From contig NZ_JAJSAQ010000004.1 of the NCBI RefSeq assembly GCF_021729075.1, positions 186,001 through 250,000 on the forward strand: DNA of 64,000 bases, read 5' to 3'. Under the pieces are notes generated by a model. That model worked only from the letters and a program-made list of their open reading frames with translations. It did not search any database and was not told the origin of the DNA. This DNA is from Microbulbifer guangxiensis. GTDB taxonomy: Bacteria; Pseudomonadota; Gammaproteobacteria; Pseudomonadales; Cellvibrionaceae. Shown piece by piece: positions 1 through 64,000 of this stretch. A program made the position numbers and the translations under genes. The number at the start of each line of letters is the position of its first letter. Positions within the stretch are counted from its first letter, which is position 1.

Positions 1-1332
1 GCCTGGCGCGACACTCCGCCCGCAAAGCGTGCGAAGGTGATGTTCAAGTTCAAGCAGCTGCTGGAAGAAAACGCGGAGCAGATCTGCGCGATGATCGGCG
101 AGGAGCACGGCAAGATTTCCCACGACGCCATGGGTGAGCTGACCCGCGGTATCGAGAATGTGGATTTCGCCTGCTACGCACCGCAGATGCTGAAAGGCGA
201 GCACAGCCGCAACGTGGGCCCCAACATCGATTCCTGGAGTGAAATGCAGCCGCTGGGCGTCGTGGCCGGCATCACCCCGTTCAACTTCCCGGCCATGGTA
301 CCGCTGTGGATGTTCCCGCTGGCGATCGTGTGCGGTAACACCTTCGTGCTCAAACCGTCCGAGCGCGATCCGTCCGCCGCTATTTACCTGGCCCAGCTGC
401 TGCAGGAAGCCGGTCTGCCGGATGGCGTACTGAACGTGGTTAATGGCGATAAGGTTGCCGTGGATACCCTGCTGACTGCACCGGAAGTGCAGGCAGTCAG
501 CTTTGTCGGCTCCACCCCGATTGCAGAGTACGTCTACTCCACAGCCAGCGCCCACGGCAAACGCTGTCAGGCACTGGGCGGTGCCAAGAATCACGCCATC
601 ATCATGCCCGATGCCGACATGGATAACGCCGTGGCTGCACTGACCGGCGCCGCCTTCGGTTCCTCCGGCGAGCGCTGTATGGCTCTGTCTGTTGCCGTCT
701 GCGTGGGTGACGAAGCCGCCGATACCTTTATCGAGAAGATGAGCGGCGAAATGCAGAAGCTGAAGGTCGGCGCCTATACCGACAGCAGCAACGACTTCGG
801 CCCGGTAATCACCGAAGCTCACAAAAACAAGGTGAACGGCTACATTGCCAGCGCCGAGGAGCAGGGTGCAACCATCGTGGTGGATGGCCGCAATCCGGAA
901 GTAAAGGGCTATGAGAATGGTTTCTTCGTCGGCGGCACTCTGATCGACAACGTAAAGCCGGGCATGACCTGCTACGAAGAGGAAATCTTCGGTCCGGTAC
1001 TGCTGGTAGTGCGCGCCAAGAGCATGGAAGAAGCCATGCAGATGATCAACGATCACGAGTATGGCAACGGCACCTGTATCTTCACCCGTGACGGCGAGGC
1101 AGCGCGCTACTTCAGCGACAACATCCTCGTCGGCATGGTGGGTATCAACGTACCGCTACCGGTACCGGTTGCCTACCACAGCTTCGGCGGCTGGAAGCGC
1201 TCTCTGTTCGGTTGCCTGAGTGCTTACGGTCCGGACGGTGTGCGCTTCTACACCAACCGCAAGACCATCACCCAGCGCTGGCCGTCCAGTGGCGTGCGTG
1301 AAGGTGCGCAGTTCTCCTTCCCGAGTAACTGA
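1..1332 (+). CDS. mmsA: CoA-acylating methylmalonate-semialdehyde dehydrogenase (5' truncated by window edge)
   Basis: Converts methylmalonate semialdehyde (valine and thymine catabolism) or malonate semialdehyde (beta-alanine/inositol catabolism) plus CoA and NAD+ to propionyl-CoA or acetyl-CoA in the cytosol. The frame is open from base 1, and the residues before the GTG at 37 (WRDTPPAKRAK) are typical of the family, so about 55 N-terminal residues lie outside the window. The catalytic Cys is in GERCMAL (codon 676-678). The usual ALDH base motif ELGGK reads ALGGAKNH, the form found in CoA-dependent members. The C-terminus (AYGPDGVRFYT, then TITQRWP) is complete. The aminotransferase that could feed it malonate semialdehyde lies about 27 kb away, so no operon link is seen. 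Confidence 0.93.
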   Translation, partial: AWRDTPPAKRAKVMFKFKQLLEENAEQICAMIGEEHGKISHDAMGELTRGIENVDFACYAPQMLKGEHSRNVGPNIDSWSEMQPLGVVAGITPFNFPAMVPLWMFPLAIVCGNTFVLKPSERDPSAAIYLAQLLQEAGLPDGVLNVVNGDKVAVDTLLTAPEVQAVSFVGSTPIAEYVYSTASAHGKRCQALGGAKNHAIIMPDADMDNAVAALTGAAFGSSGERCMALSVAVCVGDEAADTFIEKMSGEMQKLKVGAYTDSSNDFGPVITEAHKNKVNGYIASAEEQGATIVVDGRNPEVKGYENGFFVGGTLIDNVKPGMTCYEEEIFGPVLLVVRAKSMEEAMQMINDHEYGNGTCIFTRDGEAARYFSDNILVGMVGINVPLPVPVAYHSFGGWKRSLFGCLSAYGPDGVRFYTNRKTITQRWPSSGVREGAQFSFPSN

Positions 1333-1433
1333 TCACCGCTCAAGACTGAGCTGGACTCTCCCGGATTTTCCGGGGGAGTCCGACCCGACTGCGGGTGATA
1401 GACTGGACCGAACGGAACCCGGTGCCCAAGCCA

Positions 1434-1895
1434 ATGGATGTCAGAAACTTTCTCCAGCTATCCAAGCGCATTGCCACTTCCGGGCAACCAACAGAACCCG
1501 ACTTTGCAGTTATCGCCGAACGCGGTTATACGGCCGTCATCAATCTTGCCATGAGCAGTACCGTACACGCGCTGCCTGCAGAAGGTGATATGGTCAATGA
1601 CCTGGGGATGACCTACGCCCATCTCCCGGTCCCGTTCGATCGCCCCACGGCACAACACTTCACTCTCTTTGCCTCCTTGATGCAGGAACTCTCCCAAGCG
1701 AAAGTCTGGGTGCACTGCGCGCTGAATCTGCGCGTCTCCGCTTTTATGTACCTGTACAACCGCATCTATCGCCATCAAAAAGCAGATGAGGCCGCTGCAA
1801 TGCTGCATAAAATCTGGCAGCCAGATCCGGTCTGGAGCTCGTTCATTACCCAAATACTCAACACTCATGGGCTCAGCAATACCCCAACAGATTGA
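1434..1895 (+). CDS. Protein-tyrosine-phosphatase-fold family protein with shortened P-loop
   Basis: A 153-residue protein related to the small bacterial phosphatase-like proteins (DUF442/dual-specificity phosphatase type). The N-terminus (MDVRNFLQLS, ATSGQPT, then VINLAM) is characteristic of that group. The active-site loop reads HCALNLR, so the Cys and Arg are four residues apart rather than the five of the classical CX5R loop. ATG 1434 was chosen because it gives the family N-terminus; in-frame GTG codons at 1395 and 1422 would add 13 or 4 residues. No strong Shine-Dalgarno is visible. The substrate is unknown, and activity is doubtful if the loop cannot form a normal phosphate cradle. 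Confidence 0.7.
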   Translation: MDVRNFLQLSKRIATSGQPTEPDFAVIAERGYTAVINLAMSSTVHALPAEGDMVNDLGMTYAHLPVPFDRPTAQHFTLFASLMQELSQAKVWVHCALNLRVSAFMYLYNRIYRHQKADEAAAMLHKIWQPDPVWSSFITQILNTHGLSNTPTD

Positions 1896-2289
1896 GGTAT
1901 GACTTGTCGGCACCGAGTAGGAACTGACCGGTGAAAGCGCATGGTCGGGAACAGAGCTGTGAACAGTTACGCCTGAATTCCGGTGTACAACGCTCTGGCG
2001 CCTACCGGTTTTACCTGCGCGAGGGCTTTGATATCAACAGCCACCCCCTTACCTTTAGCGAATTTTTCTGGAGGTAGTCCTCAACACTCCCAATCTGGAA
2101 ACCTCGCAGATCGCCAGCACTCCAATAACGCGCCTCTATTCAGGTACCCTTCCACACCTCCTTCCGGCAAAAACCCTTAAAGGCATAAGCATAGAAATTT
2201 TTAGTATTTCCCGGTTATAACGCTTGGCTCTTACAATCCTCGCCCCGCAAAAGACCTTTTACTGAACACCGAGCCCGAAAGTAGGATCA
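1896..2289. other. Intergenic region upstream of the FadL-type gene
   Basis: About 390 bases with no convincing gene. A 65-codon plus-strand frame (1983-2180) has low-complexity, proline-rich content and no homology I recognise. An AT-richer segment at about 2185-2235 (including ttataac) is a plausible place for the promoter of the outer-membrane protein gene, but I cannot assign -35/-10 boxes with confidence. Confidence 0.4.
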
Positions 2290-3555
2290 ATGAGCAAGAA
2301 AATTGCCCAGCTGTCTGCCACAGCGCTCTCCGCAGCCGCCCTGTTTACCGTGTACTCCGCCGAAGCCACCAATGGCTATTTCGTAGAAGGGGTAGGTCCG
2401 AAGGCCCAGGCAATGGCTGGCGTTGGCGTGGCCCTGCCACAGGATGCGCTGGCCGCTGCGAACAATCCGGCGGGTACTGCACTGGTAGGCAACCGACTGG
2501 ATGTGGGCTTCACTGTGTTCAGCCCCGATCGCAGTGCGCGGATTCGCAGCAACCTCGCCGGCGCAGACGGCGATTACGATGGCAATGAGAAGAGCGATTT
2601 TGTCATTCCCGAGCTCGGCTATACCCGCATGCTCTCCCCACAACTGAGCTGGGGAGTAGCGGTTTACGGCAACGGTGGCATGAACACCGGTTACCAGAAC
2701 AACCCGTTCGCCGCTTTCGGCTCCAGTGGTGAAGCCGGCGTCGACCTGAGCCAGCTGTTTATCACTCCGTCACTGGCCTACCGCCCGACCCCGGATCACG
2801 CTTTCGGGGTCGCCACCACCTTCGCCGTGCAGCGCTTTGAGGCCACCGGATTGCAGGCCTTTGATAACCCGTTTGTTTCCGCCAGCGCGGGCAACGTCAC
2901 TGATCGCGGTCATGACACCGCCCACGGCTGGGGAGTAAAACTCGGTTGGATCGGTCGCCTGCGCGAAGACCTGAGCCTTGGCGCTACCTGGTCTTCCCGT
3001 ATCGAGACCGGAGAATTCGATCGCTACGAGGGACTGTTCGCCGACCGCGGCGGCTTTGATATTCCGGAAAACTACGCCGTCGGTCTAAGCTGGAACGCCA
3101 CACCGCGCCTGACCATAGCCGCAGACTGGCAGCGCATCCTGTACAGTGATACCGGCTCCGTGGGCAACTCCCTCAGCCTGCTGTTCCAGGGCAATCCGCT
3201 CGGGGCCGATGGCGGCCCGGGTTTTGGCTGGCAGGATGTTGAAGTCACCAAACTGGGCACAGCTTTCAGGGCCACTGATGACCTGACCCTGCGCGCGGGT
3301 ATCAGCCATGCCGGGCAACCAATCCCTGCAGGTGAGGCCTTTATCAATATTCTCGCTCCCGGTGTGATCGAGGATCACATGAGCATCGGTGCGGACTGGC
3401 GCACGGCTCTGGGGGAGTTCACCGTGTCCTATGCGCATGCTTTTGAGGAGACGGTCCAGGGAGACAACTCCATCCCCACTGCCTTTGGCGGCGGTGAGGC
3501 TGAGCTGACCATGAGCCAGGATATCCTGCGCTTCGGCTGGTCCCGCAACTTCTGA
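2290..3555 (+). CDS. FadL/OmpP1-family outer-membrane transporter
   Basis: Likely a 14-stranded outer-membrane barrel that passes hydrophobic compounds such as long-chain fatty acids, hydrocarbons or aromatics into the periplasm. It has 421 residues, near the usual family length. Residues 1-26 form a Sec signal peptide ending SAEA. The mature start (TNGYF, then GVGPKAQAMAG and NNPAGTA) is the conserved FadL N-terminal hatch. The C-terminus ends in phenylalanine (SRNF), as expected for insertion by the BAM complex. The gene stands alone: a hairpin follows its stop codon and about 390 bases of non-coding DNA precede it. The substrate cannot be read from the sequence. Confidence 0.88.
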   Translation: MSKKIAQLSATALSAAALFTVYSAEATNGYFVEGVGPKAQAMAGVGVALPQDALAAANNPAGTALVGNRLDVGFTVFSPDRSARIRSNLAGADGDYDGNEKSDFVIPELGYTRMLSPQLSWGVAVYGNGGMNTGYQNNPFAAFGSSGEAGVDLSQLFITPSLAYRPTPDHAFGVATTFAVQRFEATGLQAFDNPFVSASAGNVTDRGHDTAHGWGVKLGWIGRLREDLSLGATWSSRIETGEFDRYEGLFADRGGFDIPENYAVGLSWNATPRLTIAADWQRILYSDTGSVGNSLSLLFQGNPLGADGGPGFGWQDVEVTKLGTAFRATDDLTLRAGISHAGQPIPAGEAFINILAPGVIEDHMSIGADWRTALGEFTVSYAHAFEETVQGDNSIPTAFGGGEAELTMSQDILRFGWSRNF

Positions 3556-3562
3556 CTCAGGC

Positions 3563-3584
3563 AAGGCCGCTTCTCGGCGGCCTT
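3563..3584 (+). terminator. Hairpin terminator after the FadL-type gene
   Basis: Perfect 8-bp stem AAGGCCGC/GCGGCCTT with a 6-base loop, starting 7 bases after the stop codon. There is only a weak T-rich tail. Confidence 0.6.
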
Positions 3585-3599
3585 CAGCTTCAGCCCGCA

Positions 3600-3800
3600 C
3601 TTCAGTAGTTAAAGTAAGCGACGCTCCAGGACGTGTATCTCGGGCCATTGGCAGCAGGATCTCGCTGATGGCGCTGACACGGAGGTGACAGGGATGTCTC
3701 TGGGCATCCCGAGATACACGTCCTGGGGCTTTGCCCTGCCACCATCCACGGGATAGCCCCCGTCGGCTCTTTTGAGAGCCGGGCCCGATCAGGGCCTCCA
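3600..3800. repeat. Structured palindromic element with a 19-bp inverted repeat
   Basis: Bases 3626-3644 and 3708-3726 are a perfect 19-bp inverted repeat (left arm ccaggacgtgtatctcggg), extendable to 22 bp with one G-T pair. The 63-base interior ends in a second hairpin (gggatg/catccc, 3691-3696 with 3705-3710). Outside follow another perfect hairpin (ggctct-tttg-agagcc, 3765-3780) and ggccc-gatca-gggcc (3782-3796). No open frame fits. It looks like a dispersed repeat or MITE-like element, or possibly a structured RNA; copy number elsewhere cannot be seen here. Confidence 0.5.
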
Positions 3801-3996
3801 TCAGAAGACACCATTCCCCGCCCAGAGAGCCGCCGTGATATAAAAGGAGGTTCACTAAACCGCACTGAATGTTTTTCTTGCGGGGCATCATGAGCAGAAG
3901 CGTTATGTTCCGGCGATAGTACTAAGCCGTACCGAGCTTGCTGAAACATGCTCTGGTTGAGCTTCGAATCTTGGCAAAGCATCAAAAGGGCAAAGA
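3801..3996. other. Non-coding DNA upstream of the PH-domain gene
   Basis: Together with the structured repeat before it this makes about 440 bases without a gene. It contains an AT-rich stretch (gatataaaaggaggttcac, near 3836-3855) with a Shine-Dalgarno-like aggagg that no downstream frame uses. The rest shows nothing I can name. Confidence 0.3.
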
Positions 3997-4365
3997 ATGA
4001 TTGATTTTGACAACAAGGGCTTTTTCAAACTGAAGCAAAATGCCGGCTTTGCCGAGAAGGTGGCACCACTATTACTCGACGGCGAGGAAGTACTGGATTC
4101 CTTCAAGTCCCTGCGCGATGGAGTCGTGTTTACCAGCAAACGGATCATCGCGGTAAATGTGCAGGGACTGACGGGCAGCAAGAGGGATTTCACATCACTC
4201 CCGTACAAGAATATTGTCGCTTATTCGGTGGAGACATCCGGCACTTTTGACCTCGATGCCGAGCTACAGGTCTATTTTTCGTCGCTGGGCAGGATAACCT
4301 TCGAGTTTTCCGGCAGTGTGCACATGACCGATATCTGCCACTATATCTCCCGGTTTTCGCTCTGA
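3997..4365 (+). CDS. Bacterial PH-domain protein (bPH_1 type)
   Basis: A 122-residue cytosolic protein made of a single bacterial pleckstrin-homology domain. The hallmarks are the FTSKRIIAVNVQG strand pair, the KRDFTSLPYKNIVAYSVET segment, and the amphipathic C-terminal helix region. Such domains form oligomeric rings and often occur as stand-alone proteins; a general biochemical role has not been settled. There is no signal peptide or membrane segment. It lies 39 bases upstream of the phosphodiester glycosidase gene on the same strand, so the two could be co-transcribed with the Nmad3 gene beyond. Confidence 0.8.
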   Translation: MIDFDNKGFFKLKQNAGFAEKVAPLLLDGEEVLDSFKSLRDGVVFTSKRIIAVNVQGLTGSKRDFTSLPYKNIVAYSVETSGTFDLDAELQVYFSSLGRITFEFSGSVHMTDICHYISRFSL

Positions 4366-4404
4366 TTGTCTGAGGCGCTAATCGCAATCTGCGAGGAGTT
4401 ATCC

Positions 4405-5316
4405 ATGACACCATTCGATCGACCTCACCATAAGTCCATCGCCAACGCACTGATGATGATCGGCTACTGCCTGCTCTCGCTGGCCTCCACACCGGTGTTA
4501 GCCAGCTCCCCAACACAGCAGACTCCAGGGGAGCTGATCGTGCATTCGACAGGCAAGGACAGTCATTACCTGTCGATCGATCCGGCAGACCCGCACGTCG
4601 AAATTCGACCGCAACTTCGTCCTGAGGCAACGGCGATGCACCAATGGGCCGAGGCGCCCGGTGTACTGGCCGTGATCAATGGCGGTTTTTTTACTGGCAA
4701 CACAGCCCTTTCTCTACTGGCCAGCGAAGGAAAGGTTCTGGCCCGCAATACTCCCGTGGTCACCCGCGAGGGAAAAAAGTACCCGGTCATGCGCAGTGCT
4801 TTCTGGGTCGACTCTGAGGGGCAGTCTCATATCGACTGGATTCACCACCACACCGGCGAGCCCGTGCCGCGACGTCACGGCACTCCCCTGTCCTATGTGG
4901 AAAATGATCCGGAGCCCCAGGCCCCGCCCGCTGTCCGACGGGGTGTCCCCATCGACCTCCAGTGGGGTATAGGAGGAGGCCCCCGGCTGCTCCAGGATGG
5001 CAGGCCCCGGCTGACATTCCACGAGGAGATTTTCTGGGGCTCAGGCCTTCGCCTTGATGACAGTCGGCCGCGCACTGCCATCTGTATCACCGGCGATAGC
5101 CGCATTCTGCTCTATGTGACCAAGTCCGCGCGTCTGGATGAACTGCCGGGCCGCCTGCTCCAGCTGGGCTGCCTCGATGCGATGAATCTCGATGGCGGCG
5201 GTTCCAGCGCCATGTACGTGAATGGTGAAGAGATACTCGACCAGCAGCGGGCAGTACCGGCAGTGCTCAGCGTGATCCAGCATTCACCCAACCCCTCAAA
5301 CGCGATCACGAGGTAA
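4405..5316 (+). CDS. Secreted phosphodiester glycosidase (NAGPA-domain) protein
   Basis: A 303-residue exported protein of the NAGPA/DUF2233 family, named after the enzyme that removes N-acetylglucosamine from phosphodiester-linked sugars. ATG 4405 was chosen because gaggag lies 8 bases upstream and the frame then starts with a signal peptide (hydrophobic residues about 13-32, ending PVLAS). The family motifs are visible: VINGGFF near residue 90, RTAICI near 220, and MNLDGGGSSAMY near 260. The next gene begins 8 bases after the stop, so the two are very probably one transcript. The substrate is unknown; cell-wall or exopolysaccharide phosphodiesters are possible from family knowledge. Confidence 0.85.
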   Translation: MTPFDRPHHKSIANALMMIGYCLLSLASTPVLASSPTQQTPGELIVHSTGKDSHYLSIDPADPHVEIRPQLRPEATAMHQWAEAPGVLAVINGGFFTGNTALSLLASEGKVLARNTPVVTREGKKYPVMRSAFWVDSEGQSHIDWIHHHTGEPVPRRHGTPLSYVENDPEPQAPPAVRRGVPIDLQWGIGGGPRLLQDGRPRLTFHEEIFWGSGLRLDDSRPRTAICITGDSRILLYVTKSARLDELPGRLLQLGCLDAMNLDGGGSSAMYVNGEEILDQQRAVPAVLSVIQHSPNPSNAITR

Positions 5317-5324
5317 AGGAGCGG

Positions 5325-6257
5325 ATGCGCCTGATCCTGAGCCGCAAGGGCTTCGATTCCTCCGCCGGTGGCTGTCCGAGTCCGATCTTCCCCGACGGGT
5401 CTCTCTACCCACTGCCGATACCCGATACAAAATCCTCGATCACTTTCGCAGAGATCGGACACGGGGATATCGATATCGGGGAGCTGGTGGAAGACCTTAC
5501 CCGCGGACGTCATACCGGCCGGGGCACAGCACATCTGGATCCGGATATGTACCCGGATACATTGCCCCGCTCCCGGGGCTGGCGACCACTGCTGGGACAG
5601 ACAGGTGCCGCCCAGGGACACTTGCGTCGTCAGGGCGTCCGGCCCGGGGATCTGTTTCTTTTTTTCGGCCTGTTCCGACCGGTTGAGCGGACGAATGGCA
5701 AATGGCAGTTCGTACGGCAGGCGCCCGCGCAACACATCTTATGGGGCTGGCTGGCGATCGGTGATGTCTGCCATGTCGACGACCTGAGAGACTCGGAGCT
5801 CGGCTGGGCGCGCTACCACCCTCATTTCCAGATCGGTCCGGACTCCGCCAACACACTTTATCTTGCGGCAGACAAACTCGAGCTACCCGAAACCAACGCC
5901 CCTGTTGCAGGTGCCGGGGTTTTTCCACAGCTCGCTGAACCGCTGGTACTGACCTGCCCCGACTCACCACGGCCCTCCCTGTGGCGACTGCCCAACTTTT
6001 TCTACCCGGGACCGGATCGTACACCACTGAGTTACCACCACAAGGCGGAACGCTGGTGGCGAGATGCGCATGACCGCCAGCCGGGATACTGCCATTTACA
6101 GAGTGCTGCGCGAGGACAGGAGTTTGTGCTCGACATGACCCAGTACCCGCAATGCACCGGGTGGATCGCTGAACTGATTCACCAATATGGTTCAGAGAGC
6201 CTGGACCCGGCACCCCAGCCTTCCTGCGCCTGGCCGCTCTGGCCATCGTGTAAATAA
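5325..6257 (+). CDS. Nmad3-family protein (nucleotide modification associated domain 3)
   Basis: A 310-residue protein without a signal peptide. The N-terminus (LSRKGFDSSAGG then PSPIFPDG) and the internal HLDPDMY, AQGHLRRQGV and GDLFLFFGLFR segments match my recollection of the Nmad3 family, which was defined by its association with modified-base biosynthesis in phages and bacteria; its reaction is not established. The start is well supported by aaggag 4 bases before the ATG. It directly follows the secreted glycosidase gene (8-base gap), although the two products should sit in different compartments. No methyltransferase, TET/JBP-like or phage gene is nearby. The family call is from memory of the motif. 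Confidence 0.72.
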   Translation: MRLILSRKGFDSSAGGCPSPIFPDGSLYPLPIPDTKSSITFAEIGHGDIDIGELVEDLTRGRHTGRGTAHLDPDMYPDTLPRSRGWRPLLGQTGAAQGHLRRQGVRPGDLFLFFGLFRPVERTNGKWQFVRQAPAQHILWGWLAIGDVCHVDDLRDSELGWARYHPHFQIGPDSANTLYLAADKLELPETNAPVAGAGVFPQLAEPLVLTCPDSPRPSLWRLPNFFYPGPDRTPLSYHHKAERWWRDAHDRQPGYCHLQSAARGQEFVLDMTQYPQCTGWIAELIHQYGSESLDPAPQPSCAWPLWPSCK

Positions 6258-6376
6258 AACCAGCCATATCGTTCCATTAGGCGCCACCTGTTTGCAAAAG
6301 GCCATGGGTGTCATAGAGCGTCGCCAGCCTCTGTGGTAGAACCGGTGGCAGAATAATAACGGATGGAACTGACATC

Positions 6377-7972
6377 ATGGATGAGAGAAATAATCCGCTC
6401 TGCCGCTACATGCCATTGCTGTTACTGATTTTCTCCGTACTCCTGGGAGCCTGCACCGCAGACAGACAGGAGATCTCCGCCAACCAGTCACAGGTGGTAG
6501 CGAGGATTGGTGAACAGGCCATTACCCTTGCCGAAGTCGACCAGAAAATTCAGCTGCAGCGACACGACCTGGCCCTGACCGAATATCAGCTGCGCTTCAA
6601 TACACTGAAGTCGATGGTGGATGCAGTCACTCCGCCGGCTGCAAGTGGTGCGGCAGCACCCACCGTTACCTGGCTTCTCCCCCACCCCCGCCCGCCACGA
6701 CTGGAGATTGATACCCGTCAGCGCGCCATGCGGGGCAATCCCGAAGCGCCAGTCACGCTCGCCGTTTTCTGCTCGTATCAATCGGTACACTGTGCTGCCA
6801 CCAATCTGGTGGTGCGTCAGTTGCTCGATCGCTACGCAGGCTGGATTTCCGTGGCACCGTTTGATTTTCCCATGCACTTTCACCGTCAGGGCGTACAGGC
6901 CGCCAACGCCGTGCACTGCGCCAGCCAACAGGGAACTCCCTGGGCTTATGCGGACGGACTCTATAGCCACGCAAAAGCGCTGGATAAAGATGTCTATGGC
7001 CAGCTGGCATCCCAGCTCGGCTTCACGCAGGACGCGTTTGATCGCTGTCAGCTTGAGGCCGACCACAATGAACAGATTGCAGAAGATACCGCATTCGCTC
7101 GCCAACTGGGGCTGCAGAGCGTTCCCGTTGTATTTATCAATGGCCTGTACACCAGGGGCCCAAAAACAGCAGCACACTATGGCATGTGGATTGACGAGGA
7201 GCTCGAGCGTCTCGGCCACAATCCCTCCACGCCCCATCCGGAGGCTGCCCGCTGGCGACTGTCGACAGACCGGGTCCCCGAGACCGACCTACCGCTGCAG
7301 CTGACTGGAACCAGTGTCTCCTCCCGCGCGCAGCAGTCATCGGCGCTTATTCGCATCCGCGAAGCATCGGCCAATCGATTTTCACCCGGCGACACGTTGA
7401 TGCGCGACGTCACCCTGAAGGCGATACACGAGCGCCATGTCATCCTGACGGTCAACGGGCGGCTCGAGCGACTGAGCCTCAGAGGCGAAGATGACGACTT
7501 TGTGCGTGTCCCTAAAACCGGTTCGACCCAGCGCGACGAGGAAACGCTGCGCCGCATCGAGCAACCGGAGGGGGAGACCCGCAAGCTGCTCGCGCCCTCC
7601 GGGGTGCTGCCTCTGGGGCAGGAGTGGCTACAGAAGCAACTACAGGACCGGGAGGCGCTGGAGAAGAAGTTCGTCGAAGCCGAGCACGTCGTGGATGGCT
7701 ACAACCTGTTGCGGCTCGAGGGTATCGAGAATAATGAGTTTTTCACGGCGCTGGGCTTCGAGGAGGGAGACGTAGTAGTCCGGGTAAACGATACCTGGGT
7801 CCATAGTGGACAGAATCAGCTCTGGGATGCGCTGACCAGCGGTGAAATGGTGGATGTCACTTTCATGCGTAACGGGCTACCGCAGCGCGTGCAGTATGTT
7901 GTGGAAGATCGAGGCTATTTCGAGGACCAGGGGGACCAGCAGAACTCCGGGGATGGTGATTCACCCGAGTAG
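6377..7972 (+). CDS. Lipoprotein with DsbA-like fold fused to GspC-like and PDZ regions
   Basis: A 531-residue predicted lipoprotein (LLGAC, Cys26). In order: a short SurA/parvulin-N-like segment (ARIGEQAITLAEVDQ, about 42-56); a DsbA-like thioredoxin fold (about 115-280) with the cis-proline loop SVPVVF (Pro250); a region like the GspC homology region of type II secretion (about 305-370: LQLTGT, SALIRI, FSPGDTL, LTVNGRLERLSL); and a PDZ-like domain (about 440-510: NNEFFTALGFEEGDVVVRVND). The redox site is altered: where DsbA-like proteins read CxxC this one reads SVHC (Ser136, Cys139), with an extra Cys132. No gsp genes are nearby. The role is unknown; a periplasmic scaffold or holdase is possible. 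Confidence 0.7.
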   Translation: MDERNNPLCRYMPLLLLIFSVLLGACTADRQEISANQSQVVARIGEQAITLAEVDQKIQLQRHDLALTEYQLRFNTLKSMVDAVTPPAASGAAAPTVTWLLPHPRPPRLEIDTRQRAMRGNPEAPVTLAVFCSYQSVHCAATNLVVRQLLDRYAGWISVAPFDFPMHFHRQGVQAANAVHCASQQGTPWAYADGLYSHAKALDKDVYGQLASQLGFTQDAFDRCQLEADHNEQIAEDTAFARQLGLQSVPVVFINGLYTRGPKTAAHYGMWIDEELERLGHNPSTPHPEAARWRLSTDRVPETDLPLQLTGTSVSSRAQQSSALIRIREASANRFSPGDTLMRDVTLKAIHERHVILTVNGRLERLSLRGEDDDFVRVPKTGSTQRDEETLRRIEQPEGETRKLLAPSGVLPLGQEWLQKQLQDREALEKKFVEAEHVVDGYNLLRLEGIENNEFFTALGFEEGDVVVRVNDTWVHSGQNQLWDALTSGEMVDVTFMRNGLPQRVQYVVEDRGYFEDQGDQQNSGDGDSPE

Positions 7973-8038
7973 ATCCACTCCGTCGATTCTCCTCTGATGA
8001 GTGCAGCCGCAAGCAGGTTCCCAACCGGAAACATCGAA

Positions 8039-8055
8039 GGGCCCCGATGGGGCCC
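8039..8055. terminator. Bidirectional hairpin between convergent genes
   Basis: The palindrome gggccccgatggggccc has a 6-7 bp GC stem. It lies between the convergent lipoprotein (ends 7972) and esterase (ends 8073) genes and could stop both transcripts. No long T-run is present. Confidence 0.5.
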
Positions 8056-8072
8056 TGTTCACCGCCGATAAG

Positions 8073-9002
8073 TTACTTGTCTGGGTTGCCGTTCCACATC
8101 AGGTCAGCGACGGTATTCTGGCCACGCACGCTGGGATGGAAGCAGTCTCCACCATCGATATCATCCTTACCGAACTTGAAGGTACCCACGTTCGCCTGGT
8201 CCAGGCCGGAGTACTCCGCTACTACCTCAACGCCATTGACGCCATTGTACGCAGCGGCCTCCTGCTGGAGCACTTCATTGTAAAGCCGCTGTGCAGCCTC
8301 GATACCGGCAGAGCGTGTTGCAAAGGATTCGCCATTGAGCGTGCCTCCATTGGTGGCGATACGACAGATACCGAAGGTGGACCATGCGCTCTCACAGTTC
8401 ACCCGCCAGTTACCACTCTGCTTGGCAAGACCCGCCGCGCGCAGGTCCTGCACCCGGGGTACGGAACCCAGAACCACAGTGGATCCTGCGGGCAGGCCGC
8501 TGACCAGTTTGTCCAGGCCGGCCTGTACTGCGCCGCGCCACTCGCTCTCGGTGTAGAGGGGGTCCGAGCAGTTGGCGGGGTCGACACAGTCGCGATTGCA
8601 GATGTCGTTACCTCCGAGGACCACCTCTACATGATCGGCGACCGTCGTTTCGGTCAGTATGCGATCAGCCTGAACACTGAAGCTGTCACCACCGCCGCGC
8701 ATCTCTGCTCCGGAGCGCGCAGCGTTCTTGTTGGCGGCCACATTGGGATCAATCGCTTTGTACTTGTCATGAACGCTGTTGACGCTGTTATCCCAGCCAT
8801 CAAACCAGCTGTGTTCCGGCTGGTCTCCACCCAGCAGACAGAAGAAGCCGCCGGTGAAGAAGGTGTTGCCGGTACAGTCCGCCGCAAACCCCATGGTGAT
8901 GCTGTCACCAGCTGCAGTGCCTTTCGCCGGTGCAGCGGAGGTGTTGAGTGATACAAGCGCGGAAGTAATGGTAAGTAATACGAACAGACTTGTTTTCTGC
9001 AT
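8073..9002 (-). CDS. Secreted SGNH/GDSL-family hydrolase
   Basis: A 309-residue exported esterase or lipase-like enzyme. The N-terminus is a signal peptide (MQKTSLFVLLTITSALVS, ending near TSAAPA). Block I has the nucleophile in AAGDSITMGF (Ser34), block III is LGGND, and block V is DCFHPS with the Asp/His pair. Several cysteines suggest disulfides in the exported protein. ATG 9002 was chosen because ggag lies 9 bases upstream on the minus strand; an upstream in-frame ATG at 9020 lacks such a site. The gene appears monocistronic. The substrate may be an acetylated polysaccharide or a lipid; nothing in the context decides. Confidence 0.85.
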   Translation of the reverse strand: MQKTSLFVLLTITSALVSLNTSAAPAKGTAAGDSITMGFAADCTGNTFFTGGFFCLLGGDQPEHSWFDGWDNSVNSVHDKYKAIDPNVAANKNAARSGAEMRGGGDSFSVQADRILTETTVADHVEVVLGGNDICNRDCVDPANCSDPLYTESEWRGAVQAGLDKLVSGLPAGSTVVLGSVPRVQDLRAAGLAKQSGNWRVNCESAWSTFGICRIATNGGTLNGESFATRSAGIEAAQRLYNEVLQQEAAAYNGVNGVEVVAEYSGLDQANVGTFKFGKDDIDGGDCFHPSVRGQNTVADLMWNGNPDK

Positions 9003-9405
9003 GATGCTTTCTCCGATCATCGATTCTTATGGGTTATTTTTACCAACGCGGTGAACGGAGAAATATTAGGCTTTTGTCGGCACCAAAATCAGAACAAAAT
9101 ACCTGACCAATAAGTCAAGAATGTTATTTGCGAATAGACTCGCAGCCCTGTCGTCAGAAACATTTGCCTGCGCAATAAAGAAAATAGTTTATCCGCCAAG
9201 GCAGGTTCCGGCCGTGCAGAGCGCCAATGAATCCAGCGTCAAAATGGTTCATTCCAGCTGATGCAGCTATACCGGGACGAGCCCATCGTCACCACAGAAA
9301 GAAGACCAAATAACCACCCCGGCAAGAGGGAAGACGCAAGTTCGTCCATGTGGCCGCACGCCACCGGCAAGCCCTGTTGCCGGTCGGCCCGGCAACGATG
9401 ACGGA
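9003..9405. other. Intergenic region between the esterase and transglycosylase genes
   Basis: About 400 bases. The AT-richer part next to 9003 should hold the esterase promoter (minus strand). The only structure I see is the hairpin at 9363-9384 that follows the transglycosylase gene. No credible open frame. Confidence 0.4.
9363..9384 (-). terminator. Hairpin after the MltF-like gene
   Basis: Perfect 8-bp stem accggcaa/ttgccggt with a 6-base loop, 21 bases past the stop codon on the minus strand. There is no T-run, so it could equally be an RNA-stability element. Confidence 0.45.
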
Positions 9406-11610
9406 TCAGAGAGACTGATTACCCAACTGCTCTTTACGCGCAACCGAGAGGTAACCCAGGTAGCGATCGCGGATCTCGCGCACATAGTTGACCGGTTCGC
9501 GGCCGCGCACATAACCAAATCGCGCCTCACGGTAATACTCCGGTTTGGAGAGCAGCAGCATCGCTTCCTCTACATGCCCGAACCAGCGATCGGGATCCTT
9601 ACCCAGACGCTGGGCGAGCTTCCGTGCGTCGCGCACATGGCCGTGGCCGGCGTTATAGGCCGCGAGGGTAAAATAAATCCGCTGGTCAAAGTCGAGACGG
9701 CGGGGGAAGCGATCTTCCAGCCACTCCAGGTAGGAGATTGCCGCGCGAATATTATTTTCCGGTTGGTAGAGATTGCTGATACCCAGCTCCTCTGCGGTAC
9801 GGGGCAGGACCTGCATCAGCCCCCGGGCACCGGCAAAGGAACGGGCCTGCGGATCGAACTGGCTCTCCTGGTACATCTGCGAGATCACCATGCGCCAGTC
9901 CCGATCCACGGCAGAGGCATACTCGCGCACGATAGGGTCATAGGGCGACAGGCGCTTGGCGCTGCGGAGACGCTCTTCAAGGGGAGTCTGCATGCGCTTA
10001 CTCTCCCTGAAATACTTGTTGTAGGTAACGTTGAAGAAAAGCCCACGATACTCGGCGTTGAGGAACCCGTTCAGTTTCTCCAGCAGTTGCGCCTGGTCGC
10101 TGCGAACTGCCCAGGCGATATCCTGCTCGCCAGGCAACCGCCCGACCACAGCGAAATCGTCGCGATAGGTCCGCTCGATGTCGACCAGATGGGAGTCGGC
10201 GACGGTGAAGGGATAATCGCCCCGCGCCACGGCATCAATCAGGTATTCGGTCGTCGCGCCCTTGACGGGGACAAGCTCGAGGGGATTCTGTTGGCTCTGC
10301 GCCAGCACCTGCAGATTATCGCGATAGCTGGTCAGCGGATTCACGGCAACCCGGGCCCCGGCGAGCAATTCAGCGGCGGGGAGAACTGTGGCACCAGAGC
10401 GCGGTTCAGCGGCAATGATCTGTTCCTCAACCTGCATATAGGGACGGGTGAATACGAGCCCCTGCTCCTTGCGAGTCTCCGTCACCGTCAGGGATGCGGC
10501 AATCATATCGCCGAGCCCGGCGTTCAGCGCTTCTGCCAGGTCCACGTCCGGACCGGGCACCACCATACTGAGACGCAGGCCCTGTTGCTCGGCGAAGTGT
10601 TTCAGCAGGTCGTAGTCGAAGCCCATCAACTCACCCTTCCACATGAAGTAGGAGGCGGGGTGGTTTCGGGTCAGCACACGCAGCGTGCGACTTTCCTCTA
10701 TATGGCTCCAGTCGCGCAAGGGACGTTCCCGCAGCTGCTCGGCAATCAGGTGTTCCTCGGTCAGGAATTCATTCAACGCCTGTTCAAGGTTTGGGCTCTC
10801 CTTTCGCACGGCCCACGCGATGGCTCGCTGGGTATTCAGTGTCTCGCTGACCCTGAGCTGCGGATAATACGGTAGCAGAACATCAGCCAGGTTACTGTCC
10901 ACCACAGTCGCAGGGTACTTCCCGGATGCCACTGCACTCAGCAGGCGATCGTGATCCAGCGGCTCGTCCAGATAACGCACCTCGAAGCGCCCCTTCCCCT
11001 CCACATCCTGTGCGGATTCATGCTCATGTCCAGCCGCCGTCAGAGTCTGCGCAAAAGCGCTGCCCCGACGCACAGCTACCAGCAATGGTTTTGTCTCATC
11101 CCGCTCTGGTGCGGCGTCAGCACGGGTGACCAATAATTCACGCACATACTGCAGGGGACGGGTAAAAGCGACCTCTTCGGCACGGGCCCTGGTACTGGTG
11201 AAGTTAATAGCAATAACGTCACCCCGCCCGTCTTTCAGAGCTGGGACAAGATCGTCAAAACCCTGCACATAGACCCACTGCGGCTGCAGGCCACGGCTGC
11301 GGGCAAATTTCTCGGCCAGCTCACGCCATGTGCTGCTGGGCAAGCCGTCACGCGGCAGGGACAGGTCAGTCATGCCAACAGGGGCCAGCAGCCGCAATAC
11401 GCCACGCTCACGAATGGCACTCCAGTCACCGCGCTCGATATAGTTTTTAAAAGTCGCCGGATCAGCCTCCGGTTCTCCCCGATCAGGGCCTGCAACGGCC
11501 TGTTCGTCATGCTCGACCTGCCCGACATCGCTGTTGTCGCCCTCACAGGCAGCGAGGGCGAGAGCGAAGCTCAACAGGATCGTATACAGAAGATTTTTGG
11601 GGTCAGTCAC
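9406..11610 (-). CDS. MltF-like lytic transglycosylase lipoprotein with two solute-binding domains
   Basis: A 734-residue lipoprotein (ALAAC, Cys22) predicted to cleave peptidoglycan by lytic transglycosylation at the envelope. Two family-3 solute-binding domains come first (about 65-290 and 305-535), each with the DLVPALKDGRGDVIA/DLAEALNAGLGDMIA-type segment. A C-terminal SLT domain follows (about 570-700) with the catalytic Glu in YQESQFDP (Glu582), then ARGLMQVLP and AAYNAGHG. Known MltF proteins are about 500 residues with one binding domain, so this one carries an extra copy. The start is GTG, supported by the immediate lipoprotein signal. It stands alone. Confidence 0.88.
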   Translation of the reverse strand: MTDPKNLLYTILLSFALALAACEGDNSDVGQVEHDEQAVAGPDRGEPEADPATFKNYIERGDWSAIRERGVLRLLAPVGMTDLSLPRDGLPSSTWRELAEKFARSRGLQPQWVYVQGFDDLVPALKDGRGDVIAINFTSTRARAEEVAFTRPLQYVRELLVTRADAAPERDETKPLLVAVRRGSAFAQTLTAAGHEHESAQDVEGKGRFEVRYLDEPLDHDRLLSAVASGKYPATVVDSNLADVLLPYYPQLRVSETLNTQRAIAWAVRKESPNLEQALNEFLTEEHLIAEQLRERPLRDWSHIEESRTLRVLTRNHPASYFMWKGELMGFDYDLLKHFAEQQGLRLSMVVPGPDVDLAEALNAGLGDMIAASLTVTETRKEQGLVFTRPYMQVEEQIIAAEPRSGATVLPAAELLAGARVAVNPLTSYRDNLQVLAQSQQNPLELVPVKGATTEYLIDAVARGDYPFTVADSHLVDIERTYRDDFAVVGRLPGEQDIAWAVRSDQAQLLEKLNGFLNAEYRGLFFNVTYNKYFRESKRMQTPLEERLRSAKRLSPYDPIVREYASAVDRDWRMVISQMYQESQFDPQARSFAGARGLMQVLPRTAEELGISNLYQPENNIRAAISYLEWLEDRFPRRLDFDQRIYFTLAAYNAGHGHVRDARKLAQRLGKDPDRWFGHVEEAMLLLSKPEYYREARFGYVRGREPVNYVREIRDRYLGYLSVARKEQLGNQSL

Positions 11611-12019
11611 AATGTCGCCTTTATCTTTCTTGGTGCATTCACTCCCTGTCCATTAATGCACTACGGGAAAAATTGTGCAACGTCTCACAATTTTCGCGCC
11701 AAAACTCAACCGGAATAATTTCAGCACTGGGGCTCATCGGGAGAGGAAAGATGACCAGAATTTCTTCGTCCAGATCTTCACCTGCCCGCTCTCGGATATC
11801 ACTGAGAAAAACCTTGCGCTGAATCTGACCGAAGATACGACCAGTGAAAACTCGCGTTTTCCTATCGCTTTCACCACAGGTCGCGCTCACCTGTCAATCC
11901 ATCGACGACTGACAGGTTCCATCAGCCATTGATCTGCTGATTCCGTGCATTCACCGCTTCGCCGCAACTTTTACCGGGGCATCCGCAATCTTATTGATGC
12001 ACCACAGGGAGATCTCGAT
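11611..12019. other. Divergent intergenic region
   Basis: About 410 bases between divergent lipoprotein genes, so promoters for both should lie here; I cannot fix their boxes. It contains a possible 83-codon minus-strand frame, listed separately with low confidence. Confidence 0.35.
11639..11890 (-). CDS. Possible small uncharacterised protein
   Basis: An 83-codon GTG-start frame immediately upstream of the transglycosylase gene (28-base gap, same strand). The predicted product is soluble and charged (RKTRVFTGRIFG, then RERAGEDLDEEILVIFPLP), with fairly ordinary codon use. I recognise no family and see no good ribosome binding site. An overlapping plus-strand frame of similar length exists, so this may be chance. 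It is reported because its coding-like composition and position would fit a leader gene. Confidence 0.22.
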   Translation of the reverse strand: MSATCGESDRKTRVFTGRIFGQIQRKVFLSDIRERAGEDLDEEILVIFPLPMSPSAEIIPVEFWRENCETLHNFSRSALMDRE

Positions 12020-12949
12020 ATGGTTCGGCTGATTATTTTTCTTATTGCAATACTGCAAATGGCCTGCGCATCGAATAGTGCGCTCCGGGCAAGCCAGCGA
12101 GCAGGCATTGATCCCGATATATTACTCAGGGCACCGGGGCTGGTTATCGGCGAGCTGTCTGAGGAGCAGACCACAGTCGATGATCTCTTTTACCTCAGTG
12201 ACTCCATGCGTCACTACCTGAAGATAACCGCAAAGGGCAACAATCCCGTAGAGCGAATGAATGCGGTCCTGGCTGATTTACGCTCCCGGGGAGCACATTT
12301 CGAGTACGAACTGAATCGCACCACTTCTGCATCTGAAGCATTCGCCCAGCAGCGGGGTAACTGTGTATCCCATGCCGCAATGGTCGTGGCCATGGCTCGT
12401 CATCTTGGCCTGAAAGCCTACATAAACCAGGCGCAGCTCAATGCCGGCCAGGAAATTTCGGAATCTGGGAGTGGCGTCCCCTTTCGACAGCGAATCTCAC
12501 ATATCAATGCGGTGGTGGTCATCGACGATCGACCATTCATTATCGAGCCGGGCTATGGGATCTACTTTGGCAAGTATCTGCATCGATTGAGTGATCGCGA
12601 GGCCAGATCTCTGTATCTCAACAACCTTGCCATGGAAGCCATGTTACAGGATGACCTGAGCCAGGCCTTCGCGCATATCCGCACAGCCATCCGGCTTGAC
12701 CTTGACTCCAGTGTCCTCTGGGGTGGACTGGGGACGATCTATCGCCGTATGGGAGAGGAGAGGCTGGCCGAGCAGACTTTTCTTCACGCCCTCAACCTCA
12801 ACCCGGGGGACAGTGTGGCACAGCATAACCTGGAGCTGGTCAGGGCCAGCCTGCGTGAGGAAGCGACTTATGCCGATGCCGGCCTGGTACGAGCTGTCCC
12901 CGGCGGCGCCACCCACAGGCAGGAAGAAATCCATCGACTCCGCGACTGA
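12020..12949 (+). CDS. Transglutaminase-like lipoprotein with C-terminal TPR
   Basis: A 309-residue predicted lipoprotein (MVRLIIFLIAILQMAC). The core (about 70-200) resembles transglutaminase/protease-like domains: the nucleophile region QQRGNCVSHAAMVVAMARHLG, a histidine in SHINAVVVI and an acidic residue in FIIEPGYG. Residues about 215-290 hold TPR-like helices (LSQAFAHIRTAIRLD, then AEQTFLHALNLNPGD). ATG 12020 was chosen because aggga lies about 9 bases upstream and the lipobox follows; the frame is open 25 codons further up without a signal. Related proteins are often annotated as transglutaminase-domain proteins of unknown substrate. It is probably anchored to a membrane and acts in the periplasm. 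Confidence 0.72.
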   Translation: MVRLIIFLIAILQMACASNSALRASQRAGIDPDILLRAPGLVIGELSEEQTTVDDLFYLSDSMRHYLKITAKGNNPVERMNAVLADLRSRGAHFEYELNRTTSASEAFAQQRGNCVSHAAMVVAMARHLGLKAYINQAQLNAGQEISESGSGVPFRQRISHINAVVVIDDRPFIIEPGYGIYFGKYLHRLSDREARSLYLNNLAMEAMLQDDLSQAFAHIRTAIRLDLDSSVLWGGLGTIYRRMGEERLAEQTFLHALNLNPGDSVAQHNLELVRASLREEATYADAGLVRAVPGGATHRQEEIHRLRD

Positions 12950-13312
12950 AGAATCGGTTAATAAGGTGAACACAACGGGTATTTTTCCCTGGATCGCACT
13001 CTCCGGCAATGGCAGGGCGCACCGAAACTCCAGGTAGGCCTGCACCACTGCCGAGGGCGTCTGCAGTTGAAGTTCTCCATTGCTCAAGCCCGATCATAGC
13101 GTTTACTCACACGTCGTCTTTAATTCCGAGACCTTGAAAAACTGCGATTGCTCGATTTACAGGCTGTCAGTTTTCTACACTAGATCAAACCCTCGCACGA
13201 CCGGAGCCCACTAACGCCAATGCATAGAAATCTCCAGCCTGCTGATGGAGCTTTGGCGACACGCACGGAATCTGCCGCGTCAAATCACCCTCAATCATGC
13301 CTGCCCAGCGTT
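12950..13312. other. Intergenic region between convergent genes
   Basis: About 360 bases. A minus-strand frame (TTG at 13087) has fairly coding-like residues over 12950-13087, but it continues antisense through 300 bases of the transglutaminase-like gene; I treat it as chance or remnant. No hairpin with a T-run is visible. Confidence 0.3.
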
Positions 13313-13996
13313 TCAGGGACTCTGCAGCGCCTTGTACTCCGCAACCACGTCATCGTAGTAGTTGCTTCCCCAGTCATTCGGACGAGGAAACAACTCCCAG
13401 TTTGTCACTGCCGGAGGCCTCGAATTATCGAACGGTCCGAAGCCGCGCAAAACCCTCTCCGCTTCCAACTCCCTGTACAGCCGCTTTGCGCGCCTGTGAA
13501 TTTCCATTTTTTCCTCCGGGGAGAATGAAAGGTCAAACTGGCGCGCAAGTGCCAACCCCGACCGCAAGACGTCGCGATCGCCACGCAAATAGCCCAGTTC
13601 GTACAAGGCAAGAGCCTCCATGAAGTCCTGTTTGCTCTCCGGGGAGTGGGGGTCCTCATGATTTAAAGCTGCGCCTTCTGCCCGCAATGCCGCACCGGCT
13701 ATCGCCCGCGTCGAGCCGATCACAATCCCCTCGCGCCATAGTTCATGTGTCTTATCAGGCAATTGCCCTGAGGCATCTTCGGTAAAGCGACCTTCAATGT
13801 AACCATGAACCAGAACGGAACTCGCAAGAAGATCCCCGCCAGCAGCGAGAGCCTCAAGGACTTTCACATCATAACTTGCATAGCTTTCATGATCGGCCGG
13901 GGTGAAGTATCCACGCGAGCGCTTCCAGGCCAAATTCTCTTGTAGACGCTTTAGTCCATCCGGAATGGCTTCGTTTTGGGCACCATTGATTGGCAA
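13313..13996 (-). CDS. Uncharacterised helical protein, downstream part of a frameshifted gene
   Basis: An open frame of 227 codons starting with a weak TTG. The product is charged and mostly helical (DGLKRLQENLAWKRSRGYFTPADHESY, then DFMEALALYELGYLRGDRDVL) and resembles bacterial sel1/TPR-less helical repeat proteins, but I recognise no family. The frame actually stays open upstream through 33 more sensible codons (TPAADFLQNASPARALEAV) to a TAG at the T-run at 14095-14101. The adjacent frame there supplies an ATG, cytosolic tail and membrane anchor. Adding one T to the run would give a continuous protein of about 296 residues, so this is best read as the soluble domain of that protein. Confidence 0.6.
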   Translation of the reverse strand: MPINGAQNEAIPDGLKRLQENLAWKRSRGYFTPADHESYASYDVKVLEALAAGGDLLASSVLVHGYIEGRFTEDASGQLPDKTHELWREGIVIGSTRAIAGAALRAEGAALNHEDPHSPESKQDFMEALALYELGYLRGDRDVLRSGLALARQFDLSFSPEEKMEIHRRAKRLYRELEAERVLRGFGPFDNSRPPAVTNWELFPRPNDWGSNYYDDVVAEYKALQSP

Positions 13997-14202
13997 GACC
14001 GCCCCCTCACCAACCCCCTCTGGATCCTCAGGTACTGCTTCAAGCGCACGAGCGGGGGATGCATTCTGTAGGAAGTCCGCAGCGGGCGTAAAATAAAAAA
14101 ACTACACACCAGCACTGTTGTCACAATGCTGGTAAAGGCGAGCAGCACAACTTTTTTGCTTCCCGCCGGAATCTCCCTCTCGCTCCGGTTGCTTTGCGAC
14201 AT
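13951..14202 (-). pseudogene. N-terminal part (membrane anchor) of the frameshifted gene
   Basis: The frame begins MSQSNRSEREIPAGSKK followed by one transmembrane segment (VVLLAFTSIVTTVLVCSFF), a typical type II anchor. After the T7 run the reading becomes arginine-rich and unnatural (RMHPPLVRLKQYL) and stops at 13951, whereas the alternative frame continues as good protein. It is labelled broken because no full-length frame exists as written. A sequencing error, a true mutation, or slippage at the homopolymer during expression could each explain it. It is preceded by the terminator of the upstream gene and should have its own promoter near 14203-14245. Confidence 0.55.
14095..14101 (-). other. 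Homopolymer slip site (T7 on the coding strand)
   Basis: Seven T residues on the minus strand, followed by ATTTT, at the exact point where the two frames of the broken gene would join. One extra T restores continuity; the alternative frame meets TAG just before the run. Confidence 0.6.
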
Positions 14203-14247
14203 ACGAATTCCCTGTCATTGGATTGGCATTCAAGCTAACACAAAAAA

Positions 14248-14271
14248 CGCCCGGCTCTTTCGAGGCGGGCG
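14248..14271. terminator. Rho-independent terminator, bidirectional
   Basis: The stem cgcccg-g-ctc/gag-g-cgggcg with a tttc loop is flanked by six A residues on the left and five T residues on the right. It therefore works on paper in both directions. It ends the minus-strand peptidase gene (stop at 14306). Confidence 0.85.
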
Positions 14272-14305
14272 TTTTTCGTCAACTTCGCAATCTTCCCAGG
14301 CGCTA

Positions 14306-15835
14306 TCAGCCTTCCTTCTGGGCCAATGTGGAGATCTTCTTTTGCTCCACTTCACCACGCATTTCCGCCAGCATGTCCTTGATCTGCCGATACTGTTCCT
14401 CATCATTGAGCTCCATCAGCAGAGGCTGGGCAACCTCAGCGAAGTACTCGGCATCCTTTTTCTCATAGAGTTCCATTGCCAGCCACTGGGCAATATGAAC
14501 CTGGCGTGGCGCACGCAGGTAGGCCTGCTCCAGCATTTCCAGGTATTTTTCCCGCGGGTAGTCGAGCATTTCCATGCTCATGGCGAGGCCATACCAGTGC
14601 GAAGCGGTTTCCTCATCGTTGTTGACCAGGTGTACGAACTTGTCCCGGGCTTTTTTCAACTGATCGCGGTCCCGGTCTGCACCCGGCGTCATTATCTGGC
14701 GGTTCAATAGCAGCCACGCATCGGCCTTCTGGAACCAGAACTTGTTGCGATCCTGCATCGGTATCGTGGACAGCAGCTCCTCGGCAAAGTCGAAATCCCC
14801 TACCTGGATGGCCGCTTCCGCATAACTGACAGTCAGTTCAGGGCTCTCGAGCCCTTCCGCCTGGGCGTATTGAAGCAGTGCTCCCAGCCCTTGCGGGTTG
14901 TAGCCCGACATCACCAGGAAGCGTGCCACCTCGGTCACCGCATTGCGGGACGACAGTTGCTGCAACCTGGGTTTTGCCTCCTCGAAATCCGCCGGTATGA
15001 CCCCACCAGCCATCTCGAAGCTGCCATCCTGGAACAGTGCGTTGTAACGATTTTCCACTTGATCCAGGGTCACACCGAAGGCCTTCTCCAGCGCCTGCAC
15101 GGGGTCATCGCCACGGTTGTAGGCCTTCACGTACTCCCTGAACTGCTCCACCTTGCCACTTTCCATCAGCAGCCAGTGGGTGAGCATCCAGCCACTGGCA
15201 TAGACCCGGCCCTTCTCTTCATCCGGTGTGGTGACCACCGTCGCCCGCAGCAACTCCTCCAGCGGCATCGGCGCGGTATAGATCAGGGTCAGGGCCCGCT
15301 CCTGGGGAATGGCGCCCAGCTGGTAACTTCCCGGGGAGGGGAAGGTCATGGTCGACATGAACTCGGCAAATCCCTCACTGTACCAGTAGGGGTAGTGCAC
15401 GGTGTTGCCGTTGTAACTCAGGTAGTGGGTGTACTCGTGAAACAGAAATTCACGGGCCTTCAGCTGGCGCTTGCCACTGCGACCATCCAGGTTCACCAGC
15501 GCATAGCTGCCCTCAGCAGTGGTATCGAACAAGCCATTGGTGATTTCCGCCAGCTCTGGTCCCACCAGTCCGGCATAGGTGGTGCGGTCAGCCGCCGCAT
15601 AGATGGTGAGTTTCTTGCCTCCGTCCTCTGCACCAAGCAGCTTCAGGGCAACGGCGCGGTAGCGCTCCAGGTCGCGGGCAAGGGTATCGATGGCTTCCGG
15701 ATCACCATTGGTGACGATGCGAAAGTTCTCGGTGTCCACCTGATACCACGCATCGTCAGCCAGCTCCCGGGCACTGCAGGCAGAGAGCAAAAAGGCAGAA
15801 CAAATTACCAACAGTGCGAGCGTTCGAGAAACCAT
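14306..15835 (-). CDS. Peptidase-MA-like (DUF1570-type) zinc metalloprotease lipoprotein
   Basis: A 509-residue lipoprotein (FLLSAC). The N-terminal third carries a gluzincin signature: HEYTH (in REFLFHEYTHYLSYN) followed about 20 residues later by the third ligand region WYSEGFAEFMST. The remainder (about 230-500) is alpha-helical with TPR-like repeats (ESPELTVSYAEAAIQVGDFDFAEELL, then HWYGLAMSMEMLDYPREKYLEMLEQA). It is predicted to act on an unknown protein substrate at the envelope. It is divergent from the M1 aminopeptidase gene across about 260 bases, which may hold promoters for both, and a strong terminator follows it. Confidence 0.75.
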   Translation of the reverse strand: MVSRTLALLVICSAFLLSACSARELADDAWYQVDTENFRIVTNGDPEAIDTLARDLERYRAVALKLLGAEDGGKKLTIYAAADRTTYAGLVGPELAEITNGLFDTTAEGSYALVNLDGRSGKRQLKAREFLFHEYTHYLSYNGNTVHYPYWYSEGFAEFMSTMTFPSPGSYQLGAIPQERALTLIYTAPMPLEELLRATVVTTPDEEKGRVYASGWMLTHWLLMESGKVEQFREYVKAYNRGDDPVQALEKAFGVTLDQVENRYNALFQDGSFEMAGGVIPADFEEAKPRLQQLSSRNAVTEVARFLVMSGYNPQGLGALLQYAQAEGLESPELTVSYAEAAIQVGDFDFAEELLSTIPMQDRNKFWFQKADAWLLLNRQIMTPGADRDRDQLKKARDKFVHLVNNDEETASHWYGLAMSMEMLDYPREKYLEMLEQAYLRAPRQVHIAQWLAMELYEKKDAEYFAEVAQPLLMELNDEEQYRQIKDMLAEMRGEVEQKKISTLAQKEG

Positions 15836-16098
15836 ATTCTGACCACCAGGGTTTGTTTCTTCTTAGCCGTCCCTGGCTGCAATGAAGCCCACACATTACA
15901 GGTTTTAATTGATCAAAAAAAGAACAATTTTAGACCAGAACTGCATATCCAACTGACTTTTCCTGACTGCTGCCCGCTTTCGGGTTCTGCCTTTTCCTGG
16001 GTGGATCCGGCGCCACTGCCGGCTCCCACCGGCAAGAAGTTGACCGGGCAGTTAGAATCAATTGTGTTGTTGATGAAGTAAGCAGTAAAGAAAGCCCC

Positions 16099-18855
16099 AT
16101 GATGTACTCCGCCCTGCGCAGCCTGCTGGCGCTGTCGATATTGGCCCTGCTCGGCTGCAGTCCCGCCGACGAAGCGGGCACCCCCTCCGGAGAAGAGCAG
16201 GTGCAGGTACCCACACCGGCACCGCAGCAGGCCCAGCCCGAAGCCCCCGCCAGCCCGCCGGCCATCCCCGAGGAGCCCCCCGCTGGCCGGCTACCGGAAG
16301 GGATCACTCCAGCCGCCTATCGCCTGGACCTGCTGATCGACCCACGCCAGGATACGTTCTCCGGCACTGTCGAAATCGATATCGAGTTGTCGTCCGATGC
16401 CGGCCATATCTGGCTGCACGGCAAGAACCTAGAGGTCGCCTCGGCCACTGCGATCGTGGATGACGGCAAGACAGTGGAAGCCCGGTATGAAGAGGTACTG
16501 GACAGCGGCGTCGCCAAAATCAGCTTTGCCGAACCGCTGCCCCGGGGGAAATTTACCCTGCGCATGACTTACAGCGCACCGTTCGATCGCAACCTGGCGG
16601 GACTGTTCAAGGTTGAGGAACAGGGCAATGCCTATGCGCTGGCCAAGTCCGAGTCGATCCAGGCGCGCAAATACCTGCCGGGCTTCGACGAGCCCGGTTT
16701 CAAGGCCCCCTTCGATATCAGCCTGACCGTGCCGGCCGGCTATGCCGCCATCAGCAATGGCCCCGAACTGAAGCGTGAGCCCGCCGGGGAGGGGCTGGAA
16801 AAAGTCACCTTCGCCACCACGCGCCCGACGCCCACCTACCTGCTGTCCCTGTCAGTGGGGCCTTTCGACATGGTGGAGCGGCCGGCCATCCCCCCCAGCC
16901 AGTACCGTACCAGGCCCATTCCGCTGCGCGGTTTTGCCCGCCAGGGGCGGGGCCAGGATATGCGCTATATCCTGGACATCACCCCGCGCATGGTGGAAAT
17001 TTTCGAGACCGAGCTGAGGCGCCCCTATCCGTTCGAAAAGCTGGATATCATCGCCGCTCCCCAGTGGCCCAGTGGCGCCACGGAACTCTCAGCTGCCATC
17101 ACCTACCGGGAGCAGCGTATCCTGGTGGGCGACAACCCGGCGCCGGGTGCGCGCCTGGCCCTGCTGCAGATCCACGCCCACGAGATTGCCCATATGTGGT
17201 TTGGCAACCTGGTCACCCCACCCTGGTGGGATGACCTGTGGCTGAAAGAGGGTTTCTCCACCTGGGGCACACCACTGGCCCTGACCATCCTCGAGCCGGA
17301 CGGCGGCCACGAGCTCAACGCCGCCGAGGAAGCCATCAGCGCCATGCAGCTGGACTCCCTCGCCAGCACCCGGGCGATCCGCGAGCCGATCGAGGACAAC
17401 AACGAGATCCGCAACGCCTACGACGCCATTACCTATGACAAGAGTCTCGGCGTCATCCACATGGTGGACCAGTATTTTCGTCCAGAGAAATTCCGCCCGG
17501 CCCTCGGCCGCTATATCGAGGCTTTTGCCGATGGCGTGGCCAGCTCCGAAGATTTCTACCGGGTGATCGGCGAGGAAACCAATACCCCGGAACTTACCGA
17601 GACGTTCCGCAGCTTCGTCGAGCAAAAAGGAGTGCCGCTTCTGAATGTCACCCTCGAGTGCGGCAACGGCGCCGCCCAGGTCAATATCCAGCAGCAGCGC
17701 TACAAACCGCTGGGCTCGCCCATCGAGAGTATCGACACCCGATGGACCATTCCCGTGTGCCTGCGCAGCGACGCCGGCCATCAGTGCGTAATGATGGATG
17801 AGGCAGAGCAGACACTGGCCATCAGCGGGGGCATCTGTCCCGAGTGGTTGCTGCCGAACGCCAAGGGCAGCGGTTACTACCGCTGGACGCTGCCGCCACA
17901 ACAGTGGCAGGCGCTGCTGGACAACTTCCCCGAACTGACGCCCACGGAAGCCCTGTCCGTGATCGACAGTGCCTTCGCTGCTTTCGAGGCCGGCACCTTG
18001 CCGGAAAGCACCCTGATCGCCGTGGTGCGCAAGTCCGCTGCTTCGCAGCGTCGTCAGGTTGTCACGGCTCCACTGGGCTACCTGGAAAAATACCGCCGCA
18101 ACTATCTGGGTGGGGAGGTCGGTGATGAGCGATGGGAAGCCTTCCTGGGCTTCCTGCAATCGCTCTACCAGCCGGTGCTGGATCGTACCGCCGGTAGCAG
18201 TGACAACGACGACAAGCTGCTGCACAGTGAGCTGCAGGGCTTTATGGCGCTGGTGGCCGGTGACCCTGCGATCAGGCAAACCCTGGCCGACAAGGCCATC
18301 GCTTTCACCGGCTTCAAGGGTGAGCCGGATGCGGCGGCACTGGACTCCGACCTCTACGAAGCGGCTCTCACCGTCGCCGTGCAGGATGCAGGCCCCGATT
18401 TCCTGCCGCACCTGGTGAAGTTCCGCAGGGAGGTGGACGATCCACGCTTCGAGAATGCCAGTGCCAATGCACTCGGTGGCAGCAATGACCCCGGGCAGTT
18501 GGACGCCATTCACCAGCTGGCACTGGGGGACAACATCGGCCCACGTGAAGCCTTCGGGCTGCTGCAGAATGCGCTGGCCCAGCCCGCAGTCAGGGACCGA
18601 CACTGGCAATGGCTGCAGGCGAACTTCTCCGCAGTGGTGAAAAAAATCCCCGCCCAGTGGCGGCGCCGTACCCCCAGCTTGGCCAGCAGCTTCTGTGAGC
18701 CGGAAAAGCTCACTCAGTTGCAAAAGCTATTTGAGCAACATGGCAAACTGACCCCCGGCTATCAGCGGAGACTGGATCAGACCGGTGAGCAGATACAGCT
18801 GTGCATCGCTCAGAATGAGCAGGGTAAGGCGCTGGTCAATGCGCTGATGGAATGA
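16099..18855 (+). CDS. M1-family aminopeptidase (aminopeptidase N-like) lipoprotein
   Basis: A 918-residue lipoprotein (LALLGC) with a proline/glutamine-rich linker (about 30-70) before the M1 fold. The zinc site is intact: HEIAH at 361-365 and the third ligand in LWLKEGF (Glu384). The substrate-binding motif usually written GAMEN reads GATEL (326-330), keeping the Glu but losing Met and Asn. The C-terminal half (about 590-918) is the helical ERAP1/ERAP2-like domain. It probably trims N-terminal residues from peptides at the envelope. The operon is monocistronic and is followed by the 95-bp repeat array. Confidence 0.87.
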   Translation: MMYSALRSLLALSILALLGCSPADEAGTPSGEEQVQVPTPAPQQAQPEAPASPPAIPEEPPAGRLPEGITPAAYRLDLLIDPRQDTFSGTVEIDIELSSDAGHIWLHGKNLEVASATAIVDDGKTVEARYEEVLDSGVAKISFAEPLPRGKFTLRMTYSAPFDRNLAGLFKVEEQGNAYALAKSESIQARKYLPGFDEPGFKAPFDISLTVPAGYAAISNGPELKREPAGEGLEKVTFATTRPTPTYLLSLSVGPFDMVERPAIPPSQYRTRPIPLRGFARQGRGQDMRYILDITPRMVEIFETELRRPYPFEKLDIIAAPQWPSGATELSAAITYREQRILVGDNPAPGARLALLQIHAHEIAHMWFGNLVTPPWWDDLWLKEGFSTWGTPLALTILEPDGGHELNAAEEAISAMQLDSLASTRAIREPIEDNNEIRNAYDAITYDKSLGVIHMVDQYFRPEKFRPALGRYIEAFADGVASSEDFYRVIGEETNTPELTETFRSFVEQKGVPLLNVTLECGNGAAQVNIQQQRYKPLGSPIESIDTRWTIPVCLRSDAGHQCVMMDEAEQTLAISGGICPEWLLPNAKGSGYYRWTLPPQQWQALLDNFPELTPTEALSVIDSAFAAFEAGTLPESTLIAVVRKSAASQRRQVVTAPLGYLEKYRRNYLGGEVGDERWEAFLGFLQSLYQPVLDRTAGSSDNDDKLLHSELQGFMALVAGDPAIRQTLADKAIAFTGFKGEPDAAALDSDLYEAALTVAVQDAGPDFLPHLVKFRREVDDPRFENASANALGGSNDPGQLDAIHQLALGDNIGPREAFGLLQNALAQPAVRDRHWQWLQANFSAVVKKIPAQWRRRTPSLASSFCEPEKLTQLQKLFEQHGKLTPGYQRRLDQTGEQIQLCIAQNEQGKALVNALME

Positions 18856-18865
18856 AAAAGTGTAC

Positions 18866-19312
18866 GCTGGATGCCGGCGTTTGCCGGCATGACGCGTTTT
18901 ATTCCGCTATCCCGAGCTTGATCCGGGATCCAGCCGACGCCCGGAGGCCACGATCGGGAAACTGGATACCGGCCTGCGCCGGCATGACGAGCTTTATTCC
19001 GTCATCCCGGACTTGATCCGGGATCCAGCCGACGCCCAGAGGTCACGATCGGGAAACTGGATACCGGCCTGCGCCGGTATGACGAGCTTTATTCCGTCAT
19101 TCCGGACTTGATCCGGGATCCAGTCGACGCCCAGGGGCCACGATCGGAAAACTGGATACCGGCCTGCGCCGGCATGACGAGCTTTATTCCGTCATCCCGG
19201 ACTTGATCCGGGATCCAGCCGACGCCCGGAGATCACGATCGGGAAACTGGATACCGGGCTGCACCGGTATGACGAGCTTTATTCCGTCATCCCGGACTTG
19301 ATCCGGGATCCA
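18866..19312. repeat. Tandem array of 95-bp palindromic units (4.7 copies)
   Basis: Units start at 18866, 18961, 19056, 19151 and 19246, exactly 95 bases apart, the last ending at 19312 after 67 bases. Each holds two stem-loops: ataccggc-ctgc-gccggtat and atcccgga-cttga-tccgggat. Unit 1 has paired changes that keep the first stem (atgccggc/gccggcat). The core gatccgggatcca is a dispersed palindromic motif I know from many proteobacterial genomes. The array fills the gap between two convergent genes and ends 13 bases before the sulfotransferase stop codon. It could serve as a bidirectional terminator. Confidence 0.9.
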
Positions 19313-19325
19313 CTCTCCGGCGCTC

Positions 19326-20801
19326 TCAGTCCACTTCAATGCCACCGGCGCGCAGGGCCTCTGCCAGCGGCGCCAGCTGCTCCTCGTAATTGCGCCAGTG
19401 AGCGACCGCACGCTTGTATAGCGGTTGTCGCACCTGGGCAGAACTCGCAGTGGCGACGGCACTGCGGTTCTTGTGAAACTCCCCGCAGCTGGCCTCCCAC
19501 TCCATACCCGCCGTGTTCACCAGGGCTCGGGCCTCCGGATCGAACTCCTGCACCAGTTTTTCATAGGACTGGAGACGGACCCGATCCCCAAGCACTTCCT
19601 GCCAGTGCCGCTTGAGACGGTCATAGGCGATGTAGTAGGCCGCCAGGTCTTCAAAGCTGTAGGAGAAGGGGTAACCCATCTTGAACAGGGTCTTGTACAT
19701 GGCAAAGCAGGCATCCAGTGGATGCCGCTCCATCCAGATCATACTGGCACCGGGCATTGCCCGGGCAATGAGGCCGGCGTAGAGAAAATTCAGTGGCGTT
19801 TTGTCGATATGCTTCCCGGCACTGGAATCAAAGTTCGCCAGACGCCCGAGGTAATGATCTGCGATGGCTTCAGGCGCCCAGCGGGCTGTCTCCGCCACCA
19901 GTTGCTCCTTGGGCAAACTGCGCCCGGCCATCACCATCAGCGACATGGGCAGGTCGGTAATTTCACCAAAACTGTCGCACCGGCTGTGGCTGGAGAGAAT
20001 ACGGTCGACCAGGGTGGTGCCCGAGCGTGGCAGGCCGAAAATAAATACCGCCTCACGGCCCCTTTCCGGATCCGCATTGCTGGGCCCAACATTGCGGTGG
20101 TGTTCAGCTATCAACGCCAGCGTCTGCTGGTCGGATTCAACGCGGTATTTCAGCATGGCACGCCGGCCATCAGCACCTGCCTGGAAATGGAGGAATGCCT
20201 GCTGAAATTCACCGATATCTTCGAATTCCTTGCCCATTGCATAATGCAGTTTCAGCCGCTCCATCGCCGGCAGGCGCTGGTTGCGCAGGGTCTCCTGCAG
20301 GCGCCCGATATGGTTGTTATCCACTGTCACCCGGCGTAACCCGCTGAGGATAAGCTGGGCCTGTGCATCTGCCGGGTCTTCACTTACAAGGTCTTCCAGT
20401 ACCTGTTCCGCTTCTGCCAGTTCACCGGTGGCCAACAGGTTGACACCCAGGTTGTAGCGAGCATCGCGGTGGCCATTCACCGCCAGTGACCGATAGATCT
20501 GTACTGCTTCCACCTGCCGCTGGACCAGCGCATAAAGTTCGGCACACAGCCCCAGATGACAGTCATCTCCGGCGGAAAGCTGCAGATAGTGATCGAGGAG
20601 GCGGTTGGCCTCACGATGCTCCCCCACATAGATCAGAGTACGGATCGCGAGCGGGAGCAGGTCAGGATGATCCGGAACCTCACGGATTGCCCGTCCCATG
20701 ATTGCGGCAGCATCGCTGAAGCGGCCCCGCTTCAGCGCATCGTTGGCACTGTGAATGAATTCCGCGGGCTGTTTGTTTTTATTGCTCTGTTCCGCAAGCA
20801 T
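19326..20801 (-). CDS. TPR-containing sulfotransferase
   Basis: A 491-residue cytosolic protein. Residues about 10-240 are TPR-like helices (ANDALKRGRFSDAAAIMGRAI, then GELAEAEQVLEDLVSEDP). The C-terminal half is a PAPS-dependent sulfotransferase with the 5'-phosphosulfate loop FGLPRSGTT (255-263) and a 3'-phosphate-binding region near MIWMERHPLDACFAMYK. It should transfer sulfate from PAPS to an acceptor that cannot be inferred. It lies downstream of a TonB-dependent receptor gene on the same strand, a pairing I have seen in other proteobacteria. A strong terminator between them means it needs its own promoter or depends on read-through. Confidence 0.85.
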   Translation of the reverse strand: MLAEQSNKNKQPAEFIHSANDALKRGRFSDAAAIMGRAIREVPDHPDLLPLAIRTLIYVGEHREANRLLDHYLQLSAGDDCHLGLCAELYALVQRQVEAVQIYRSLAVNGHRDARYNLGVNLLATGELAEAEQVLEDLVSEDPADAQAQLILSGLRRVTVDNNHIGRLQETLRNQRLPAMERLKLHYAMGKEFEDIGEFQQAFLHFQAGADGRRAMLKYRVESDQQTLALIAEHHRNVGPSNADPERGREAVFIFGLPRSGTTLVDRILSSHSRCDSFGEITDLPMSLMVMAGRSLPKEQLVAETARWAPEAIADHYLGRLANFDSSAGKHIDKTPLNFLYAGLIARAMPGASMIWMERHPLDACFAMYKTLFKMGYPFSYSFEDLAAYYIAYDRLKRHWQEVLGDRVRLQSYEKLVQEFDPEARALVNTAGMEWEASCGEFHKNRSAVATASSAQVRQPLYKRAVAHWRNYEEQLAPLAEALRAGGIEVD

Positions 20802-20823
20802 GAGGCATTCCGATAATAAAAAA

Positions 20824-20840
20824 GGGGCGCACAGCGCCCC
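20824..20840 (-). terminator. Rho-independent terminator of the TonB-receptor gene
   Basis: The 7-bp GC stem ggggcgc/gcgcccc with loop aca is followed on the minus strand by a run of seven T residues. It sits 25 bases after the receptor stop codon. Confidence 0.88.
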
Positions 20841-20864
20841 AAGTTATAACAGCAAACGAGAGAC

Positions 20865-23243
20865 TCAGAAAGTGATGCGCACGTTCGCACCGAGGGTCCT
20901 CGGCATGGTCAGGAACTGCTTGGAGCCATTGCCGAAGTACTGCTGGGCCGGATCCGTACCCATGTATTCCTCTTTGAACAGCCCGGTAGTGCCTTCTTCA
21001 TTGGCGAGGTTCTTGGCAAACAGCGTTGCGGTCCACCAGTCGCCGGCCAGGCCTACATGGCCATCCAGCAGTGAGAAACTATCCAGTTCGGCCGCGAAGC
21101 GGGCGCTGTCGCTGGCAGCATTGGTCGCATCGGACTGGTAGTAGGCAGCGAGGCGGCTGACAAACTCGACATCTCCGGCACCGATAGGCGCGCGGTAGTC
21201 CAGCGCCGCAGTGAAGGTGCTCTCTGGTGTGCCGGGCAGGCGGGTGCCGGCACTGGCGATGGGCGCCGAGTATCCCGGTGGGGTAAAGTCGGAATCCAGC
21301 TCCGCGTTTACGTAGGCATAGCCAACGGTGTAGCTCAACTGCTCACTGAGATCACCCTGCAGCTCCAGTTCCACACCGGAAGTACTGGCAGCTTCGGCGT
21401 TGCCGACCGCATAGAAGCCCCACCAGCGGGAGGCAGTATTGACCTGAACGTTGTCCCAGTCGACCGCGAATGCCGCGACGGTATAGCGGAAGGCATCGGT
21501 GCTGCCCTTGATGCCCAGCTCGTAGTTCAACACGGTATCCGACTCATACACTGTCCAGCCAGGATCCTCACCGAAGAAGCCGGAAGTTGGCACCGCATTG
21601 GAACCACCGCGACGGTACCCCTCAGAGATAGTCGCATAGGCCATGGTGTCTTCGCTGATATCGTAGGAAGCATTGACCTTGAACAACACACCGTCATCTT
21701 CAGTGACGTTTGCATCGCGAAGAATCGGGAAAATCGCGCCCGGGCCATAGGCGGGGAAGTCCATGTACACCGAGGATTCATATTCATTATCGAATTGCCG
21801 CGCTCCCAGGGTCAGGTGCAGCGCATCCAGATGCCAGGTGACTTCGCCGTAAAACGCCAGTTCGGTGAAGCTGTCATCGCGGGCATAGTCCCAGTCCTGG
21901 TCACTGGCGACGATACCCGGTCCCCAGGCTGCATCCGCCCACTGCTGGAAGCCACGCACGTAGCTCTGCTGGGCGCCGGCAGTTTCCTGATCCATATAGA
22001 AGGCGCCGACGATCCAGTCGATATTGCCTTCGGTATTGGAGACCAGGCGCAACTCCTGGATAAAGGCACTGTCCTCATACTGGCGCACTGCCTGCGCCAT
22101 GGGCCGGTTGTAGTTGTAGTAATAATCCGCGATCCAGCCATTCTGGGCATAGAAACCGGTATTTTCCGAGATGGAATCGCCGGTATGATCATAATCGGAA
22201 GTGGAGGATGTCAGGGTGGCAAAACCCAGATCCACTTCCGCCTCGAGGCTGGTCAGGCTCGCCTCACGGCTGGAAGGCTCCAGCTGAATGGAGCCGTTCT
22301 CATAATCATCGTACGTCTGGCCCCAGCCATCCTGGCCGACAGTCTGCTGACGGCGACCACCGATGTCGTCCTGCTGGGTCATGTGGGTCAGCACTACCTC
22401 GGAAGATTCCGTGGGGCGCCAGAGTGCAGCGACCTTGCCGTAGGTGATTTCCACGGTATCCGCATCCTCGACCGACTTGTAACTGGCATCCGCGGCGAGC
22501 ACGCCATTGGGTGCCGCCGGAATACCATTGCCATCCAGGCGGTACACATTCACGTAATCGACGATACCGGCATTGTCGACGAAGCCACCGGAGGCACGGA
22601 TGGCAAAGTTGTCGGAGATGGCAAAGTTGGCCACCACATCACTGGAGTAATTCAGCCCATCAGAGCCAGCAGTGGAGGAGATACCGGAATTGATATCGGC
22701 CGAGAAACCCTCGGTGCTCGGCTTGCGGGTGATGTAACGCACGGTACCGCCCAGGGAGCCGGAGCCGTAGAGCGTGCCCTGCGGTCCACGCAGCACCTCG
22801 ACCCGTTCCAGGTCCTTGAGCAGGAAGTTGGCATACACCGGCGTGCTGTTCACGTAAGTGGAGACCGTCGGCGCTGCCGCTACCGAATAATCCCCCAGTG
22901 CCGCGCTGTCGACGTTGAGACCGCGGATCATGATGCCGTTGATCACCCCGGAGTTGCGGTTGCCGCGATCGACGACAGCCACACCCGGGATATTACGCAT
23001 CAGCTCGGCCTGCTCGGTGATCTGTGCCCGGGTCACATCCTCACCGGAGACGGCGGAGATGTTGTAGGGCACATCCTGGATGGTGGTTTCACGGCTGGTG
23101 GCGGTGACGATGATTTCTTCCATCATCTCCGCATCCTGCGCAGTGGCGATCTGGGGCAGTGTCAGTACATAACCGGTGGAGACGGCAGCAACCGCAGTCG
23201 CCAGCGACTTTTTGCTGAACCCCTTGTGAGATTGCTCTTTCAT
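20865..23243 (-). CDS. TonB-dependent outer-membrane receptor
   Basis: A 792-residue outer-membrane active transporter. The signal peptide spans about 1-36 (ending IATAQ), followed directly by a TonB box (EEIIVTATS, 42-50), a plug domain with QDVPYNISAVSG and the LRGPQGTLYGSGSLGGTVRYIT signature, then the 22-strand barrel. The last strand ends in phenylalanine (ANVRITF). A good ribosome site (agaggga) precedes the ATG. Residues resemble the large CirA/IroN-like family used in marine bacteria for many organic substrates as well as iron complexes; no Fur box is evident. Neighbours are the sulfotransferase (downstream) and an amidohydrolase (upstream). Confidence 0.92.
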   Translation of the reverse strand: MKEQSHKGFSKKSLATAVAAVSTGYVLTLPQIATAQDAEMMEEIIVTATSRETTIQDVPYNISAVSGEDVTRAQITEQAELMRNIPGVAVVDRGNRNSGVINGIMIRGLNVDSAALGDYSVAAAPTVSTYVNSTPVYANFLLKDLERVEVLRGPQGTLYGSGSLGGTVRYITRKPSTEGFSADINSGISSTAGSDGLNYSSDVVANFAISDNFAIRASGGFVDNAGIVDYVNVYRLDGNGIPAAPNGVLAADASYKSVEDADTVEITYGKVAALWRPTESSEVVLTHMTQQDDIGGRRQQTVGQDGWGQTYDDYENGSIQLEPSSREASLTSLEAEVDLGFATLTSSTSDYDHTGDSISENTGFYAQNGWIADYYYNYNRPMAQAVRQYEDSAFIQELRLVSNTEGNIDWIVGAFYMDQETAGAQQSYVRGFQQWADAAWGPGIVASDQDWDYARDDSFTELAFYGEVTWHLDALHLTLGARQFDNEYESSVYMDFPAYGPGAIFPILRDANVTEDDGVLFKVNASYDISEDTMAYATISEGYRRGGSNAVPTSGFFGEDPGWTVYESDTVLNYELGIKGSTDAFRYTVAAFAVDWDNVQVNTASRWWGFYAVGNAEAASTSGVELELQGDLSEQLSYTVGYAYVNAELDSDFTPPGYSAPIASAGTRLPGTPESTFTAALDYRAPIGAGDVEFVSRLAAYYQSDATNAASDSARFAAELDSFSLLDGHVGLAGDWWTATLFAKNLANEEGTTGLFKEEYMGTDPAQQYFGNGSKQFLTMPRTLGANVRITF

Positions 23244-23387
23244 GGTTCCCTCTGCTCTTTTGCTTTCCGGCCGTACTGCGCCGTTTTATGTTATCGGACT
23301 ATGACTATCGCGCGTACACTCGAAAAAAAATCAGGGCCAGCCAACGCGCACTGACTGGTCCAGGAACTTCAGTCGACAATCAGCATT

Positions 23388-24242
23388 TCATTCCGGCACC
23401 TTGAGTACACCCAGCTGCCGGTAGGCTGCAGACTCGGCGCCCGGCTCATATTGCGGGTAACGGACCTTGCCGTCGCGAAAGCTCTTCAGGGTCTGGCCCA
23501 GGCCCTTCATGCCCCGCTCGCGGACCCGCGTCACTTTGTCCAGGTCCACCTCGAAAGCGATGATTTCTTCCTCCACCGACGCCTCATGCACCGTCTCCCC
23601 TTCTGGGCCAACGATGATCGAGCGGCCCACGCCCTGCGCGCCGCAGGAGTTCACGTCCACCACGTAACACTGGTTGGTGATGGCGCTGGCGCGGACTAGG
23701 GAGAGCTCATCGAGGCGGTCGATGGTGTCGGTCTTGGTGGGGTGAATGATGATCTCGGCGCCAAGCCAGGTAAGGGCGCGGGTAGTTTCCGGGAACCACA
23801 TGTCATAACAGATGGAGACCCCGAAACGACCGACTTCCGGAACATCAAACACCACGAACTGATCGCCGCCGGTTACGCCCTTCTCGTAAGGCAGGAAGGG
23901 ATAAATCTTGCGGTAACGGGCGACCACTTCACCCTCAGGGTTGATGACCGGCGTGGTGTTGAAAACCGCGCTGCCGCACTTTTCATACATGGACCCCGGC
24001 ACCAGCCAGATACCCAGCTCCCGTGCGCTGCGACAGAAAGCCTGCTCCTCCGGCGATGGCAGCTCCCGGGCGTGTTGCACTCCCACGCCGCGCAGGGCCA
24101 GTTCCGGCAGCACCACCATCCGCACCCAGGGAAAGCGAAGCTTGGTTTTCTGGATCCGCTGCAGCAGCAATTCCAGGTTATCTGCCTCGGCCAGCTGCAG
24201 CTGCAAGGCCGCGATTCCAAATTGTTTGCGTGGATTGTTCAT
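23388..24242 (-). CDS. Carbon-nitrogen hydrolase (nitrilase superfamily)
   Basis: A 284-residue cytosolic amidase-type enzyme with the full catalytic triad: Glu47 in VLPELAL, Lys112 in YRKIYPF, and Cys155 in ICYDMWFPE. The family hydrolyses nitriles, amides, or carbamoyl groups; the exact substrate is not visible. It starts 333 bases from the divergent MFS transporter gene and lies just upstream of the TonB receptor, so the three could serve one compound: outer-membrane entry, inner-membrane entry, hydrolysis. A MocR-like regulator follows the transporter. The grouping is inference from position. Confidence 0.85.
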   Translation of the reverse strand: MNNPRKQFGIAALQLQLAEADNLELLLQRIQKTKLRFPWVRMVVLPELALRGVGVQHARELPSPEEQAFCRSARELGIWLVPGSMYEKCGSAVFNTTPVINPEGEVVARYRKIYPFLPYEKGVTGGDQFVVFDVPEVGRFGVSICYDMWFPETTRALTWLGAEIIIHPTKTDTIDRLDELSLVRASAITNQCYVVDVNSCGAQGVGRSIIVGPEGETVHEASVEEEIIAFEVDLDKVTRVRERGMKGLGQTLKSFRDGKVRYPQYEPGAESAAYRQLGVLKVPE

Positions 24243-24575
24243 CGCCTGAGAATTCCTGCCTGTGACTACCGCCTATCAGGTGCCCGTTGGACTCCCGTGT
24301 TTTTTTGGTCTGGATGCATCTTGGCGGAATGCCCATCAAGCCAATAGGTCCAGATTGGCCCGAGCCATGAGTCCAATCCGTTTTTTGCGGGATTGCGGTA
24401 GGCAGGCAAGTCCGTTGGTACCATGGCTGCTGCGTATCTGGCCCTATCAACACCCGCTCAATCCGTTAGCGTTGCGCCAAGTAATGGGAATACACTGATC
24501 TCTCACGGCTGCCGTCGGGCGGTAAAAAGGGGGAGGTGTCCATCAATAACAGAGCAGAGCCCAGCCGGAGACAGA
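24243..24575. other. Divergent control region between the amidohydrolase and MFS genes
   Basis: 333 bases with no gene. Similar short blocks recur: tccagattgg (24349-24358), gtccaatcc (24371-24379) and, inverted, tctggat (24309-24315). Repeats of this type could be operators for the nearby MocR-like regulator, but the match is short and I give it little weight. The ORF upstream of the MFS ATG lacks transporter-like residues. Confidence 0.3.
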
Positions 24576-25823
24576 ATGAGCGAAAATGCAGAGAGCTTGA
24601 TCGACCGCGGTGAATTCAACACTGCGAAGGGAATATTTACCGGCGTACCAACGGTGAACGCCCAGGGCTGGGCTGCCAGCATACTGCTGGCTTTCCTCTC
24701 CTCAGCGGGCCTTTACTACGTCAACATCGCCCCGGTCATCTCCAATGCGCTGATGTCCGGCGCAGGGCTATCGGCCGCAGAGTCCGGGGACATCCTTTCA
24801 GCCAACTTCTTTGGGGCCGCACTCGGGGCTTTCGGCATCACTTTCCTGATTCGGTTTATTCCCCGCTGGAAGCCCGCTGCCTGCGCACTCCTGCTGTCAT
24901 CCATTGGTCTGGATCTGCTGACCATTTCTTTATCCGCCCCGGAGTCACTGGTTCCCCTGCGCTTCCTTCATGGGGTGTTGGGCGGTAGCCTTGTGGGACT
25001 GGGCTTTGCGGTCATCAGCCGCAGCGGAATTGCCGGTCGCGCGTTCGGGATGTTGCTCGCAGTGCAGTATTTGGGTGGGTTCATTGGCATTATCACCCTG
25101 CCGTCGCTGGTACCCCAGTTCGGTGCTTATGTCCCCTTCTATGCATTGATTACTTTCAGCACCTGCACACTGTTGATGGTCATCTTCCTTCCGCCCTACC
25201 CCTTGCCTGCCGGCAAATCCACGCGTTCTATCCTGCCGAAGAAGCTTGTTCTGCCAGTCACGCCAATCCTGCTGACGCTTCTGGCACTGTTCTGCTTCCA
25301 GCTGGCCAACATGGCGCTGTTTGCATTTATTATCGACCTGGGGCATGCCTTTGGCCTGACGCCCGGCTATGTCGACCTCACAGTAGGCTGGGCGAGCTTC
25401 ATCGCCATATCGGGAGCCATACTTGCGGCACACACAGGCGATCGCTATGACCTCACCCGTCCTTTGATGATCGCACTGGTTGCAACCGTGGCAGGTATCG
25501 CCTTGTTCCTGGCCAGCGCCAGCCCGCTCGCTTTTTTCGCCGCCAATGTCATCACCGGCATTACCTGGGCTTTCTGCGTGGCCTACCTGTTGACGATGGT
25601 GTCTCGCTTTGATGCTGCCGGACAAATGGGTGCGTTTGGTGGCTTTGCGTCGAAGATGGGACTGGCATCCGGGCCTGTCATTGCAGGCCGGCTGCTCTCA
25701 GGAGGGGCTGACTACTCACAGCTCATCATCCTGGCATCTCTGCTGCTGCTGGTTTGTTTTGCCGCTTTACCGGCAGCGACCAAACTGGATCGCGCCCGGA
25801 ATATCAGCGCTGCAGAAATCTAA
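24576..25823 (+). CDS. MFS transporter
   Basis: A 415-residue inner-membrane protein with about 12 hydrophobic segments, typical of a major-facilitator antiporter or proton symporter. The N-terminal soluble tail (MSENAESLIDRGEFNTA) precedes TM1 (WAASILLAFLSSAGLYYV); a short charged loop (FIPRWKPAA) follows TM2, and a central loop with AGKSTRSILPKK separates the two halves. ATG 24576 was chosen because ggag lies 7 bases upstream and the upstream codons are not protein-like. The substrate is unknown. It is divergent from the nitrilase-family gene and convergent with the MocR-like regulator. Confidence 0.85.
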   Translation: MSENAESLIDRGEFNTAKGIFTGVPTVNAQGWAASILLAFLSSAGLYYVNIAPVISNALMSGAGLSAAESGDILSANFFGAALGAFGITFLIRFIPRWKPAACALLLSSIGLDLLTISLSAPESLVPLRFLHGVLGGSLVGLGFAVISRSGIAGRAFGMLLAVQYLGGFIGIITLPSLVPQFGAYVPFYALITFSTCTLLMVIFLPPYPLPAGKSTRSILPKKLVLPVTPILLTLLALFCFQLANMALFAFIIDLGHAFGLTPGYVDLTVGWASFIAISGAILAAHTGDRYDLTRPLMIALVATVAGIALFLASASPLAFFAANVITGITWAFCVAYLLTMVSRFDAAGQMGAFGGFASKMGLASGPVIAGRLLSGGADYSQLIILASLLLLVCFAALPAATKLDRARNISAAEI

Positions 25824-25928
25824 CGATTACGTTCCCTGAAGCTTTTGCTGCGCGGCCGTGGGAAGCATCACGGCCCTCACCCCCAACAGGAGTGAGGGCC
25901 GGGCATTCTGCGGCCGGAACCAGGGCAT

Positions 25929-27734
25929 TTATTCCCGCGCGAGAATCCCGGTATCGATCAGCTGGCCACTCTCGCCAAACCACTTGATCAGGTGGCCGTC
26001 GACCACCACGTGGAAACTGGCGGCACGCCCGTAGGACCAGTTGCGCCACTGGCGCACCCACATATCGCCGTTCAGCCACCAGCGGCCCGTATCCGTCTCG
26101 TCCACATCCACGTCATTGCGGGCATAGCCGAGCAATGTGCCATCTTCCATCACCTGCACCCGGTAGGACTCCCCCAGCGCATTGGTGCCAAGCAGCACGG
26201 CACCGGGGAATTCCCGCTGCAGGTCGGCGGCGTAGAGCCGGCGGCCGCGGGCAGTGGCCAGCGTCTCCTCTCCCTCGGAAACCTCACCGTTGATCAGCTG
26301 AGCCAGGATTCGCACACCGGCCTCGATCCGATCTGCCTCGATGGCGGCATAGCCGAGGCGCAGCGCGTTGTATTCCCGCACCACCTCCAGCAGCAGGCCC
26401 TGCTGCTCGGCCTCCTTTTGCACCTGCTCGGCACTGACATGGTCGGGTAACTCCAGCCAACAGGCAGTGCCGGAACTGGCGCGGCGCGCCTGCAGTTTCG
26501 GCAGGTGGTGCATCAGTGCCTCGCCGAGCGCGGTCCAGCGTTCCCGCAGCTGTCGGGTGATACGGAAAATGGCGGCATCCAGGTGACCGGAGGCAATAAA
26601 TTTGGCCAACAACCGCTGGTTGATCGCCGGCACCCGCTCCCGCAGCGTATACCGCAGGGCGCGCAATCGCTGGATTACCGGCTTTGGTGCCACCACAAAA
26701 GCCACCTGCATCCCCGGATCGATCACCCGCGGCAGCTGGTACAGGTAGATGACCGATTCCCCACCGCCAAGACTCTTCAGCGGCGGCAGGGGGTTACCGT
26801 GATAGCAGAACTCATGATCGCAGTCGTTTTCGATTACCACCGCCCCCTGCCTGGCCGCCCCCTGCAGTAATTGCCGACGGCGCTCGAGGCTGGTGGTGAC
26901 TGCAGTGGGGTTATGGGCACTGGGCTGCAGGTACCAGCAATCGCTGCTCTCCAGTTTATCCCCCAGCAGAGGCCCGTCAGCATCCTGGGGCAGCTCGCGG
27001 ATGCCGGCGCCAGTGCGACGGAAGATCTCCTCGGTTTCGCTGCAGCAGGGCATGACCATGCCCAGGTTGCGGTTATTGCCCAGCAATAGCTGGCCCAACA
27101 GATAGCAGGCCTGGGGCAGGCCACTGGCCAGCAGGACCTGGCCCGGGTCGACGTAAATCCCCCGACGGGGCAACAGGCGGGTGCAAATCTGCTCCACCAG
27201 CTGCCGGTCATCCTCGTTGTCGCCCAGGGTTGCCCACTGGGCCACTTCACGACCGGTGTAGATATCGCGGGTACACTCCCGCCATTCCGCGCCGGGAAAC
27301 AGCCGGGGATCGTATTCGTTACTGACGAACGGAAAGGGATACTGCAGCCAGTTGGCAGGGCGCACCCGCAGTGCACGGCGACTGACGGAAACCGGGTTGC
27401 AGTGCTCACGCCAGAAACTGCGATCGCCGTCACCACTGGTCGCGGCTGGCAGCGCCTCACTGTGGCTGATCACACCCTGCTCGCGCACGGCACTGCTGAC
27501 AAAGAAACCGCTGCGCTCACGGGTAGTGAGGAAACCGTCGTCCACCAGCTGCTGATAGGCGAGTACGACAGTGTTGCGGGCTACACCCAGCTGTTCCGCC
27601 ATACGGCGTGAGGACGGCATCCGCTGCCCGGCGGGAATACTGCCGGACAGGATACCCTGGATGATTTTTTCCCGTATCTGGGACTGCAGGCTCTTTTCCG
27701 CCTGTGGGTCCAGTACGATCAGCGATTCGGCCAT
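25929..27734 (-). CDS. MocR-like (GntR/aminotransferase) regulator lacking the PLP lysine, with extra C-terminal domain
   Basis: A 601-residue protein. A GntR-type winged helix (about 10-80: IREKIIQGILSGSIPAGQRMPSSR, LGVARNTVVLAYQQL) is fused to an aminotransferase-I fold (about 125-475). The aminotransferase part keeps SAHNPT (Asn275) and ENDCDHEF, but the lysine that binds PLP in the usual FSKTL..PG motif aligns with Arg336 in LYQLPRVIDPG. About 110 further residues (490-601) form a Trp-rich domain (GRWWLNGDMWVRQWRNW) not found in ordinary MocR proteins; it recalls DUF995-like sensor domains, tentatively. It may sense a ligand without PLP chemistry. Its targets are probably neighbouring genes. 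Confidence 0.82.
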   Translation of the reverse strand: MAESLIVLDPQAEKSLQSQIREKIIQGILSGSIPAGQRMPSSRRMAEQLGVARNTVVLAYQQLVDDGFLTTRERSGFFVSSAVREQGVISHSEALPAATSGDGDRSFWREHCNPVSVSRRALRVRPANWLQYPFPFVSNEYDPRLFPGAEWRECTRDIYTGREVAQWATLGDNEDDRQLVEQICTRLLPRRGIYVDPGQVLLASGLPQACYLLGQLLLGNNRNLGMVMPCCSETEEIFRRTGAGIRELPQDADGPLLGDKLESSDCWYLQPSAHNPTAVTTSLERRRQLLQGAARQGAVVIENDCDHEFCYHGNPLPPLKSLGGGESVIYLYQLPRVIDPGMQVAFVVAPKPVIQRLRALRYTLRERVPAINQRLLAKFIASGHLDAAIFRITRQLRERWTALGEALMHHLPKLQARRASSGTACWLELPDHVSAEQVQKEAEQQGLLLEVVREYNALRLGYAAIEADRIEAGVRILAQLINGEVSEGEETLATARGRRLYAADLQREFPGAVLLGTNALGESYRVQVMEDGTLLGYARNDVDVDETDTGRWWLNGDMWVRQWRNWSYGRAASFHVVVDGHLIKWFGESGQLIDTGILARE

Positions 27735-27843
27735 GGGGGGCTCGCGATAGTGCAGGACAACCGCTCCCGCGTGATGGGCGTCTCAAATTATTGTGTTGTG
27801 ATGATGCCCCCAAGCCGGTCACCATGGCAAGCCGACGTCCGGC

Positions 27844-28434
27844 TTACGGCTTGTGTTCTGCCTCTTCGAGGCGCTTGCGCACACGAAAGGCAAGCCAGCT
27901 CAATGGCAGCCCCAGTGCGATGGCATAGGCGCCGATCAGCCACACCAGGGCCAGGGCGCCGGCACCGGGATTGACCAGGATGGCGATACCGAACAGCACC
28001 GACAGCATGCCCGCGGCAATCAGCAGCCATTCGCCCTGAATTTCCTTGCGCAGGCTCACGGCGCCGATGATCTCGAACAGCCCACGCACAAGTGCCCAGG
28101 CACCGATAAAGATCACCAGCACCAACCCGGTGATCTGCGGATACATGAAGGTGATGATCCCCGCCGCCACGCTCACCAGTCCCGCCAGGATCAGCCACCA
28201 CATCGGCGTGGACCTGTGCCGGCCTTTCACGGCAGCGATCAGCGCGATGAAACCATCAATAAGGGCATAGACCCCGAACAGGATTACCAGGGTCAGCAGG
28301 GTAAGGCCGGGCCAGACAAAGGCCAGCAGGCCGAAAACCACCGCGGCAATACCGCGCAACAGCAGCAGCCACCAGTTTTCGGCCAGTACGCTGAGTATCG
28401 GCCGGTTGGGCAGGGGATAAGGTTCGGCAGGCAT
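27844..28434 (-). CDS. hdeD: HdeD-family membrane protein (DUF308)
   Basis: A 196-residue inner-membrane protein with six hydrophobic helices arranged as three DUF308 hairpins (WWLLLLRGIAAVVFGLLAFVWP, then WWLILAGLVSVAAGIITFMYP, then WLLIAAGMLSVLFGIAILV). The repeated G-hydrophobic-ITFMYP pattern is typical of HdeD. In E. coli HdeD is linked to acid resistance; that role is not shown here. The gene lies alone on the minus strand, about 110 bases from the MocR-like gene start and about 190 bases downstream of the aminotransferase, with a structured hairpin between. Confidence 0.82.
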   Translation of the reverse strand: MPAEPYPLPNRPILSVLAENWWLLLLRGIAAVVFGLLAFVWPGLTLLTLVILFGVYALIDGFIALIAAVKGRHRSTPMWWLILAGLVSVAAGIITFMYPQITGLVLVIFIGAWALVRGLFEIIGAVSLRKEIQGEWLLIAAGMLSVLFGIAILVNPGAGALALVWLIGAYAIALGLPLSWLAFRVRKRLEEAEHKP

Positions 28435-28514
28435 CGGGGGGCTCCGCGTTACATAACCCAGATACCCGAAGTGTAGACGGCGGCGCCAGAATCAGCGGCT
28501 AGCAGATGCAGAGC

Positions 28515-28570
28515 GGCCCGCGACCGCAACCCAGTCGACTCTGCAAAGACTGGAATCACGATCGCGGGCC
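28515..28570. terminator. Nested hairpin after the aminotransferase gene
   Basis: The outer perfect 9-bp stem ggcccgcga/tcgcgggcc encloses an inner 6-bp stem ccagtc/gactgg with an 11-base loop. It lies 51 bases past the aminotransferase stop on the minus strand. No T-run, so termination is only likely. Confidence 0.45.
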
Positions 28571-28621
28571 ACGTGTTTTGAGTGTAGACACGGGCAGACC
28601 CGCCAGTCCACCCGATGGGTC

Positions 28622-29935
28622 TTACGCCATGGACTTGATCACGCCGCGCAGCTTGTCGACGATGGCGTCGATTTCATGCTCCTCGATAATCAGGGGCGGG
28701 GACATGCACAGGGCATCACCGATACCGCGGGCCATCACACCGGCGTCCCAGGCCGCGGCAGAGGCCTTGGCCCCGAATTTGCCTTTCAGTTCCGCCGGCG
28801 CGCGCAGCTCGATGGCGCCCACCAGACCGTAGTTGCGGATATCGATCACATTGTCCAGATCCGCCAGGCTGTGCAGGGCATTCTCCCAGTGCTTACCGAT
28901 ATCGCCGGCAGCGCGGGTCAGCAGGCCCTCGCGCTCGTAGATATCGAGAGTTGCCATACCGGCGGCACAGGCCACCGGGTGCGCCGAATAGGTATAGCCG
29001 TGGAAGAATTCCACCATGCCTTCCGGTGCCGCATTCATCACGGTGTTGTAGATATGGTCCTGAACGAATACCGCACCCAGTGGCACCGTGGCATTGGTGA
29101 TGCCCTTGGCAGAAGTCATCATATCCGGGGTCACATCCCACTCGATGGAAGCGAACGCGGAACCGGTGCGGCCCCAGCCGGAAATCACCTCATCGAAAAT
29201 CAGCAGCAGGTCGTGCTGGTCACAGATTTCGCGGATGCGCTTCAGGTAGCCCTTGGGCGGCAGCACCACGCCGCCGGCACCGGAGAAGGGCTCGATGATT
29301 ACCGCAGCAATCTGGTCAGCACCGTGGAAGGCGACGAGGCGCTCCAGGTCTTCCGCCAGCTCCACGCCATGCTCGGGCAGGCCGCGGCTGAAGGCATTGC
29401 GCTCGATATCCAGGGTGTGGCGCATATGGTTGGCTTTCACCGGCTGGCCGAAGCTTTGGTAGTTGGGCGCAATACCACCCACGGAAATGCCACCGAAGTT
29501 CACCCCGTGGTAACCCTTCTCGCGACCAATAAACATGGTGCGGCTGCCCTTGCCACGCGCGCGCTGATACTGCAGAGCGATCTTGAGGGCGCTCTCCACC
29601 GCCTCGGAGCCGGAGTTGCCGAAGAAAACTTTGTTCAGGCCATCGGGGGTGTGTTTTACCAGTCGCTCGGAATATTCAAAACTCAGCTCATGGCCGAAGT
29701 TGAAGATGGAGCTGTAATCCAGCTTTTTCGCCTGCTGGTGAATTGCATCGGCAATTTCAGAGCGGCAGTGACCGGCGTTGGAGCACCACAAGCCAGCGGT
29801 GGCATCGATCACCTGGCGACCGTCTTTGGTCATCAGGTAAATACCTTCGGCGCGCTCGACGATACGCGGCGCGGCCTTGAAGCTGCGGTTCGGGGTGAAC
29901 GGCATCCAGAAAGCATCGGTTTTCATTTCGGACAT
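28622..29935 (-). CDS. Class III omega-amino acid (beta-alanine)-pyruvate aminotransferase
   Basis: A 437-residue PLP enzyme moving an amino group from an omega-amino acid such as beta-alanine to pyruvate, giving malonate semialdehyde and alanine. Class III features are present: FGNSGSEAVE near residue 105, the PLP-contacting Asp in LIFDEVISGWGR (Asp248), and the Schiff-base lysine in TSAKGIT (Lys277). ATG 29935 was chosen because gggag lies 9 bases upstream; the frame could start 6 codons earlier at a TTG. Genes for a dipeptidase and gabD lie upstream in the same direction, suggesting a catabolic block. GABA or other amines are possible alternative substrates. Confidence 0.88.
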   Translation of the reverse strand: MSEMKTDAFWMPFTPNRSFKAAPRIVERAEGIYLMTKDGRQVIDATAGLWCSNAGHCRSEIADAIHQQAKKLDYSSIFNFGHELSFEYSERLVKHTPDGLNKVFFGNSGSEAVESALKIALQYQRARGKGSRTMFIGREKGYHGVNFGGISVGGIAPNYQSFGQPVKANHMRHTLDIERNAFSRGLPEHGVELAEDLERLVAFHGADQIAAVIIEPFSGAGGVVLPPKGYLKRIREICDQHDLLLIFDEVISGWGRTGSAFASIEWDVTPDMMTSAKGITNATVPLGAVFVQDHIYNTVMNAAPEGMVEFFHGYTYSAHPVACAAGMATLDIYEREGLLTRAAGDIGKHWENALHSLADLDNVIDIRNYGLVGAIELRAPAELKGKFGAKASAAAWDAGVMARGIGDALCMSPPLIIEEHEIDAIVDKLRGVIKSMA

Positions 29936-30025
29936 TGGCTTTGCTCCCGTCAATCTATTGTCATTGTCTTTAAATGTTCCAAAGGCGGATTACCGCCCGG
30001 ATGGTATTCAATATGAGCCTGTCAC

Positions 30026-31231
30026 TCAGGCTTCGACTGCCTGCCACACCCGCTTGAGGTTGCCGGACAGGATCTTGCGAATTTCTTCTTCGGTATAACC
30101 GCGAGCCAACAGCCCGGCGATCAGGTTCGGATAACTGGCGACGTCTTTCAGGCCTTCGGGCAGACTGTCCCCTACACCGTCATAATCAGAGCCGATACCG
30201 ATGGCATCAATGCCAGCTATCACCTTGATATGGTCGATGTGATCCAGCACCTGCTCCAGAGTCGCGAATGGGAAAGGATGCTCTTCCTCAAAAGCGGTCA
30301 TATGCGCTTTCACCCGCTCGTCAGCCTCATCCTCGATACCCATCGACTGCATGAAGCGTTCCTGCTCCTCGTCTTGCGCCTGCCAGTTGGCGAGCGAGGC
30401 CTGACTGACAAAACTGCTGCCAAAGTTGACGAAAATCACTCCACCATTGGCCGCCAGCTCTCGGATCATTTCGTCGCTCATGTTCCTCTCAAAGCCCGGG
30501 GTAAAATGACGGGCCGAAGAATGGCTCGCGATCACCGGCTTCTCGCTCACCTCCAGCACATCGTAAAACGCTTCATCGGACAGATGGGAAACATCCACCA
30601 TCATACCCAGGCGGTTCATTTCCTTGACCACCTCACGCCCAAACTCTGTGAGCCCACCGGCTGGCCGCTGATCATCGTAGCTGGAGTCGGAGAGGTGGTT
30701 GCTGAGAGAGTGAGCCAGCGTGATATAGCGCACCCCGCGGTTATAGAAATGCTCCACGTTGGCCAGCTCACCTTCGATCGGAGAGCCGTTTTCCATACCC
30801 AGGGGCAGGGAGATCAAACCCTGCTCGAATTGCTGTTCCACATCTTCCCACGAGGTGGCAATGGCAAACTTGTCCGGTGCGCCGGCGACCATTTTTTCCA
30901 CCAGGTCGATCAGCGCATCCGCCTTGGCTTTGGCGCCACCCTCCCGCTCCAGTTCCGCGGGAGTGTAGATGGACATAAACGGTGCGTTCAGCCCACCAGC
31001 CATCGCACGCGGATAATCGAAATCGCCGCCCGCTGTCGCCTGGCTGACATCCTCATAGTGCTCAACCAGCCGATAGGGTACGTCGACATGGGTGTCGGCA
31101 ATGATGGTGGTGCGGGCGACCTCCCTGGCGCGATCCAGGTAATCGTCTATCGCATGTTTCGTTATCTGTCGCTCCCCGCCACAGGCCGCCAGCAGCACAG
31201 TAGCCAGCACCACCGGTGTGAATCTCTGCAT
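30026..31231 (-). CDS. Membrane dipeptidase (peptidase M19) lipoprotein
   Basis: A 401-residue lipoprotein (VLLAACGG) of the renal dipeptidase family, a binuclear zinc enzyme that cleaves dipeptides, some with D-residues. Zinc-site segments are visible: ADTHVDVP near residue 45 (His-x-Asp) and a later VIASHSSARHFTPG region. ATG 31231 was chosen because aggggaaggg precedes it and the lipobox follows; 55 upstream codons in the same frame do not look like protein. It sits 73 bases after gabD and 90 bases before the aminotransferase, all on the minus strand. It may supply amino acids or beta-alanine-type products from peptides. Confidence 0.86.
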   Translation of the reverse strand: MQRFTPVVLATVLLAACGGERQITKHAIDDYLDRAREVARTTIIADTHVDVPYRLVEHYEDVSQATAGGDFDYPRAMAGGLNAPFMSIYTPAELEREGGAKAKADALIDLVEKMVAGAPDKFAIATSWEDVEQQFEQGLISLPLGMENGSPIEGELANVEHFYNRGVRYITLAHSLSNHLSDSSYDDQRPAGGLTEFGREVVKEMNRLGMMVDVSHLSDEAFYDVLEVSEKPVIASHSSARHFTPGFERNMSDEMIRELAANGGVIFVNFGSSFVSQASLANWQAQDEEQERFMQSMGIEDEADERVKAHMTAFEEEHPFPFATLEQVLDHIDHIKVIAGIDAIGIGSDYDGVGDSLPEGLKDVASYPNLIAGLLARGYTEEEIRKILSGNLKRVWQAVEA

Positions 31232-31304
31232 TTCCCTTCCCCTGTCCATTGTCCACCACTGCCAAAGAGGCCTTGTGCCGCCCCCGGGGAGGCGGCAGCT
31301 GTCA

Positions 31305-32750
31305 TCAGGCGCCGAAACAGCAGTACTTGGTTTCGTAAAACTCTGCCATGCCTTCGACCCCACCCTCGCGGCCGATGCCGGATTCCTTGCTGCCACCGAA
31401 CGGTGCCACCGTGGTGGAGAAGACGCCCGCGTTACAGGCCACCATACCGTATTCCAGCGCTTCCACCACCCGGTTGGCGCGGCGAATGTTGTCGCTCATC
31501 ACGTAGGCAGCCAGGCCGTAAGGGGTGTCGTTGGCGCGGCGGATCACATCATCCTCGTCGGTGAACTTCTGCACCGGCGCCAGCGGACCGAAGATTTCCT
31601 CGCGGGCAATGCGCATGTCATCGGTCACCCCAGTAATCACGGTGGGAGCAAAATAGTTCTCGCCCTGGGCCAGGAAGTCACCGCCCAGCTCGACGGTTGC
31701 ACCGGCGGTAACGGCGTCCTGCACCAGGCCCGCCACCCGCTCGGCGGCACGGCGGTGAATCAGCGGGCCCACGGCCACCCCTTCGTCACAGCCGTGGCCG
31801 ATCTCCAGCTCGGCCACGGCCGCACGCAGTTTCTCCACGAATACATCGTGGACGGCTTCGTGTACGTAGATGCGATTGGTGGACACGCAGGTCTGGCCGG
31901 CGTTGCGGAACTTGGTCGCCACGCAGGCGCCGACCGCGGTATCCAGGTCGGCGTCGTCGAACACGATAAACGGCGCGTTGCCGCCCAGCTCCATGGACAT
32001 CTTCTTCACCCCGCTGGCGCACTGGGCCATCAGGATCTTGCCCACGGCGGTGGAGCCGGTAAAGGTGAACTTGGCCACCTGCGGGTGCTGCGTCAATACC
32101 TGGCCGAGGGCCGGGGCGTCGGATCCCACCACCATATTGATGGTGCCGGCGGGCAGGCCGGCGCGGGTGGCCAGCTCACAAAGGGCCAGGGCCGACAGCG
32201 GCGTCTCCACCGCGGGCTTGATCACCACGGTACAGCCGGCAGCCAGTGCAGGCGCGGCCTTGCGGGTGATCATGGCATTGGGGAAGTTCCACGGAGTGAT
32301 ACAGGTCACCACCCCCACCGGCTGACGGATGGTCTGCAGGCGCATGGCCGGATTGTGGGTGGGGATGGTCTGGCCGTAGGCGCGGCGGCACTCCTCCGCA
32401 TACCACTCGATATAGGAGGCACCGTACAGGATCTCACCCTTTGCCTCCGCCAGCGGTTTGCCCTGCTCGAGGGTCAGGATCCGCGCCAGATCGTCGATGT
32501 GGTCCAGGATCAGCTGGTGCCAGCGTTTCAGCACCGCTGCGCGCTCGGCGGCGGTCTTGCTCTTCCAGGCAGGGAAAGCCGCAGCGGCGGCCACCACGGC
32601 ATCCTGGGCATCGGCGGCGCTACCATCGGCAACTTCCGCCAGCAACTCACCATTGGCCGGATCCCGCACGGCGATTCGGGTGCCACTGTCACGCCAATCA
32701 CCATTGATATAGTTCTGGGTTTTCAACAACTCTCTATCAGCCAACTGCAT
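31305..32750 (-). CDS. gabD: NAD(P)-dependent succinate-semialdehyde dehydrogenase
   Basis: A 481-residue cytosolic dehydrogenase oxidising succinate semialdehyde to succinate, the last step of GABA breakdown. ALDH landmarks are clear: TPWNFP at 152-157, FTGSTAVGK, the general base in MELGGNAP (Glu254), and the nucleophile in GQTCVS (Cys288). The C-terminal APFGGSKESGIGREGG is typical of GabD rather than PuuC. It is divergent from a LysR-type regulator gene 171 bases away, which makes it the likely target. The aminotransferase two genes downstream could supply the semialdehyde. Related semialdehydes such as glutarate semialdehyde are possible substrates. Confidence 0.88.
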   Translation of the reverse strand: MQLADRELLKTQNYINGDWRDSGTRIAVRDPANGELLAEVADGSAADAQDAVVAAAAAFPAWKSKTAAERAAVLKRWHQLILDHIDDLARILTLEQGKPLAEAKGEILYGASYIEWYAEECRRAYGQTIPTHNPAMRLQTIRQPVGVVTCITPWNFPNAMITRKAAPALAAGCTVVIKPAVETPLSALALCELATRAGLPAGTINMVVGSDAPALGQVLTQHPQVAKFTFTGSTAVGKILMAQCASGVKKMSMELGGNAPFIVFDDADLDTAVGACVATKFRNAGQTCVSTNRIYVHEAVHDVFVEKLRAAVAELEIGHGCDEGVAVGPLIHRRAAERVAGLVQDAVTAGATVELGGDFLAQGENYFAPTVITGVTDDMRIAREEIFGPLAPVQKFTDEDDVIRRANDTPYGLAAYVMSDNIRRANRVVEALEYGMVACNAGVFSTTVAPFGGSKESGIGREGGVEGMAEFYETKYCCFGA

Positions 32751-32921
32751 CTTTGGGCTCCCTGTATTTATTGACCTCTACCTCAATAGCGGAGATTCTG
32801 AGGCCGGATACCAGTGGGGAATAGTCATTTTTCTCCAACTAAAATTTACCATTATCAAACTTTGTTCTAAGCTCGACTTTCATGTGGAAAAGGCCGGCTC
32901 AGGCCGCTCTGGAGTGCTGAA

Positions 32922-33839
32922 ATGAGTGGGAAGAGCGCCCTCGGTGGGCGAATGAGCGATATGGACCTGCGCCTGTTGCGGGTCTTCCGCGAGGTAGTGC
33001 GGGCAGGCGGTCTGGCACCGGCAGAGGTAGCGCTCAACATCAGCCGCTCCACCATCAGTCTGCACCTGTCGGACCTGGAAGCTCGCCTTGGCATGCAGCT
33101 ATGCCTGCGCTCCCGCGGGCGCTCGGATTTCAAGCTGACCCCGGAGGGGGAGGCCCTCTACCAGGCGATCAATGATCTGGACGGTCACCTGGCCGCCTTC
33201 AAGAGCCAGGTCAACGCCATACAGTCCCAGCTCACCGGCAGCCTGCGCATCGTGCTGCCCGACGATGTGCTGGAGATGCCGCAGCTGGACCTGCCAGCCA
33301 CCATCGCCCGCTTGCGCGAGCGCGCCCCGCAACTGCAGCTGGATGTGCAGCTGGCGGCACCGCAGGAACTGGAGCTGGAGATCCTCGCCGGCCGCGCCGA
33401 TGTGGGCATCAACCCGCTGCACTCGCACCGACCGGGACTCGAGTACAAGCCGCTGTTCCTGCACCAGTCGCGCCTCTACTGCGGCAGCCAGCATCTGCTG
33501 GCCAATGAGGCAGAAGTGAGTGAGGAGTTACTCACCGAACAGGAGCTGGCGGCCCCCAGCCACGCGGTCCTGTCCGGCGCTGCGCACCTGTACCGGCTGT
33601 TTCCATACAAATCCACCGCCAACCATATGGCCGCACGCCTGGCGATGTTGCTGTCGGGCAAGTTTGTGGGCTTCCTGCCGGAGTACCTGGCCCAGCGATA
33701 CGTGGACACGGGCCAACTGGTGGTCCTTTGCCCGAATCGCTTCCACTACCAGATCCAGAACGCCGCCACCTTCAAGCGCAGCGCGGCGGAGCACCCGGCG
33801 GTGCAGCTGTTCCTGAAGGCCCTGGTAATCACTCCCTGA
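32922..33839 (+). CDS. LysR-family transcriptional regulator
   Basis: A 305-residue DNA-binding protein. The winged helix spans about 14-72 (DLRLLRVFREVVRAGGLAPAEVALNISRSTISLHLSDLEARLG), followed by a periplasmic-binding-protein-like effector domain (about 100-300: GSLRIVLPDDVLEM, ADVGINPLHSHRPGLEYKPLF). ggag lies 8 bases before the ATG at 32922; a second ATG ten codons on is possible. It is transcribed away from gabD across a 171-base AT-rich gap (TTTACCATTATCAAA near 32843) where a T-N11-A operator could lie, so it probably controls gabD. The permease frame overlaps its stop codon. Confidence 0.88.
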   Translation: MSGKSALGGRMSDMDLRLLRVFREVVRAGGLAPAEVALNISRSTISLHLSDLEARLGMQLCLRSRGRSDFKLTPEGEALYQAINDLDGHLAAFKSQVNAIQSQLTGSLRIVLPDDVLEMPQLDLPATIARLRERAPQLQLDVQLAAPQELELEILAGRADVGINPLHSHRPGLEYKPLFLHQSRLYCGSQHLLANEAEVSEELLTEQELAAPSHAVLSGAAHLYRLFPYKSTANHMAARLAMLLSGKFVGFLPEYLAQRYVDTGQLVVLCPNRFHYQIQNAATFKRSAAEHPAVQLFLKALVITP

Positions 33840-34627
33840 ACCCGGGCCTAGTCTATTCGCTGCGCTTCTGGTTTCGGGCAAAACTGCTCTGGCTGCTGGT
33901 GCCGCTGTCGTTCCTGCTACGGCCAGTCTCCGGCCAGTGGGATGGTGACAGTATCCGGCTTTTTCTATTGGACTGCATACCGGCGCCACTGCGGGAGGAC
34001 TGGGCTCTGGAAAAAACCCAGCGCTGGCTAATGTGGCTCGGGGAACAGGCCGGTACGGGGGTCTGGAATACCCTCCTGCTCGCCCAGGTGGTGCTGGTGT
34101 TGACCGGCCTCTTTGCCCTGCTCGGGTCCACCATGAATTCCTCGCATTTTGTCAGCGGCTGGCGACGGCGACTGGGGGATGGCTTCCTGCTGCTGTTGCG
34201 ATCCCTGCCCGAATACCTGCTCAATTTCATCTTCCTGATCATTCTCGGGCCGTCAATGTTACCGGCGATCATCGCCATGACGTTGCACAATGGCGCCATC
34301 ATCGGCCACCTGCTGGGCAAGCACAGCGATGAGTTGGCACCGGCAGTCATGGATTCCGGCCCGCTCAGCCGCTTTGCCTATTTCTATGTGCCGACGCTGT
34401 ACCAGCGCTTCCTCGCCTACTGCTTCTACCGCTGGGAAATCATCATCCGCGAGACCGCGATGCTGGGCGTACTGGGCATTCCCACGCTCGGTTTCTATAT
34501 CGACTCCGCGTTTGAATTCCTGCGCTTCGATGTGGCCCTGATCCTGATCGCCGTGAGTGCCAGCCTGACCCTGGCGGCGGATTCCATCGCCCGACGACTG
34601 CGACTGCGTTTTATTCCCGTACAATAA
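33836..34627 (+). CDS. Orphan PhnE-like ABC transporter permease (start uncertain)
   Basis: A roughly 263-residue inner-membrane protein with five to six hydrophobic helices. The segment SLPEYLLNFIFLIILGPSMLPAII plus the coupling loop (ELAPAVMDSGPLSRFAYFYVPTLYQRFLAYCFYRWEIIIRETAMLGVLG) matches permeases of phosphonate/phosphite importers. No ATPase or binding protein is nearby. No ATG, GTG or TTG precedes TM1 after the LysR stop. I propose CTG at 33836, overlapping that stop and so translationally coupled; GTG 33899 would remove part of TM1. It may be a degraded component, or its partners may be encoded elsewhere. Confidence 0.6.
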   Translation: MNPGLVYSLRFWFRAKLLWLLVPLSFLLRPVSGQWDGDSIRLFLLDCIPAPLREDWALEKTQRWLMWLGEQAGTGVWNTLLLAQVVLVLTGLFALLGSTMNSSHFVSGWRRRLGDGFLLLLRSLPEYLLNFIFLIILGPSMLPAIIAMTLHNGAIIGHLLGKHSDELAPAVMDSGPLSRFAYFYVPTLYQRFLAYCFYRWEIIIRETAMLGVLGIPTLGFYIDSAFEFLRFDVALILIAVSASLTLAADSIARRLRLRFIPVQ

Positions 34628-34684
34628 GCGCCATTCAATTCCGCAATTCCCTTTATCCACTGCAGGCTCTACAGGCAACACAAC

Positions 34685-35599
34685 ATGCAGAAGCTGTTTC
34701 TCTTCGTTATCTTCCTGATACAGGCTCAAACTGTCATGGCGATGGAGGTCTCCGCCGGGAAGCTACAGACCTTGCCCCCGTTCGAGTTTGACGGCATCGC
34801 ACCCCGCCCGGTGCATGTGTGGCTTCCGGACGGCTACCCGGGAAAGGCGCCTTATGCGGTGCTGTACATGCACGACGGCCAGATGCTGTTCGACGCCAAC
34901 ACTACCTGGAACAAACAGGAGTGGGGCGTGGACGAGGCTGCCTCTGAGCTGCAGGCATCCGGGCAGACGGTGCCGTTTATCGTGGTCGCGATCGAAAATG
35001 TAAGTGAGACCCGTCATGGCGATTACTTCCCACAGAAAGCGCGCGCCCTGCTGCCAGCCACCGAGCGGGGCAGGGCGCATCCGTTCAACCAGGCAGAACT
35101 GCGGGCGGACCGCTACCTGCAATTCCTCCTTGGCCAGCTGAAGCCTTACATCGATAGCCACTTTGAAGTCGCCCCCGACCCGGAACATACCTTCATCGCC
35201 GGCTCGAGTATGGGCGGCCTGATTTCTCTCTACGCGCTGCTGGAATACCCGCAGATCTTTTCGGCCGCTGCTGCGATCTCCACCCACTGGCCCGGCATCA
35301 AGCCGGAGGATGACCTGCCAGTGGCCGCTGCCATTCGCGCGTATGTCGAGCGGAACCTGCCGCAGCCGGGCCAGCACCGGATTTATTTCGACCATGGCAC
35401 CGAGACTCTGGATGCGGTCTATCCGCCGCTGCAGGAGAAAGTTGATGCCATCATGCGCGCGGCCGGTTACGAGAGTCCTGCCTGGCAGACGCGGGTATTC
35501 GAGGGCCATGCCCACGACGAAAACTCCTGGCAGGCCCGGCTGGCCGAGCCCCTCCTGTTTCTGATGGGGCGGGACCAGTCATCAGGAGCGAAGCGATAA
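34685..35599 (+). CDS. Secreted alpha/beta-hydrolase esterase (esterase D/PF00756 type)
   Basis: A 304-residue exported hydrolase. Residues 1-19 form a signal peptide (ending TVMA). The fold shows PVHVWLPDGYPG and VLYMHDGQMLFD near the N-terminus, the nucleophile elbow GSSMGGL (near residue 179), an acid near FDHGTETLD and a C-terminal histidine in GHAHDENSW. Such enzymes cleave carboxyl esters (feruloyl or siderophore esters) or act as S-formylglutathione-hydrolase relatives; export argues against the latter. It is 19 bases upstream of a GNAT gene on the same strand and may share its transcript. Confidence 0.82.
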   Translation: MQKLFLFVIFLIQAQTVMAMEVSAGKLQTLPPFEFDGIAPRPVHVWLPDGYPGKAPYAVLYMHDGQMLFDANTTWNKQEWGVDEAASELQASGQTVPFIVVAIENVSETRHGDYFPQKARALLPATERGRAHPFNQAELRADRYLQFLLGQLKPYIDSHFEVAPDPEHTFIAGSSMGGLISLYALLEYPQIFSAAAAISTHWPGIKPEDDLPVAAAIRAYVERNLPQPGQHRIYFDHGTETLDAVYPPLQEKVDAIMRAAGYESPAWQTRVFEGHAHDENSWQARLAEPLLFLMGRDQSSGAKR

Positions 35600-35618
35600 A
35601 CCTTCCGGGAACTTTACG

Positions 35619-36119
35619 ATGGACAAACAGGCACCAGTGACTACCTACTATCTGGAAATGAAGGATCCCGCGCAATTGCGCAGCAAACCAAAGCCTCCAA
35701 CCCTGGAGGTGGTGGAAGCGGAACTGCGGGAATACCGTTTCAATCGCTACCTGTACCAGCTGGTGGGGGAGCCATGGCAGTGGGTGGATAAACTGGCACT
35801 GTCCGACGAGGCCTGGCGGGAATATGCAGAGCGGGACAGCCTGCGCACCTGGGTGGCCTATCACCGCGGCTCGATCGCGGGCTATTACGAACTGGAGCAA
35901 CAACCAGACGGCAATGTGCAAATCGCCTATTTCGGCCTTGCCCCGCGCTTTGTAGGCCGGGGCTTCGGCGGCTACCTGCTGACCCATGCCCTCGAATCTG
36001 CCTGGGCATGGGGTGACACCCGCCGGGTATGGGTGCACACCTGCACGCTCGACCATCCAGGGGCGCTCGGTAACTATCAGGCACGGGGCCTGCAGCTCTA
36101 CCACACCGAGAAGGAGTAG
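35619..36119 (+). CDS. GNAT-family N-acetyltransferase
   Basis: A 166-residue cytosolic acetyltransferase. The acetyl-CoA loop is clear in AYFGLAPRFVGRGFGGYLLTHALE (about 104-127), with a QxxGxG-like VGRGFGG. The N-terminal 60 residues (LEMKDPAQLRSKPKPP, then YRFNRYLYQLVGEPW) match a distinct group of bacterial GNATs with conserved PW segments and unknown acceptors. It follows the esterase gene by 19 bases and precedes the MBL hydrolase by 84 bases on the same strand. The acceptor (small molecule or protein) cannot be inferred. Confidence 0.82.
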   Translation: MDKQAPVTTYYLEMKDPAQLRSKPKPPTLEVVEAELREYRFNRYLYQLVGEPWQWVDKLALSDEAWREYAERDSLRTWVAYHRGSIAGYYELEQQPDGNVQIAYFGLAPRFVGRGFGGYLLTHALESAWAWGDTRRVWVHTCTLDHPGALGNYQARGLQLYHTEKE

Positions 36120-36203
36120 GCAGTGCCGGGCAACGGCAGTACCGCCGTGCCGGGAGGGTTTCGGCTAAGCTGAAGCCGTCAGCCCACCCGACCCGACATC
36201 CCG

Positions 36204-37097
36204 ATGAGACCCCTTCTGGCGCTTCTTCTCCTCTGCATCCCCCTGCCATTAATTGCTGCGCCCCCGGCGCAGGAGCCAGCGTACCGACTCGAGCAGCTCC
36301 GCGGTAATGTCTACCGCTTTACGGCGGGCAAGTACCACGCGGTGTTGATGGCCGCCACCGACGGTCTGTTCGTGACCGATCCCATCAACCGGGAAGCGGC
36401 GCGCTGGCTGCGCGGGGAACTGGCAAGGCGCTTCGATGCGCCGATCCGTTATCTCGCCTATAGCCACAATCACGTGGATCACGTGCTCGGTGGTGAGGTG
36501 CTGGCCGGGGAAGACACGACGGTGATCGCCCACCAGTATGCCGCCGAGGATCTGGAATGGACCCGGGTGCCGACGGCGCTGCCGGACCTGACATTTCCGG
36601 ACTCCATGGTCGTGACGCTCGGCGACAGCCGCGTTGAGCTCCGCTACCACGGCCCCAACAACGGTCGCGGCGCCGTCAGCATGCGCTTCATGCCCGCCAA
36701 TGTGCTGTTTGTGGTGGACTGGATCGTCCTCGGGCGGCTGCCATACCGGGATCTCCCCGGCTACGATATCCACGGAATGATCCGTTCCACGCGGGAAGTG
36801 CTGGCCATGGAGCCTTTCGCACTCTTTGTGGGTGGCCATGGCAGGACCGGTTCGCGGGATGACGTTGCCCGCTACCTCGGGTACCTGGAGGCGCTCTACG
36901 GGGCGGTACTCGAGGGCATGCTGCAGGGCAAGCCCCTGCCGGTTCTGCAGGCGGAAATCCGCTTGCCGGCCTACCGGAATCTGGATCGCTATGACGAGTG
37001 GCTGCCACTGAATATCGCCGGCGTCCACCGGACACTCGAAGACATGTCCTACCTGCGCATGCGCGAGGATGGCCAGGGTGATGACACAGAAGAGTAA
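36204..37097 (+). CDS. Exported metallo-beta-lactamase-fold hydrolase
   Basis: A 297-residue protein with a signal peptide (ends LIAAPP near residue 19) and an MBL fold. The metal-binding motif HNHVDH lies in YLAYSHNHVDHVLGG (about 90-95); a later RYHGPNNGRG and LFVGGHGRTGS supply further ligand regions. It is probably a binuclear-zinc hydrolase of unknown substrate in the periplasm; a beta-lactamase role cannot be claimed. The next gene, a lipase-like hydrolase, starts 17 bases before its stop codon, so the two are translationally coupled. Confidence 0.85.
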   Translation: MRPLLALLLLCIPLPLIAAPPAQEPAYRLEQLRGNVYRFTAGKYHAVLMAATDGLFVTDPINREAARWLRGELARRFDAPIRYLAYSHNHVDHVLGGEVLAGEDTTVIAHQYAAEDLEWTRVPTALPDLTFPDSMVVTLGDSRVELRYHGPNNGRGAVSMRFMPANVLFVVDWIVLGRLPYRDLPGYDIHGMIRSTREVLAMEPFALFVGGHGRTGSRDDVARYLGYLEALYGAVLEGMLQGKPLPVLQAEIRLPAYRNLDRYDEWLPLNIAGVHRTLEDMSYLRMREDGQGDDTEE

Positions 37098-37680
37098 TGT
37101 GGTACTGCTGGTACCGGGCATCTTCGACCGGGGCCGGTCGATGCACCGGATGCAGGCGGCACTCGCCGACGAGGGGTTCGCGGCCCACTACATTCACCTG
37201 CACTACAACTCCGCCTGGTACGGGCTCAAGTACCTGTCCCGACAGCTCGAACAGCGCGTTGAAGAGCTGGTGCCGCCCGGACACTCCTTTGCGCTGGTGG
37301 GGTTCAGCATGGGCGGTATTGTCTCCCGGCATTTCATGCAGGCCCGTAGTGGGCTACCGCGAGTGCACAAGTATATCTCCATGGCCAGTCCCCACCGGGG
37401 CAGCCTGTGGGCCAACCTGCTGCCCTACCCCGGCGGCCGCCAACTCAAGATCGGCAGCCCACTGCTGGAGCAGATGAACACGGAACTGGAGTGCCTGGCC
37501 TCCACCGCCCCCGTCTCCATCTGGACGCCCTTTGACGCCACCATCCTGCCTCACAGCAGTGCCATTTTGCCGCTGGGCAGCAGCCACGAAGTACCGGTCA
37601 AGCTGCATCGCTGGGTGCCTCTGGATGCGCGCGTGATTTCCATCGTGACCAATGAATTACGACAGGCAATGTCCGACTGA
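37081..37680 (+). CDS. Alpha/beta-hydrolase (lipase-like)
   Basis: A 199-residue cytosolic hydrolase starting inside the MBL gene. ATG 37081 was chosen over an in-frame codon 12 bases earlier because it gives MTQKSNVVLLVPG, the usual first strand. The oxyanion segment LVPGIFDRG and the nucleophile elbow VGFSMGG (Ser near residue 80), then SMASPHRGS, are typical of bacterial lipase/PGAP1-like proteins. Neither signal peptide nor membrane helix is evident. The acid and histidine are not obvious; FDATILPHSSA and HRWVPLDARV are candidates. Confidence 0.8.
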   Translation: MTQKSNVVLLVPGIFDRGRSMHRMQAALADEGFAAHYIHLHYNSAWYGLKYLSRQLEQRVEELVPPGHSFALVGFSMGGIVSRHFMQARSGLPRVHKYISMASPHRGSLWANLLPYPGGRQLKIGSPLLEQMNTELECLASTAPVSIWTPFDATILPHSSAILPLGSSHEVPVKLHRWVPLDARVISIVTNELRQAMSD

Positions 37681-38008
37681 ATCCGCTCAGTCCAGAGGTT
37701 TTTCCCATGGCCGGTGGGTGATAAACCGGTCCCTAAAGGGGGCGATGGGAACCGATTTCCCTGAGAGCCGGACGGACCGCAACCACCCCAGGCAAAGCCC
37801 CTGTTGGCAGTCCTTTCAAGGCAAATATTTTCAACTCTACGGTTTGCAGTACTGCACGCAAGTTGGCCCCGATTTCGTGCACTGATCGACTGCACAAGTT
37901 GCTTGACGCTTTATTTCACCTGCATTAAAAATCGCGCCTTTCCGGGCCGGCCGTGGCTGCCAGATCCTCTCCACCGACTCCTTGAAGCGCTTTTTTTGAT
38001 CAGAAGAT
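37681..38008. other. Intergenic region before the ATP-grasp gene
   Basis: 328 bases with no convincing gene. It holds a good promoter candidate at 37903-37931. The remainder shows nothing I recognise. Confidence 0.4.
37903..37931 (+). promoter_or_regulatory. Candidate sigma-70-type promoter of the ATP-grasp gene
   Basis: TTGACG (37903-37908), a 17-base spacer and TAAAAA (37926-37931). The -35 box is good, the -10 weak. It lies about 78 bases upstream of the ATG at 38009. Confidence 0.35.
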
Positions 38009-38842
38009 ATGATGTCCTGGGTATCTTTTAACGTTTTCCGAACCCTCGGGTTCGCGGACACCCTGCAGCTGAAACCGGAAGAGGTCTTCAAGTACCGGGC
38101 CGACATCAGTGCGGCGGACTGGGTGCTGTTCCCGGAATACTGGCAACTCAATGCCCTGGTCTACGGGCTCGGTGCCCGGGTGTTCCCGAGCGAAGCCAGT
38201 TACCGCCTGGGTCACAACAAGATCGAGATGACCCGCGCTTTCGAGCTGGTGTGCCCACTGCACACCCCCTACACCCGCATCCTCGCCAACACTCCGGATA
38301 ACGCCGACGCCCTGTGGCAGGAGATGGACCTTCCGTTCGTGGCCAAGCTGCCCAAGGCATCCCAGGGCAATGGGGTCTGGCTGATCGAGACCCGCGACGA
38401 CTGGCGAGCCTACCTGGATCGCACGGACGTGCTGTATGTGCAGGAACTGCTGCCCATCGATCGGGATATCCGTATTGTGGTCATCGGCGACCAGGTACTG
38501 AGTGCCTACTGGCGGCTGCAGGGCTCGAGTGGTTTTTACAACAACGTCTCCAAGGGCGGACTCGTGGATCGCGGCCCGGTGCCGCAGGCGGCGATCGATC
38601 TCGCGCTCCACCTGGCCCGGACACTGGATATCAACCATGCCGGCTTCGATATTGCCATGGTCGGGGAGCACCCTTACGTACTGGAATTCAACCGCCTGTT
38701 CGGCAACCAGGGCATCGAGGGAGGTGCCGCCGCGCTGAACCGGGCCATTATCGACTACCTGCAGCGGGAATCGACACCGACCGGACCGAACTATCCCGGA
38801 CGCCCGGCCGCCCCCCGCCGACAGCTGCGCCGGGTTGCGTGA
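38009..38842 (+). CDS. Stand-alone ATP-grasp (RimK-like) ligase
   Basis: A 277-residue cytosolic protein of the ATP-grasp fold, which joins a carboxylate to an amine or thiol using ATP. It contains PFVAKLPKASQGNGVWLI (the ATP-binding strand-loop), YVQELLPIDRDIRIVVIGD, and the metal-binding end EFNRLFGNQGIEG (Glu/Asn). The first 75 residues (VLFPEYWQLNALVYGLGARVFPSEASYRLGHNKIEM) form the N-terminal domain. No peptide precursor, tailoring enzyme or transporter is adjacent, so a RiPP role is not supported. It may modify a ribosomal or small-molecule target. Confidence 0.82.
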   Translation: MMSWVSFNVFRTLGFADTLQLKPEEVFKYRADISAADWVLFPEYWQLNALVYGLGARVFPSEASYRLGHNKIEMTRAFELVCPLHTPYTRILANTPDNADALWQEMDLPFVAKLPKASQGNGVWLIETRDDWRAYLDRTDVLYVQELLPIDRDIRIVVIGDQVLSAYWRLQGSSGFYNNVSKGGLVDRGPVPQAAIDLALHLARTLDINHAGFDIAMVGEHPYVLEFNRLFGNQGIEGGAAALNRAIIDYLQRESTPTGPNYPGRPAAPRRQLRRVA

Positions 38843-38933
38843 TCCAGGTCAAGCGGGCCACAGTGCAACCGCGGTATAACGTGTATGTACCCGGTTGAGG
38901 CCCAATCGCCCCGACCTGCAACAGGAGTCAAGA

Positions 38934-39140
38934 ATGAAGATCCAGAAAAACATGGGCGCACTCGATCGCGGCCTGCGCCTGGCCGCCGTCGCCGTCATTG
39001 CGACACTGGTAGTGACCGGTGCCGCCAGTGGCCTCACTGCTCTGGCACTCGGTGCACTGGCTGCCATATTCACCCTGACCAGCCTCGTCGGCACCTGCCC
39101 GCTGTATTTCCCCCTCGGACTCAACACCTGCGGGCGCTGA
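38934..39140 (+). CDS. YgaP-like DUF2892 membrane protein
   Basis: A 68-residue protein with a short cytosolic start (MKIQKNMGALDRGLRL) and two transmembrane segments (LAAVAVIATLVVTGAASG, then LALGALAAIFTLTSLVGTCPLYFPLG), ending LNTCGR. The N-M-G-x-x-D-R-G-L-R start and CPLYFPLG end are characteristic of DUF2892. ATG 38934 is preceded by aggag at an ideal distance. In E. coli the related YgaP transmembrane part is fused to a rhodanese domain; here it stands alone. Confidence 0.8.
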   Translation: MKIQKNMGALDRGLRLAAVAVIATLVVTGAASGLTALALGALAAIFTLTSLVGTCPLYFPLGLNTCGR

Positions 39141-39151
39141 GCCCAAGTCCC

Positions 39152-39172
39152 GGGCCGGTCCCTGGCCGGCCC
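39152..39172 (+). terminator. Hairpin after the DUF2892 gene
   Basis: 7-bp stem gggccgg/ccggccc with a 7-base loop, 11 bases past the stop codon. There is no T-run. Confidence 0.45.
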
Positions 39173-39375
39173 CTGTCACCAGCTTCCTCCTGACGATCCC
39201 TCTGGCCCAATCGCTGCGGCAATTCTGGTGCTAACGCATCCGCCCGCGGCACCGCATCTTGTTATGGCCCTGTGCACCGAACCGCCGCTCACTTTTCTGC
39301 TGGTCTTTATCAGCCCGAATGGTAGTGGCGATTGCAGTCGTGCCATGTCAACAACACGATTACGGGAACACGACC

Positions 39376-41919
39376 ATGCATTACCCCTCACAGAATACCC
39401 GCCGACTGGTGCCATCGGCACTGGCGCTTGCGGGCGGCCTGCTGTTCGCAATGTCGGGCCACAGTGCCACGATTTTTTCTGACAACTTCAGCGACAGCGA
39501 CATCAGCGACTGGTCCACTACCGGCAATGTGGATGCCTATAACAGTGAGTCAATCCGCTTGCGGGCCACCTCGACCGCAACACGTGGTCTATCCACCGCC
39601 GGTTTTTCTGCCGTCTCGGTAGATTTTGCACTGTCGGCGTCATCACTGGAAAATGGCGAGTTCTGTTACGCTGAAGTATCCACGGATGGTGGCAGCTCTT
39701 GGACCACCGTGGTCACAGTGGCCAACGGTGATGACAATGGCACGATTTTCACCGGCAGCGCCTCTCCGGCCGGCGTGGATAACAACACCCAGGTACAGGT
39801 GCGCTTTCGCGGTAACGGCGCCACCACCGGCGACTACTGCTATGGCCAGTCAGTCGCGGTCAATGGCACCAGCGGCGCAGCCACCGACCCGGATATCGAT
39901 GCACCCACCAGCCTGAACTTCGGTGACATCGCTCCCGGAAGTAGCAACTCCCTGAGCGCGACCATCGCGAACACCGGCACCGCCGACCTCGTGATCAGCG
40001 GCACCAGCAATCCCTCTGCACCTTTCAGTATTGCCAGCAACAACTGCGGCACCGTTGCCCCCGCCAGCAACTGCCAGCTGACCATAGATTTCTCACCCTC
40101 CGCGGAAGGGAGCTACAACAGCAGCGTCAGCGTGTCTTCCAACGATCCTGATGAGAGCAACGTGACCATCGCCCTGTCCGGCAGCGCCAGCACTAGCGGT
40201 GGCGGTGGCGGTGGCGGTGGCGGCGGCACTGTCACCAATTTCGATCCACTGAGTGGCAGTGGCGCGGTCAGTCGCAGTGCGCTCACATTCAATACGCTGA
40301 TCAATGGCAGTGATCCGGGCCAGCTGGTCAATTACAGCCACTACGCCCTGCCCGAAGATGCGGCCATGCCGAGCAACCAGTTTGAAGGCAGCCTCGAATT
40401 ATTTGGTGAGGCAACCGGTGGTGCCTTTGATGAACAGAAAGACACATTCCGCTACACCAGCAATCAGGACAGCACCCGCAAGCATCTGCCAGAATTTGAT
40501 TTCGAACTGGTACAGACCGGCAGCCATATCTTCCCGATTCAACGGGGATCCATCCCCAGCAGCCACCCCGAGTGGGAATATATCCTGACCCCCGGGCGCG
40601 TCTGGGATGAAAACGGGGATAACGGCTACAGCCGCGTCGCCCTGCCTTTTGCACTGCAGCAGAAAAATGCCAACTGCATACACAACGGCGTGATGACCTT
40701 CCTGTTCAAGGACGACGGCTCTGTTTCCGATGTGGCCTATCAGATTGCCGGCGAGACATGCCTCTACTTCCAGGTAGACATGTGGGGCCAGCTGGATGCG
40801 ACCTATACGCCGCACAGCGTGAACAACTCTGCGAGCCTCATCGCCGAGTACCAGGCCGAAGTGAACGGCCGCATGCCAGTCAAACCAATGAGCGCCCTGG
40901 CCCAGGATTATCCGGGCACTGACCCCGGCAAGTTTGCTCTGCCCTCAGGCAAGGACCCGGACAATATGTCTCTTGTTGGCTTTGTCATCGATGGCACCCA
41001 CTACACTGCCGGCTGTGTATCACGACAGGGGGATTACCCCTACTGCGAGTCGATGCCGGTGCCGTCATACTCCAGCGCCAAGTCTGTGTTTGCCGGCAGT
41101 GCGCTGATGCGTCTGGAGAAGAAATATCCCGGTACCTTCAACCAGATCATTGGCAATTACGTGCCGGATTGTGCCAGCAATGGCAACTGGGATGATGTCA
41201 CATTTGAGAATGCACTCGACATGTCCACCGGCAATTACAAGCTCACGAGTTACATGAGTGACGAAGGGGCCAGCCACACCAACGACCTGTTCCTGCCAGA
41301 GGATCACGCCTCAAAGATCAGCTACAGCTGCACCGAATACCCGCGCAAGGCAACACCGGGCACTACGTGGGTGTATCACACCTCCGATACCTACATCCTC
41401 GGTCGCGCTATGAATCAGTATGTAAGGGGGATTGAGGGCAGCAGTACGGATATCTTCACCGATATCGTCATCGATGAGGTGCTCGCCCCTCTGGGCATCA
41501 GCCCCACGGCGCGCTTCACCCGTCGCACCTACGACTCGGTACAGCAACCATTCGCCGGCTGGGGCCTGATGTGGCTGCGCGATGACATTGCCAAGATCGG
41601 CGACCTCTATCACAGTGGCAGCCAGGCCGTGCTGGACCAGGCTGAGCTGGATGCCGCCCTTCAGCGCAATGCCAGTGACCGGGGGAATGATCCCCTGAAT
41701 GATTACAAGTACAAGAACGGCTTCTGGGCCCATGAGATCAGTGCCAACCTACCCGGCTGCAGCGGCGAACTATGGCTTCCGTTCATGTCCGGCTACGGTG
41801 GCATCAGCGTGCTCGTACTACCAAACGACACTCTCTATTACTACTTTGCCGACGACGATGCCTACACATGGATGGACGCGGCAGTTGAGGCCCACAGTAT
41901 TCGCAGTCTCTGCCAGTAA
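39376..41919 (+). CDS. Secreted serine hydrolase with choice-of-anchor-D domain
   Basis: An 847-residue exported protein. A signal peptide spans about 1-33 (ending SGHSAT). Residues 34-165 form a beta-rich domain, 170-270 a choice-of-anchor-D/ASPM-like Ig fold (SLNFGDIAPGSSNS, ANTGTADLVISG, FSPSAEGSYN), joined by a ten-glycine linker (275-284). The rest is a serine beta-lactamase/DD-peptidase-like fold: SxxK is SSAK (Ser566-Lys569), followed by ENALDMSTGNY, and the second motif is probably YHT. Many cysteines suggest disulfides. It likely cleaves esters or amides outside the cell. ATG 39376 was chosen because the signal peptide follows it. Confidence 0.75.
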   Translation: MHYPSQNTRRLVPSALALAGGLLFAMSGHSATIFSDNFSDSDISDWSTTGNVDAYNSESIRLRATSTATRGLSTAGFSAVSVDFALSASSLENGEFCYAEVSTDGGSSWTTVVTVANGDDNGTIFTGSASPAGVDNNTQVQVRFRGNGATTGDYCYGQSVAVNGTSGAATDPDIDAPTSLNFGDIAPGSSNSLSATIANTGTADLVISGTSNPSAPFSIASNNCGTVAPASNCQLTIDFSPSAEGSYNSSVSVSSNDPDESNVTIALSGSASTSGGGGGGGGGGTVTNFDPLSGSGAVSRSALTFNTLINGSDPGQLVNYSHYALPEDAAMPSNQFEGSLELFGEATGGAFDEQKDTFRYTSNQDSTRKHLPEFDFELVQTGSHIFPIQRGSIPSSHPEWEYILTPGRVWDENGDNGYSRVALPFALQQKNANCIHNGVMTFLFKDDGSVSDVAYQIAGETCLYFQVDMWGQLDATYTPHSVNNSASLIAEYQAEVNGRMPVKPMSALAQDYPGTDPGKFALPSGKDPDNMSLVGFVIDGTHYTAGCVSRQGDYPYCESMPVPSYSSAKSVFAGSALMRLEKKYPGTFNQIIGNYVPDCASNGNWDDVTFENALDMSTGNYKLTSYMSDEGASHTNDLFLPEDHASKISYSCTEYPRKATPGTTWVYHTSDTYILGRAMNQYVRGIEGSSTDIFTDIVIDEVLAPLGISPTARFTRRTYDSVQQPFAGWGLMWLRDDIAKIGDLYHSGSQAVLDQAELDAALQRNASDRGNDPLNDYKYKNGFWAHEISANLPGCSGELWLPFMSGYGGISVLVLPNDTLYYYFADDDAYTWMDAAVEAHSIRSLCQ

Positions 41920-41935
41920 AAACCGTAACCCAGGA

Positions 41936-41965
41936 AAAAGGGGCGATCTTTCGATCGCCCCTTTT
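41936..41965. terminator. Bidirectional rho-independent terminator
   Basis: The 8-bp GC-rich stem ggggcgat/atcgcccc with loop ctttcg is flanked by AAAA and TTTT. It separates the convergent hydrolase (plus) and TerC (minus) genes and can stop both. Confidence 0.9.
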
Positions 41966-41993
41966 CATTTCCAGATGCCATCAAAATAACGGC

Positions 41994-42746
41994 TCAAGCT
42001 TTTTCCTCGTGGAAGGGCTTGTGCAGCTCCACCGGCTTGGCCTGCTTTTTCCGCAAACGGATATTGAGCATCTCCACCGCCATGGAGAAAGCCATCGCGA
42101 AGTAGATGTAGCCTTTGGGCACATGTACTTCAAAACCTTCCAGGATCAGGGTGAAGCCGACGAGAATCAGGAAGGACAGCGCGAGCATCTTCACCGTCGG
42201 ATGTCGCTCGACAAAATTGCCGATCGGCCTGGCCGCTACCAGCATGACGATCACCGCCAGGATAATGGCAATAGCCATGATGGAGATCTGGTCCACCAGC
42301 CCCACCGCCGTAATGACCGAGTCAAGAGAGAAGACGATATCCAGAATGGCGATCTGCACCAGCACCATTCCGAAGCTGGTCACCTTGACAGCACCCTCGT
42401 CACCGTCGACACCTTCCAGGCTGTGGTGAATCTCGTGGGTCGCCTTGAACAGCAGAAAGAGACCACCGCCAACCAGAATCACGTCGCGGCCTGATATTTC
42501 GTGGCCGAACAGGCTGAACCAGGGTTCCACCAATCCCATAATCCAGACGATGGAAAACAGCAGAGCGAGGCGCGCGATCATGGCCAGAGCCAGGCCGATC
42601 ACTCGTGCGGATTCCCGTTGCTTCGGTGGCAGGCGGCCGACAAGAATGGAAATAAAAATAATGTTGTCGATCCCGAGAACGATTTCCAGTGCCGCCAGCG
42701 TCGCCAGCGCCACCCAGGCCTCGGGGCTTGCTATCCACTCAAACAT
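41994..42746 (-). CDS. TerC-family membrane protein
   Basis: A 250-residue inner-membrane protein with seven or so helices. TerC family segments are visible: LEIVLGIDNIIFISIL near residue 22 with the conserved acidic residues, LVGGGLFLLFKATHEIH near 95, and LDIVFSLDSVITAVG near 140. Such proteins (TerC/Alx) are implicated in metal-ion, chiefly manganese, handling and in tellurite resistance. A hallmark is the pair of Asp residues in GIDN and SLDS, present here. It ends with a lysine-rich tail (LRKKQAKPVELHKPFHEEKA). A metal riboswitch was not recognised upstream. Confidence 0.88.
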   Translation of the reverse strand: MFEWIASPEAWVALATLAALEIVLGIDNIIFISILVGRLPPKQRESARVIGLALAMIARLALLFSIVWIMGLVEPWFSLFGHEISGRDVILVGGGLFLLFKATHEIHHSLEGVDGDEGAVKVTSFGMVLVQIAILDIVFSLDSVITAVGLVDQISIMAIAIILAVIVMLVAARPIGNFVERHPTVKMLALSFLILVGFTLILEGFEVHVPKGYIYFAMAFSMAVEMLNIRLRKKQAKPVELHKPFHEEKA

Positions 42747-42790
42747 TCGGGAGTTCCTTTTGCCGCTTGCTTCTTATCAAGCGGGCTATT

Positions 42791-43180
42791 CTACGGCGAC
42801 GATTCCAGCCAGGCCATGGCTTCCGCTTCGTCTTCAAAATATCGTGCCTCGCCGCCAATAAACCAGGAGCCCATCTTGGCTGCCAGCTCCTGCCAGCGGC
42901 TATTGCCGAGGATGGCAACGCGGCGGAATTCACGGCCGTGTTTGACGCCCAGTTTCAGGTCGTCCCAGGCGGCCCTTGCCTCCCATCCCTCCAGCTCTCG
43001 GGCATCGAGGAAGACATCGATTTCCGGATCCTCGATCCCCTCCATGGCCGACTCCAGCATCGGCACCAGGGACTGGTAATCCTCATGGGTCAGTTTTCCG
43101 TTGACCCGCAGACTCAGAAAAAATTTTTGACCGGTGCGCTCGAGGCCGATGGCCAGTCCGTGTCTTTTGACGTTCATCAT
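42791..43180 (-). CDS. STAS/SpoIIAA-like (SEC14-type) domain protein
   Basis: A 129-residue cytosolic protein matching the SpoIIAA-like family: an N-terminal strand set (HGLAIGLERTGQKFFLSLRVNGKLTHEDY), then PEIDVFLDARELEGWEARAAWDDLKLG, and the GREFRRVAILGNSRWQE region. Related proteins bind lipids or act in regulation; the function here is unknown. Two adjacent ATG codons follow ggagaga; the second (43177) has the better spacing. It is upstream of TerC on the same strand with a 44-base gap, so co-transcription is possible. Confidence 0.75.
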   Translation of the reverse strand: MMNVKRHGLAIGLERTGQKFFLSLRVNGKLTHEDYQSLVPMLESAMEGIEDPEIDVFLDARELEGWEARAAWDDLKLGVKHGREFRRVAILGNSRWQELAAKMGSWFIGGEARYFEDEAEAMAWLESSP

Positions 43181-43268
43181 TCTCTCCGTGGCAGTTGAAG
43201 GGGACTGCAGGAGTATAAGAGGCGGGTGCGGCGCGGGAAGTCGGAATCAGGCATGTGGGATGAAGTGA

Positions 43269-43291
43269 GCGCCCGCAAACGATGCGGGCGC
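43269..43291 (-). terminator. Hairpin after the small exported protein gene
   Basis: Perfect 9-bp stem gcgcccgca/tgcgggcgc with loop aacga, 12 bases past the minus-strand stop codon. It is GC-rich with no long T-run. Confidence 0.6.
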
Positions 43292-43302
43292 CGTCGAACG
43301 GG

Positions 43303-43608
43303 TCAGTGACTGAGGATATCAACAATCTCACGGGTATGATGGACGAGGCGCACAACCTCACCTTCAATACGGATAGTAACCAGGCCGTGACGATCGACTG
43401 GCTGGATGATCACCCCATGGCGGTAGATATCGTGCTCGAGGACATGCCCCTTGCGCAGCTTCTTCTTCCAGCCCGGCGGCAGCTCACCACCATTCTCCAC
43501 CTTCTTTTGCAGACCTGGTGGCAGGTCGTTGCCCGGTTTTGCCAGTGCGGTGCTGGCGCCGGCAGCCAGGGCAATGCTGAGAAGCCCTGCGATCACGGAT
43601 TTGATCAT
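43303..43608 (-). CDS. Small exported protein, RcnB-like in composition
   Basis: A 101-residue protein with a signal peptide (ends TALA) and a mature part of about 78 residues rich in lysine, proline and histidine (PGNDLPPGLQKKVENGGELPPGWKKKLRKG). The repeated PPG-KK pattern resembles periplasmic RcnB/anti-virulence-type small proteins. The C-terminus carries several histidines (LVHHTREIVDILSH), so metal binding is conceivable but unproven. It is 17 bases downstream of the SIMPL-domain gene and very likely in one transcript with it. Confidence 0.7.
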   Translation of the reverse strand: MIKSVIAGLLSIALAAGASTALAKPGNDLPPGLQKKVENGGELPPGWKKKLRKGHVLEHDIYRHGVIIQPVDRHGLVTIRIEGEVVRLVHHTREIVDILSH

Positions 43609-43625
43609 GATTGTTCCTCGTTGTT

Positions 43626-44348
43626 TTAGTCGGAAAGGTAATATTCGATTGTCGAAACCACACGGACTTTCTTGATATGCGGGTTGTTCTTGTCGCGGTC
43701 GCCGATGCTGAACTGCCCCTGGGAAGCGCGTTTGATCTTGCCGAGCACACTATCGGAATCCTCGGCAAATTTCTGTGCGACCTGTCGCGCCTCATTGGTG
43801 GCCTGCTCGACCATGCCCGGCTTGATGTCATTCAGGCCGGTAAAGATGTATTCGATCTGGCCCTGGTAATTATTCTGGGAAAATGCGATGCCCTCCCGCC
43901 CCAGCTGCGCCAGCTTGTCCATCACAGCGCGGACCTTCTCCACCTGCCGGGAATACACGGTAACGGTCTGCAGCGCAGTGTAGCGATACTCCGGCCGCGC
44001 ACCTCCACCATATTGCTGGGCGAGACGGTCTGTCACTGCTGGCAGGGAGACCGAGATCTCATTGGCGGCAATGCCCTGCTCGCCGAGAAAGCCTTCGATC
44101 CGCTCGCTGCTGCCGGCGATCTGGCGGTAGAGCGCCTGCAGGTCGTTGCTGGCCGCGGTGAACTGGATCGGCCAGATCACGATGTCGGCCGGCACTTCCC
44201 GCTCTGCCAGCCCTTTGACTGTCACTGTGCGCTCATAGCCCTTGAACCGCTCCACCGCCTCGGTGGCAAACCAGCCCAGCAGCGCCAGCCCCAGTAGCAT
44301 TCCGCTGCCTAACAGCAGGGCTGGAAGTGCGTGTCTCGTATCGTTCAT
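43626..44348 (-). CDS. SIMPL-domain protein
   Basis: A 240-residue membrane-anchored periplasmic protein. One N-terminal hydrophobic helix (LPALLLGSGMLLGLALLGWFA) precedes the SIMPL domain (about 40-235): RTVTVKGLAEREVPADIVIW, AANEISVSLPAV, and the family-typical C-terminus KKVRVVSTIEYYLSD. SIMPL proteins such as E. coli YggE are associated with envelope stress; no reaction is known. ATG 44348 was chosen because aggag lies 9 bases upstream; another in-frame ATG lies 9 codons earlier. The small exported protein follows 17 bases on. Confidence 0.82.
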   Translation of the reverse strand: MNDTRHALPALLLGSGMLLGLALLGWFATEAVERFKGYERTVTVKGLAEREVPADIVIWPIQFTAASNDLQALYRQIAGSSERIEGFLGEQGIAANEISVSLPAVTDRLAQQYGGGARPEYRYTALQTVTVYSRQVEKVRAVMDKLAQLGREGIAFSQNNYQGQIEYIFTGLNDIKPGMVEQATNEARQVAQKFAEDSDSVLGKIKRASQGQFSIGDRDKNNPHIKKVRVVSTIEYYLSD

Positions 44349-44427
44349 TGGGATTCTCCTGAGCATGACAGCCACTATACGGGTATACGATTAACCGTTT
44401 CTGAACAATCCCACCGGCAACCACTAG

Positions 44428-44736
44428 CTAACCGGGCGGCCGCGACGAATCACACTGCCAGCAGTAGTCGAAAGCCGCTCCGTTGCTCTCTCCACAGTGA
44501 CGGCAGATCCAGTCGGCCTGCCCCTCGGCATCCCGCAGCAACTGCATGGCCCGTTCGTAATCCCGGTCCCGCTCCAACCACAACTCAGGCCAGGCCTGAT
44601 GGGGAGCCAGCTCACCGGTGGCCCCCTGGGCATACTCGTTCTTCAGGAACACCGCAATGCCGGCTACTTCCAGCTTGCTTCTGGCCAGCTCAACGAGGAG
44701 GCGGTTTTCGTGAGTAAATATCAGCACTGCGCCCAT
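44428..44736 (-). CDS. DUF2007-domain protein with C-terminal zinc ribbon
   Basis: A 102-residue cytosolic protein. The first 65 residues are a DUF2007 (putative signal-transducing) domain: FTHENRLLVELARSKLEVAGIAVFLKNEY and the following LWLERDRDYERAMQLL. Residues about 75-100 form a zinc ribbon of RanBP-like type (CRHC then CWQC). ATG 44736 was chosen as the only in-frame ATG giving the domain start; 43 further upstream codons belong to the reverse frame of the adjacent gene. It begins 11 bases after the TonB-related gene stop and is probably coupled to it. Confidence 0.72.
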   Translation of the reverse strand: MGAVLIFTHENRLLVELARSKLEVAGIAVFLKNEYAQGATGELAPHQAWPELWLERDRDYERAMQLLRDAEGQADWICRHCGESNGAAFDYCWQCDSSRPPG

Positions 44737-44746
44737 TCCATGGCTC

Positions 44747-45847
44747 TCAACGGGCGATGTTAAAGGACACCTTGGTCTGGTGCCCGAGGGTATCGACCGG
44801 CTTGCCATTTTCAAACGCCGGCGCATAACGCAGTTTCTCGATATAGGCTTCGGCCGCCCGTCCAAAATGCTCTGAGCCCTGCCACTCTACAGTCTCGATG
44901 TCTGTCGGCATGCCGGTATCCGAGATAGTGAAGCGCACAACAGCATAGCCCTGCTGACCTGCACGCAACGCTTGCTGGGGGTAAACAGGGGTTCGTCGGA
45001 ACAAGGGTTGGGGATCCTGGTCCGGGCCGAACGGGCGTGCCTTGCCAATGGCCCGGCACTGTTCGATCGACTTTTCCTGCGCTCCCACCTCCTCGTAGGC
45101 CTCAACGAGAAAAGCGCGGGTGGTGAGCTCGAGCTGACCGTCTGGCTGCTCCCCCCTGTCGACCTGTACCAGCGCACTTTCCAGATAGGGCAGTGCAGAA
45201 CCGTACTGGTTGGCAGAGAGGTGATATTTGCCCAGGTAAAAATCGCTCATGGAACGATAATAGCCCTCTGCCTCTGGTAGGCGCGCAAACAGTCTATGTG
45301 CGGTTTTGAGATATTTTTTCGCATAGAGATCCCCTATTTGATCAAGCGCCGCTCTGCCAAGCTCCAGGTTAACCACCCCATACAGGAGGCTGCCTTCCCC
45401 CCTGGTATCACGGGTGATTTTCAGGGCCCTGTGCGCGAGCCTGCGGTAAACAATACCGCGATCCTTTGTCTTTCTCTTCTGACGAAGGCGGTTCTTCACT
45501 TGCTCCAGCAGCGGGTCGACCAGCTCTATCCCACCTTCGCCGTGGATTTTCTCCAACATATCGACTGATGAAGACAGGAGCTTCTCTGCCTGTTCAAACT
45601 GGCCTCGCTGGGACAGAGCCTTGCCATAGTTGATAGTGGCCGCAATGCGACTTTTGCTGCTCTCGGGCAGGTTCGCGGCCGCATACTCGTAAACCAAGGC
45701 AGCAGCTCCAGCCACCTCTTCTGCGTCACCGGTCTGCAGAGCCCGCTTGTAGTCCGAGAACAAGTCACCGAGGTCGTCGGCATGACTCAAGGGCCAGGGC
45801 CCAGCGATGGCCAGCAGGGCTCCCAGGCAGAAATGATGTAACCGCAT
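44747..45847 (-). CDS. Exported protein with helical repeats and C-terminal TonB domain
   Basis: A 366-residue protein. A signal peptide (ends PLSHA) leads into about 200 residues of TPR-like helices (AATINYGKALSQRGQFEQAEKLLSSSVDML). The C-terminal 90 residues are a TonB-C domain: PVYPQQALRAGQQGYAVVRFTISDTGMPTD and AAEAYIEKLRYAPAFENGKPV. Unlike true TonB it has no N-terminal anchor that spans the inner membrane, so it probably does not transmit energy; proteins of this layout are often annotated as energy transducers. ATG 45847 was chosen because aggaa precedes it. The DUF2007 gene follows closely. Confidence 0.78.
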   Translation of the reverse strand: MRLHHFCLGALLAIAGPWPLSHADDLGDLFSDYKRALQTGDAEEVAGAAALVYEYAAANLPESSKSRIAATINYGKALSQRGQFEQAEKLLSSSVDMLEKIHGEGGIELVDPLLEQVKNRLRQKRKTKDRGIVYRRLAHRALKITRDTRGEGSLLYGVVNLELGRAALDQIGDLYAKKYLKTAHRLFARLPEAEGYYRSMSDFYLGKYHLSANQYGSALPYLESALVQVDRGEQPDGQLELTTRAFLVEAYEEVGAQEKSIEQCRAIGKARPFGPDQDPQPLFRRTPVYPQQALRAGQQGYAVVRFTISDTGMPTDIETVEWQGSEHFGRAAEAYIEKLRYAPAFENGKPVDTLGHQTKVSFNIAR

Positions 45848-45875
45848 TATTATTTTCCTTATCACGCATAAAAAA

Positions 45876-45894
45876 GGGCCGCATAAAGCGACCC
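45876..45894 (-). terminator. Rho-independent terminator of the puuC-type gene
   Basis: The 7-bp stem gggtcgc/gcggccc (one G-T pair) with a 5-base loop is followed on the minus strand by a run of T residues. It lies about 40 bases past the dehydrogenase stop codon. Confidence 0.75.
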
Positions 45895-45933
45895 CCAAGA
45901 TATAAAGAAATAGATTGTCTGAAAAGCAGCAGA

Positions 45934-47442
45934 TCAGCTGATATCGATCCAGGTGGACTTCAGCTCACAGTACTTGTCCAGCGCGTGCAGGGACTTGTCG
46001 CGGCCGTTGCCGGACTGCTTGAAGCCGCCGAACGGCACGGTGATGTCGCCGCCGAAGTAGTTATTCACCCATACGGAACCGGCGCGGATATCACGGGCCA
46101 TGCGGTGAGCACGGCCAATATCCTTGGTCCAGACACCGGCAGCGAGGCCGTAGATGGAGTCGTTGGCGATATGCAGCGCCTCTTCGTCGGTCTCGAACTC
46201 GATGACCGCCAGCACCGGGCCGAAGATTTCTTCCCTGGCGATGGTCATATCGTTGCTCACGCCGCTGAATACGGTCGGCTCATAATAGTGGCCGCCATCG
46301 ACTGCGCTGGAAGCCGCGCCGCCGCAGACCAGCTGTGCGCCTTCCTCTTTACCCTTGGCCACATAGTGCTCGACAGTGTCGAACTGATTTTTGTCGATCA
46401 AAGCGCCCATGACGGTGTTCGGGTCCTGCGGGTGACCCGGCTTGAAGCGCGCAGAGGCTTTCTTCACTTTCTCGATGAACTCGCCGGCAATGGATTTTTC
46501 CACCAGCAGGCGGGTACCGGCCGTGCAGGTTTCGCCCTGGTTGTAGAACACGGCCAGCGCCGCAGCCTCGGCAGCCTTGTCCAGGTCTGCGTCGGCGAAG
46601 ACGATATTGGGGCTCTTGCCACCCAGCTCGAGGAAAGTGCGCTTGAGGTTGGACTGGCCGGAGTACTCGGTCAGAGTCTTGCCCACTTCGGTGGAGCCGG
46701 TGAAGGTCAGGCAGTCGATATCCATGTGCAGGCCCAGAGCCTTGCCCAGGCTGCTGCCCGGTCCCGGCAGTACGTTCAGCACGCCATCCGGCAGGCCGGC
46801 CTCTTTCGCCAGCCCGGCCAGCTTGATCGCGGTCAGCGGCGTATTGGAGGCGGGCTTCAGGATCACGCTGTTGCCGGTGGCCAGCGCAGGACCCAGTTTC
46901 CAGGCAGTGGTGGACAGGGGGAAGTTCCACGGCACGATGGCCGCCACCACCCCCAGGGGCATGCGCTGGATCAGGGCCAGCTCGTTCGGGCCGGTGGGGG
47001 CCACTTCGTCGTAGACCTTGTCGATGGCCTCACCGCTCCAGCGGATGGTGGTCACCGCACCGGGCACGTCCACGTTCATGGTGTCGCTGATGGGCTTGCC
47101 CGCGTCCAGGCTCTCCAGCAACGCAATTTCGTTCTTGTTCTGCTCGATCAGCTCGGCAAAGCGCACCAGGATCTTCTTGCGCTCCATCGGCGGCATATGG
47201 GACCAGACACCGGACTCGAAGGTCTTGCGGGCGATCTTGACGGCAAGGTCCGCATCCTCGGGGCCACAGCTCGCCACCTGAGCCAGTTCGCGACCATCGG
47301 CGGGGTTGCGGGTGGCGCGGGTCTCTCCGGAGAGGGCGTCGACGTACTCGCCGTTGATGAAGGCGCGGCCTTCGATCTGGAGGGTTTCGGCCATCGCCTG
47401 CCATTCCTGCAGGGTCTGGGGGGTCTTATTTTGTTCCGACAT
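45934..47442 (-). CDS. puuC: PuuC-like gamma-Glu-gamma-aminobutyraldehyde dehydrogenase
   Basis: A 502-residue cytosolic NAD(P)-dependent aldehyde dehydrogenase. It follows E. coli PuuC along most of its length from memory of that protein: AFINGEYVDA at the start, RWSGEAIDKVYDEVAPT, the PWNFPLSTTAWKLGPA segment, ELGGKSPNIVF (general base), the nucleophile in GETCTAG, and the C-terminal PFGGFKQSGNGRDKSLHALDKYCELK. It is therefore likely to act in putrescine or another amino-aldehyde pathway. ATG 47442 was chosen because gagg precedes it. The other puu genes are not present in this window, so the pathway assignment is tentative. Confidence 0.85.
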   Translation of the reverse strand: MSEQNKTPQTLQEWQAMAETLQIEGRAFINGEYVDALSGETRATRNPADGRELAQVASCGPEDADLAVKIARKTFESGVWSHMPPMERKKILVRFAELIEQNKNEIALLESLDAGKPISDTMNVDVPGAVTTIRWSGEAIDKVYDEVAPTGPNELALIQRMPLGVVAAIVPWNFPLSTTAWKLGPALATGNSVILKPASNTPLTAIKLAGLAKEAGLPDGVLNVLPGPGSSLGKALGLHMDIDCLTFTGSTEVGKTLTEYSGQSNLKRTFLELGGKSPNIVFADADLDKAAEAAALAVFYNQGETCTAGTRLLVEKSIAGEFIEKVKKASARFKPGHPQDPNTVMGALIDKNQFDTVEHYVAKGKEEGAQLVCGGAASSAVDGGHYYEPTVFSGVSNDMTIAREEIFGPVLAVIEFETDEEALHIANDSIYGLAAGVWTKDIGRAHRMARDIRAGSVWVNNYFGGDITVPFGGFKQSGNGRDKSLHALDKYCELKSTWIDIS

Positions 47443-47591
47443 GGCGCACCTCACGTTAAAAATTGAAGGATCATTCGGTTTATACCGAAAATGTGATCAC
47501 AAATCAAAGACCGCGGCATTGTAACGCGCCTGGCCCGCCGGTGCGAAGCCGACAGGGGCCCCCAGCGGATAAGGGTGCGACTGCAGCGTCA

Positions 47592-48128
47592 CTATGCCTT
47601 GGCAGGAATGGCCTCGAAGGTACCGGTCTCACGGTTCTTGCGCGCGCCCGGGATCGGGAACACCCGGTTGTGAAACGCGATATAGAAGCCCGGCGGCAGC
47701 AGGCGTGCGGCCAGCAGAGCCTCGGTGACATTCTGGCGGGCGTCGGAATCGATAAAGCCCATGGGCTTCATGGCCCCGGTAAAGACCACCGCCACCGGCG
47801 GCGTACCGAGTTTCTCGAAACAGTAGTCGGCACTATTGGACATGGTGTCCGTGCCGTGCAGGATCACGATCGGGTCGCCCTTGTCAGCCGTGCGGGAGAC
47901 GGCATCGGCGATCTGCTGGCGATCTCCATCGTCCATCTCCAGAGAATCCTTGTTCAGGACACTGTCCAGCTCCAGATGGGTGTAGGGCAGGCGCAGGCTG
48001 GCGATCAGGCCGTCGCGAATAATGGAGGCGCGATTGCGCAGGGTGCCGTCCTCCTCGCAGTAGCTCTTCTCGATGGTGCCGCCGGTGGTGAGGATACGGA
48101 TGGTCTGTTTGGGGTTGGGATCAGTCAT
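47592..48128 (-). CDS. Short asparaginase-domain protein
   Basis: A 178-residue cytosolic protein consisting only of the N-terminal domain of type I/II asparaginases. Both catalytic threonine segments are present: LTTGGTIEKSY near residue 15 and LHGTDTMSNSA near 90. The C-terminal half of a normal asparaginase (about 330 residues) is missing. Stand-alone short forms of this kind are known in gammaproteobacteria, so it need not be a truncation. ATG 48128 was chosen because the family start MTDPNPKQTIRIL begins there; the frame runs on 44 codons upstream without protein character. Asparagine or another amide is the probable substrate. Confidence 0.8.
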   Translation of the reverse strand: MTDPNPKQTIRILTTGGTIEKSYCEEDGTLRNRASIIRDGLIASLRLPYTHLELDSVLNKDSLEMDDGDRQQIADAVSRTADKGDPIVILHGTDTMSNSADYCFEKLGTPPVAVVFTGAMKPMGFIDSDARQNVTEALLAARLLPPGFYIAFHNRVFPIPGARKNRETGTFEAIPAKA

Positions 48129-48271
48129 CGCGCCGCTACTCTCTCGCTTCCTGTTACCGCGCCTTGTGGGCGCTGCCTCTGTCATTGGAGCCGGGGGTGC
48201 CCCGGGCGGCGGCATCATAAGGCGACCACCGCCTGCTAACAATGGTAGTGCGCCGCGCAAGTTCCCGTGGG

Positions 48272-48934
48272 CTAGGCAACCCGGGTCTCCACCCGCAACC
48301 AGTCGTCCTCCAGCTGCAGGGCGAGGCGGTCGCCGTGCAGCAATTCGCCCACCCCGGCGGGCGTCCCGGTGAGTATCACATCACCGGGCTCAAGGGTGAA
48401 ATAACTGCTGATGTAGGCGGCGAGGTCGAGAATCGGGGTCAGCATGTGGCCGGTCTTGCCGCGCTGGCGCACTTCATCATTGAGCCAAAGTGTGAAAGTC
48501 AGACCATCCCAGTCCGGCAACCAGTCCAGCTTGACGAATGGCGACAGCGGACAGGCGCCGTCGAACGCTTTGGCCTTTTCCCATGGATGGCCATCGGCCT
48601 TGAGCCGGGACTGCAAATCACGCAGGGTCAGGTCCAGGGCGAGACCCAGGCCGGCGATGGCTCCGGGCACATCCGCGGGGTTGGCATTGCTGAGGCGCTC
48701 GCCGACCAGCAGCGCCAGCTCTCCCTCGAAATGGCAGCTGCCCCGTCCGGCCGGGAGGTGAATCGGCGCCTCGAGTGGAACAGCAGCACTGGCGGGCTTG
48801 ATGAACAGCAGTGGCTCCTCCGGAACCGGGTTATCCAGCTCCGCGGCATGGGCGGCATAGTTGCGCCCGACGCAGACGATTTTGCCGGCGGGCAGCTCGC
48901 AGGTGCTACCGCAACGGTATTGATGTCGGTACAT
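48272..48934 (-). CDS. Fumarylacetoacetate hydrolase-family enzyme
   Basis: A 220-residue metal-dependent hydrolase or decarboxylase. The family core is clear: KIVCVGRNYAAHAAEL, FIKPASA, the metal-binding cluster HFEGELALLVG (Glu-x-Glu) with a later Asp in DLTLRDLQ, and LEPGDVILTGTPAGVG. Substrates in this family include acylpyruvates, fumarylacetoacetate and oxaloacetate; acylpyruvase-like members are usually near 220 residues, as here. ATG 48934 was chosen because ggtgg lies just upstream; a second ATG at 48949 precedes it. It is divergent from serA across about 250 bases. Confidence 0.83.
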   Translation of the reverse strand: MYRHQYRCGSTCELPAGKIVCVGRNYAAHAAELDNPVPEEPLLFIKPASAAVPLEAPIHLPAGRGSCHFEGELALLVGERLSNANPADVPGAIAGLGLALDLTLRDLQSRLKADGHPWEKAKAFDGACPLSPFVKLDWLPDWDGLTFTLWLNDEVRQRGKTGHMLTPILDLAAYISSYFTLEPGDVILTGTPAGVGELLHGDRLALQLEDDWLRVETRVA

Positions 48935-49184
48935 GCCACCACGCTCCATTTAGGATGGACATTTCGTATAAAGCTTTTTTAGCCCCATGTGTTATGATCG
49001 CGCCCTCGCCGGACTCCCGGTTGAGCGCAGTGGCTTTTGCTCCGAGGCGGGTGCGTCAGCCACCCGAATTCTCTGCGGCAGGCAATCCGCCCCGGGCCAT
49101 CCGGCGGTGATTTTGCCACTCAGCACCGCAGGATCCAGCGCTGCTACTTTTCTCCAAAACCGTTGCCCATAGTAGAGAGTGTTT

Positions 49185-50417
49185 ATGGCTCCGCAAATCT
49201 CTTTGCAAAAAAACAAGATCCGAATTCTGCTGCTGGAGGGGGTTCACCAGTCGGCCGTCGACCTTCTGGCCTCCCGCGGCTATACCAACGTGGAATACCT
49301 GAAGACTTCACTGCCAGAAGAGCAACTGATCGAGAAAATCGCCGATGCGCGTTTTATCGGCATCCGCTCCCGTACCCAGCTGACGCGCAAGGTACTGGAA
49401 AACGCCCCCAAGCTGATCGCCATCGGCTGCTTCTGTATCGGCACCAACCAGGTGGACCTGAAAGCAGCGACCGACCTGGGCATTGCGGTGTTCAATGCTC
49501 CCTATTCCAACACCCGCAGTGTTGCCGAGCTGATCATCGCCGAGACCATCCTGATGCTCCGCGGCATCCCGCAGAAGAATGCTGTCTGCCACCGCGGCGG
49601 CTGGCTCAAGTCCGCTGCTGGCTCCTATGAAGCCCGCGGCAAGACCCTCGGCATTGTCGGCTACGGCGCCATCGGCTCCCAGCTGTCAGTGATGGCGGAA
49701 GCCATCGGCATGCGGGTGATCTTCTTTGATGTGGTGACCAAGCTGCCACTTGGCAACGCAGTGCAGATCAACTCCCTCGACGAGCTGCTGGCCCAGTCGG
49801 ACGTGGTCAGCCTGCACGTGCCGGAGCTGCCGTCGACCAGGATGATGATCGGCGCCGAACAGATCGGGAAGATGAAGCCCGGCGCCATCCTGCTGAACGC
49901 TTCACGCGGGACGGTAGTGGATATCGACCCGCTGGCGGAAGCGCTGAAGAGCGGCCACCTGGCCGGTGCCGCCATCGATGTATTCCCGGTGGAACCCCGC
50001 GGCAATGACGACGAGTTCCAGTCCCCGCTGCGCGGTATCGATAACGCGCTGCTGACGCCCCACATCGGTGGATCCACCATGGAAGCGCAGGAAAATATCG
50101 GCGTGGAAGTGGCCGAAAAGCTGGCCACCTACTCCGACAATGGCACCACCACCAGCTCGGTGAACTTCCCCGAAGTGGCCCTGCCGGGGCACGCCGGCGC
50201 TCACCGCCTGCTGCATATCCACGAGAACGTGCCCGGTGTGCTCAGCGCCATCAACCAGGTCTTCTCGGAAAACGCCATCAACATCTCCGCCCAGTTCCTG
50301 CAGACCAACGAAACCCTGGGTTATGTCGTGATCGACGTCGATGCAGAGTACTCAGACCTGGCCCTGGAAAAACTGAAGAACATCCCCGGCACACTGCGCT
50401 GTCGCGTCCTCTTCTGA
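49185..50417 (+). CDS. serA: D-3-phosphoglycerate dehydrogenase
   Basis: A 410-residue cytosolic enzyme oxidising 3-phosphoglycerate to 3-phosphohydroxypyruvate, the first step of serine synthesis. The NAD-binding loop is GIVGYGAIGSQLS (near residue 155), the catalytic Arg is in LNASRGTVVD (near 240), and the Glu-His pair in EFQSPLRG and LTPHIGGST. A C-terminal ACT domain (about 335-410) suggests feedback by serine. The length equals the E. coli enzyme. ATG 49185 was chosen because gagag precedes it; an upstream GTG-TTT-ATG is in frame. rarD follows on the same strand, after a hairpin. Confidence 0.95.
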   Translation: MAPQISLQKNKIRILLLEGVHQSAVDLLASRGYTNVEYLKTSLPEEQLIEKIADARFIGIRSRTQLTRKVLENAPKLIAIGCFCIGTNQVDLKAATDLGIAVFNAPYSNTRSVAELIIAETILMLRGIPQKNAVCHRGGWLKSAAGSYEARGKTLGIVGYGAIGSQLSVMAEAIGMRVIFFDVVTKLPLGNAVQINSLDELLAQSDVVSLHVPELPSTRMMIGAEQIGKMKPGAILLNASRGTVVDIDPLAEALKSGHLAGAAIDVFPVEPRGNDDEFQSPLRGIDNALLTPHIGGSTMEAQENIGVEVAEKLATYSDNGTTTSSVNFPEVALPGHAGAHRLLHIHENVPGVLSAINQVFSENAINISAQFLQTNETLGYVVIDVDAEYSDLALEKLKNIPGTLRCRVLF

Positions 50418-50431
50418 TTTTCCTCCCTGTC

Positions 50432-50455
50432 GGCCCCGGCCAGTGCGCCGGGGCC
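50432..50455 (+). terminator. Hairpin after serA
   Basis: Perfect 9-bp stem ggccccggc/gccggggcc with a 6-base loop, 14 bases past the stop codon. The T-run is absent. Confidence 0.55.
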
Positions 50456-50580
50456 ACCCCTGACGGCACTGACCCGGCCCGCGTTTGCGGGTAGAATCCG
50501 CCGCGGTGCCAGACCGCGCGATCCGCGGTGGCCCTTTTCCCGATCCACCCAGTTCTACGGCCACAAGCCGAGAGTGACCC

Positions 50581-51489
50581 GTGCCCCACAAAGATTCTGC
50601 TGCCGCCGGCCTGCTCGCCGGTGTAACCGCCTTCCTCATCTGGGGGTTGGCACCGCTCTACTTCAAACTGCTCGGGGGCATCTCCGCGCCGGAAATCCTC
50701 GCCCATCGCAGCATCTGGTCGCTGGCACTGGCGCTGGTCATCCTGGTATTGATCGGCAAACTGCCGGACCTGCTTGCCACTCTGCGGGATCGCAAACGCA
50801 TGCGCACGCTGGCGCTCTCCACCCTGCTGATCGGCAGCAACTGGCTGGTGTTCATCTGGGCCATCACCAATGCACACCTGCTCGATGCCAGCCTGGGCTA
50901 CTACATCAATCCGCTGATCAACGTCCTGCTGGGCGTGCTTTTCATGGGAGAGCGCCTGCGCCCCCTGCAGTGGCTCGCGGTCGCCCTGGCCGCCATCGGC
51001 ATCGGCCACGAGCTGTGGCAGTTCGGCGAGTTGCCGCTGGTGGCGCTGTTCCTGGCGCTGTCATTCGGTTTTTACGGCCTCGTGCGCAAACGCGCCCCGG
51101 TGGAAAGCCTGACCGGCCTCGGTATCGAGACCCTGTACATGCTGCCGGTGGCGCTGCTCTACCTGCTGTGGAGCGACAGCCCGACCAGCAACCTGGCCGA
51201 TAACAGCTGGCAACTGAACAGCCTGCTGGTGCTGGCAGGTCCGGTCACGCTCCTGCCGCTACTGCTGTTCAATATCGCCGCACGACGCCTGAACCTGTCC
51301 ACAGTCGGCTTCCTGCAGTATCTGGCCCCGACCCTGATGCTGCTGCTGGCCACCCTCGCTTTCGGCGAGCCTTTCAACCAGGCCAAGCTCGTGACCTTTG
51401 CCTTTGTCTGGATCGGCCTCGCCCTCTATACCATCGACGCCCTTGCACAGCGGCGCAGGCAACGCGCGCTGCGCCGGGCTGCACTCTGA
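50581..51489 (+). CDS. rarD: RarD-family EamA transporter
   Basis: A 302-residue inner-membrane protein with ten hydrophobic segments in two EamA halves. RarD-specific stretches are present: WGLAPLYFKLLGGISAPEILAHRSIWS near the start, NWLVFIWAITNAHLLDASLGYYINPL, GYYINPLINVLLGVLFMGER, and a C-terminal LQYLAPTLMLLLATLAFGEPF. The start is GTG 50581 with gagag 8 bases upstream. The physiological substrate is not established for the family (it is linked to chloramphenicol sensitivity in Pseudomonas). It follows serA but has a hairpin between. Confidence 0.88.
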   Translation: MPHKDSAAAGLLAGVTAFLIWGLAPLYFKLLGGISAPEILAHRSIWSLALALVILVLIGKLPDLLATLRDRKRMRTLALSTLLIGSNWLVFIWAITNAHLLDASLGYYINPLINVLLGVLFMGERLRPLQWLAVALAAIGIGHELWQFGELPLVALFLALSFGFYGLVRKRAPVESLTGLGIETLYMLPVALLYLLWSDSPTSNLADNSWQLNSLLVLAGPVTLLPLLLFNIAARRLNLSTVGFLQYLAPTLMLLLATLAFGEPFNQAKLVTFAFVWIGLALYTIDALAQRRRQRALRRAAL

Positions 51490-51581
51490 GGGGAATCCAC
51501 TCGCGGAACGGGTAGCAAGCGGGAGTCGGCCTTGTAAACCGGAAAGAAAATACCCGGGAAAAGCGACCCTGCCCGGCCGGG

Positions 51582-52559
51582 CTATGCCTTCAGCCAGTTA
51601 TCCAGTGCCTGCAGGATCTGATGACGATAGGGCTGGGTCTCATTGATCATCTGGTGCCGCGCCCCGCGGATAATCACCCGCTTGCTATTGGGAAAGCGGT
51701 CACCGATCACGCGCATGTTGTAGCGCCATGAGACCGTTTCATCATCCGTTCCCTGCAGCACGAGGATGCGCTTCTCATTGCGTGCGGTTTTGGGGAAGGC
51801 GTGCAGCCAGTCCACCATGGCTCCCAGCCAGCGCATCGACATCACGTGGGACTGCAGCGGATCGCGGTGTGCCTGACGGCGGGCAAATTCGGCATCGTGG
51901 GTATTGATGTTAAATCCGCGGTTGGGCGCCACCATGAAGAAGCGGCCCAGATAGAACATCCACTTGCGCAGGTGCCAGCGGGCCGGCCGCACCAGCGGCG
52001 CCAGCAGGAAAACCTTTTCGAACGGCTGCCAGACACTGTACTGCAGGTAGGCCAGCACTGCGGCACCGCCGGTACTCTGCCCCATGACATGCCAGGGCCC
52101 CGGCAGTTTGTCGCGGGCGATCTGCAGCAGGCTGTCGAGCACCTGGCGGTACTGCAGGAATGTATCGATCGCCACCGGTTCGCCACTGGAGAGCCCGTGA
52201 CCCGGGAAATCGAAGATGACGACATTGAGCCCCCGCTCGAGGCCGAAGCGAATTGCCGCACCGTAGATACCCGTATGATCGAAGTAGCCGTGGCATATGA
52301 ACAGCGTCCCCCGCGGCCTGGCTACCAGCCAGTACTGTCCCACCAGCTCAAAGCCGGCTGCCATGAAAGTGCCGACACCGGTCTTCTCCGCCAGTGGAAA
52401 ATGCAGGTTGTAGTAGTTGCGGTAATCCTGCAGCTCGGGCAGCAGCGGCCCTTCGCCACTGAAATCAAGGCGGGGTAACTGATCGCGCAACGCAGTGAAG
52501 TCCGGGCGCTTGAGGACCGGGCTGTGCTCGAGAGTGGAGAGTTCGCGCATCAGTTCCAT
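51582..52559 (-). CDS. Alpha/beta-hydrolase (PldB/serine aminopeptidase S33-like)
   Basis: A 325-residue hydrolase related to lysophospholipases of the PldB/monoglyceride-lipase group. It has FICHGYFDHTGIYGAAIRFGLERGLNVVIFDFPGHGLS near residue 100, the nucleophile in MGQSTGGAAV, an acid in LQGTDDETVSW and a histidine in GARHQMINE. No signal peptide, so it acts in the cytosol or at the inner membrane. ATG 52559 was chosen because the family start (MELMRELSTLEH) follows; the frame is open 40 codons upstream without signal. It converges on rarD; the short palindrome gcccggccgggc (51571-51582) overlaps its stop codon. Confidence 0.83.
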   Translation of the reverse strand: MELMRELSTLEHSPVLKRPDFTALRDQLPRLDFSGEGPLLPELQDYRNYYNLHFPLAEKTGVGTFMAAGFELVGQYWLVARPRGTLFICHGYFDHTGIYGAAIRFGLERGLNVVIFDFPGHGLSSGEPVAIDTFLQYRQVLDSLLQIARDKLPGPWHVMGQSTGGAAVLAYLQYSVWQPFEKVFLLAPLVRPARWHLRKWMFYLGRFFMVAPNRGFNINTHDAEFARRQAHRDPLQSHVMSMRWLGAMVDWLHAFPKTARNEKRILVLQGTDDETVSWRYNMRVIGDRFPNSKRVIIRGARHQMINETQPYRHQILQALDNWLKA

Positions 52560-52757
52560 GCGCTCAATGGTACTGCATTTTGCGCCAGGAGGTGGCAACA
52601 GAACCCCTGCAGGCACCGACCTGCTACCGATTAAAGCGAAAGTTGGCGAGCTCGCATCCCGCGCGTCAACGCACAGCACAGCAACAGCCTTTCCAGACCG
52701 GGAACGGCGATCAACGGTGGGATGAAAGGAATGGATAGGTCATCGGGAGCGGGAAAT

Positions 52758-52783
52758 CGTCGGCGCCATGGAGGGCGCCGACG
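52758..52783 (-). terminator. Hairpin after the fba gene
   Basis: Perfect 10-bp stem cgtcggcgcc/ggcgccgacg with a 6-base loop, 27 bases past the stop codon on the minus strand. It is followed by ATTTCC rather than a T-run. Confidence 0.55.
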
Positions 52784-52809
52784 ACGGCAGGGAGGCAGGT
52801 CGGGCTGTC

Positions 52810-53874
52810 TTACTTGATCTGCGGCTCCAGTTCGCCCGCCTCGTAACGCTGGTACATGGCTTCCAGGCTGAGCGGGCGGATCTTGCTGGCATTACCGGCG
52901 GTGCCGAACGCCTCGTAACGCGCCACGCAGATATCCTTCATCGCAACCATCGCCGCCTTGTAGTATTTGCGCGGGTCAAACTCGGCACGATTCTCGGCCA
53001 GGAAACGACGGGTGGCACCGGTGGAGGCGAGACGCAGGTCGGTGTCGATATTCACCTTGCGCACGCCGTGCTTGATGCCCTCGCAGATCTGCTCGACCGG
53101 TACACCGTAGGTTTCCGGAATCTCACCGCCGAATTCATTGATCACCGCCAGCCACTCCTGCGGCACGGAGGAGGAACCGTGCATCACCAGATGGGTGTCC
53201 GGAATGCGCGCGTGGATTTCCTTGATACGGTCGATGGCCAGGATGTCCCCGGTCGGCGGACGGGTAAATTTGTAGGCGCCATGGCTGGTGCCACAGGCGA
53301 TGGCCAGCGCATCTACCTTTGTCTTGGCGACGAAGTCCGCCGCTTCTTCCGGATCGGTCAATAGCTGGTCATGGGACAGCTTGCCCTCAGCGCCGACACC
53401 GTCTTCCTCACCGGCCATCCCGGTTTCCAGGGAGCCCAGGCAGCCCAGCTCGCCCTCGACGGAGACACCACAGGCGTGGGCCATCTCCACGGCGCGACGG
53501 GTCACGTCCACGTTGTATTCATAGGAGGCCGGAGTCTTGCCATCTTCCTCGAGGGAGCCATCCATCATCACCGAGCTGAAGCCGAGCTGGATGGAGCGCT
53601 GGCAAACCGCCGGGCTGGTGCCATGGTCCTGGTGCATGACCACCGGAATCTCCGGGAATTCCTCGATGGCGGCTAGAATCAGGTGACGCAGGAAGGGCGC
53701 ACCGGCATATTTGCGTGCACCGGCGGAGGCCTGGACGATCACCGGGGAATCCGTCTGCTTGGCGGCCTCCATGATCGCGCGCATCTGCTCCAGGTTATTG
53801 ACGTTGAATGCGGGCACGCCGTAACCGTGCTCGGCGGCGTGATCCAGCAGTTGGCGCAGGCTGATAAGTGCCAT
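52810..53874 (-). CDS. fba: Class II fructose-bisphosphate aldolase
   Basis: A 354-residue zinc-dependent aldolase cleaving or joining fructose 1,6-bisphosphate into triose phosphates in glycolysis and gluconeogenesis. The catalytic and metal ligands are visible: [10 protein letters not shown] near residue 80, [10 protein letters not shown] near 139, [12 protein letters not shown] near 190, [11 protein letters not shown] near 225. The length and C-terminus ([18 protein letters not shown]) fit the Calvin-cycle-type subfamily found in many proteobacteria. It follows pgk by 90 bases; a hairpin in the gap (53926-53952) may adjust relative expression. Confidence 0.96.
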
Positions 53875-53925
53875 GAAAAATACCTTTCTCGTCTGGGTCG
53901 TAAATTCTGTTTTGCTTATATGTCA

Positions 53926-53952
53926 CGCCATCCCTGCAGGGGCGGGATGGCG
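53926..53952 (-). other. Hairpin between pgk and fba
   Basis: Perfect 9-bp stem cgccatccc/gggatggcg with a 9-base loop in the 90-base pgk-fba gap. It could be an attenuator or mRNA-stability element, since the two genes are otherwise expected to share a transcript. Confidence 0.5.
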
Positions 53953-53964
53953 CAATCGGGGACA

Positions 53965-55131
53965 TCAATCGCTGGCGCGGGACTCCAGCATCGCAACGGC
54001 CGGGAGTGTCTTGCCTTCCACATACTCCAGGAATGCACCACCACCGGTGGAAATATAGGAGACCTGGTCGGCGATGCCGTACTTATCGACCGCGGCCAGG
54101 GTATCGCCACCACCGGCGATGGAGAAGGCGTCGCTCGCGGCAATGGCCCGGGACAGGCGCTCGGTGCCACCGCCGAACTGATCGAATTCGAACACACCCA
54201 CCGGACCATTCCAGATGATGGTCCTCGCCCCGCGCAGGATGTCTGCCAGCTGCTCGGAGGACTGCGGGCCGATGTCGAAGATCATGTCGTCACTGGCGAC
54301 GTCATCGACGGACTTGGTCTCTGCGGCCGCAGACTCGCTGAACTCCTTGCCGGTCACCACATCCACGGGCAGCGGAATATCGCACTTTTCCATCAGCGCC
54401 CTGGCGGTATCCACCAGGTCGTGCTCACACAGGGACTTGCCCACCGGCTTGCCACTGGCGGCGAGGAAAGTATTGGCAATACCGCCACCGACGATCAGCT
54501 GGTCCACCTTGTCGGCCAGGGTTTCCAGCACGGTCAGCTTGGTGGAGACTTTGGAACCGCCAACGATGGCCACCATGGGGCGGGCCGGCTCTGCCAGTGC
54601 CTTTTCCAGCGCGTCCAGTTCCGCCGCCAGCAGTGGGCCGGCACAGGCCACCGGGGCAAATCTGGCCACCCCGTGAGTGGAAGCCTGGGCGCGGTGTGCC
54701 GTGCCAAACGCGTCCATCACGAAGATATCGCACAGGGAGGCGTAGGCGCGCGCCAGCGCCTCATCGTCTTTCTTTTCACCCTTGTTGAAGCGCACGTTCT
54801 CCAGCAGCGCAACGGTACCTTCCTCCAGTGTCACGCCATCGCGCCAGTCCTTGATCAGGGGCACATCGCGGTTCAGCAGCTTGCCCAGATGCGTGGCCAC
54901 CGGTGCCAGCGAGAACTCCTCGGCATACTCGCCCTCCGTGGGGCGCCCAAGGTGAGACATCAGCAGAACCCGGGCACCGGCGTCGATGGCCTTCTGGATA
55001 GTGGGCAGCGCGGCGCGGATACGTGCATCGGAGGTCACAGCGCCGTCCTTCACCGGTACGTTCAAGTCCTCGCGGATCAGCAGGCGTTTGCCCGCGAGAT
55101 CCAGATCAGTCATCAGCTTGACTGCCATCAC
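53965..55131 (-). CDS. pgk: Phosphoglycerate kinase
   Basis: A 388-residue glycolytic kinase converting 1,3-bisphosphoglycerate and ADP to 3-phosphoglycerate and ATP. It has the conserved [15 protein letters not shown] start (near residue 14), [11 protein letters not shown] (near 57), [23 protein letters not shown]-like and the C-terminal nucleotide-binding [16 protein letters not shown]. Length and order of motifs are normal. It is upstream of fba in one direction; serA about 4 kb away on the opposite strand uses 3-phosphoglycerate. The promoter should lie in the 224-base divergent gap to 55356. Confidence 0.97.
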
Positions 55132-55355
55132 CAGTCCCCCTGCTCAATTGGTAAACGGTTAAAAGAGGGCGCGGATTATAGCAACAGGAGACGCCCTCGC
55201 CGACCGACGATTGCCGTGATAGCGCTGTCAAAAGTAGTCCTGAAAAAAACAGTCAGGATTGCTGCCAAGACGCGGTACATCTACCCTGTTTTTGTAACTC
55301 CGCTACATTTTCGCATGGTAATTTCACTACAGAAATGGAGCCCAGAGGCATCCTG

Positions 55356-56135
55356 ATGAGCAGGCGAAACAAAGTGCATTTTCCCAATGGGCACGGCCAG
55401 ACCCTGGCGGGTATTCTCGAACTGCCCGATGATAAGCCCCGCGCTTACGCACTGTTCGCCCCCTGCTTTACCTGCGGCAAGGATGTGCTCGCCGCTTCGC
55501 GGATCAGCCGCCGACTGGCTGAGCTGGGCTTTGCCGTATTGCGCTTCGATTTCACCGGCCTTGGTGACAGTGAAGGTAGTTTTTCTGACACGAACTTTTC
55601 CACCAATGTGTCCGACCTGCTCAGCGCCGCCACCTACCTGAGAAACGAACATCACCCCGTCGATCTGCTGATTGGGCACAGTCTCGGTGGCGCGGCTGCC
55701 CTCGCCGCTGCTGCACAGATTCCCGAGGCCCACGCCATTGCCACCATTGCCGCCCCTGCCGATCCCGACCATGTGATCAAACAGTTTTCCTGTGCTTTGG
55801 ATACCATTTCCGAAAAAGGGGCAGCGGAAGTGAAGCTGGCAGGGCGCCCCTTCGTGATCAGACAGCACTTCATTGAAGACCTGGATCAGCATGACATGGG
55901 TTATATCCGCGAACTGGACCGCCCGCTGCTGATCTATCACTCCCCCATCGACCAGACTGTATCCATCGAGGAAGCAGCAGCGATCTACAACCGCGCAATG
56001 CATCCAAAAAGCTTCATCAGCCTGGATGATGCCGATCACCTGCTGACGGAGAAAGCAGACGCCCTCTTTGTTGCCGATACCCTGGCGGCCTGGGCCGGAC
56101 GTTACATTGTATCTATGGAGGAGGCCGGGAAATAA
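55356..56135 (+). CDS. Alpha/beta-hydrolase
   Basis: A 259-residue cytosolic hydrolase resembling the N-terminal half of bifunctional alpha/beta-hydrolase/OsmC proteins but without the OsmC domain. It contains LAGILELPDDKPRAYALFAPCFTCGKD, FRFDFTGLGDSEG-like (LRFDFTGLGDSEG), the nucleophile elbow LIGHSLGGAAA, an acid in YHSPIDQTVS and a histidine in LDDADHLLTEKAD. ATG 55356 was chosen because agagg precedes it; an in-frame ATG lies 21 bases earlier. Its stop overlaps the start of the CPXCG gene (TAATG), so the two are translationally coupled. Confidence 0.84.
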   Translation: MSRRNKVHFPNGHGQTLAGILELPDDKPRAYALFAPCFTCGKDVLAASRISRRLAELGFAVLRFDFTGLGDSEGSFSDTNFSTNVSDLLSAATYLRNEHHPVDLLIGHSLGGAAALAAAAQIPEAHAIATIAAPADPDHVIKQFSCALDTISEKGAAEVKLAGRPFVIRQHFIEDLDQHDMGYIRELDRPLLIYHSPIDQTVSIEEAAAIYNRAMHPKSFISLDDADHLLTEKADALFVADTLAAWAGRYIVSMEEAGK

Positions 56136-56332
56136 TGCCGGGTCTGGAGGAACATGAGGGCATCTGCCCCTACTGTGGTGAGCCGATCACCCTGTTGCTC
56201 GATTTGTCCCAAGGCTCCCACGTCTACGTGGAGGACTGCCAGGTTTGCTGTCGACCGATCAACATATCCATCACAGAACACTTTGATGGCTCCGTCTCCG
56301 TCAGCCTGCTTGATGAGAACAGCACTTTCTGA
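56135..56332 (+). CDS. CPXCG-motif cysteine-rich small protein
   Basis: A 65-residue cytosolic protein of the CPXCG family. It has two metal-binding cysteine pairs, CPYCG near residue 11 and CQVCC near 35, with the family-typical ITLLLDLSQGSHVYVEDC between. It probably binds zinc; the function is unknown. The ATG shares its A with the stop codon of the upstream hydrolase, so expression is coupled. It is often found near small hydrolase genes in gammaproteobacteria. Confidence 0.85.
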   Translation: MPGLEEHEGICPYCGEPITLLLDLSQGSHVYVEDCQVCCRPINISITEHFDGSVSVSLLDENSTF

Positions 56333-56561
56333 TTTCCGCCTGTCACTCCAACCAAACAGGCCGCGAGTTACCCCTGGATGCAACAGGACACCTTGACCCC
56401 ACCGGTTGGGCGATAGACTATTCCCCCAGCAACAGGCAGATAAGATATTTTTGAGCCCATGCAGGTGCCACTTCACCAGCTAAGCACCCTGGATCACCAG
56501 CAGGCAGGGTGCAAACCGCATAGCTGAAGGGCAGCCAGGCAATATCAATAGGGGAAAGGTT

Positions 56562-57968
56562 TTGAATAAAAATGGCTTCGGGCACAGAGGACAATCCCTG
56601 ACCGCCAGACTGTGTCAAATGGCTTGTAACGCGGCCCTGGCTCTGGCTGTGACTTCAACGCTGTCCATGGCCGCTAGTGCCGACGAGGCAGCTCCCCGCT
56701 GCAATTATCCGGTATTGCGCGAAGCGCCAAGCCCCGAATCAGCCGGTTTCTCCAGTACCGGCCTGGCCAGAGTCGATGCACTCATCCAGCAGGATATTGC
56801 TGCAGGCTTCCCGGGCGCTGCACTGCTGATCATCAAGGACGGCAGGATCGTCAAGCATTCACAATATGGCTATCGGCAGAAATATTCCGGGCACACTCCT
56901 CTGAAAAAATTCAAACCGGTGCTAAAAGACACGCAGTTTGATCTCGCGTCCAATACCAAGATGTACGCCACCAATTTCGCTCTGCAGAAGCTGGTCAGCG
57001 AGGGCCAGCTGGACCTGCAGGCACCTGTCCGACAGTACCTGCCGGAGTTCATCGACCGGGACAGTGACGACATCCGCGGCAAAGAAACCCTGCGTGTCAT
57101 CGATCTGCTGCATCATGCTGCCGGATTCTCTCCCGACCCCCAATACCACAACCCGCAGGTATCCAAGGCCCTCTTCTCCCAGGAAAGGGCAAAAACCCTC
57201 GGTTTTATTCCGCTGTCTCCACTCAGCTATGAGCCAGGCACCCGCACTGCCTACAGTGATACCGACTACATGCTGCTCGGCCTGCTGGTGGAGCGCATTA
57301 CCGGTGAGCGACTGGACCACTATGTCGAACAGCAGATCTACGAACCACTGGGCCTGCAACGCACACACTTCAATCCCCTGCGAAAGGGTTTCAGCGCTGA
57401 GGATTTTGCAGCGACCGAACTCATGGGTAACAGCCGCGACGGCGTGATCACTTTCCCGAACATCCGCAAGCACACCTTGCGGGGGGAGGTGCATGACGAA
57501 AAAGCCTTTTACTCCATGGATGGGGTCTCCGGCCATGCAGGTCTGTTTTCGACAACCGGCGACCTTGCTGTGCTGCTCCAGGCCATGCTCAACGGTGGCG
57601 GCTATGGTGATCTCTGTCTCTTTGACCGCGAAACGATCCAGGCCTTTATCAGCCCGTCTCCCCACAATCCGACCTTTGGACTCGGCTGGCGCAGAAATGC
57701 TAACGAAGACATGCACTGGATGTTCGGTGAACTGGCAAGTGACAAGGCCTACGGACATACTGGCTGGACCGGCACCCTGACCATGATCGATCCGGTTCAC
57801 AACCTCGGCCTGGTACTCCTTACCAATAAAAAACATTCAGCGCTGATAGATGCCGAACAGAATTCAAACCGCTTCGAGGGCGACCAGTTTGCGACTGGTC
57901 GTTATGGTGCGGTTGCCACTGCCGTTTATGAAGCCCTGCTGCAGAACGAAACAACCTCTGTAAATTGA
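56562..57968 (+). CDS. PBP4B-like serine hydrolase (beta-lactamase family)
   Basis: A 468-residue exported serine hydrolase. TTG 56562 is used as the start because aggggaaagg precedes it, and a signal peptide (hydrophobic ACNAALALAVTSTLSMAASA) follows. The nucleophile motif SxxK is SNTK (Ser130-Lys133), a YSD segment in TAYSDTDYMLLG is the second motif, and the third is HTG in YGHTGWTGT. The layout and these sequences fit the YfeW/PBP4B-type group rather than a true beta-lactamase. It could be a penicillin-binding carboxypeptidase-like enzyme or an esterase in the periplasm. It appears to be monocistronic. Confidence 0.82.
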   Translation: MNKNGFGHRGQSLTARLCQMACNAALALAVTSTLSMAASADEAAPRCNYPVLREAPSPESAGFSSTGLARVDALIQQDIAAGFPGAALLIIKDGRIVKHSQYGYRQKYSGHTPLKKFKPVLKDTQFDLASNTKMYATNFALQKLVSEGQLDLQAPVRQYLPEFIDRDSDDIRGKETLRVIDLLHHAAGFSPDPQYHNPQVSKALFSQERAKTLGFIPLSPLSYEPGTRTAYSDTDYMLLGLLVERITGERLDHYVEQQIYEPLGLQRTHFNPLRKGFSAEDFAATELMGNSRDGVITFPNIRKHTLRGEVHDEKAFYSMDGVSGHAGLFSTTGDLAVLLQAMLNGGGYGDLCLFDRETIQAFISPSPHNPTFGLGWRRNANEDMHWMFGELASDKAYGHTGWTGTLTMIDPVHNLGLVLLTNKKHSALIDAEQNSNRFEGDQFATGRYGAVATAVYEALLQNETTSVN

Positions 57969-58268
57969 AGCGGGTTTTTTTCTATTCCGGACACCAGACA
58001 GCCCACCTTGAAGCCTGACCTCCATGTCGTGTGATGGCCGCTGGCGGCATGGAACCGACTTCCATCGCCAGCGGATGCCAAACTTGTGCAACTCGTCACA
58101 TGTGAACAGCTGTGGGACGTGGGTCATTTGCCTCCCTATGGCACGACCTGTATAACGTTTGTGCACCGTAGATTGCTCCGCATCGCTGATTTTCTGACAG
58201 ACACCGGCCAGCTCCCGCTGGCCATTCGGGCAATCCGGCACCAATAACTTCAAGAATAAGGAAATCCC
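57969..58268. other. Intergenic region before the M16 protease gene
   Basis: Exactly 300 bases with one clear structure, the hairpin at 58038-58074 listed separately. No credible gene; a candidate frame on the minus strand is antisense and not protein-like. Confidence 0.4.
58038..58074. terminator. Hairpin after the PBP4B-like gene
   Basis: The 9-bp stem ccgctggcg/cgccagcgg, a 2-base bulge, then atgga/tccat with a 7-base loop. It lies 70 bases past the stop codon and has no T-run. Confidence 0.45.
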
Positions 58269-61103
58269 ATGAAAACCGTACGTCCGCTATGGATTCCGGC
58301 GGTATTGGCCCTGGCACTGTCTGGCTGCGGGGAGCCACCACAGCCGGGTAGTGAATCCAGCCAGGCCTCCGCTGACACCAAGTCACCGCTGACCACCAGC
58401 CAGACTGCCATCTCCCCCCTGAAAATTGCCTACGAGAAATTTACCCTCGACAACGGACTGCGTGTCATCGTGCATGAAGACCGCAAAGCACCGATCGTTT
58501 CTGTGGGGGTCTGGTATCACGTGGGCTCCAAAGATGAGCAGCCCGGGCGTACCGGTTTCGCCCACCTCTTCGAGCACCTGATGTTCAATGGCTCAGAAAA
58601 CTATAACGATGAGTTTTTCAAACCTTTCGAAGCCGCCGGCGCGACCGGGATGAACGGCACTACCTGGCTCGATCGCACCAATTACTTCGAGACTGTGCCG
58701 AGCAATGCCCTGGATATGGCGCTGTGGATGGAGTCCGACCGCATGGGCCACCTGCTCGGGGCTATCACCCAGGAAAAACTCGATGAGCAGCGCGGCGTGG
58801 TGCAGAACGAAAAGCGCCAGGGGCAGAACCAGCCCTACGGCAAGGTCTGGGAACAGATGCAGAAAGCGATCTTCCCCGAAGGTCACCCCTACTCCTGGAC
58901 CACCATCGGTTCGATGGAGGATCTCAATGCGGCCTCGCTCGAAGATGTACACAACTGGTTCAAGCAATATTACGGTGCAGCCAACACCGTACTGGTCCTT
59001 GCCGGTGATATCGATGTCGCTACGGCAAAAGAGAAGACTCAGAAATACTTCGGCGATATCCCCGCCGGACCACCGCTGATCAAGAAGGAAGCCTGGATCG
59101 CCAAGCGCGATGAATCCAAGCGCGAGAAGATGTACGACCGGGTGGCCCAGTCTCGCATCTACAAAGTCTGGAATGCGCCCTATATGGGCCATGAAGACAG
59201 CAATGCGCTCTCACTGGCCGCAGCCGTGCTCGGTTCCGGCAAGAATTCCCGCCTGTACGAGCGCCTGGTCTACAAAGACCAGATCGCTACCAGCGTGGAA
59301 ACGGCATTCTATCAATTTGAACTCGCCTCCGCTTTGCAGGTCATCGCCGATGCCAAGTCCGGCGTCGAACTGGCCCAGGTAGAAGCGGCAATCGAGGAAG
59401 AGCTCGCGCGCTTTCTCGAGGAGGGCCCAACTGAAGAAGAACTGGCCCGGGTCATCATGAGTGAGTACGCCGACAGCGCCCGCAACCTGGAGCAGGTCGG
59501 TGGCTGGGGCGGCAAAGGTGTGATACTGGCCCGCGGTGAGTTGTACCACGGCGACCCCAATGCCCTGCTGACAGATATCGATGAGAAACGGGCGCTGTCA
59601 CCGGAGCAAGTGCGCGCCGCAGCTAAAGAGTGGCTGGCCACGGGTGACTACAACCTGGAAGTCCACCCCTTCCCAGAGTACAAGGTGGCCAGTGAAGGCG
59701 CAGACCGCTCCAAGCTACCCGATACCGGCGAATTCCCCACTGTGCCATTCCCGCAGCTGCAGACCACTGAGCTCTCCAACGGCCTGAAGGTCGTGCTTGC
59801 GGAGCGGCACGCAGTACCGATGGTCAATATGCACTTGATGTTCGACGCCGGCTACGCAGCAGATCTGGGGGAAACACTCGGTACAGCGGGTTACACCATG
59901 TCGATGCTGAAGGAAGGCACCAGTAACTTCAGCTCACTGGAAATCGATGCACGCCAGGAAATGCTCGGTGCGCGCATCTATTCCAATACCCAAATCGATG
60001 TCTCCAATGTGGGCCTTGAGGCACTTACCAGCACTCTCGACGAGTCCGTTGCACTGTTCGCCGATGTAGTGATACGGCCAACCTTCGCTGAGGAGGAGAT
60101 CGAACGCAAGCGCACTCGTTGGCTAGCGATGATCGACCAGGAAAAGACCCGACCATTGCAGATGGCACTGCGCACACTGCCTCCGCTGCTTTACGGCGAG
60201 AATCATGCCTATGGCGTACCGCTGACTGGCAGTGGCACAAAGGAATCGATCAGTTCCCTGACCAGAGAGGACCTGGTGCGCCACCATCAGACATGGATCC
60301 GTCCGGACAACGCGACCATGGTGGTTGCGGGCGATATCACCATGGATGCCCTCGTCGAAAAACTGGAACACCATTTTGCAGACTGGCGTGCACCGGAAGC
60401 CCCACTGCCGCAGAAGAACGTAGCCCAGGTTCCCCTACCGAAAGAGCCCCGCGTGTTCCTGATCGACAAACCGGATTCGGAGCAGTCCATCATCATTGGT
60501 GGTCTTCTGGGTTCTTCCAAGGGGATCGCCCAGAGTGAAGCACTGGATATGATGAATGATATCCTCGGTGGTACTTTCACCTCGCGCATCAATATGAACC
60601 TGCGTGAAGACAAGAGCTGGGCTTACGGGGCTTTCTCCTTCCTCATCGACACCAAGGCCCAGCAGCCATTCCTGGTCTACGCACCAGTGCAGACAGATAA
60701 GACCAGTGAGTCCCTGCTGGAGCTGCAAAAGGAGCTGCGGGCCTACATTGGTAATGCTCCCGCGGAAATGGCGGAGCTTCAAAAGGTCAAGGACAAGCGT
60801 GTCAATGAGCTGCCTGGGCGCTTTGAAACTATAAACTCCATCCTTGGCGCAACCCGGGAGATGGTGAAATACGAACGCCCGTTGGATTACATGGATGGCT
60901 ATGCAGACCTGATCCGCAACGCTGACCTCGACACCATCCATAGGCTGGCCCGCGAAAACATCAAACCAGACCAATTCACCTGGGTAATCGTTGGCGATAA
61001 GAAAAAGATTGCCGAGAAGATCCGAAAGCTCGATATTGCACCAATCATTGAGATCGACGCAGACGGCAAGCTGTTGGCAGAAGCGGATATCGCCAGCAAA
61101 TAA
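58269..61103 (+). CDS. M16-family zinc metalloprotease lipoprotein
   Basis: A 944-residue lipoprotein (LALSGC, Cys20) with two M16 units. The active unit carries the inverted zinc motif HLFEH (99-103) and the downstream Glu in LDEQRGVVQNEKRQ; the second unit (about 500-930) starts at LQTTELSNGLKVVLAERH and has no HxxEH, as usual in pitrilysin-type proteases. It probably degrades peptides at the envelope. ATG 58269 is followed directly by the lipoprotein signal. The gene is bounded downstream by a perfect hairpin. Confidence 0.88.
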   Translation: MKTVRPLWIPAVLALALSGCGEPPQPGSESSQASADTKSPLTTSQTAISPLKIAYEKFTLDNGLRVIVHEDRKAPIVSVGVWYHVGSKDEQPGRTGFAHLFEHLMFNGSENYNDEFFKPFEAAGATGMNGTTWLDRTNYFETVPSNALDMALWMESDRMGHLLGAITQEKLDEQRGVVQNEKRQGQNQPYGKVWEQMQKAIFPEGHPYSWTTIGSMEDLNAASLEDVHNWFKQYYGAANTVLVLAGDIDVATAKEKTQKYFGDIPAGPPLIKKEAWIAKRDESKREKMYDRVAQSRIYKVWNAPYMGHEDSNALSLAAAVLGSGKNSRLYERLVYKDQIATSVETAFYQFELASALQVIADAKSGVELAQVEAAIEEELARFLEEGPTEEELARVIMSEYADSARNLEQVGGWGGKGVILARGELYHGDPNALLTDIDEKRALSPEQVRAAAKEWLATGDYNLEVHPFPEYKVASEGADRSKLPDTGEFPTVPFPQLQTTELSNGLKVVLAERHAVPMVNMHLMFDAGYAADLGETLGTAGYTMSMLKEGTSNFSSLEIDARQEMLGARIYSNTQIDVSNVGLEALTSTLDESVALFADVVIRPTFAEEEIERKRTRWLAMIDQEKTRPLQMALRTLPPLLYGENHAYGVPLTGSGTKESISSLTREDLVRHHQTWIRPDNATMVVAGDITMDALVEKLEHHFADWRAPEAPLPQKNVAQVPLPKEPRVFLIDKPDSEQSIIIGGLLGSSKGIAQSEALDMMNDILGGTFTSRINMNLREDKSWAYGAFSFLIDTKAQQPFLVYAPVQTDKTSESLLELQKELRAYIGNAPAEMAELQKVKDKRVNELPGRFETINSILGATREMVKYERPLDYMDGYADLIRNADLDTIHRLARENIKPDQFTWVIVGDKKKIAEKIRKLDIAPIIEIDADGKLLAEADIASK

Positions 61104-61118
61104 ATTCACATACCAGAC

Positions 61119-61147
61119 AGTACTGCCAGCCCAGAGCTGGCAGTACT
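61119..61147 (+). terminator. Hairpin after the M16 protease gene
   Basis: Perfect 12-bp stem agtactgccagc/gctggcagtact with a 5-base loop, 15 bases past the stop codon. It is followed by mixed sequence rather than a T-run. Confidence 0.65.
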
Positions 61148-61159
61148 CACATTCCCACT

Positions 61160-61236
61160 TCTCTCCTGCATCTCTCCTGCATCTCTCCTGCATCTCTCCT
61201 ACATCTCTCGTACATCTCTCGTACATCTCTCGATGC
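61160..61236. repeat. Minisatellite of seven 11-bp units
   Basis: Units tctctcctgca (x3), tctctcctaca, tctctcgtaca (x2) and tctctcgatgc run head-to-tail at exactly 11-base spacing. The one strand is pyrimidine-rich. Changes accumulate towards the right end, as in a growing array. An 11-bp period does not preserve a reading frame, so it is not coding. Confidence 0.9.
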
Positions 61237-61662
61237 TTGCCCCGACTCTAATTCCAACGAAATAAATACAACCCTGCAGCATATTCTGACATTAGGGCCT
61301 CGCTGAATTGAGACCATAGTATTCATGGGTTCCGAATTTGGCGAACGGTAGAGAAGAGTGGTGATTAAGGAAAAAGTGAACGGTACATTTGTACCAATCA
61401 TTAATTGGCGGGGTCACACTTTTAACGAGTAAAAGACCAGGACCCACAATGATAGACGCGCCAATTCGCTCGCCTTGTTGCAATTTTTCTGGCTCCTTCA
61501 CATGGCGTGAAATTTCATGGCGCAGCAGGGGAAAAGAGTGCTAATTTCAGGCCTCCTCCACCAGAGGTCTGCACTCCGACCACCGGCTTACCCGCCGGCC
61601 GGAGGAATGCGGTTGGTGTGGTCAACAATAACGCTACAAGGTCCACTCCGGAGCTATTTTCT

Positions 61663-63237
61663 ATGAGCAAACTTTTCTCCGTCTTCTCTGCCAGTGCACT
61701 CGCCCTGGCAGTATCTGCCCAGGCATCTGCTGCCGCGGACGAACGCTACATCATCAAATTCCAGGCCGGCAAAGGCGCCGCGGTCAAATCGCAGCTACAG
61801 AGTGCCGGTGGTCGCCCGGCGCTGGCCCTCGACAAGCACAATGCAGTGGCGGCCTACCTTCCCGAGCGCGCACTGCGCGCCATGCAGAATAACCCCAATG
61901 TCGAGTATGTAGAAAAAGACGCCAAGCGTTACCTGATGACCCAGGAAGTGCCTTTCGGTATCCCTATGGTGCAGGCGGACCAGGTCAGTGACCTGAACGC
62001 CGGAAACCGCACTGTCTGTATCATCGATTCTGGCTACGATATCGGCCATGAGGATCTGTCCGGCAACGCTGTCACTGGCACTAACGATGGTGGTACCGGC
62101 AACTGGTACCAGGACGAGAACGGGCACGGTACCCATGTGGCCGGGACTATCGCCGCCATCAACAATAACGCCGGTGTAGTCGGGGTGATGCCGAACGCGA
62201 ACGTGAACCTGCATATCGTCAAGGTATTCAATGCCGATGGCTGGGGCTACTCCTCCTCGCTGGTGGCCGCAGCGGATACTTGTGCCACCAATGGTGCCGA
62301 TGTGATCAATATGAGCCTTGGCGGCTCCTTCAAGTCCCGCACCGAGGACCAGGCTTTTGCCAGCCTGCTCAACCAGGGCGTGCTGTCCATCGCCGCCGCC
62401 GGTAACGATGGCAACACCCGCCACTCCTACCCGGCCTCCTACGATTCCGTGATGTCGATCGCGGCCATCGACAGCAACAAGGTCATTGCCGACTTCTCCC
62501 AGCAGACCGACCAGGTCGAACTGGCCGGCCCCGGCGTGGACGTCCTGTCCAGCGTGCCAGTGGGCAGCGCAACCCTGAGTAACGTGACCGTCGGCGGCAG
62601 CCCGGTGGCTTCTGCGGGCATGGAGGGCAGCCCGCTGGGTTCGGCCTCCGGCGCACTGGTAGACTGCGGCCTGGGTGAATCCGCCTGCACTGACGCAGCC
62701 GGAGAGATCTGCCTGATTTCCCGCGGCAACATCAGCTTTGCCGACAAGGTGCTGAACTGTGAGGCTGGCGGCGGCGTCGGCGCCATCATCTACAACAACG
62801 AACCCGGCATGCTCTACGGCACTATGGGTGAAGTGGCCACCGGTATCCCCTCTGTCGGCATCTCAGACACTGACGGCGCTGCGCTGCTCGGCCAGGTGGG
62901 CACGGCCGCCACGGTAGCGGTTGAGCCGGGCGACTATGCCTACTTCAACGGCACTTCCATGGCGACTCCCCATGTGGCCGGTGTTGCGGCACTGGTATGG
63001 AGCCACTTCGACAGCTGCTCCGCCAGCGAGATCCGCGCAGCCCTGAACGCTACTGCGGAAGACCTGGGCGCCGCCGGTCGAGACAATGCCTACGGCTACG
63101 GTCTGGTGCAGGCCAGGGCCACCTTCGACTACCTCACTGCCCATGGTTGTAGCGGTAGTGGCACCGGTGGCGGCGGTGACACTGGCGGTGGCGGTAATGG
63201 CGGTGGCAAGGGGGGCGGCAAGCCCAAGCGTGGCTGA
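61663..63237 (+). CDS. Secreted S8-family subtilase with PA insertion and Gly-rich basic tail
   Basis: A 524-residue extracellular protease. A signal peptide (ends AQASA) and an I9-type propeptide (about 27-88, RYIIKFQAGKG then VEYVEKD) are removed on maturation. The triad is Asp122 in CIIDSGYD, His145 in NGHGTHVAG and Ser432 in FNGTSMATPHVAG; the oxyanion Asn is in AAAGNDGN. A protease-associated insert (about 320-400, with CGLGESACT and ICLISRGNISFADKVLNCEAGG) is set into the catalytic domain. The tail (about 500-524) is glycine-rich and basic (GGGKPKRG). ATG 61663 was chosen for ggag upstream and the signal peptide. Confidence 0.92.
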   Translation: MSKLFSVFSASALALAVSAQASAAADERYIIKFQAGKGAAVKSQLQSAGGRPALALDKHNAVAAYLPERALRAMQNNPNVEYVEKDAKRYLMTQEVPFGIPMVQADQVSDLNAGNRTVCIIDSGYDIGHEDLSGNAVTGTNDGGTGNWYQDENGHGTHVAGTIAAINNNAGVVGVMPNANVNLHIVKVFNADGWGYSSSLVAAADTCATNGADVINMSLGGSFKSRTEDQAFASLLNQGVLSIAAAGNDGNTRHSYPASYDSVMSIAAIDSNKVIADFSQQTDQVELAGPGVDVLSSVPVGSATLSNVTVGGSPVASAGMEGSPLGSASGALVDCGLGESACTDAAGEICLISRGNISFADKVLNCEAGGGVGAIIYNNEPGMLYGTMGEVATGIPSVGISDTDGAALLGQVGTAATVAVEPGDYAYFNGTSMATPHVAGVAALVWSHFDSCSASEIRAALNATAEDLGAAGRDNAYGYGLVQARATFDYLTAHGCSGSGTGGGGDTGGGGNGGGKGGGKPKRG

Positions 63238-63254
63238 TCGCCGTCAGTAACCTC

Positions 63255-63274
63255 GAGGGGCCTCCGGGCCCCTC
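63255..63274 (+). terminator. Terminator of the subtilase gene
   Basis: The 8-bp stem gaggggcc/ggcccctc with loop tccg is followed by a short T-run (tttc). It lies 18 bases past the stop codon. Confidence 0.75.
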
Positions 63275-63435
63275 TTTCATTCCTTCCACTTCCTTCATTC
63301 ATGCCACCTCCCTTCACTCTGCCGCCCCGTCGTCCCCACCGATCGGCCTGTCGAAAAAAGTTTTCATCGGGTGCATCCATTCGGCAATCTCAGCGCATCC
63401 TACCCGTAACTGAGATAGAAACTGGATCACGCGAT

Positions 63436-64000
63436 ATGTGGAAACCCCTATTGATGGCGGCCGCCCTCGGCTTCAGTGGTGCCGTCAGCGCCGATAACCT
63501 GAACCTGCAGTTCGGCGATGACAACGACAGCTGCAATATCGATATTCCCCGCCACATACGCCTGGGCCCGGCGTTTATCGATGTGCGCGAGCAGTCCGGG
63601 GCTGCGGAATCCCTTTTCCACTATGAAGTGCCCGGTACCTTGCTGGTAGATGGCAAAACCGTGGCGCTGGACGAGGCACAGCAGACATTGATGGCCCGCT
63701 ACTACGGGCAGATGCACGAGGCCAGCCGCAACCTGAGCCTTGTCTCCCTGCTGGCAGTGGACGTCGCCCTGCACGGTGTCAGCATTGCACTGACCACCCT
63801 GGCGGGTACGGATCACCCGAATGCTGAAGAACTGCGCCTGACCATGGCGGAAGTAGAACGGCGGGCGTACCAGCGTTTCAGTGAACAGGACGGAGTTTAT
63901 ACCCTCGGTACCGATGGCGTGGGCGCCTTTATCGAGGAGACCATTGACGAGGACCTTGAGCCGCGCCTGGAGCAGATCGCCAAGGACTCTGCCGGCAGCA
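63436..64000 (+). CDS. Exported DUF2884-like (YggN-type) protein, 3' end outside window
   Basis: The frame runs from ATG 63436 to the right edge without a stop (188 residues visible). The first 19 residues form a signal peptide (LMAAALGFSGAVSA). The mature part has a cysteine near the N-terminus (NDSCNIDIP), a strand-rich section (FHYEVPGTLLVDGKTVALDEAQQTLMARYYGQM) and long helices, which resembles the pattern I recall for E. coli YggN/DUF2884. The family match is from memory and moderate. The role is unknown. Confidence 0.6.
   Translation, partial: MWKPLLMAAALGFSGAVSADNLNLQFGDDNDSCNIDIPRHIRLGPAFIDVREQSGAAESLFHYEVPGTLLVDGKTVALDEAQQTLMARYYGQMHEASRNLSLVSLLAVDVALHGVSIALTTLAGTDHPNAEELRLTMAEVERRAYQRFSEQDGVYTLGTDGVGAFIEETIDEDLEPRLEQIAKDSAGS

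Follow-up and report, generated by a model that had tools for sequence, protein, structure and literature searches.

In the window, the 64,000-nucleotide stretch of DNA of the marine bacterium Microbulbifer guangxiensis analysed here, the gene at 6377..7972 on the plus strand encodes a 531-residue lipoprotein in which a SurA-N-like segment and a DsbA-like domain precede a GspC homology region (HR) and a PDZ domain. In the genomes surveyed this gene was found only where one particular SGNH hydrolase is also encoded, and its product is therefore probably the private folding and export helper of that enzyme. The reading that we favour, with somewhat better than even confidence, is of a membrane-anchored periplasmic helper dedicated to the hydrolase, which would fill a role like that of Lif or CpaB with a new build and would serve as a type II secretion system (T2SS) chaperone and adaptor. 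Sequence comparison establishes the domain build, the constant pair, a fixed exchange of cysteines, the short GspC of Microbulbifer and a single gsp-linked locus. The hydrolase is likely a client of the lipoprotein, which likely aids its folding; the PDZ domain possibly binds the hydrolase, and the T2SS may export it. The first-pass annotation of this DNA had proposed a secretion or folding adaptor that combines a DsbA-like domain with a GspC module. The domain matches support that proposal well, but its 'redox-dead' label does not sit easily with the alignments described below, and the partner had escaped it.

Domain organization of the lipoprotein

The open reading frame lies where the first-pass annotation had placed it. 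The signal peptide runs to the lipobox cysteine, Cys26 (LGAC, 6377..6454), with Thr as residue +2. The N-terminal segment that follows (residues 36-115, 6482..6721) had been called SurA-N-like, a likeness that holds only weakly: the SurA_N_3 match, to residues 22-66, has an E value of 0.0063 and is under the Pfam cut-off, so that membership of the SurA family is not claimed. Residues 116-274 (6722..7198) form a DsbA-like thioredoxin domain, matched over its whole length by Thioredoxin_4 (E 8.7e-19, 68.7 bits against a curated cut-off of 23.2) and, also above cut-off, by DSBA (E 3.5e-8), with profile matches to solved DsbA-like proteins such as 3f4s, 7unn and 4pwp. The SVPV motif of the annotation is present, with Pro250 at the predicted cis-Pro position, and C181 and C224 make up a second cysteine pair. 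An NCBIfam family of thioredoxin-like (seleno)lipoproteins (Rcas_1661, NF041057) matches residues 16-265 with an E value of 3.7e-17, far under its cut-off. Among the nine Pfam matches of the lipoprotein up to E 10, the lipase chaperone family was not found.

The HR occupies residues 296-368 (7262..7480), where the T2SSC match (E 3.9e-15) scores 56.4 bits against a curated cut-off of 27 and falls on the stretch, residues 300-370, in which the annotation had expected one. The GspC-type PDZ domain lies at residues 441-509 (7697..7903). PDZ_2 by itself matches weakly (E 0.014) and, like T2SSB (E 0.0024), is under the Pfam cut-off, but the PDZ-like end noted earlier is borne out by comparison with GspC. 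When residues 285-515 were compared with a profile of six GspC proteins from other families, picked for their long, PDZ-bearing tails, 205 columns running through both HR and PDZ were aligned (probability 98.9%, E 1.3e-17), and in hhalign the PDZ part alone (residues 385-515) matched PDZ-bearing GspC with a probability of 83.9% and an E value of 7.8e-6. This collinearity indicates that HR and PDZ together, as one unit, make the C-terminal half of the lipoprotein a homologue of the same part of GspC. The NCBIfam GspC models also match, GspC_delta at residues 289-509 (E 5.4e-17) and TIGR01713 at residues 298-505 (E 3.5e-9); because their scores (62.5 and 36.6 bits) are below the equivalog cut-offs of 150 and 101.6, respectively, we regard the lipoprotein as homologous to GspC and not as a GspC.

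Conservation was followed in two alignments, A1, with 24 lipoproteins including that of the window, and A3, a more divergent set of 15 that has 10 rows in common with A1 and includes members down to 24% identity. Cys26, which the annotation had recognised as a lipobox cysteine, is present in 23 of the 24 A1 rows, and in those rows residue +2 is never Asp. We read the anchor as a probable lipoprotein signal peptide and not as an inner-membrane helix with a cytoplasmic N-terminus. The cysteine of the lipobox is missing from two otherwise conserved members (L016:1498-3051 and L130:10541-12061, the latter from genome G501). In E. coli, Asp at position +2 of a lipoprotein means retention in the inner membrane, and other residues send the protein to the outer membrane. 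By this rule the A1 lipoproteins would be placed in the outer membrane, while inner-membrane retention would be predicted for the members in L051 (9902-11275) and L131 (6946-8487, from genome G110), the only two of the 14 lipobox-bearing A3 rows with Asp at +2. In neither of the two can an HR be recognised. With two cases, this gives no more than a hint that HR and placement in the outer membrane may go together.

An altered active site in the DsbA-like domain

The active-site motif of the DsbA-like domain reads FCSYQSVHC (6767..6793), with C132, S136 and C139. SVHC thus replaces CxxC and an additional cysteine precedes it, as the annotation had seen, and both features are constant: C132, S136, H138, C139 and P250 are present in all 24 A1 rows, and C132, S136, C139, C181, C224 and P250 are present in all rows of both alignments (24/24 and 15/15). 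Free-standing DsbA-like homologues are organized differently. Forty such loci were tried, of which 36 were readable at the motif and four were gapped (two pairs among the 40 represent the same place, one pair readable and one gapped). Cysteine is found at both 136 and 139 (CxxC) in 36/36 readable loci, and Cys132 in none of the 36. The C181/C224 pair, in contrast, is present in 35 of the 36, and is therefore old; it is also aligned in 3f4s.

According to these alignments, the nucleophilic cysteine is exchanged for one four residues earlier, giving a C-x6-C arrangement that has been kept in the lipoprotein family. Since the loss of cysteine at 136 and its gain at 132 are both fixed in A1 and A3, selection fits the data better than decay, and we reject a decayed, redox-dead domain as the simplest reading; the description of the domain as redox-dead is doubtful for the same reason. 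By thioredoxin geometry, residue 132 presumably takes the place that Trp28 has in E. coli thioredoxin, close to the active site, which makes a bond between C132 and C139 plausible. Among the matches listed in searches of the open-licence literature by title and abstract start, we found no description of a C-x6-C relocated cysteine pair in a thioredoxin domain. A fixed relocation of this kind is a natural experiment on the DsbA fold without CxxC.

The partner hydrolase

The first-pass annotation missed the constant partner and probable client of the lipoprotein. On the minus strand at 8073..9020, facing the lipoprotein gene, lies a gene for an exported SGNH/GDSL hydrolase of 315 residues, with eight cysteines in the mature part and a Lipase_GDSL match above cut-off (E 1.2e-6); no NCBIfam family was found for it at E up to 1. 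The two genes converge on a gap of 100 bases that contains a G+C-rich hairpin (8039..8055, from sequence and RNA folding), possibly a terminator common to both. The hydrolase appears from its sequence to carry a signal peptide and has no visible anchor. The catalytic residues S40, G104, N138, D292 and H295 (Ser, Gly, Asn and Asp-x-x-His) are present in 26/26 hydrolases. All eight mature cysteines are found in 25 of these; the exception, in genome G214, has six, and the two missing from it, C145 and C151, are lost jointly, as the partners of one disulfide would be. The hydrolases of G214 and G501 have an N-terminal extension before the hydrolase domain, and that of G501 matches the InlB B-repeat domain.

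The hydrolase shares a GND-x-CN motif with acyloxyacyl hydrolase (5w7a, 5w7d), to which its similarity is marginal (E 0.31 for the single sequence, 0.0068 for the profile). Acyloxyacyl hydrolase is an enzyme that deacylates lipopolysaccharide. A lipid substrate for the partner hydrolase is conceivable on sequence grounds. As for the other neighbours in the window, a gene with a strong match to Nmad3 (nucleotide modification associated domain) is directly upstream of the lipoprotein gene (5325-6257), and one with SBP_bac_3 and SLT transglycosylase domains (MltF-like, 9406-11610) adjoins the hydrolase gene; each is found beside the pair in a single one of 21 flanked loci, L036.

Co-occurrence and distribution of the pair

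The two genes were searched for separately in three overlapping samples of genomes, in which a lipoprotein was counted as full-length when its match began in the DsbA-like part and reached the PDZ, or when reading through the open reading frame showed this extent (G110 and G214). Full-length lipoproteins were found in 24 of 58 genomes of relatives, in 11 of 390 genomes of the order and in 2 of 369 genomes of the class. The hydrolase, searched alone with thresholds of 1e-10 (relatives and order) and 1e-20 (class), was found in exactly the same 24, 11 and 2 genomes, so that at the thresholds used neither gene was found without the other. Partial matches to the lipoprotein are more common. Some match is present in 42 of the 58 relatives, those beyond the 24 being matches to GspC, to the thioredoxin region or to PDZ. 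The profile matched at 1e-20 in 35 of the 390 genomes of the order and in 24 of the 369 of the class; 24 and 22 of these matches, respectively, are in or near the thioredoxin region only, as classed by the extent of the match. In a survey of the phylum with the hydrolase as the only query, the enzyme was found in 2 of 279 genomes, both of them Microbulbifer carriers. That the pair is borne on a plasmid is rejected, as the hydrolase has no match in the plasmid collection; the lipoprotein matches 12 records there, none over more than 80% of the query, and the ten listed match only in its thioredoxin region.

In named sequence records, a search with the single lipoprotein gave 18 pattern-matching stretches, none of which was confirmed. 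A search based on the alignment gave 17 loci, 16 labelled Microbulbifer and one an Oleiphilus-labelled MAG (L051), and although these were found by the lipoprotein alone the hydrolase is present in 17/17. With four further loci that were fetched in the knowledge that both genes are present (L130-L133), they make up the 21 flanked loci; several have a flank of less than 5 kb on one side, and some come from genomes already counted among the relatives. In 20 of the 21 the two genes are convergent, and there they are therefore not one operon. Their matches are at most 252 bases apart in 19 loci, of which 18 are facing and one, L051, is in tandem; in G042 one open reading frame lies between the two genes, and in G110 they are about 6 kb apart. 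The surroundings vary: when ten other genes of the window were compared with the 21 loci, eight recurred in L036 and two nowhere, and outside L036 the only recurring neighbour is a dehydrogenase, 28-30% identical, in L044 and L045.

The pair spans five families (by the codes of the survey) of two orders. A GspC-GspD tree covers those 28 of the 39 Microbulbifer that gave the best matches; 20 of them have the pair and 8 do not. The presence of the pair changes four times on this tree, and two of these changes are forced by well-supported branches. With so few changes independent events are few, and the pairing, though striking, gives limited support; hypergeometric probabilities of co-occurrence ignore kinship and are not to be taken at face value.

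Type II secretion in the carrier genomes

A survey of genomes for gspD alongside the lipoprotein, which the first-pass annotation had proposed as a check, gave GspD above cut-off, together with a separate GspC match, in 28/28 surveyed carriers. gspC is also present in all 15 searched Microbulbifer that lack the pair, so the presence of a T2SS does not predict the pair. In the 28 Microbulbifer genomes of the tree only 59-65 residues follow the HR of GspC, with a charged, helix-like end (28/28 examined; only the protein of the window genome was scanned against Pfam), and these tails are therefore too short for a PDZ domain. In G042 and G110, GspC continues for 129-135 residues after the HR with PDZ-like sequence. 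A third T2SSC-like match was seen in G214 (G214:C22:26433-26594), in an open frame of 270 residues, in a genome with two GspD matches above cut-off.

The gsp operon of the window genome is on contig C1 (L134) and the lipoprotein gene is outside it. The annotation's statement that no gsp gene is adjacent holds for the window, but it does not extend to every carrier. In G501, a distant carrier, the lipoprotein gene is immediately preceded on its own strand by a T2SSB gene (E 4.7e-13) and one for a GspA-like ATPase (GspA C39-like, E 5.5e-6), and about 5.5 kb further lies an Xps-like gspE-to-gspD cluster, a second T2SS. GspE and GspD of this cluster are above their cut-offs. Matches below cut-off were obtained for F, H, I, J and K, for an XpsN/GspC-like protein and for a PilM-like protein in the position of GspL, and a frame tested in the position of gspG gave no match. 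G501 is the only one of the 21 flanked loci in which gsp genes were seen beside the pair, the other flanks being annotated in part. Between gspD and gspA of the second cluster (L130, G501:C6:152500-172400, at 15807-19793) there is also a gene for a repeat-rich, exported-looking protein of 1328 residues, part of it masked, which may be another T2SS substrate.

HR docking and alternative explanations

The HR may dock on the GspD secretin, but there is evidence against this. All 24 Microbulbifer carriers searched have a lipoprotein whose HR is above the Pfam cut-off, but the HR is under the cut-off in the lipoproteins of G042, G214 and G501, is not recognised in G110 and is absent in L051. The pair is retained in all of these, and so are the DsbA-like part and the PDZ end. 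As the pair persists without a recognisable HR, docking through the HR cannot be essential to the partnership. Moreover, extracts of PMC3169554 describe Ala133 of ETEC GspC as a buried contact to GspD, with Ala, Leu, Val or Met at this position across GspC, while at the corresponding position of the lipoprotein, which we mapped through alignments with GspC, Ser is found in 23 of the 24 A1 rows and Asn in one. Because some members have no HR that can be recognised and the contact residue is changed, we do not accept the Pfam match as proof of HR docking. The same two observations would be expected if the lipoprotein were a folding partner without a part in secretion. The pair would then act within the periplasm or on the inner face of the outer membrane; the lipoprotein would fold the hydrolase or tether it, and its HR-PDZ, a borrowed binding module, would have lost contact with GspD. 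The rarity of gsp genes beside the pair, seen in G501 only among partly annotated flanks, points in the same direction. We consider this account rather unlikely: it leaves unexplained why the HR scores above cut-off in every Microbulbifer carrier searched, why the gene is linked to gspA-gspB in G501, why GspC and GspD accompany the pair in every surveyed carrier, and why the hydrolase carries a signal peptide but no anchor that can be seen.

The lipoprotein might also be a general T2SS accessory, an extra GspC anchored in the outer membrane that supplies a PDZ in trans to the PDZ-less GspC for several substrates, the hydrolase among them. This is suggested by the short GspC tails of 28/28 Microbulbifer together with the HR-PDZ homology of the lipoprotein, and it is compatible with extracts of PMC12369372, according to which the PDZ of GspC serves only some substrates in V. 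cholerae and D. dadantii. We nevertheless judge it improbable, because the distribution of the lipoprotein matches that of the hydrolase exactly and not that of the T2SS, found also in the 15 Microbulbifer without the pair, and because G042 and G110 carry the lipoprotein though their own GspC tails are PDZ-like. There is, finally, a very slight chance that the two genes are neighbours through common inheritance or joint transfer only and have no functional link. The small number of gains and losses within the genus, four with two of them forced, and the blindness of the co-occurrence probabilities to kinship leave some room for this. But mere inheritance does not readily explain why the genes stay together across five families of two orders, whether facing, in tandem or 6 kb apart, when the other genes of the window are almost never shared, and why neither gene is found without the other at the thresholds used.

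A proposed role for the lipoprotein

If, as we prefer to think, the lipoprotein is a helper dedicated to the hydrolase, the enzyme would be exported by Sec and would have to form about four disulfides in the periplasm, where the SurA-N-like and DsbA-like domains could hold it as it folds. A structural C132-C139 disulfide, or an isomerase-like single cysteine at C139, would replace CxxC chemistry. The GspC-type PDZ, which the GspC of Microbulbifer lacks, would then recognise the hydrolase, and the HR would bring the complex to GspD of the resident T2SS, which would export the enzyme. A dedicated adaptor is reasonable because, according to extracts of PMC12369372, PMC4713064 and PMC13381987, the PDZ of GspC serves only some substrates, with that of EpsC fully required by a single known substrate, and T2SS chaperones are encoded beside their effectors. 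More tentatively, and with clearly less than even confidence, we suggest that chaperone, disulfide handling and docking are united in one lipid-anchored chain, which would carry a second, outer-membrane-anchored HR-PDZ and supply a substrate-recognising PDZ in trans for a GspC without one. The cysteine-rich hydrolase would in this way be folded, and delivered to the secretin, by a helper of its own.

The way in which the type II machinery selects folded substrates is a standing question in the field. If the proposal is true, a folding domain fused to the substrate- and secretin-binding modules of the machine, with one client, would be a compact system that can be dissected part by part. Among the matches listed in searches of the open-licence literature by title and abstract start (topics GspC-DsbA, SGNH-T2SS and Microbulbifer), we found no paper describing the fusion or the gene pair.

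Comparison with known systems

With GspC, EpsC and OutC the lipoprotein shares an HR followed by a PDZ, collinear over the 205 profile columns. It differs from them in having a lipobox instead of an inner-membrane helix, in the SurA-N-like and DsbA-like domains that it adds in front, in the Ser or Asn that replaces the hydrophobic GspD contact (ETEC Ala133), and in that, in the window genome, it lies outside the gsp operon and is additional to the real GspC. The DsbA-like proteins of the Thioredoxin_4 group (3f4s, 7unn, 4pwp) share with it, by sequence profile, the thioredoxin domain with cis-Pro, and the second cysteine pair is aligned in 3f4s and present in 35 of the 36 readable free-standing relatives. 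Unlike the DsbA oxidoreductases, which have CxxC, the lipoprotein has C-x6-C with Ser at the position of the nucleophile, and it is fused to an HR-PDZ. The Rcas_1661 family shares the N-terminal segment and the thioredoxin domain over residues 16-265, though by a match far under cut-off. For the partner, the invariant SGNH catalytic residues are those of the SGNH/GDSL hydrolases, while the likeness to acyloxyacyl hydrolase is marginal only.

In its setting the lipoprotein resembles the Lif, LipB and LipH foldases and CpaB of Acinetobacter: like them it is membrane-anchored, is predicted to be periplasmic, is encoded beside one exported hydrolase and is found only with it. The build is different, with a lipid anchor in place of an N-terminal transmembrane helix, DsbA-like and GspC HR-PDZ domains in place of the Lif or SRPBCC folds, and a client of the SGNH class. 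Extracts of PMC4713064 describe T2SS chaperones as encoded adjacent to their cognate effector, co-regulated with it, and composed of an N-terminal transmembrane domain and a periplasmic C-terminal part, and extracts of PMC4713064 and PMC13381987 add that these chaperones are needed for the secretion of the effector beside which they are encoded. The lipoprotein has the adjacency, to a neighbour that would be the effector, and has a lipid anchor, equivalent in function, where a literal transmembrane domain is described. It is a protein with some but not all of the literal features of the T2SS chaperone class, and it can be classed neither as a GspC nor as a canonical DsbA.
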